From a virus, in IMG/VR virus record IMGVR_UViG_3300028388_000593, positions 1 through 21,008 of that record: 21,008 bases of DNA; one strand, written 5' to 3'. Under the pieces are notes generated by a model. The model was not told where the DNA came from, ran no database searches, and saw only the letters and a program-made list of their open reading frames with translations. The stretch's first letter is position 1. Each line of letters starts with the position of its first letter. The position numbers and the translations under genes were made by a program. This document shows positions 1 through 21,008 of the stretch, in pieces.

Positions 1-52
1 CTTTGTAAGCAGAGGGTATCATTACCAGACTCGCATCTTTATATAAACTCAT
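1..52 (-). CDS. Tail fibre / receptor-binding-like structural protein, N-terminal 17 codons only
   Basis: An ATG at 52 opens a frame that stays open to the left edge and gives MSLYKDASLVMIPSAYK. The start overlaps the stop of the upstream 104-residue gene by one base (TAATG), the same coupling used elsewhere in this operon, so the start is credible despite the short visible length. I recall this N-terminus (SLYKDASL followed by a short IPSAYK-type stretch) from large structural proteins at the end of the virion operon of marine Bacteroidetes phages, often with lectin-like or fibre domains. That recollection is the only basis for the functional name. The rest of the gene lies outside the window. 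Alternative: any other large virion protein. Confidence 0.6.
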   Translation of the reverse strand, partial: MSLYKDASLVMIPSAYK

Positions 53-366
53 TAGAACAATTCATTTAATTCGTTAATAGTACAGGTTCTCGCTTCCGTA
101 TCACCTCCTGCTGCTTCTACTCGTGTATCGTATGCATCCATCAGTTGACGGCCACGATCGGCCTGGGGATATCTACGCAGTTGCTTGGAGACGCATTCGA
201 ATGCCTCCATTGTTGCTCCGTCTGCTAGAGCCCTGTTTTGAAATTGAGCCGGGTCCAGGATGTAGAAGATCGCTGATCCCCATCCTATCGTGTTAGTGAA
301 AGCGTCTCCGCTTCCCCACCACGTTTGACCGTATATCGCTCCGTAGCCTTTTTCGTCACTTGCCAT
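52..366 (-). CDS. Hypothetical virion-operon protein, 104 residues
   Basis: A 104-residue soluble protein with no signal peptide, no membrane segment and no motif I recognise. The N-terminal half is rich in Gly, Trp and aromatic residues (YGQTWWGSGDAF, residues 11-22); the C-terminal half looks helical and charged. Its ATG at 366 lies inside the last codons of the 32-residue gene upstream (11-base overlap), and its stop overlaps the start of the next gene by one base, so it is translated as part of the portal-to-fibre operon. The position between a head-completion gene and a fibre-like gene suggests a minor virion or neck/tail accessory protein, but that is inference from context only. Confidence 0.75.
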   Translation of the reverse strand: MASDEKGYGAIYGQTWWGSGDAFTNTIGWGSAIFYILDPAQFQNRALADGATMEAFECVSKQLRRYPQADRGRQLMDAYDTRVEAAGGDTEARTCTINELNELF

Positions 367-454
367 TTTTATTCTCTATCTTTTTCAGGTAGACCTTGAG
401 CTTCCTGATGTTTTTCTTCTTTGGTGTAGTCTTGTATTTCTTTACAACATCCAT
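356..454 (-). CDS. Small lysine-rich protein, 32 residues
   Basis: A 33-codon frame starting at ATG 454 and ending with TGA at 356-358. About 45 percent of its residues are Lys or Arg, for example KKYKTTPKKKNIRKLK at residues 5-20. It overlaps the stop of the DUF6712-like gene by 13 bases and the start of the 104-residue gene by 11 bases, filling what would otherwise be a 75-base gap in a completely packed operon. That fit, together with the non-random basic composition, is the reason to call it a gene. A nucleic-acid-binding or capsid-interior role would suit such charge, but no family is recognised. Alternatively it could be a chance frame. Confidence 0.55.
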   Translation of the reverse strand: MDVVKKYKTTPKKKNIRKLKVYLKKIENKNGK

Positions 455-942
455 CCGCTAAATGTACTGTCTTTTAGTGGGTATATGTCCTCATCCTGGT
501 TTTGATTGTATTCCGGGAAGAGGTTATTGTTGAAGCTCATATAGTCTATAAACCTGCGAGTGTAGTACTCGGCTAGGTTTCTTTCCTTCTCGATCAGGAA
601 GGAGATATCGTCTCTCGATGCCGTTTCTCCATTTTCCACCTGGCGCTTGTAGATGCCTCCGTTGCTTGCTGTAAAAGCAGCAAACGGCAGGTACTCTGTC
701 ATAGCCCAATGGATGAGCATTGGCTGCACGTAGCTGTCTACCAGGGTTTGGTAGTTCCCGGTGAGCGTACCTCCGATAATGTCGTTTGAGATCTTGTTGT
801 ATAGCTTGGTCCCGAGGTACTGCTGTATATGTACCTCTTGTGCGATCTTGATGAACTGTAGGAACTTGTCCGTGTCTACGTTCCCGGATAGGAACGTGTT
901 GCGTACCAGGTCATCTCTTTTTATGAATAGTGCTGTAGCCAT
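442..942 (-). CDS. DUF6712-like head completion / adaptor protein
   Basis: A 166-residue, largely helical protein. The pattern of residues 1-60 (FIKRDDLVRNTFLSGNVDTD, then EVHIQQYLGTKLYNKI) and the later YVQPMLIHWAMTEYLPF stretch match what I recall of the DUF6712 family, encoded beside portal genes in Bacteroidetes phages and prophages and thought to act as a head-tail adaptor (a gp6/gp15-like helical connector). The start at 942 overlaps the portal stop by one base (TAATG), so it is coupled to the portal. The C-terminus (about residues 138-166) is Asn/Asp-rich and probably extended. The connector function is inferred from the gene neighbour and helical make-up, not from a catalytic motif. 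Confidence 0.7.
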   Translation of the reverse strand: MATALFIKRDDLVRNTFLSGNVDTDKFLQFIKIAQEVHIQQYLGTKLYNKISNDIIGGTLTGNYQTLVDSYVQPMLIHWAMTEYLPFAAFTASNGGIYKRQVENGETASRDDISFLIEKERNLAEYYTRRFIDYMSFNNNLFPEYNQNQDEDIYPLKDSTFSGWML

Positions 943-2807
943 TAGATTCCGGGTTGAATGTCTTTAGGACTCTTCGGATTGAGGAATCCTTTGTTCTTCA
1001 TTTTGTTTGGAGCCACACTTACCTTGTTAGGATTGCTCGGTGGATTGAATCCTGCCTTTCTAGCTTCGCTTCTGCTGACCGTTTTTGCGTTCGGTGAGCT
1101 TGGGTCCGGCTTGACTCCATTGCGGCTCATATAGGTCTTTCTAAACCATTTGTGGTGACATCTTGGTCCTCCTTTGTATAGCCATATGCTGTAGGTTGCG
1201 GCTCCTTCAGGGCCGAATCCCGCATTTACTGCTTTATTGTCTAGGGATACGATGTCCTCTTTTCTGTAGACCTTGTTTGCAGATACCATCTTTCTGCAGA
1301 ACTCTCTGCTTTTGGATCCTGCTTTCTTTGGTGAGTATTGGTAGCGTACTAGGAACTGCACTCCATCTTTCTCCGCATCCTGCTCGCTCTTCGCTCTAGG
1401 TCGTGCTGTTCCGGTACTTGCTAGGCCGATCATCTTGTCTAGAGCCTCCTCTTGATCGTAGTCGACCTCTCTTTCGTCTACAAGTTCCCACTCTTCTTCG
1501 TCTATCTCTTCGCCTAGGTCGATCAGTGCATCTGCTACGGCATTAAACTCTTCTTCAGGTACGCAGTTCGGCACTTTCTTGCCGTCCTTCATTTTTGTAC
1601 CGACCATAACGTACCCTGGCTCGCAAGGATCGTCTTCGTCTTTGAGCTCTGTCTTGCATCCGCAGTCTGCTGATAGCTTCTCTCCTGTTTCTTTCTCTGT
1701 TTCTTCCTTTGTCGCTGCTGCACTACGGTCCGTAAACTCTAAAGGCTGCAATGTGCGGAAGTATAGATCTAGGTTGATGTCGTTTACTGCTAGGATCTGC
1801 TCGATCGCATTGATCAGCAACTCCTGGAATGGACGAATCACCGTATTATCGAATAGTAGTGTTGCTGTTTCGATCTCCTCGGCATTGTTTCCTAGTCCGG
1901 AGTTATCCTTGATACCTAGAAGCATTGGTGATGTCACTCGGTGTGCTACCATCAGCTTCTGCATTGATTCTCCTGATAGGAACTCGTATTGTGCTGCTGC
2001 GTCCGACAGCTGCACCGGGTCGATAGTCGCTGCTAGCTCTTTGCTCTCATTGAAGGCAATGATTGCTCGGCCTGCATTGCTTGACCCTGACCACTTCTCG
2101 AGAATGCGTCTCTCGATCAGCATACGCTCCTCCTCATCCGGCACTCCATTGTTGAAGTTGATCAACATACTCGGAGCCATACCGTTCTTGATGTTATTCA
2201 GGTGGTAGTTGGCTATCTCTTCTTCTAGCTCTGCATATGGAAGGCCTCCTTGGTAGTCTACCGGGCTGTAGTAGTAGAATCCTGCTTTGTAAGGACGTAC
2301 CACCAGGATCTCCAGGCTTTCATTGCTCTGACCGAACGCAGGGATGCGTTCCGGCTTGTATTGTGGGCTTACCTTGGTCCAATCAGCGCAGTGGTAGTAT
2401 GCTTCGATGTCTCCATCGTCATTCATCTTCTCTGCACGGAGCGTTTGAATCGGCATATGTTCTACCTGGGCAACTCTTCTGTCTTTTGCGTAGATGACCT
2501 GGAATGCACATTGGCCCATCATTTTTAGATCGGCTGCCACCTTGCGTAGGCAGTCCGGATGTATCAGAGAACGCATTTGAGCGTACTCATTGGGCTTTTT
2601 GCTGCTGTCTGTAGCATCGATACCTTTTCCGAAGATAAGGTCGCTTATAGCGTTTACAATAGCGTTGTTCGTAGGGCTACCGTTGTACCTGTCTATCAGG
2701 TATTGGTAGTAGTTGTTATCCTCTCCGTATTCAACGTAGTCCTTATTGCGTTGCTCGACAATCGCAGGTCGTGTGTAGCTAGAAAGGTTAATGCTGTGTA
2801 CCTTCAT
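942..2807 (-). CDS. Phage portal protein with extra C-terminal domain
   Basis: A 621-residue protein forming the dodecameric DNA-entry ring of the head. Residues 1-360 look like a portal core: NAIVNAISDLIFGKG (48-62), a PYKAGFYYYSPVDYQGGLPY stretch (172-191), a HLNNIKNGMAPSMLINF segment (202-218), and HRVTSPMLLGI (289-299), typical of portals of siphoviruses of Bacteroidetes. From about 381 an acidic linker holds a cysteine module with the pattern CEPGYVMVGTKMK...VPNCVP (395-417). Residues 484-587 form another domain with FCRKMV (503-508), NAGFGPEGAATYSIWLYKGG (528-547) and CHHKWFRKTY (550-559). I recall both modules from phage head proteins, often attached to proteases. The start at 2807 overlaps the preceding stop (TAATG). 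The portal lies far from the terminase, which is unusual. Confidence 0.88.
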   Translation of the reverse strand: MKVHSINLSSYTRPAIVEQRNKDYVEYGEDNNYYQYLIDRYNGSPTNNAIVNAISDLIFGKGIDATDSSKKPNEYAQMRSLIHPDCLRKVAADLKMMGQCAFQVIYAKDRRVAQVEHMPIQTLRAEKMNDDGDIEAYYHCADWTKVSPQYKPERIPAFGQSNESLEILVVRPYKAGFYYYSPVDYQGGLPYAELEEEIANYHLNNIKNGMAPSMLINFNNGVPDEEERMLIERRILEKWSGSSNAGRAIIAFNESKELAATIDPVQLSDAAAQYEFLSGESMQKLMVAHRVTSPMLLGIKDNSGLGNNAEEIETATLLFDNTVIRPFQELLINAIEQILAVNDINLDLYFRTLQPLEFTDRSAAATKEETEKETGEKLSADCGCKTELKDEDDPCEPGYVMVGTKMKDGKKVPNCVPEEEFNAVADALIDLGEEIDEEEWELVDEREVDYDQEEALDKMIGLASTGTARPRAKSEQDAEKDGVQFLVRYQYSPKKAGSKSREFCRKMVSANKVYRKEDIVSLDNKAVNAGFGPEGAATYSIWLYKGGPRCHHKWFRKTYMSRNGVKPDPSSPNAKTVSRSEARKAGFNPPSNPNKVSVAPNKMKNKGFLNPKSPKDIQPGI

Positions 2808-3142
2808 TATATCGTAATGTATTCGTTTGCGTTAGCTTTTGCGTAGGAAGTGTATTGTCCCTCGTTTGTAGTGTACTTCTCTAGATCCGTCTGATCCGTG
2901 CAGAAGATCTTGCCTCTGTAGATCTCGGTTCCTCCTTGAGTCACCACAAAATAATAAAAAATCCCTTCCGCAAAAGTAAACGTTCCGGTGATGTTCATAT
3001 AGTTTCCTGATGCTACCGGAGTGATCGTCTCCTGATCTGACGTGTTTGTCGTTTCATTCGTTACTGTCACCACCACCTGGTCCGTGGTGTATGATCTAGG
3101 AACGAGTTTCAAGAGTTGATTGTCTGTTCTTACTATGTGCAT
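2807..3142 (-). CDS. Small beta-rich virion-operon protein, 111 residues
   Basis: The open frame reaches back to an ATG at 3175, but that start lies in the T-tract of a terminator. I prefer ATG 3142 (protein beginning MHIVRTDNQLLKLVPRSY), which is directly preceded by the AGTTATTTATATATG motif found at two other phage starts. The protein is rich in Thr, Val, Tyr and Asn, looks all-beta, and has TVTNETTNTS (residues 27-36) and IYRGKIFCTDQTD (77-89). I recall similar proteins between tail tube and portal genes in marine Bacteroidetes phages, always of unknown function. Its stop overlaps the portal start by one base. A decoration or neck role is possible but unsupported. Confidence 0.8.
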   Translation of the reverse strand: MHIVRTDNQLLKLVPRSYTTDQVVVTVTNETTNTSDQETITPVASGNYMNITGTFTFAEGIFYYFVVTQGGTEIYRGKIFCTDQTDLEKYTTNEGQYTSYAKANANEYITI

Positions 3143-3156
3143 ATATAAATAACTGA
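3142..3156 (-). promoter_or_regulatory. Start-adjacent motif AGTTATTTATATATG, copy 1
   Basis: On the minus strand AGTTATTTATATATG ends within the start of the 111-residue gene; its final ATG is the start codon (3142-3140, so the full element reaches 3140). Two near-identical copies sit at the same distance from other starts, near 6108 and 13966. It may be an A/U-rich translation enhancer or a phage promoter giving an almost leaderless transcript. Confidence 0.5.
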
Positions 3157-3167
3157 AAATTTCAGTT
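3151..3167. repeat. 17-base perfect palindrome, possible operator
   Basis: AACTGAAA-A-TTTCAGTT: eight-base arms that are exact reverse complements around one central base. It lies between the terminator at 3174-3204 and the start at 3142 and overlaps the start-adjacent motif. It could bind a dimeric regulator or fold in the RNA leader; both are inference. Confidence 0.45.
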
Positions 3168-3173
3168 TTGTCC

Positions 3174-3204
3174 AAAAAAAAAGGGACGGCTCATTGCCGT
3201 CCCT
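3174..3204 (-). terminator. Intrinsic terminator after the tail tube gene
   Basis: On the minus strand AGGGACGGC, loop AATGA, GCCGTCCCT, followed directly by a run of nine T (complement of A at 3174-3182). A perfect nine-pair stem with a T-run is a textbook intrinsic terminator. It lies 24 bases after the tail tube stop and only 32 bases before the preferred start of the next gene. Confidence 0.93.
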
Positions 3205-3227
3205 CTTGTTTACTACTCTTGGGCTGA

Positions 3228-3779
3228 TTAAGAGTTAGTTCCTTCAGTTACAGAGACTGTTGATGTAGACAATCCACCGAATGGTGAAGCAGCAGTCGCT
3301 CCGTCTAGGAAGTTAGCCGGTAGCACCTCTTGCGCTGTGAATGTCAAGGTGTAACCTGATAGGTCACCCATTGCTGCACCTGTAACGATAGTTCCTCCGG
3401 TTACCTCTGCACCGTGTTCTAGACCTACTGCGAAGCAGTTATCGTTATAGTCTTGAACAAAGATCTGTGGACGACCGTAAGCTAGTAGCTTGATCTCGTT
3501 ATTATCCTCCTTGCTTAATTTAGGCAAGGTAAGGTTTAGTGTTTGCTCGAAGAACGTTGTTCCGTTCTCACGGCTTGAGTTGATTGCTTGCTCGAATGAG
3601 CTGTTTCCTTTCAACTCGTACTTGTAAACTGTAAAGTCGTTAGCAAAGTCGGTTACCTCTCCGTCTGATCCAAGTGTTGCTGCACCTGCATCTCCGAAGT
3701 CTGCAAAGTATACTGCTGTGATACCACCTACTACGTCTTTACAAGGAGCCTTGCGGCCCTGGGTTAAATCGCACGCCAT
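3228..3779 (-). CDS. Major tail tube protein
   Basis: A 183-residue protein expected to form the tube of the non-contractile tail. It is beta-rich, with MACDLTQGRKAPCKDVVGGI at the N-terminus, then YKYELKGNSSFEQAINSSRE (residues 52-71), NGTTFFEQTLNLTLPKLS, and AVGLEHGAEVTGGTI before a GYTLTFTAQE strand. I recall this arrangement from abundant virion proteins of marine Bacteroidetes phages, where they are annotated as structural or tail tube proteins; residues after about 160 are a Ser/Thr/Gly-rich tail. The gene stands alone between two intrinsic terminators (3806-3840 upstream, 3174-3204 downstream), suiting a protein needed in high copy. The start at 3779 has a purine-rich leader (AAAGAAAAGAAATAATG). 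Alternative: another abundant structural protein such as a decoration protein. Confidence 0.78.
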   Translation of the reverse strand: MACDLTQGRKAPCKDVVGGITAVYFADFGDAGAATLGSDGEVTDFANDFTVYKYELKGNSSFEQAINSSRENGTTFFEQTLNLTLPKLSKEDNNEIKLLAYGRPQIFVQDYNDNCFAVGLEHGAEVTGGTIVTGAAMGDLSGYTLTFTAQEVLPANFLDGATAASPFGGLSTSTVSVTEGTNS

Positions 3780-3805
3780 TATTTCTTTTCTTTTATTCGT
3801 TAATC

Positions 3806-3840
3806 AAAAAGGGCAGACAGGCTTTTGCCCACCTGCCCTT
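3806..3840 (-). terminator. Intrinsic terminator after the major capsid gene
   Basis: On the minus strand AAGGGCAG pairs with CTGCCCTT (eight pairs), enclosing an inner GGC/GCC pairing with a four-base AAAA loop, and is followed by five T. It starts 23 bases after the capsid stop and ends 27 bases before the tail tube start. The T-run is shorter than in the two other terminators, so some read-through into the tube gene is plausible. Confidence 0.85.
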
Positions 3841-3862
3841 CTATTCATCTATGTTCTACTTC

Positions 3863-4789
3863 TTAATTGTAGAGTACGATTTCAGAGCCGATACCGTATT
3901 GGATACCTGCTGTGAAGCGCATTACCACACGTACGTTTTGCGATCCGTCCAAGTCAGCCATATCGATTAGCTTAACTTCGTTATGGTCGCTCAACAAGCC
4001 TGTACCGAAGAACAAGTTGCTCTTCTGTGCTGCTGCCATAGTATCGTCAGCAAGACCAGGTGCTACGAAGATTTTTACACCGTCGAAAGCCAAGTCTTGA
4101 CCGTTGAACCAAGTAGTACCTTGGTTATTCACACCATTCGCACCCAAGCCTGATGCACCGAAGCCACCAAGAGCACGTACGTAAGCACGAGCAACGTTCT
4201 GTGATACGTAGATGTACAAGTCCTCTTTGCCGTATACAGCAGTTGGGATTGCGTCTACTACTTTGCCCATCTCTGTGATTACGTTTGCAGCAGTAACAGA
4301 AGTACCTGTTACGTCTACTACGTCAGAGTCAGCTTCCCACAATGTTTCGAAGCCATCGAACTCACCTGCAGTAGCGTTAGTACCTTGCCAGATGTTGTTC
4401 TCCATCTTCTCTGCAACTTTAGCGATCACGTGACCCAATAGGAAGTCAGCGAAGCTCGGAGGCAATTGATCGTAGGCAGAGTAGCCCATTTGGATTGCTT
4501 CCCAATCAGAACGGAAGTCTTTCTTACAAAGCTCAAGGTTCACTTGGAACTCTTCAGGTTGCAAGATGCGCTCTGTCAAGGTTACTGTTGAAGTATCAGC
4601 AAAGTCACAAGTAGCATCTTTGACGATTGCGTCAGTTGCTAGCTTCTTCATTACTTCTTTGTACTTCACATTTGGTTTAACGGTGATACCACCGCCTTCA
4701 ATTGTGTCGGCAGACAATAGTGCTGCTGACACGTACTTACCGGCAAATTCACCTGCGTAAGTTGTAGTAATAGATACTGTTGTAGCCAT
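3863..4789 (-). CDS. Major capsid protein (HK97-fold type)
   Basis: A 308-residue protein placed directly after protease, scaffold-like and coiled-coil genes and before a terminator, the expected site of the major capsid gene. The N-terminus starts MATTVSITTTYAGEFAGKYV; the middle has an LQPEEFQVNLELCKKDF stretch and a long helix around AKVAEKMENNIWQG, like the spine helix of HK97-fold capsids; the last third is beta-rich and ends VVMRFTAGIQYGIGSEIVLYN-like strand residues. Its codon choice is visibly more regular than that of its neighbours (repeated GCA, GTA, ACT and AAG), as in strongly expressed genes. No N-terminal delta domain is evident, consistent with separate scaffold genes. The leader is A/T-rich (AACGAATAGAAAATG). 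Confidence 0.85.
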   Translation of the reverse strand: MATTVSITTTYAGEFAGKYVSAALLSADTIEGGGITVKPNVKYKEVMKKLATDAIVKDATCDFADTSTVTLTERILQPEEFQVNLELCKKDFRSDWEAIQMGYSAYDQLPPSFADFLLGHVIAKVAEKMENNIWQGTNATAGEFDGFETLWEADSDVVDVTGTSVTAANVITEMGKVVDAIPTAVYGKEDLYIYVSQNVARAYVRALGGFGASGLGANGVNNQGTTWFNGQDLAFDGVKIFVAPGLADDTMAAAQKSNLFFGTGLLSDHNEVKLIDMADLDGSQNVRVVMRFTAGIQYGIGSEIVLYN

Positions 4790-4811
4790 TTTCTATTCGT
4801 TTTTGATTAAA

Positions 4812-5195
4812 TTATAAGTTGTATTTGTTGATTATGTCTTCTGCCTTTCCTCTTGCTTCATCAGCAATCATCATTGCACGTGACGCTTGATCTACAGCTG
4901 GAACATCAACACCTAGTTCTTTTGCCGCTGCTTGAAGTTTATCGATGTCCGACTCAAGATCGGTTTGATCACGATCAAGGGCTTCTGCTAATTGCTTTAG
5001 ATCTACATATACTCCATACGCACGGTCCATATGTTGTTCAAAGTCTAAAATCAGATCTTCTAATTCTCCTGCGTCATTAATTAGGATATCTGTGTTTTTT
5101 TCAAGCTCGTCTACCGCAGATAGCTTTACTTCCTGTGACGCTAGTTCTTGTTTTGGCTTGGCCATATCAGACCAGAGGTTGTATAGTGCTTTCAT
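4812..5195 (-). CDS. Coiled-coil protein A upstream of the capsid gene, 127 residues
   Basis: An acidic, almost entirely helical protein with heptad-like patterning (LEDLILDFEQHMDRAYGVY, then DRDQTDLESDIDKLQAAAKE) and no membrane segment. Its N-terminus (MKALYNLWSDMAKPKQELAS) resembles that of the adjacent gene at 5197-5592 (MKQVEKIWSEMAAKKAKLSS), and both continue as coiled coil with AAxDLG/AAKELG in the last third, so the two look like a tandem duplication. One base separates it from the upstream stop, and it lies 22 bases before the capsid start. The location suggests scaffolding, capsid-internal or minor head proteins. No family is recognised; the role is inferred from position. Confidence 0.82.
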   Translation of the reverse strand: MKALYNLWSDMAKPKQELASQEVKLSAVDELEKNTDILINDAGELEDLILDFEQHMDRAYGVYVDLKQLAEALDRDQTDLESDIDKLQAAAKELGVDVPAVDQASRAMMIADEARGKAEDIINKYNL

Positions 5196-5196
5196 C

Positions 5197-5592
5197 CTAG
5201 ATTGATTTGTATGCAGTAATCATTTCATCTAACTCTGTTAGACCGTAGTCTAGATCTCCAATTGCTTCAAGGCCGTCAGACAGTTCTTTGATGCTATCAG
5301 AGTTTATTCCTAGATCTTCAGCTGCTGCGTTAGCAGATACGATTGCTCTCTCTAAATCAGCAGCAAGTGCTTCTGCTTTACTGTAGTCGCTTCGAGCTTC
5401 GTCTACTGCTCTATTGATCTCGTCTACTAAATCTCTGATTTTCATAACTTGACCATTTACTTCAGCTTCCCATCTACGAGCTCGCTTGGTCATTGTTGCT
5501 ATCTCTTTAACAGTTGCTAGCTCGACTTTCTCTGATGAGAGCTTTGCTTTCTTTGCGGCCATCTCTGACCAAATCTTTTCTACCTGCTTCAT
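5197..5592 (-). CDS. Coiled-coil protein B upstream of the capsid gene, 131 residues
   Basis: A 131-residue helical protein, probably a paralogue of the next gene. It has MKQVEKIWSEMAAKKAKLSS at the N-terminus and a long charged helix (VMKIRDLVDEINRAVDEARS, about residues 48-67), then SANAAAEDLGINSDSIKELS and a short acidic C-terminus. The stop of the 68-residue scaffold-like gene overlaps its start by one base (TAATG at 5594-5590), so it is coupled to head morphogenesis genes. Likely roles are internal scaffold, capsid-lining protein or a structural protein made in stoichiometric amounts. I do not recognise a family. The similarity to its neighbour was judged by eye and is strongest in the first 25-30 residues. 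Confidence 0.82.
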   Translation of the reverse strand: MKQVEKIWSEMAAKKAKLSSEKVELATVKEIATMTKRARRWEAEVNGQVMKIRDLVDEINRAVDEARSDYSKAEALAADLERAIVSANAAAEDLGINSDSIKELSDGLEAIGDLDYGLTELDEMITAYKSI

Positions 5593-5798
5593 TATCGCTG
5601 TGAGATTTTAGCTAGTACTCGGTCCAGGGTAGTGCTCTTCGCATTGTGTGCGAAGGCCTTCATTGACGGCTGCTGCTTAACTTCAGGGTTTGACTTGATA
5701 GGCTTCGCTGCCGGTGCAGCTGAAAGCTCCTCTTTAGCCTCTTCTTTAGGTTCTTCTTGAACCTCTTCGCTCATCTCTTCCTCTTTCGGAGACATCAT
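5592..5798 (-). CDS. Scaffold-like protein, C-terminal part in a second frame (68 residues)
   Basis: A very acidic N-terminal half (SPKEEEMSEEVQEEPKEEAK) is followed by a Pro/Ala linker with AAKPIKSNPE and a basic C-terminal helix (TTLDRVLAKISQR), the typical layout of the distal half of a capsid scaffold, whose basic end binds the shell. The frame is open upstream of the ATG pair at 5798 as far as a TAG at 5822-5820, and reads LIDEIKAMMSP across the join with the 99-residue gene. I infer that the two frames were, or still are, one scaffold protein of about 171 residues joined by a +1 shift; otherwise it is re-initiated ten bases after the upstream stop. The product is about one-third Glu/Asp in its first 30 residues. 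Confidence 0.75.
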   Translation of the reverse strand: MMSPKEEEMSEEVQEEPKEEAKEELSAAPAAKPIKSNPEVKQQPSMKAFAHNAKSTTLDRVLAKISQR

Positions 5799-5808
5799 TG
5801 CCTTGATC

Positions 5809-6108
5809 TCATCGATCAGCTACTTCTTCTGCTGCCGGCTCTTCTTCTCCTGCTTCACGTAGTTCAGCGATAACACCTTCTTCCGCTACTACAAGCACCT
5901 GGCCACCTTCTAGATCGTACTCTCCGATCGGTAGAGCTACTCGCTCGTCTTCCGTTACGATGAATACTGATTCACCTGCTTCGAAGGCTTCTGCTTCGAT
6001 TACTGTTCCGTTCTCGAGCTTTACTTGCTCGAGCTTTACTTCCTCTTGTGCAGACAAGTCTACGTTCAAGAGATGTGCAATTTTGTTTAGAGTCTCTGTC
6101 GCTTTCAT
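5809..6108 (-). CDS. Scaffold-like / head assembly protein, N-terminal part (99 residues)
   Basis: A short N-terminal helix (MKATETLNKIAHLL) is followed by a beta-rich domain with repeated turns (LENGTVIEAEAFEAGESVFI, then PIGEYDLEGGQVLVVAEEGV) and an acidic tail (EEEPAAEEVADR) that stops at 5809. I recall this beta module from phage scaffold/assembly proteins encoded between prohead protease and capsid genes, where it runs directly into an acidic helical tail; here the tail continues in the +1 frame (gene at 5592-5798). The start at 6108 is preceded by the AGTTATTTATATATG motif. The product is strongly acidic with no membrane segment. The alternative reading is a stand-alone decoration-like protein. 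Confidence 0.8.
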   Translation of the reverse strand: MKATETLNKIAHLLNVDLSAQEEVKLEQVKLENGTVIEAEAFEAGESVFIVTEDERVALPIGEYDLEGGQVLVVAEEGVIAELREAGEEEPAAEEVADR

Positions 6109-6120
6109 ATATAAATAACT
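6106..6120 (-). promoter_or_regulatory. Start-adjacent motif AGTTATTTATATATG, copy 2
   Basis: Identical over 15 bases to the copy at the 111-residue gene and one base different from the copy at 13964-13978. The final ATG is the start codon of the scaffold-like gene. The 14-base gap after the protease stop consists almost entirely of this motif. Confidence 0.55.
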
Positions 6121-6122
6121 AG

Positions 6123-7052
6123 TTATTCTTCATTTGTTGCATTTTTCGAAACGTTTTTTAACTCGTCAAGCTCTCGGAGCTTGCTCTCGGCCCAACGCTT
6201 ACCGGCCTTTCCACCCCATAGCAAGTAGCTGATTGTACCGCAGGCTTCGCTGTCTCCTTCATCGTAGTACTCTTCGGCTCTTGATAAGTAGCTATACATT
6301 CTTTTGATCGTCTCAAGGCTTACGGCCTCTTTTTGTGCGAGCTGTTGCGCTCTCACTTTTCCGACCTGGGTCGCACACTTATTGTTGACCTTCTCGTTTA
6401 GCTCGATGCCTCGTTTCGCATTGTTGCTCACTGCATCAGGGTATCCTCCGTAGCTTTCGAGCTGCTCCTTCTGCAGTTCCTCACGGATGATCTCGAGCAT
6501 CGCTTCCGCTTCTTCTTCCGGGTCCACCTGTGTTCCCATATTCACCTTGTCGGCAAAGTAGCCTTCTATGGAGAAGCCTTTTACTCTTCCGGTCTTCACG
6601 TACTTTTCCCATACGTCCTCATTGTATACCTTCATCGATACCATCCAGGTTCCGATCGGCATATCCATTCCGTAGGCTTTGCTCTTGTCTTGCTCTCCTT
6701 CTACGATCCACGACTCGACTACACTCAATCCTTGTAGGTCGATTTGATGCTCTAGTGTGCTTTTGTTTTGGTTTCCTTTGGTTAGGAACATCTCGCTCAC
6801 TTTGCGGATCGTGTCTCTCGAGAAGTAGATGTAGTATTCCTCTTCTCCGTTTTTACGGTAGATCGTCTTGTTTGGTATGAGTGCCGGTCCCATCAGGATG
6901 CGTCTCTCGCTGTCTACTTCAGCGAGCTTGATCTCCTGGTCCTTGCTCAACTTTACGAAGTTCTCTTCGATTGCAGGGTACTCAACGATTGAGATGGCCT
7001 GTACTCCGGCCATCATTTCTTCCTCGTCTAGTATCAGTTCTACTATTTTCAT
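6123..7052 (-). CDS. XkdF-like prohead serine protease with C-terminal LLWGG domain
   Basis: A 309-residue head maturation protease. The N-terminal domain follows the XkdF-like pattern: VQAISIVEYPAIEENFVKLS (17-36), RRILMGPALIPNKTIYR (50-66), the candidate catalytic His in LEHQ (H102), and the candidate nucleophile in VKGFSIEGYF (S161), preceded by PIGTWMVSMKV. Residues from about 212 form a separate domain (AKRGIELNEKV..., ending CGTISYLLWGGKAGKRWAES) that I recall attached to many phage head proteins. It should cleave scaffold and capsid N-termini inside the prohead, consistent with the scaffold-like and capsid genes that follow. The start overlaps the tape measure stop by four bases (ATGA). 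The catalytic assignment is by family analogy. Confidence 0.85.
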   Translation of the reverse strand: MKIVELILDEEEMMAGVQAISIVEYPAIEENFVKLSKDQEIKLAEVDSERRILMGPALIPNKTIYRKNGEEEYYIYFSRDTIRKVSEMFLTKGNQNKSTLEHQIDLQGLSVVESWIVEGEQDKSKAYGMDMPIGTWMVSMKVYNEDVWEKYVKTGRVKGFSIEGYFADKVNMGTQVDPEEEAEAMLEIIREELQKEQLESYGGYPDAVSNNAKRGIELNEKVNNKCATQVGKVRAQQLAQKEAVSLETIKRMYSYLSRAEEYYDEGDSEACGTISYLLWGGKAGKRWAESKLRELDELKNVSKNATNEE

Positions 7053-8938
7053 AATGATGCTGTTTTTACTCGTTTTCTATCTAGTTGCTGTTGTGTCGAT
7101 ACATCGCTTCCCACCACGTATGCTCGTACCGGACGCTCTTGTCCGATCGTCTGTGCAAGTTGGTTAATTCCGCTCGTTCCTACAACATTGAATTGTGGAG
7201 TTGAAGGTCTTGGTCCTGCACTTGTCGGTGCAGAGCTTGTTCCTACTGATGCTCCTTGGAACTGTTGGTTCTGTATCTGCTTGAGCTTCGCTATACCGAA
7301 TGCTGTTGCTAGACCGGCCTGGACCGCAGGGTAACCAGGGAAGACTGCCGTGATTGGACTCTTCTGTGCTGTGGTGTATGCAGCCTGGGCACCTTCTATT
7401 GTGCTGATCACTGTGCTTGCTGCTGATAGGGCCTTCTGCACATTGAAGGCTCTACGCTGCTGTTCTTCGCTCTCTCCTGCGAAGGCTTCTGTCAATGCTG
7501 ATACTGCTTCTAGTCCTTGCTTTGTGAGTTCGTATGCTGCAGCCATCGTTTCTTGACGCTGCTCACGTTTTGTCATCTCTGTGTCGTAGTCGATGCGCTT
7601 GCTTTCTGCTGCGTACTCCGCTTCGAGGAGTAGCTTCTCATCTAGCAGCTCCTGGTATCGGGCCGTGCCCTCTTTTGTGAGTGCTAGCTCGTCTTCGATA
7701 ATGCTGACTCTTGCGTTCTTGGTTTCCTCGGCTAGTTCCTTCTCTAGCTGTAGGCGATTGAGCACGTTTTCCTCTTGGTCTATGGCTGCTTGCTTCGCTA
7801 TCTCGTTAGCATCGATCTCGGCTTCTTTCTTGCCTCTTGCGATCTCGAGCAGTTCACGCTCGAGTGCTTCCTGGTTCGATAGTTGTTCGGATCTGAATCC
7901 TGCGATCTGTGCGTCTACTGCAGCTACCTCATTCTTTGCATCTATCAGCTCTCTTTGGAACTCGACATTGTTAGCGTCTAGTTCAGCATTCATTTGAGCT
8001 TGCTTGAGCCTGATGTTAGCATTGGCTCGCATTGCTGCTTCCTGTTCATCTAGGATTTCGCCTAGCTTATCGTTTGCTGCTATACGTTCCTCGATCGTGT
8101 TTCTCTCGTCATCACGGAGCTGTCTCTGTTGCTCCGCTTGTAGATCGTACTTCTCTATCAGGCCCTGGTTTATAACATCAGCGAGTTCGGCCTGCTTGTT
8201 CAGGTCCGTCATTGCTCCTGCTGCTTCGTAGGTCTTCTTGGTATAGTCTGCTACGGCTCCTGCTACCTTCTTGGTCCCTTCTACAACTTTACCGACTGTT
8301 CCGTCTACTCCGGTGAAGACATCGACCATCTCTGATCCTGCGTTCTTAACATCGTCAAGCGCTCCGCTAAAGTCTCCGGAGAAGACTTTCTTTACTGCGC
8401 TAGCTAGGAAGCCGAGCGTATCAAGAAACGATTCAAAGCGCTCTACGATATTTGCTACGAATGCATCCTTGAACGATATCATCGCTGCCTTCGGATCTTC
8501 GAAGATGCCTTTGAAGAATCCTGTGATGCCTCCTATGTTGTTCTCGATGAACTTCACGAAGTCGCTGAAGGCTATCTGCAGGAAGTTGAAGGCCGTGTTG
8601 AATATATCTACGACTCTTTGGTTATTGTTGAATAGGTCGTACAGGATCTCCATTGCCTTCTCCACGAGGAAGATGATTCCGGAGGCCTTACCGATGTTTC
8701 CAAATGCTTTCGATAGCTTGCCTACTCCTTTTGAGCTGTTCTCGGCTGCTGTCTCTACAGCCTCTACACTCTTCTTGGTGTCTCCTAGCTCCTTATTGAC
8801 ATCTCCTAGGCCTTTCTCAAGGCCTGTGGACATCTCCTTGATAGCATCCTTGAGCTCATTGATCGCACCGACCAACTCGTTAGTTTGGTCCGTTGCGTTT
8901 GACTCTACGTCTATTTGTACTGTTTCTTTGATCGCCAT
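7049..8938 (-). CDS. Tail tape measure protein
   Basis: A 629-residue protein, short for the family. Residues 1-75 contain a predicted coiled coil (ELKDAIKEMSTGLEKGLGDV), residues about 78-200 are hydrophobic and Phe/Gly-rich (IIFLVEKAMEILYDLF, FLQIAFSDFVKFIENNIGGI), typical of the membrane-interacting part of tape measure proteins, and residues about 240-470 are a long Glu/Gln/Arg-rich coiled coil. The C-terminal part has an Ala-rich segment (VISTIEGAQAAYTTAQKSPI) followed by a low-complexity Gln/Ser/Pro tail. It sets tail length and is packed inside the tube. The start lies inside the 40-residue gene upstream, and the stop overlaps the protease start. A length of 629 residues would predict a tail of roughly 90-95 nm if about 1.5 angstrom per residue applies. 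Confidence 0.88.
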   Translation of the reverse strand: MAIKETVQIDVESNATDQTNELVGAINELKDAIKEMSTGLEKGLGDVNKELGDTKKSVEAVETAAENSSKGVGKLSKAFGNIGKASGIIFLVEKAMEILYDLFNNNQRVVDIFNTAFNFLQIAFSDFVKFIENNIGGITGFFKGIFEDPKAAMISFKDAFVANIVERFESFLDTLGFLASAVKKVFSGDFSGALDDVKNAGSEMVDVFTGVDGTVGKVVEGTKKVAGAVADYTKKTYEAAGAMTDLNKQAELADVINQGLIEKYDLQAEQQRQLRDDERNTIEERIAANDKLGEILDEQEAAMRANANIRLKQAQMNAELDANNVEFQRELIDAKNEVAAVDAQIAGFRSEQLSNQEALERELLEIARGKKEAEIDANEIAKQAAIDQEENVLNRLQLEKELAEETKNARVSIIEDELALTKEGTARYQELLDEKLLLEAEYAAESKRIDYDTEMTKREQRQETMAAAYELTKQGLEAVSALTEAFAGESEEQQRRAFNVQKALSAASTVISTIEGAQAAYTTAQKSPITAVFPGYPAVQAGLATAFGIAKLKQIQNQQFQGASVGTSSAPTSAGPRPSTPQFNVVGTSGINQLAQTIGQERPVRAYVVGSDVSTQQQLDRKRVKTASL

Positions 8939-9033
8939 CTGTTGTTCTTTTTCTCGTACTTACCTTTTGCTATCGCTATCGTGTCTGTCTTTGCTTCTAC
9001 CAAGGGTAGCAGGTCTAGTATTGCCTTTATCAT
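8911..9033 (-). CDS. Small protein between tail protein and tape measure genes, 40 residues
   Basis: ATG at 9033 forms an ATGA overlap with the stop of the 662-residue tail gene, and the frame ends with TAG at 8911-8913, inside the tape measure start region (28-base overlap). The N-terminal half is hydrophobic (MIKAILDLLPLVEAKTDTIA) and the C-terminal half strongly basic (KGKYEKKNNRWRSKKQYK). The exact ATGA coupling and the fact that it fills the only gap between two large genes make it a probable gene. Position just before the tape measure gene is where tail assembly chaperones normally sit, but this product is far too short for one. Function unknown. Confidence 0.65.
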   Translation of the reverse strand: MIKAILDLLPLVEAKTDTIAIAKGKYEKKNNRWRSKKQYK

Positions 9034-11018
9034 ACGTCATTGAGTAGTTCAAGTGTTGCTTCTCCGGTGGTGAGGTTCAGGTCCACATTGTTGATCCTGT
9101 AGTTTCTCTCCTGGATTGTGAGCTTGTCGTTTGTCTTCAGGGCCAACATTATGCCCAGAGGCAAATTGGCCTTGTATACGAACAGCCTTCTGCTTGTATC
9201 GTATAGGTCTGTTATGTAGTCTTTCCAGTAGGTGCTGTATAGTCCTGTGGAGAACGCTTGTAGTAGGTATGGATCTACCTCCGTTCCGAAGTTGAGAGTC
9301 TTGGTTACACTCGTTACTACATCGCTATTCACATTGCTGATCAGGTGGAAGTCAGTCTTTGCGCTTTCAGCATCGCTCATATTGATGTATGCGAATTGCT
9401 CTGTCCCTCGTATCTGTCCGGCCACATAAAATATAAGTGGTGAACCGATATACGGCTCTACCTCTCTCGTAATGCTCTTGCCTACACCTATCGTAGTTAA
9501 CGCTCCTCCATTTTGGTTGGAGAGTCTTTCGAAGAGCATATGGTCAAAGCCCACCTCAACATCAAACTCTTCTCCATCGAAGTCGAAGTCGGCACGTAGA
9601 TCACCATAGCCAATATCGTTCTGCAGTCTATACTGCTCTCCGAGTATTGCTTCTGTTTCATTGTACTTGAACTCTATCCTTCTGTAGAGTTCCGTTCTTT
9701 TGATTGTAGTCTCTGTGGTGTCCACATATTGACTGATCTCTCTTGTTGTGCCTTCTCCGTACCAATCGTCTAGAGGCTCGATGTCGTACTTGTTCGGAGC
9801 CGTGGGTACAATAACCAAGTTGAAAGCTCGTAGAAGGCTTCCTATAAAGTCACTAATCTTCTGCTCTGGCATTTGTGCAGACACTTCAACTGTACTTGTA
9901 ATACTTTGAGATGTGCTTCTCGTTGCCGTTACACCTGTAGTAGGTGTGATACGAAAGTATGCTTGTGATGTGTTTAAGGTAATTGCAGAAGCATCCCAAT
10001 CTTCTGGAGGAGAAAATCTAATTTGCACTCTATCCCCAATACTAAAACTTGGCAAATCTAAAGTCAATGCAGAAGCATTTCCTGTAACCTCTCTCCAAGT
10101 ATGTAACTCGTCATTGACATACACATATACCTTGTAAGTGTCCGATGAGGTTGTTGTGATTTGTACATCAGCAGTAGTAATGTTACCTGCATCAATAATA
10201 TACTCATCGGTAGTTAGGTCAAAGTCTGGGTTTGAAGCAGAAGTAAAGTTTATCTTTTGAGGAGTGAATCCGTTCGGTTGATCTTTGAACATATATCCTG
10301 CTCTCCGGTGACACCACATAAATAGTTTACCGAAGTCAGCGCTGTCGAAGAAGTCGCTCTCGAAGGTGACGCTGTACTTGCTTTCTATTGCGTCTATGAT
10401 CTTTTGGATCTTGATTGCAGGTTTGAGATCGTAGTAGAATACTCCGTGTTCATTGTGTCCGCTATGGTAGCTTATGTTATTCGGTGAGTGGTCACTACCA
10501 TCCGTGTTGTAGTACCAATTTGCTACAGGTGAGATAAGGGGATAGATAATGCTGCTATCCGTTCCGCTTACGTATCCGTTTAGCCCTGTTACAATGTTCG
10601 TATCATTGTAGTCGTGGTCTTGAGCTGATAGGTCCAGGTCGTTTAGCCTGTCCTCTCCGAACAGGTCCTTCAGGGCTGTTGTGTTGCTGTAGAACGATAC
10701 GGAGTAGGCATAGGCCTCTCCGTCTTTCATCTGTACCTCCTCGAGCTCTAGGACTCCGTCTCTGAACACGTTGCTGTTGATCTCGATGAATGCATCTACT
10801 CGGAGGCTTGCGTCAAAGCCTCCATTGATATCTACGTTGTAGTAGTGCTTGAAGATAGCATTGTTTGTTGGCGAAGCCGGGATCGTGAAGCCTTTGCTGT
10901 AGTCACTGAACACCTTGGAGATGTCGCTCACGTTCTGTGTCGTGATGTTCATCTCGATGCTTTCGTCCTGGAACAGGTCGGCTCTCTCTCCGTCAATATA
11001 TAGGGTTACTTTATACAT
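9030..11018 (-). CDS. Large tail structural protein, 662 residues
   Basis: A mostly beta protein beginning MYKVTLYIDGERADLFQDES, followed by SKVFSDYSKGFTIPASPTNN (34-53) and SVSFYSNTTALKDLFGEDRL (106-125). The C-terminus (LALKTNDKLTIQERNYRINN, then TTGEATLELLND) looks like a baseplate-type beta domain. I recall homologues in marine Bacteroidetes phages, always between the neck-like genes and the tape measure gene and annotated only as structural. A distal-tail or baseplate-hub role is the simplest inference. Residues about 250-378 have a Thr/Ser-rich, Ig-like look (TYKVYVYVNDELHTW) and may be an inserted domain. The start overlaps the upstream gene by eight bases. No enzymatic motif is seen. 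Confidence 0.8.
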   Translation of the reverse strand: MYKVTLYIDGERADLFQDESIEMNITTQNVSDISKVFSDYSKGFTIPASPTNNAIFKHYYNVDINGGFDASLRVDAFIEINSNVFRDGVLELEEVQMKDGEAYAYSVSFYSNTTALKDLFGEDRLNDLDLSAQDHDYNDTNIVTGLNGYVSGTDSSIIYPLISPVANWYYNTDGSDHSPNNISYHSGHNEHGVFYYDLKPAIKIQKIIDAIESKYSVTFESDFFDSADFGKLFMWCHRRAGYMFKDQPNGFTPQKINFTSASNPDFDLTTDEYIIDAGNITTADVQITTTSSDTYKVYVYVNDELHTWREVTGNASALTLDLPSFSIGDRVQIRFSPPEDWDASAITLNTSQAYFRITPTTGVTATRSTSQSITSTVEVSAQMPEQKISDFIGSLLRAFNLVIVPTAPNKYDIEPLDDWYGEGTTREISQYVDTTETTIKRTELYRRIEFKYNETEAILGEQYRLQNDIGYGDLRADFDFDGEEFDVEVGFDHMLFERLSNQNGGALTTIGVGKSITREVEPYIGSPLIFYVAGQIRGTEQFAYINMSDAESAKTDFHLISNVNSDVVTSVTKTLNFGTEVDPYLLQAFSTGLYSTYWKDYITDLYDTSRRLFVYKANLPLGIMLALKTNDKLTIQERNYRINNVDLNLTTGEATLELLNDV

Positions 11019-12261
11019 ATCGGATGTCGAATGCTTCTTCTACCTCAATGGTGTAGTTGATGTTTCTGTCGTTTACGCTCTTCTGCAGAGTGATGTTCTG
11101 TGTTGATACATTGACCGGCACGTCATCAAGCATCACTCGCTCGCTGATCAGCATCTGCTCTATAATGTTCTTGTAGTCTTCTCCTACCCATCCTGTATTG
11201 AGAGTGAATCTCTTTCTTCCGTTTACGTTGTAACGTTGGTATAGTGGGTTTGTAGTGGAGTAGCTGAATCCGGATGCTGACGATGATCCGATTGATTTTC
11301 TGTACTGTTCTCCTGATGCGTCTATTGTCTCTTCGCTTCTCTTGAAGAAAGTTACGCTTTCCCACACTCCGTTCTTGTTCACGAACTGCATTACGCTCGG
11401 TGTGTACTTCGCTTCGCAGGTCGGATAGAATCTCCTGGTATCAAGTGTTGTTCCGTCTTTGTCTTTCAGGTTCAGGTCGTAGTAGTTTACATAGGTCAGA
11501 GGCTCTCCTACGCTGTCTAGCCAGGCTGTAAGATTAGTAACACCGCACGGCAGTAGCATTATACGTTCCTCGGCCTGGAGGCCTTGTAGGTCTGCTTCAG
11601 TAATAGGCAGGTCTACATTGTATCCGCTATCTCCGAGGTATTCTACTTGATGTAGCCCGATGTTAGCACAGGCGCTGCCGCCTTCTACTGTTCCTCCGTC
11701 TGCTACTACTCTATCCTTGTATGCCCAATAGATATCGTAGCCTTCTCCCCATTTACCAAGGTATACCGGGACCGTCTCGTTCCCGGTGTTCTTGATGTAT
11801 TTCTCTACATTGACACTTGCGAAGCCTTTGTTCACCTCTTTGTTAGCCGCCTCAATGAATATGTGGTAGCCGTTGCTTGCTTCGAAGATGTCCGAGCTTC
11901 CTGTATCGTTAATTGTTTGAGGTGGATTAGCCTTGTTGACATAGTTCACCGTGTAGTCTATCTGTACCCATACCACACTACCATCAGGTGCGTAGGCAAT
12001 GTCTTCCCCATCGAAGTTCTCGTATGCGTTGGATAGGTATTCTCTCACCATTGGTGCGATGTCGAACGATACATCGGTTCCTGCAAACACGTCACGGAAC
12101 AAGGTGTACTGTGCTGATCCTGGTTTGGAGTTTCTTGCTCCGGTCCAGATGAATATCTCGAACTCCACATCCGTTAGGGACGAGGAGAGGCTCGAGTAGT
12201 TTGCCGTGATATAGATTGGGCTTCGTGCTCCTACTAAACTTGTTGGTGATACGATCGGCAT
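11011..12261 (-). CDS. Tail structural protein, 416 residues
   Basis: A beta-rich protein starting MPIVSPTSLVGARSPIYITA, with EFEIFIWTGARNS (33-45) and VSFDIAPMVREYLSNAYENF (64-83) and ending TIEVEEAFDIRYV. I recall this N-terminal pattern (arrayed strands, then SFDIAP...REYL) in proteins of marine Bacteroidetes phages that precede the larger tail protein. The one-base overlap with the gp10-like gene (TAATG) and the eight-base overlap with the 662-residue gene place it in the tail operon. It could be a tail-tip or baseplate component. There are no transmembrane segments and no catalytic motif. The function is inferred from location and beta content only. Confidence 0.78.
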   Translation of the reverse strand: MPIVSPTSLVGARSPIYITANYSSLSSSLTDVEFEIFIWTGARNSKPGSAQYTLFRDVFAGTDVSFDIAPMVREYLSNAYENFDGEDIAYAPDGSVVWVQIDYTVNYVNKANPPQTINDTGSSDIFEASNGYHIFIEAANKEVNKGFASVNVEKYIKNTGNETVPVYLGKWGEGYDIYWAYKDRVVADGGTVEGGSACANIGLHQVEYLGDSGYNVDLPITEADLQGLQAEERIMLLPCGVTNLTAWLDSVGEPLTYVNYYDLNLKDKDGTTLDTRRFYPTCEAKYTPSVMQFVNKNGVWESVTFFKRSEETIDASGEQYRKSIGSSSASGFSYSTTNPLYQRYNVNGRKRFTLNTGWVGEDYKNIIEQMLISERVMLDDVPVNVSTQNITLQKSVNDRNINYTIEVEEAFDIRYV

Positions 12262-12788
12262 TAGAATATATCTTTTAGTGTGTACTTCATAAATTCTTCA
12301 ATGTCTAGCTTGAAGGCTTTTCTGATCTCTTGAGGCATCCTCTTGTAGCCCAGGGCAAAGGCCCGGCTGAAGAAGTGACTTGGCTTGATGCCGTCTCTGT
12401 AGATCTTGTTCTGTATTGCGAAGGCTAGGCTGCGTCTCTTGATGAACCTTCCTTTCTCGTCTCTGATGCTTTTGAATCCTCTCTTCACGATCCACTTGTC
12501 TAGTGGTCCGATTGGAGGCTTCTTGTTCTTGAAGCTGTACGGTGTGTTGTACTTCTTCTTGATCCCACTCACACCTTTGTCCTGGAACTCTCCGTAGTCC
12601 TCCATAAAGAACTCGAAGCTGAAGCTCACTCCACTCTTACTAGGCTTGCTAGCATAGCCGATTGAGTTGTACAGCTTCTTGCTTACGTTCTTCTTCTTCT
12701 TCGTGAGGTTTGTTCGTGCTTGCTGCACGACATACTTCCCGAACTTGTCGAAGGTTTCTTCTAGGTGTTTAGGATCAAACGCAGGCAC
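12261..12788 (-). CDS. HK97 gp10-like tail completion / neck protein
   Basis: A very basic 175-residue protein. FDKFGKYVVQQARTNLTKKK (13-32) followed by LYNSIGYASKPSKSGVSFSF (39-58) and YGEFQDKGVSG (69-79) fits the HK97 gp10 pattern, in which an N-terminal helix precedes strands and an EFxDKG/EfGt-like turn. The C-terminal half has a helical segment (PSHFFSRAFALGYKRMPQEI). Proteins of this family sit in the neck and link the head connector to the tail terminator. It overlaps the upstream tail terminator-like gene by 14 bases. The family assignment is by recalled pattern; length is slightly above the usual 110-150 residues. Confidence 0.72.
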   Translation of the reverse strand: MPAFDPKHLEETFDKFGKYVVQQARTNLTKKKKNVSKKLYNSIGYASKPSKSGVSFSFEFFMEDYGEFQDKGVSGIKKKYNTPYSFKNKKPPIGPLDKWIVKRGFKSIRDEKGRFIKRRSLAFAIQNKIYRDGIKPSHFFSRAFALGYKRMPQEIRKAFKLDIEEFMKYTLKDIF

Positions 12789-13242
12789 TGATATCTCTGT
12801 TTGATATACTTATGTTCAATGTCATATCCCATCCTGCTAGCTCATTGTCGAAGCGCTCTACGAATGGCTCCGCACTCGGAGCGCCTTCAATCTGATACAG
12901 GTCGCTAAAGATTGTTCCTCTGCTCATATCGGTCCATAGCTTGTTGGCTACCTGGAGCATCGTGTTGTGCACGTCTTGCTCATTGTTATTGCCTCTGAAT
13001 GGAATGTCTTCTCTTGGATCGTCTTTGTTGTAGTCTACCACATCTGCAAACAGGATGCTTACGTTGAATGTCATCACGTGATCTGCAAAGGTCACGTTCT
13101 GCACTACGATGTGCGCTAGTGGGAATATCGTTTGCTTTGCTAGGTCCACCTCGAGCAGGTCTCCTGTCGTTACAGTGGTGATGCTCGGGCTAGCCTCGAG
13201 CGTTGTTTTTAGCTTCTCTAGTAAGTCGTAGTATCCTGTCAT
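12775..13242 (-). CDS. Tail terminator-like protein
   Basis: A 155-residue alpha/beta protein: YYDLLEKLKTTLEASPSITT (4-23), LLEVDLAKQTIFPLAHIVVQ (29-48), an MTFNVSILFADVV strand, GNNNEQDVHNTMLQVANKLW (84-103), and AEPFVERFDNELAGWDMTLN (129-148). The pattern of a first helix, paired strands, a long helix and a final beta strand is that of tail terminators (gpU/gp17-like), which cap the tail tube. I recall close relatives, including the FRGNNNEQDV stretch, in marine Bacteroidetes phages. Its ATG makes a four-base overlap (ATGA) with the stop of the -1 frame extension of the tail chaperone gene, so it is probably coupled to translation of that frame. Confidence 0.72.
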   Translation of the reverse strand: MTGYYDLLEKLKTTLEASPSITTVTTGDLLEVDLAKQTIFPLAHIVVQNVTFADHVMTFNVSILFADVVDYNKDDPREDIPFRGNNNEQDVHNTMLQVANKLWTDMSRGTIFSDLYQIEGAPSAEPFVERFDNELAGWDMTLNISISNRDISACV

Positions 13243-13484
13243 TTCTTTTTCAACATCTGTTGTTCTAGTTCTATCTTCTCTTTCTCGAACTCTAGGTACA
13301 TCATAGCTGTATGTAAGGAGAGTCTAGCCACTTTCTCAAACCTTGTAGGGTCTCCTTGAGCGAGTGCATAGAAGCTTGTGTACCATCCCCACTTTCGAGC
13401 GAAGTTTTCTCCGCTACTGTATCCTTCTCCTGTGCCTCCAAAGAGTCCACCATAGCTATCGACAATTCCGTTCCTAAAGTCCAA
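13239..13484 (-). CDS. -1 frame extension of the tail assembly chaperone (gpT-like)
   Basis: An 81-codon frame beginning at a TTG within a nine-T run and ending at 13239 with an ATGA overlap onto the next gene. It reads LDFRNGIVDSYGGLFGGTGE and later RKWGWYTSFYALAQGDPTRF, a pattern I recall from proteins following the chaperone-like protein in marine Bacteroidetes phages. There is no ATG. The frame is -1 relative to the 221-residue gene, and the T9 run supplies a T TTT TTT slippery heptamer. A single slip after F161 would give a 242-residue fusion. I therefore read it as the frameshift-made C-terminus of a gpG-gpT-type chaperone rather than a separate TTG-started gene, although the latter is not excluded. 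Confidence 0.75.
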   Translation of the reverse strand: MDFRNGIVDSYGGLFGGTGEGYSSGENFARKWGWYTSFYALAQGDPTRFEKVARLSLHTAMMYLEFEKEKIELEQQMLKKK

Positions 13485-13966
13485 AAAAAAACCAACGCAC
13501 CAAAGACCACGTCCATCGTGACTTGCTTCATTGTGTCTTTATACTTGTGGCTGCTCTCGTATTCTTCGATACGATACAGCTCTCCTTTCTCTTCCGTTAC
13601 CGGCCTGTAGAGGATAGCCATTGCATTGTGCATCGTTTCCCACTCTACGATCGTGCCGTCCAGGTCCACATACTCTCCGAAGGTTATATCCTCCAGGTTC
13701 GGTATGAATCCGAACTTCTTGTCTTTGATCCTGGTCTTCGTCTTCAGCATATGCTTCTTCTCGAAGTATCCGAAGATGCGTTTGCTGATCCTGGCTACCT
13801 CCTTGTAGGGCATATTGTTAACGATGATCAAGGGCACGTTGCAGAAGATCTCAATAGCTTTCTGTGCTATGAACATCTCGTCTTCGCTTTGGAGCGAGAC
13901 GAAGCGTTGATATTGATCTAGTGGTATCTCGTGCAATCCTTCCGGGACAATGATCTCTACCTCCAT
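13301..13966 (-). CDS. Probable tail assembly chaperone (gpG-like), 221 residues
   Basis: It begins MEVEIIVPEGLHEIPLDQYQ (1-20), then MFIAQKAIEIFCNVPLIIVN (31-50) and KFGFIPNLEDITFGEYVDLD (83-102), a layout I recall from putative tail assembly chaperones of Bacteroidetes phages. It is mainly helical, with FGALVFFWTLG (155-165) spanning the T9 run. After F161 the zero frame continues for 60 residues (ending WLDSPYIQL), while the -1 frame yields another 80. Chaperone pairs made by frameshifting coat the tape measure protein before tube assembly. Unusually, it directly follows the large terminase gene and lies over 4 kb before the tape measure gene. The start is preceded by the AGTTACTTATATATG motif; the gap to the terminase stop is 36 bases. 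Confidence 0.75.
   Translation of the reverse strand: MEVEIIVPEGLHEIPLDQYQRFVSLQSEDEMFIAQKAIEIFCNVPLIIVNNMPYKEVARISKRIFGYFEKKHMLKTKTRIKDKKFGFIPNLEDITFGEYVDLDGTIVEWETMHNAMAILYRPVTEEKGELYRIEEYESSHKYKDTMKQVTMDVVFGALVFFWTLGTELSIAMVDSLEAQEKDTVAEKTSLESGDGTQASMHSLKETLQGLRKWLDSPYIQL
13483..13491 (-). promoter_or_regulatory. T9 slippery site for -1 ribosomal frameshifting
   Basis: Nine consecutive T on the minus strand, read GTT TTT TTT TGG in the zero frame. Codons 160 and 161 (both TTT) can re-pair perfectly after a -1 slip, giving the X XXY YYZ heptamer T TTT TTT. The -1 frame then runs 81 codons and ends in an ATGA overlap with the next gene. Confidence 0.7.
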
Positions 13967-13978
13967 ATATAAGTAACT
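13964..13978 (-). promoter_or_regulatory. Start-adjacent motif AGTTACTTATATATG, copy 3
   Basis: It differs from the two other copies by a single base (C for T at the sixth position). The final ATG is the start codon of the tail chaperone gene. It lies in the 36-base gap after the large terminase stop and so may mark the start of the tail unit. Confidence 0.5.
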
Positions 13979-14002
13979 GATTTTTCTTGTTCTGTTTGAA
14001 AT

Positions 14003-15160
14003 TTACCTTACTGCGTATCTTCCGTAGTTCGGTCTGCTCATTCTATTGTATGTCGCATATCTCATTGCATCGATAGCGTGATTGTATTGATCGATTGGTT
14101 TGTTTAGGATCTTGCCGTTTGTGTCCTCTACCCACTTGTAGTTTCTCATCTCTTTGATGAGGTTTACGCTTCCCTTGGTGATGTAGATCTTGTGTCTCTT
14201 GAGCATATCGATACCGGCCATTACGCTGTCCGGTCCTTTGGCTGTCGGCTTGATGTTCCACCCGAACAACTGCAGCTCCTTGATGCTCTTCGGTTCTGCA
14301 CTATCAGCGAATATCTCTGCTCTACGGTCCAGGTTCATTCCCTGGAGCGTCTTGTGAATGTCTCTGTTGGTTAGTCCTGTTTGGTATAGCTTCTCATCAA
14401 AGTATAGGTCTCCATCGTATTCGTAGGCTACCACGAGTGTTGTAGGGTCGTTTGTGAACCCGAAGTCCATTCCCATTGCTACCTGTCTTGCTCCCTCCGG
14501 GACCTTGTCTGTTTCGTGGTATTGGAAGATGAGCGCCTTGGACGCTCCTCTCTCTCCTAGTCCGTATACCTGCCAATACTGTTCGTCTGTTTCCTTGAGC
14601 CTCTCGATCTCATCCACGATCGTCTGTGGTAGGAATGGATTGTCTAGGTATGTGGTCTTGTGGAACTCTGCATCGTTTCTTGGTATAACCTTGTCGTATA
14701 TCCAATGGTATTCATCACTCGGGTTGTAGTCAATGATTACTCTTCCGTTGGTCCGGAGGATGAGCTGCTGCCAATCTTCGTAGTGCAGCTCGTTTGCCTC
14801 ATTGATATACAGCAGGTCCCTCTTGCGTCCTCTTACCTTCTGTGGCTGATCTAGTGAGATGAACTCCACCATATTGCCTCCTAGCATATATTCGTGTGAG
14901 CTCTTGTTGTGATTGCCTGGATTGTATTGTCCGACTCTTTCGAGGATCTCGAAGAAGTCTCTCATCACTGATGATCGTACTGCCGGGAAGGTCTTCCGGC
15001 ATATGGTTATTGTTTGTCCCTTCGCTTCGGATAGGCAATAGTAGATTATCCATATCAGGATGTTGTAGGTCTTTCCTGATCGGGTACCTCCTTGCTCTAT
15101 GATTATCTTCTTGTCAGCTTGGAGTAGGTGTCTGAATACAACATTAGTCTCTAGCTGCAT
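14003..15160 (-). CDS. terL: Terminase large subunit
   Basis: A 385-residue DNA-packaging motor. The ATPase domain has Walker A GGTRSGKT (24-31), Walker B DLLYINEA with catalytic E121 (115-122), and the coupling-motif strand VIIDYNPSDE (141-150). The nuclease domain (RNase H-like) has MGMDFGFTNDPT (229-240, D232), FADSAEP (284-290, D286) and YNHAIDAMRYA (359-369, D364), the three acidic residues that bind the two metal ions. The protein is short for the family but all motifs are present. It overlaps the small subunit by 17 bases, the usual pairing. It works with the portal, which here lies some 11 kb downstream. The motifs are seen directly; the cleavage mode (cos or headful) cannot be told. 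Confidence 0.96.
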   Translation of the reverse strand: MQLETNVVFRHLLQADKKIIIEQGGTRSGKTYNILIWIIYYCLSEAKGQTITICRKTFPAVRSSVMRDFFEILERVGQYNPGNHNKSSHEYMLGGNMVEFISLDQPQKVRGRKRDLLYINEANELHYEDWQQLILRTNGRVIIDYNPSDEYHWIYDKVIPRNDAEFHKTTYLDNPFLPQTIVDEIERLKETDEQYWQVYGLGERGASKALIFQYHETDKVPEGARQVAMGMDFGFTNDPTTLVVAYEYDGDLYFDEKLYQTGLTNRDIHKTLQGMNLDRRAEIFADSAEPKSIKELQLFGWNIKPTAKGPDSVMAGIDMLKRHKIYITKGSVNLIKEMRNYKWVEDTNGKILNKPIDQYNHAIDAMRYATYNRMSRPNYGRYAVR

Positions 15161-15494
15161 CTACGATTGTGATGTTGAAGCCTGTGTCCGTATCGTGCTG
15201 TATCTCCTGGCGCTCAATGTATCCTCTGTTCTTGCCTTTGGTCTTCAGGTAGAAGATTGTCGCAGAGGTACTCCCCTGCTTAATCTGCTTATGCAGTTGG
15301 CTTTCCGCAAAGTCCAGGGCCACGTTTTGTAGCTCGTCTACTGCTTTCTTGAATTCCGGATCGTTATTGTAGTAGTCGTAGTACGTTACTCTTGATACTC
15401 CTACTGTCTTGCAGGCCTGTGTCACTACACCGAGGCTCTGTTCCATTGCTTCGATCAGGAGCTTTTTAGTCTGTAAAGTTTTGTTAGCTGCCAT
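15144..15494 (-). CDS. terS: Terminase small subunit (HTH DNA-recognition)
   Basis: A 116-residue protein directly upstream of terL, overlapping it by 17 bases. Residues 22-45 form a helix-turn-helix (GVVTQACKTVGVSRVTYYDY), followed by NNDPEFKKAVDELQN and a long helix expected to oligomerise. It ends with a charged tail (TDTGFNITIVDAARD). TerS recognises phage DNA and presents it to the motor; the packaging site is often in or near this gene. The start at 15494 is 17 bases after a strong 12-pair hairpin in the transcript. The HTH type is shared with other small regulators, but the terL overlap makes the call firm. Confidence 0.9.
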   Translation of the reverse strand: MAANKTLQTKKLLIEAMEQSLGVVTQACKTVGVSRVTYYDYYNNDPEFKKAVDELQNVALDFAESQLHKQIKQGSTSATIFYLKTKGKNRGYIERQEIQHDTDTGFNITIVDAARD

Positions 15495-15511
15495 AGTTGT
15501 AAATAGGAGAG

Positions 15512-15541
15512 GCCGGGTAGTGTAAGCGACACTACTCCGGC
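15512..15541 (-). other. Strong 12-pair hairpin upstream of terS
   Basis: GCCGG plus GTAGTGT pairs with ACACTAC plus CCGGC around a five-base loop (AAGCG on the plus strand), with one bulged T at 15536. It ends 17 bases before the terS ATG. No T-run follows in the transcript, so it is not a standard intrinsic terminator; it may be a leader structure, a processing site or a packaging-related element. Confidence 0.7.
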
Positions 15542-15556
15542 ATTACCAAACCAATA

Positions 15557-15579
15557 CCTTCAGGGATTTGGGCTGAAGG
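15557..15579 (-). other. Second hairpin in the methyltransferase-terS gap
   Basis: CCTTCAG at 15557-15563 and CTGAAGG at 15573-15579 are perfect seven-base inverted repeats around a nine-base loop. In the transcript it follows the methyltransferase stop by 21 bases and precedes the stronger hairpin by 15 bases. There is no following T-run. Together the two hairpins occupy about half of the 106-base gap. Confidence 0.6.
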
Positions 15580-15600
15580 CCGAGAAATAAGAACGTTTGC

Positions 15601-16866
15601 TTATACCTGCTCTCCGTTTATTTTAATTGTTATGTGTTCGTCTAGTTGCTGCATCCGGTCTATAATGACCTGACAGTATTTTGGGTCTAGTTCTATTCCG
15701 TAGCATTTTCTTCCTAGTTGGTGACAGGCTACCATTGTGCTTCCTGATCCGGAGAATGGGTCTCCTACGATCTGTCCTCTCTTGCTGCTGTTTTTTACCA
15801 GGTCTCCTACTAGTGGGATAGGTTTCATTGTTGGATGCACGTCATTCTTACTTGGTTTGTCGTGGTGTATGATCGTGCTTGGTCCTTCATTGATTTCTTC
15901 GAGCAGTTTTACTAGCTCGTCTTTCTTCATCTTGCTGAAGTCTACCTCTTTTTCTATTACCGTAGGTTTTGTTCTATCGTTTGTGAAGTAGTGTCCTGCT
16001 CCCTCTTTCCATCCGTATAGGATTGGCTCGTGTTTCCATTGGTAGTCTTGCCTTCCTAGGACGATGCTGTTCTTTACCCATATCAGGCACTGCTTGAGGA
16101 GCAGGCCGCTTCTTTGCCATCCTAGTCGGAATGCGTTGCTTGCGCTGTCAGCGTGAAAGACATACCATCCTCCTCCTTTCTTTGTCTTCTCTGCATTCGC
16201 ATCGTAGAAGCCCTGGAGGAACTGCATAAAGTCTTCGTCACCCATCTTATCGTTTTGGATCTTCAGGCCGTTGCTGCCTTCGTAGTCCACATTGTATGGT
16301 GGATCCGTCACTACCAGGTCGTAGTATTCTTCTCCTGTGAGTCTCTCCACCACCTCGTGTGAGGTGCTGTCATCGCAGATGAGTCTGTGTACCTCTTCTC
16401 CTGCTTTGTGGAAGGTTATTAGGTCTCCTTGCTTGACGTACATCTCTGTTTGCTCTGTAGGCTCGTAGTGATCGTCTGTTGCTTCCTCTTCGTCTAGCTG
16501 TGCCCAATCCTCGGGGAAGTCCATTCCCCACTCTAGTAAGTCTTCGGCTTCCCAATCGTTTGCTAGGGCATCCCAATCCCATTCTCCGAAGGAGCTATTG
16601 TCCTTTATAATAAACTCTTTCTCCTGGTCCTCGGTGAGGTTGCTTGCTTTGATGATCGGCACCTCTTTGAGGCCTGCCTCTTGACAAGCCCGGAGGCGCA
16701 TATTGCCTCCGAGCACGATCATCTCATCGTTAACAACTATAGGTCTCAAGTCTAGCATCTCCGGGAACTCTTGGATGCTCTTTACGAGCTTCTCGAACTT
16801 GTGTCCTTTGATCGTTCTCGGGTTGTTTGGGTTAGGACGTACCTGTGTTATTTTTACTCTTTCCAT
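15601..16866 (-). CDS. ParB-like domain fused to DNA (adenine/cytosine amino) methyltransferase
   Basis: A 421-residue two-domain protein. Residues 1-75 are a ParB/Srx-type domain (PNPNNPRTIKGHKFEKLVKS, then RPIVVND and VLGGNMRLRACQEAG, 41-65). After an acidic linker, residues about 140-410 are a beta-type amino-methyltransferase: catalytic DPPY at 188-191 (VVTDPPYNVDYEG), then HPTMKPIPLV (344-353) and the AdoMet-binding DPFSGSGSTM (369-378). It should methylate N6-adenine or N4-cytosine in a short site; no restriction partner is seen, so protection from host restriction or regulation of packaging or transcription is likely. The gene overlaps the upstream nuclease stop by one base. ParB-methylase fusions beside terminase genes are common in phages; the target site cannot be told. 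Confidence 0.9.
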   Translation of the reverse strand: MERVKITQVRPNPNNPRTIKGHKFEKLVKSIQEFPEMLDLRPIVVNDEMIVLGGNMRLRACQEAGLKEVPIIKASNLTEDQEKEFIIKDNSSFGEWDWDALANDWEAEDLLEWGMDFPEDWAQLDEEEATDDHYEPTEQTEMYVKQGDLITFHKAGEEVHRLICDDSTSHEVVERLTGEEYYDLVVTDPPYNVDYEGSNGLKIQNDKMGDEDFMQFLQGFYDANAEKTKKGGGWYVFHADSASNAFRLGWQRSGLLLKQCLIWVKNSIVLGRQDYQWKHEPILYGWKEGAGHYFTNDRTKPTVIEKEVDFSKMKKDELVKLLEEINEGPSTIIHHDKPSKNDVHPTMKPIPLVGDLVKNSSKRGQIVGDPFSGSGSTMVACHQLGRKCYGIELDPKYCQVIIDRMQQLDEHITIKINGEQV

Positions 16867-17651
16867 TAAAGCGTTTCTTCTATATAGTAACTGTCGATAT
16901 CGTTTTTGTCCACGAAGAATGTTTTGTACCGATCGAGCGCCTGTTGCACTTTCTCTCGGCCTGCGAGGTAGAACTCCTCGCTCACGTGGTAGACTCCTAT
17001 GTCCAGGCTGCTCTTGTCTATCGCTACGAAGTGAAACTTCTCGTAGGGCACATCGAAGAGGTTGCAGTACAGGTAGGCCTGTACATCATATCCGTACTTC
17101 CTTGCGCTGTATGGGAATGCCTTCAGGTCTGTAGTGCTTTTCAGATCGATGATGTGTCCGTCCTGGATGATGTCGGCCTTTGCCCGGAAGGCATAGCCGC
17201 CTAGCATATCTACGCAGGGCACTTCGAACTGCGATCCGGTTAGGTAGGATAGTACCTTTTCGTTTCGGAGCATCGCATCTTGCAGCCTTCGGATCTCTTC
17301 TTCCTCTTTCTTTGTGATGACCATTGTATGCTCCTCCTTTGCCTCCTTGAAGGCTTTTGCGTTCCGGCTTTGCACATCCACTACGTGTACCTCATCCATC
17401 TTGTGAGGCTCTAGTATTGCCCAATGGAAGAGCTTGCCGATCAGCAGGCTCTTGGTGTCCTGCTGTGCGTACTTCTGCAGGTAGTGGTATGTCTTCGGGC
17501 TTTGCAGTAGTTGCTTTAGGCTGCTGCTTGAGAGCGCAGCTTTACCTAGGTAGCCGTAGTAGAAGTCATCGTCTATTGCTTGCTCTTCTAGTATGAGCTT
17601 TTCCTCCTGGCTTCCGTCCAGGAGCTGTATCATCTTTCTACTATAGGCCAT
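16866..17651 (-). CDS. RecB-like PD-(D/E)XK nuclease (DUF3799-like)
   Basis: From ATG 17651 this is a 261-residue protein; an in-frame ATG at 17687 would add 12 residues. I prefer 17651 because it overlaps the stop of the upstream small membrane protein by only 11 bases. Counting from 17651, RecB-family motifs are GKLFH (GxxxH, 72-76), FEVPC (E143), AKADIIQDG (D160), IDLKS with D169 and K171 (D-x-K), and QAYLY (QxxxY, 191-195), all catalytic positions being intact. This layout is typical of phage exonucleases of the DUF3799 type that act in recombination with single-strand annealing proteins; no annealing protein is recognised nearby. The stop overlaps the methyltransferase start by one base. 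Confidence 0.85.
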   Translation of the reverse strand: MAYSRKMIQLLDGSQEEKLILEEQAIDDDFYYGYLGKAALSSSSLKQLLQSPKTYHYLQKYAQQDTKSLLIGKLFHWAILEPHKMDEVHVVDVQSRNAKAFKEAKEEHTMVITKKEEEEIRRLQDAMLRNEKVLSYLTGSQFEVPCVDMLGGYAFRAKADIIQDGHIIDLKSTTDLKAFPYSARKYGYDVQAYLYCNLFDVPYEKFHFVAIDKSSLDIGVYHVSEEFYLAGREKVQQALDRYKTFFVDKNDIDSYYIEETL

Positions 17652-17766
17652 ATCCACCTGTTGGTGCCCACTGCTCAAGTAGGCCATTGATAATTGCGAA
17701 TGCTAGCGTTGCTAGGATGAAGACTGTGAAGGTTCTGATCACGTCTTTGTAGGTGTAGTATTTCAT
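17641..17766 (-). CDS. Small single-span membrane protein, 41 residues
   Basis: A 42-codon frame from ATG 17766 to TAG at 17641-17643. It has a short charged N-terminus (MKYYTYKDVIR) followed by a hydrophobic stretch TFTVFILATLAFAIINGLL (12-30), long enough for one membrane span, and a short tail ending GGYGL. It fills the gap before the RecB-like nuclease gene, lies 54 bases after the preceding stop and follows a TAnnTTTG box with an inverted repeat, so it is probably the first gene of a transcription unit. Candidate roles are a superinfection-exclusion or anti-host membrane protein, or a small holin-like peptide, but no lysis genes are visible here. Unrecognised. Confidence 0.6.
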   Translation of the reverse strand: MKYYTYKDVIRTFTVFILATLAFAIINGLLEQWAPTGGYGL

Positions 17767-17795
17767 CGTTAGTCCTTTTGATTTGTTCTAATTAC

Positions 17796-17811
17796 GTAAC
17801 TATTAAGTTAC
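17796..17811. promoter_or_regulatory. Inverted repeat GTAACT-ATTA-AGTTAC, possible operator
   Basis: Perfect six-base arms with a four-base spacer in the 54-base gap upstream of the membrane-protein gene. It begins five bases after a TAAATTTG box and would cover the expected start of transcription, as operators do. The arms also contain AGTTAC, part of the start-adjacent motif seen elsewhere. Confidence 0.4.
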
Positions 17812-17815
17812 TACG

Positions 17816-17823
17816 CAAATTTA
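17816..17823 (-). promoter_or_regulatory. Candidate Bacteroidetes -7 box (TAAATTTG)
   Basis: It matches the TAnnTTTG consensus of Bacteroidetes primary promoters and coincides with the stop codon of the upstream gene. I find no TTG -33 box at the usual 19-21 base spacing, so the promoter call is weak. Confidence 0.35.
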
Positions 17824-18216
17824 TTTTTCCTCGTCTAGTCTTGTTGCTAACTCTATTGGTAGCATCGTTATCTCTTTCTCTATGTGGTAGCGTTCCGGGA
17901 AGTCCGTCTTCTTTGGTAGGTACTTCATTTCCCATTCTAGGTCCTGTAGTGCGGATAGGTTAAATGAGTAGATCCCTTGTGGAGTGCTGTTGATGTAGAA
18001 GGCCCTGGTTCCGAACTCTTGCGCTCTTTTTATAAGCGCATCGTACTTCTTCTTTTCAAGGATCAGGTCATCGTAGTGGGTCCTGCGGCACTTGAGCTCT
18101 ATGTCCATCTTGTATCTCAACGAGTAGCAGTCGAAGCTCGAGTATTGCTTTTCGCTTTTCTCCAGGTCCGGGATGTAGCATAGCTTGATTATGTTGAACA
18201 GATCAAGCTCCTTCAT
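17821..18216 (-). CDS. Putative PD-(D/E)XK nuclease-like protein, 131 residues
   Basis: A small alpha/beta protein with SSFDCYSLRYKMDIELKCRR (26-45): D29 followed by E40-x-K42 on a predicted strand, the core of a PD-(D/E)XK fold as found in phage Holliday-junction resolvase-like and restriction-type nucleases. The rest has KKKYDALIKRAQEFGTRAFY (55-74), a helix then strand, and a TPQGIYSF strand, consistent with a minimal nuclease core. Length fits small phage nucleases (about 120-150 residues). It overlaps the upstream gene by 14 bases. The catalytic role is inferred from one motif and not from a recognised family; it could also be an inactive or structural relative. Confidence 0.65.
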   Translation of the reverse strand: MKELDLFNIIKLCYIPDLEKSEKQYSSFDCYSLRYKMDIELKCRRTHYDDLILEKKKYDALIKRAQEFGTRAFYINSTPQGIYSFNLSALQDLEWEMKYLPKKTDFPERYHIEKEITMLPIELATRLDEEK

Positions 18217-18628
18217 ACTCCTTGTGTACTTTCTTCAGGTCCTGGATCACTCTGTTCCATTCTTTTGGGCTACAGGTGCAGGGCACGTAGTATTTGTGTT
18301 GGAAGATGCGAGCGTGAATCTTTGACAGCGGCTCTTGCCACTTCTCCTTTACTTCTCTCTTGTCGAACGTTCTGAAGAACTCCTGGAGTGTATCGTACTC
18401 CTCTTTCTCAAGGCATAGCACCTTGCTCTTGTACGGGAACAGCTCGTTTAGCTTTGCCTTGCGAGCATCGCAGCCGCAGTCAATGCCTGTCGCATCGCTG
18501 AACCAATCCACGGCAGCTTTGATGCCGGTGGCTTTCGTTACCTTCTCGACTGTGTCTCCGAGGCCCTTACTTTTTTTTGTAGTCTTTGTACTCTTCTTTG
18601 CAGTACTCTTTGATTGTTTCCCTGACAT
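18203..18628 (-). CDS. Basic cysteine-containing protein of unknown function, 141 residues
   Basis: The N-terminus is an extended Lys/Ser/Thr tail (KQSKSTAKKSTKTTKKSKGL, 4-23), then GLGDTVEKVTKATGIKAAVD and a CGC pair in DCGCDARKAKLNELFPYK, and later VPCTCSPKEWNRVIQ. Two Cys-x-Cys pairs plus a further Cys might bind zinc, though spacing is unlike any finger I can name. I recall related proteins of unknown function, including GLGDTVEKxTKATGI and DCGCDxRK, in marine Bacteroidetes phages. The first 62 bases overlap the end of the sigma-like gene, so the Lys-rich N-terminus is encoded in a shared A-rich stretch. DNA or RNA binding is plausible but not shown. Confidence 0.78.
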   Translation of the reverse strand: MSGKQSKSTAKKSTKTTKKSKGLGDTVEKVTKATGIKAAVDWFSDATGIDCGCDARKAKLNELFPYKSKVLCLEKEEYDTLQEFFRTFDKREVKEKWQEPLSKIHARIFQHKYYVPCTCSPKEWNRVIQDLKKVHKEYEGA

Positions 18629-19076
18629 TCTTTATCGTGTTGAATATTGAACTTGAGCTGATCTTGCTTCCTTTGCTTAACTCTCTTATGGTTTCTCCGT
18701 TGCCGTAGTAGATCTCGAACATCTTACGGTCATACCAATGCTGCTTTTGCAGGCATTGATCCATCCGGTCCAGGAGGAGCTCGAGAGCTGCTTTGTCATT
18801 ACTCTCGTCTTCTTCCGGTAGGTTGTGCAGTGTGTCTATGTTGATTGTTGGTACGTGCTGTTTCTTCTTATCGTAGAAGAGGTTACGCATTGTGATGTAC
18901 ACGTAGAACGTGTTGATGTCATCATTGTATTGAATCTTCTCTGCTGTTGTGAAGTTGTACATCTTGATGTACATATCTTGGACCAGGTCTTCAGCGTCCT
19001 CCTTTTGGAGGCCGAAGCTGTAGGCCATATTGACCCAATCTTTATGTCTCGCTGCAAGCAGCTGTAGCAGTTTCAT
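18567..19076 (-). CDS. Small RNA polymerase sigma factor-like protein
   Basis: A 169-residue protein. Residues 8-75 look like sigma region 2: AARHKDWVNMAYSFGLQKED and AEDLVQDMYIKMYNF, then NTFYVYITMRNLFYDKKKQ, the pattern of core binding and -10 recognition. Residues about 100-157 (LLLDRMDQCLQKQHWYDRKM, GETIRELSKGSKISSSSIFN) look like region 4 with a helix-turn-helix. The size and two-domain layout match ECF-type sigma factors, and phages of Bacteroidetes often encode one. It is the first gene after the terminator at 19140-19168, so it may be made mid-infection and drive later genes. The C-terminus is Lys-rich. No cognate anti-sigma factor or target promoter is identified. Confidence 0.78.
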   Translation of the reverse strand: MKLLQLLAARHKDWVNMAYSFGLQKEDAEDLVQDMYIKMYNFTTAEKIQYNDDINTFYVYITMRNLFYDKKKQHVPTINIDTLHNLPEEDESNDKAALELLLDRMDQCLQKQHWYDRKMFEIYYGNGETIRELSKGSKISSSSIFNTIKNVRETIKEYCKEEYKDYKKK

Positions 19077-19139
19077 TAGGTATTGTGAGAAATAATCGTA
19101 CCATCACGGAACTAATATACTGTTTTTCAATACCATCCC
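19077..19139 (-). promoter_or_regulatory. Leader region of the sigma-like gene, presumed promoter
   Basis: A 63-base A/T-rich gap directly after a strong terminator and before the sigma-like gene, so a promoter must lie here unless the terminator is leaky. It contains TTGAAAAACAGTATATTAG, but no arrangement fits the TTG/TAnnTTTG spacing cleanly, so no boxes are assigned. Confidence 0.3.
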
Positions 19140-19168
19140 AAAAAAAAATGCAGCCTTTTACAGCTGCA
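19140..19168 (-). terminator. Intrinsic terminator ending the early gene block
   Basis: On the minus strand TGCAGC, an eight-base loop TGTAAAAG, GCTGCA, then nine T. The stop codon of the 91-residue gene (19160-19158) lies within the loop, so coding sequence and terminator overlap. It separates the right-hand small genes from the sigma-like gene. Confidence 0.9.
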
Positions 19169-19433
19169 CTCTTGTTAGTAGGTCTTCGATCTTGTCTTTT
19201 AGCTCCTTGTTTTCCTTTCGGAGCTGCCGGATGTCGATCTCTAGTTTACCGTTCTTGATCTGTGCGTCCAGGATCCTGCGCTCGATCTTTTCTATTGATG
19301 TTATACAGAAGCTGATCGATGTGTACAGAGCTTCTAGTTGTAGTACCGCAGTAAGATTGTCGGAGTTGTCTTTGATCATCTCTCCGATAATAATCAATTG
19401 CTCCCGTAGAGCATAGGTAGCAAAACCATCCAT
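19158..19433 (-). CDS. Hypothetical coiled-coil protein, 91 residues
   Basis: A helical protein whose C-terminal half is a clear coiled coil (KNGKLEIDIRQLRKENKELK, about 60-79, with Leu/Ile spaced in heptads). The N-terminal half (residues about 30-47) is moderately hydrophobic (AVLQLEALYTSISFCITSIE), too mixed for a sure membrane span. It follows the 71-residue gene after three bases, and its last codons form the upstream arm of the terminator at 19140-19168. No family recognised. A dimeric regulator or protein-interaction factor is possible, given its early-block location. Confidence 0.72.
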   Translation of the reverse strand: MDGFATYALREQLIIIGEMIKDNSDNLTAVLQLEALYTSISFCITSIEKIERRILDAQIKNGKLEIDIRQLRKENKELKDKIEDLLTRVQL

Positions 19434-19436
19434 CTA

Positions 19437-19652
19437 TCATATCGGTGTTCCTAGTTCCTCCTGGATGCGCTCCTCTAGGTAGTCGTATAGGTCGCTGTGA
19501 TCTAGCTCTTGGTCTCCTATCCACATTTGCCTCACATCGTGTGAAGGTGCAATGTAGGGAAGGTCCCAGGATCCGTCCTGGCCTTCTTCGTACCATACGA
19601 CAGCATATATATCTATGCCGTCTATGTCAAAGTGGTGTGTGTAGTTTTTCAT
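19437..19652 (-). CDS. Hypothetical acidic protein, 71 residues
   Basis: I count 17 Asp/Glu and only a few basic residues in 71, giving a strongly acidic product. It starts MKNYTHHFDIDGIDIYAVVW and ends with an acidic helix (DLYDYLEERIQEELGTPI). A beta start (DIDGIDIYAVVWYEEG) then a helix suggests a small alpha/beta fold. It is preceded by a 32-base gap and followed three bases later by the coiled-coil gene. Such small acidic early proteins can act as DNA mimics against host defences, but nothing here proves that. Unrecognised. Confidence 0.72.
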   Translation of the reverse strand: MKNYTHHFDIDGIDIYAVVWYEEGQDGSWDLPYIAPSHDVRQMWIGDQELDHSDLYDYLEERIQEELGTPI

Positions 19653-19684
19653 AGTCCCTTTTGTTTTTAGCCAATGTATTACAC

Positions 19685-19807
19685 TTATCTCTGAAAGTCA
19701 ACTAGTTTCTCAACAAACTCTCGCTCGTCAGGAGCGAGCTTGCCTCTCATATGTAGTTGCACGAGGATGTCTACCATTCTCTTGTAGTTGTGTTTGTTGA
19801 TGAGCAT
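19685..19807 (-). CDS. Small basic helical protein, 40 residues
   Basis: A 41-codon frame from ATG 19807, whose A is shared with the last base of the upstream stop (TGATG), to TAA at 19685-19687. The product reads MLINKHNYKRMVDILVQLHM and then a RGKLAPDEREFVEKLVDFQR tail, which looks like two amphipathic helices. The exact stop-start overlap and the protein-like composition argue that it is real, and it fills most of a 154-base gap. No family is recognised; two-helix proteins of this size in phage early regions often bind host proteins, but that is speculation. Confidence 0.65.
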   Translation of the reverse strand: MLINKHNYKRMVDILVQLHMRGKLAPDEREFVEKLVDFQR

Positions 19808-20343
19808 CAGCTCTGATCCTGCAGTCTCCATAGATCTTCCGGTTTGTTTATTGGTTTTAGATCCTGGTTCTTGATCTCGTATGTTGGAGCCTTCATCTTA
19901 AACTTTGTACCGTCATCTCTATACCGTGTGCTGCCTTCCGGGAAGAAGTCAGCGACCTCTAGCAGTGTTTTCTTGTCCTGGTATCCGCAGATCGTGACTG
20001 TGCTCTTTTCCTTGTTCAGGCTGCAGAAGATATAGAAGTCGCAGTCGAAGTCTTGTTGGTAGGCTATGAAGTTATTCACGTAGTGCGGCTGTGGATCTAC
20101 CGTTCTTCCCATCGTTTTGATGTCGACCTTCCGTCCGTTGATCGTCAGGTCGTAGCCTCCATCGAAGCCGTTGAGCTCTATCTCATCTATTCCGAGCAGG
20201 CTCTTGACCGTGTACTCTCCTAGTAGACCTACGTATTGTTGCTCTTGCGTTCCGTCTCCTTTTCCTCTGTTGGCTATGGAGAGGTGCAGTAGTGCATTCC
20301 ATATCTCTATCTTCAGGTTCTTATCTATGTCTAGTGTTATCAT
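19807..20343 (-). CDS. PD-(D/E)XK nuclease-like protein, 178 residues
   Basis: Residues 37-77 carry the fold's core: YVGLLGEYTVKSLLG with E43, then GFDGGYDLTINGRKVDIKTM with D65 and D74-x-K76 (VDIKT). An early glutamate in a helix, an aspartate at the start of the sheet, then D-x-K on the next strand is the PD-(D/E)XK arrangement seen in phage-encoded endonucleases and resolvases. The following strands (FDCDFYIFCSLNKEKSTVTI) complete the sheet. The C-terminus is a charged tail. Its start lies 23 bases inside the preceding 61-residue gene, and its stop shares a base with the next start. Substrate unknown; recombination, restriction or host DNA breakdown are all possible. Confidence 0.75.
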   Translation of the reverse strand: MITLDIDKNLKIEIWNALLHLSIANRGKGDGTQEQQYVGLLGEYTVKSLLGIDEIELNGFDGGYDLTINGRKVDIKTMGRTVDPQPHYVNNFIAYQQDFDCDFYIFCSLNKEKSTVTICGYQDKKTLLEVADFFPEGSTRYRDDGTKFKMKAPTYEIKNQDLKPINKPEDLWRLQDQS

Positions 20344-20506
20344 TGATCGTGTCTTGGAACTTCAGGCTTGCCCGGTAGTCGTTTAATATTTCCATTGCAT
20401 CCTCCAGGCCATATTGGTATTGGATGTGCGCGTTCTCTTCTCTTGCTCTTTCGTATGCAGCCTCTAGGGTTAGGTAGGCTTCTCGTAGTGCAGTGTCTTT
20501 AGTCAT
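20321..20506 (-). CDS. Hypothetical helical protein, 61 residues
   Basis: A 61-residue helical protein starting MTKDTALREAYLTLEAAYER and continuing with AREENAHIQYQYGLEDAMEI, probably two amphipathic helices. The ATG at 20506 overlaps the TAA of the short frame ending at 20499 by eight bases, and its end overlaps the nuclease-like gene by 23 bases. No motif recognised. It belongs to the small early-type gene cluster. Confidence 0.65.
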   Translation of the reverse strand: MTKDTALREAYLTLEAAYERAREENAHIQYQYGLEDAMEILNDYRASLKFQDTINDNTRHR

Positions 20507-20648
20507 TCTCGATTCCGTTTTCTTCTAGGTCTCTGTTCATTAATTGTATCAGCTTGTCCATCACATCTTGATTAGTCGCAGCCTGCGTTGGTACTTTCTG
20601 ATCAGGAGTGCGCTGTTTGTTATTTGATCCTGCAGGTCCTGGGTCCAT
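20499..20648 (-). CDS. Short overlapping frame, 49 or 20 residues
   Basis: The frame ends at TAA 20501-20499. Two starts are possible: ATG 20648, giving 49 residues (Pro/Gln/Asn-rich, starting MDPGPAGSNNKQRTPDQKVP), which overlaps the neighbouring 61-residue gene by 88 bases in another frame; or ATG 20561, which shares one base with that gene's stop (TGATG) and gives only 20 residues (MDKLIQLMNRDLEENGIEND). The short version fits the overlap style of this genome. The long version may be a dual-coding overlap or chance. Unrecognised. Confidence 0.4.
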   Translation of the reverse strand: MDPGPAGSNNKQRTPDQKVPTQAATNQDVMDKLIQLMNRDLEENGIEND

Positions 20649-20746
20649 CCGAACCTGCTTGCTTGCAATGTCATATTCACATTGTCAATCATTAGCATAT
20701 CAAGATACTTCTCAATCTCTCTGATGTGTTTCCTCTTCCGTATCAT
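20561..20746 (-). CDS. Hypothetical basic helical protein, 61 residues
   Basis: A basic helical product: MIRKRKHIREIEKYLDMLMI, then SRFGWTQDLQDQITNSALLI and RKYQRRLRLIKM. The start overlaps the 47-residue gene by 35 bases. High Arg/Lys content at both ends would suit nucleic acid binding. No family recognised; it lies within the cluster of small genes at the right end. Confidence 0.6.
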   Translation of the reverse strand: MIRKRKHIREIEKYLDMLMIDNVNMTLQASRFGWTQDLQDQITNSALLIRKYQRRLRLIKM

Positions 20747-20855
20747 CCCTTTGTACTTTTTTGATTGCTTGTTTTTTGAATATGCGATCGGCTATTTTAT
20801 TGCCGACTCGCTGCATCGCCCTTCGGGCTTTTCTATTAGGCTTGTGGTCCTTCAT
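20712..20855 (-). CDS. Small basic protein, 47 residues
   Basis: A 48-codon frame from ATG 20855, which forms an ATGA overlap with the stop of the truncated upstream gene, to TGA at 20712-20714. The product starts MKDHKPNRKARRAMQRVGNK and continues IADRIFKKQAIKKVQRDDTE, rich in Lys and Arg with an acidic end. The ATGA coupling supports it as real. It overlaps the next gene start by 35 bases. Unrecognised. Confidence 0.6.
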   Translation of the reverse strand: MKDHKPNRKARRAMQRVGNKIADRIFKKQAIKKVQRDDTEEETHQRD

Positions 20856-21008
20856 TTCTCGTTGGTGTTAAAGGTTTCTACCACTGGTGCAAAACTTTGG
20901 ACTACTTCCCCCTTCACCCAAACTGAACCATTAAACTCTTGGTGCATTACTTTGGGTTTCCAAAACTGCCACCAGCGAGGTGAGGATTCAACAACAAAGG
21001 TTGTTTCT
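20852..21008 (-). CDS. Gene cut by the right edge, last 51 residues
   Basis: The frame is open from the right edge to TGA at 20854-20852. The visible C-terminus is Trp- and Val-rich (ESSPRWWQFWKPKVMHQEFN, then GSVWVKGEVVQSFAPVVETF), looks beta-rich and ends NTNEK. It overlaps the start of the 47-residue gene by four bases (ATGA). The start and most of the protein are outside the window, so no function can be given. It could be a short gene whose start is just beyond the edge. Confidence 0.6.
   Translation of the reverse strand, partial: ETTFVVESSPRWWQFWKPKVMHQEFNGSVWVKGEVVQSFAPVVETFNTNEK

Follow-up and report, generated by a model that had tools for sequence, protein, structure and literature searches.

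Tail-chaperone genes that switch reading frame are textbook examples of ribosomal frameshifting, and models of gpG/gpGT do not usually consider that the short form may need a C-terminus of its own. Chaperone frameshifts are regarded as ribosomal, phage lambda being a case of low-level −1 ribosomal frameshifting, and stimulatory elements are not obligatory for some tailed-phage frameshifts (PMC5009743). Slippage by bacterial RNA polymerase (RNAP) has been shown at runs of nine A/T (PMC6260861), is efficient in vivo (PMC5009743), and was detected in one report on runs of only 7 T (PMC6260861). A large fraction of bacterial genomes show selection against A/T runs within genes once these reach nine, and in mxiE a U run yields the longer product (PMC1088944). 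The hallmark of such slippage is a heterogeneous mRNA population in which Us have been gained or lost. In the open-access literature, we found no paper on the frameshift described here or on a tail chaperone expressed by transcriptional slippage.

The window, by which we mean the whole 21,008-nt stretch of viral DNA analyzed here (IMG/VR record IMGVR_UViG_3300028388_000593), contains on its minus strand a gene at 13239–13966 with two predicted products: a 0-frame product of 221 aa and a −1 fusion product of 242 aa. The start codon is the ATG at 13966, 36 nt past the stop codon of terL (14003–15160, minus strand; PF04466, E = 1.7e-24; PF17288, E = 3e-21). Specifically, the 0-frame ORF (13301–13966; phrog_32199, E = 5e-12) encodes the short form, comprising a shared N domain (codons 1–161, 13484–13966; predicted helices and β hairpins, pLDDT 86–97) followed by a 60-residue alternative tail, while the −1 frame extension (13239–13484; 81 codons; weak match to phrog_38404, E = 0.005) carries a conserved NFxxKWGWY motif. 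The frames diverge at a run of nine Ts (T9) at 13491–13483, read GTT TTT TTT TGG, and the 0-frame tail and the −1 extension share the bases from 13301 to 13484. The original prediction had proposed this run and a −1 slip into a 242-residue product ending in an overlap with the next gene, and the minus-strand coordinates bear out both: the fusion ends with TGA at 13241–13239, overlapping as ATGA the ATG at 13242–13240 of the next gene (12775–13242, minus strand; phrog_30964). The statement that the extension has no ATG holds only near its beginning; ATG codons are present late in the extension (MM at about residues 62–63 and M near residue 77).

The gene order in the window is terS, terL, the two-product gene, genes without named families, a tape-measure-like gene (7049–8938, minus strand; phrog_1538, E = 1.4e-8), a protease, a capsid-like gene, and the portal. 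The two-product gene thus lies, as had been proposed, directly after terL and far before the tape measure, at a distance of about 4.3 kb. The position after terL is common to Nonlabens phage P12024S, a Flagellimonas prophage, and other related prophages, and is no oddity of the window phage. Adjoining terS is a 421-aa protein (15601–16866, minus strand) in which a ParB-like nuclease domain is fused to a DNA methyltransferase domain.

We fetched relatives separately with the 0-frame ORF and with the −1 extension as queries. In the extension-anchored set, all 57 loci have T9 or T10 at the junction, the extension is always in the −1 frame, and no locus has an in-frame fusion of both halves. A second set, for which the N domain was the only anchor and neither the run nor the extension played a part, has T9 in 78 of 80 loci and T10 in the other two. 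Adding more distant N-domain-anchored loci brings the census to 246 distinct junctions, which form 73 clusters when grouped at 60% identity, with T9 in 213 junctions, T10 in 33, and a shorter run in none; the WGWY extension is in the −1 frame in nearly every junction where it could be located. A further, distant extension-anchored set has a run of 9 or 10 in every IMG/VR locus. Very divergent prophages in Bacteroidia genomes keep T9, the Flagellimonas genome also carries the site, and at least 586 IMG/VR stretches match the two-product gene family. Homologues that lack the run and have two ATG-started genes, the case that the original prediction named as speaking against it, occur nowhere among several hundred loci. 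A tblastn search of three divergent fusions against phage records gave no match, and the C domains of the most divergent members align too variably to serve as a query.

Runs of this length are rare elsewhere. In particular, the other sense coding sequences of related contigs contain one run of at least nine Ts in 634 kb, only one of 419 Phe-Phe pairs elsewhere in the same coding sequences lies within a T9 run, and of 134 T runs around TTTTTT elsewhere, 128 have a length of 6–7. Three T9 runs in all lie on the transcribed strand of the window, the other two being at 3182–3174 and 19148–19140. Both of these directly follow GC-rich hairpins, and these hairpin and U-tract sites (3207–3174 and about 19168–19140, minus strand) are intrinsic terminators after the genes at 3779–3228 and 19433–19158; the TTG at 3175, which coincides with the end of the first U-tract, is probably miscalled as a start.

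The run occurs in five codon registers: xTT TTT TTT Txx (206 of the 246 junctions), xTT TTT TTT TTx (28), TTT TTT TTT Txx (5), TTT TTT TTT CTG (5), and NNT TTT TTT TTG (2; for example AAT or GGT TTT TTT TTG). The flanks compensate for one another. Where the base past the run is not T, the preceding codon is TTT; where the preceding codon gives one T, the following codon gives two. Likewise, Leu after Phe-Phe is encoded by TTG or TTA, and by CTG only in the five cases in which three TTT codons already provide nine Ts. In the most divergent prophages and viruses, the proteins of which are barely alignable, the junction reads GCT, ACT, TAT, or AGT TTT TTT TTR, with exactly nine Ts. When flanks are paired at random across clusters, all runs reach nine or more in 0.011% of permutations (p = 1.1e-4 at the level of clusters, which share ancestry and are not fully independent). 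In these sequences, the conserved unit is a total run length of at least nine in any of five registers and not just a slippery heptamer, an observation that is new here.

A slippery heptamer is nonetheless present, in that NNT TTT TTT, which is of the X_XXY_YYZ type, is in phase in all 246 junctions. The same two-product chaperone gene might therefore be decoded by classical −1 ribosomal frameshifting, in which two tRNA-Phe slip in tandem on U_UUU_UUU and no stimulatory structure takes part, in keeping with the description of known chaperone shifts as ribosomal and, in some cases, free of stimulators (PMC5009743). The extra Ts would then reflect residue preferences beside Phe-Phe or a modest gain in efficiency; in the main register the flanking residues are V/I/L and Y/W, the codons of which carry extra Ts, and some of the conservation of the flanking Ts is explained by a preference for hydrophobic or aromatic residues around Phe-Phe. 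However, if only the heptamer mattered, some runs of 7 or 8 would be expected, none of which the census contains although T runs around TTTTTT elsewhere are mostly of 6–7, and the compensating register changes hold the length at nine. Ribosomal frameshifting in place of polymerase slippage is a serious candidate to which we give somewhat less than an even chance.

Slippage by RNAP is, in our assessment, at least as likely as ribosomal frameshifting, because a length of at least nine is kept across registers, nine A/T is the reported threshold for slippage, and there is no conserved RNA structure. Specifically, RNAalifold found no consensus pairs in 160 columns around the site, which removes an RNA stimulator from consideration, and inspection by eye revealed no Shine-Dalgarno-like element upstream of the run; the absence of conserved RNA structure itself fits either route. 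We put the chance that polymerase slippage is the main route of the frame switch at about even, and it is quite possible that both routes operate together. The enzyme would likely be the host polymerase, because the phage encodes a sigma-like factor and no RNA polymerase gene was noticed in the window.

Both C-terminal tails are real, coding, and under selection. To obtain an expectation for the 0-frame, we held the amino acids of the extension fixed and drew its codons anew according to the codon usage of the genome itself. Past the run, the first 0-frame stop lies at a mean of 178 nt in the observed sequences vs 39 nt in the synonymous shuffles, and the summed 0-frame open length over 53 clusters is 9447 nt vs 2093 ± 317 nt expected. 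The identical procedure applied to the N domain gives no excess, indicating that the shuffle null is calibrated and ruling out that the open 0-frame only mirrors constraints on the −1 protein. Synonymous sites are frozen in the overlap only: among moderately diverged pairs, fourfold-site identity is 97% (codons 1–12), 73%, and 79% inside the overlap, and 47% in the N domain and 51% past the 0-frame stop. Part of the 97% value for codons 1–12 may stem from an element that acts at the nucleotide level. Residues Leu164 and Leu168 of the 0-frame, just past the run, are invariant in a 53-sequence alignment. The proposal that both alternative C-termini look protein-like is thus upheld, and the long dual-coded overlap shows that the short form, too, depends on a C-terminus of its own.

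The third (+1) frame is closed by a TAG at 13474–13476 (minus strand), 6 nt past the run, and a stop within 9 nt of the run is present in 245 of 246 junctions. This stop may be a side effect of Leu (YTA) and Arg/Lys (ARR) being encoded in frames 0 and −1, respectively; we give no weight to it as a designed guard, since it follows from the residues of the other two frames. Products arising from slippage in the opposite direction would, besides, be cut short by this stop.

The locus could be read in another way as two separate genes, with the second half translated alone from a TTG codon or by termination-reinitiation. The first −1 codon in the window is indeed TTG, and databases annotate the halves of the P12024S homologue apart, as gp38 and gp39. 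Among 160 relatives, however, the first −1 codon is TTA in 107, TTG in 41, and TTT in 12, and before the WGWY motif a start codon of any kind is absent in 113 and an ATG is present in one. Because the first −1 codon is mostly TTA and an ATG before WGWY so rare, no separate start for the second half is conserved, and we rule out an independent second gene. Moreover, the annotated start of P12024S gp39 sits downstream, within the −1 ORF, and two separate genes would leave the T run without a reason for being kept. Overall, we regard this reading as very improbable.

Fold comparison identifies viral models in which one continuous chain matches the models of both the N domain and the extension. 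The single-chain entries in BFVD are A0A516L5A8, A0A516L611, A0A6J5N0W0, A0A6J7WJY4, A0A6J7WDG4, A0A6J5MY57, A0A6J5SVK3, and A0A6J7XA66. The lineages in question may make only the fusion, or may have lost the frameshift. Since such single-chain proteins exist, the fusion product has a real counterpart among proteins elsewhere.

An error in the sequence, or decay of the gene, would also produce a −1 relation, if a T10 misread as T9 concealed a single in-frame ORF. Homopolymers are error-prone, and one pair of loci may be a case in point: L299 has T9 vs T10 in its otherwise similar sister L305, which is in another register. In L299 the extension is in the +1 frame and the 0-frame closes 3 codons past the run; the difference between the two loci is either a natural length variant or an assembly error. 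For the family at large, the same −1 relation is shared by several hundred assemblies obtained independently, a cultured phage, and cellular genomes, prophages among them, and there is positive evidence of selection on the 0-frame tail. An artefact or pseudogene is thereby ruled out, its probability being the smallest that we assign to any reading.

With regard to function, the gene products have no match in Pfam, in NCBIfam, or in PDB sequences. All 53 representatives match phrog_32199, and the PHROG matches are to unknown families except for weak matches to phrog_166 ('tail protein') in 4 of the 53 members (best E = 9e-4). The model of the 0-frame product (pLDDT 84) has no fold match in the PDB, the extension is modelled as three helices (pLDDT 82), and among viral models, named tail chaperones are matched only at insignificant levels (E = 0.58 and 1.8). 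Flavobacterium phage 6H gp10 (NC_021867, 10927–10047), which lies about 2.6 kb before the annotated tape measure gene of that phage, is a fold relative of the N domain. A 300-nt gap after gp10 contains an unannotated −1 frame ORF of about 100 codons. We rejected 6H gp10 as an instance of the same device, since it has only T6 and a −1 stop right after; gp10 and the following ORF may form a chaperone pair that is decoded in another way or contains a sequencing error.

By analogy, the architecture and the neighbouring genes indicate that the two-product gene probably has a tail-chaperone role. The part of the original prediction that concerns organization, with one gene yielding two products through a −1 change at a T run, stands; the identity of the gene as a gpG/gpGT tail chaperone is not established. 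A rival reading keeps this architecture but takes the product to be some other assembly factor, such as one for the neck or tail terminator, as the location of the gene between terL and connector-like genes might suggest. In favor of this reading are the great distance to the tape-measure gene, the lack of homology to named chaperones, and the absence of a significant fold match to one (best E = 0.58). On the other side, structural and tail genes lie directly downstream in these genomes, a shared N domain with alternative tails made by a −1 shift is typical of gpG/gpGT, and both the weak 'tail protein' matches and the position of 6H gp10 ahead of its tape measure gene point to the tail. We therefore consider another assembly factor unlikely.

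We propose the following mechanism, in which the gene would give rise to two proteins with a common 161-residue N domain. Unshifted mRNA would yield the 221-aa form with the 60-residue tail, while in a minority of events a −1 shift at the T run would yield the 242-aa form with the WGWY tail. Bacterial RNAP would slip on the nine-T run and produce some mRNAs with ten Us, which would then be translated normally; ribosomal slippage on U_UUU_UUU may contribute besides. If lambda gpG/gpGT is a guide, the short copies would be numerous and the long ones few, and during assembly of the tail they would attach to the tape measure and bring in the tail-tube protein. The explanation as a whole, namely a two-product, tail-chaperone-like gene with the frame most likely switched during transcription, is one that we moderately favor. 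The broader proposition, that a family of tail-assembly genes in Bacteroidota phages sets the ratio of two products by RNAP slippage, and not by ribosomal frameshifting, on a T run that never falls below nine, with two selected tails on about 180 shared bases, is in our view evenly poised. The two-product gene is real and widespread; a role of the gpG/gpGT type is our best guess and not a demonstrated membership.

The family is large and largely unannotated, and the signal that it conserves is nine Ts in a row, whatever the codon register. An annotation rule of 'T9 after terL in Bacteroidota phages' would join genes that are now split, such as P12024S gp38 and gp39, and the question of ribosome vs polymerase is directly testable in cultured phage.

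Nonlabens phage P12024S (NC_018271) provides the closest comparison. Its gp38 and gp39 (phrog_32199 and phrog_38404) are the halves of one frame-switched gene at 23136–23830 (6001–6695 of locus L072), with the T9 in gp38 and with gp39 being the end of the −1 ORF. This homologous gene, a direct distant relative at about 22–30% identity, likewise follows terL, reads CTT TTT TTT TAT at its T9, and has a −1 WSWY domain. It differs in being annotated as two hypothetical proteins with the frameshift not noted, and in having a 0-frame tail of only 26 codons, which indicates that tail length can vary.

Comparison with lambda gpG/gpGT reveals a similar plan. In both systems, a common N domain is followed by a short 0-frame or a longer −1 ending, the gene lies in a structural cluster, there is little or no stimulatory RNA structure, and the downstream gene is closely coupled. 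The frame change in the 3′ part of one gene that marks gpG/gpGT is found here as the conserved −1 relation of the predicted products. In chaperones of the gpG/gpGT type, the tape measure is bound by the N part and the tail tube by the −1 part, and neither product is retained in the virion. Differences include the site, which is a seven-base slippery sequence in lambda vs T9 or T10 in the present family; the point of the shift, which is near the 3′ end of g (PMC5009743) vs about 55–60 dual-coded codons here; and the position of the present gene after terL and not immediately upstream of the tape-measure gene, with no detectable homology. In its nine-base A/T run at the frame junction, the present family resembles genes expressed by transcriptional slippage (Shigella mxiE, Thermus dnaX with A9, and bacterial IS elements), and in mxiE the slip is required for the longer product (PMC1088944, PMC3711429). 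Those are cellular or transposon genes, in contrast to the phage gene described here, in which polymerase slippage, if true, would be a new way of setting a chaperone ratio.
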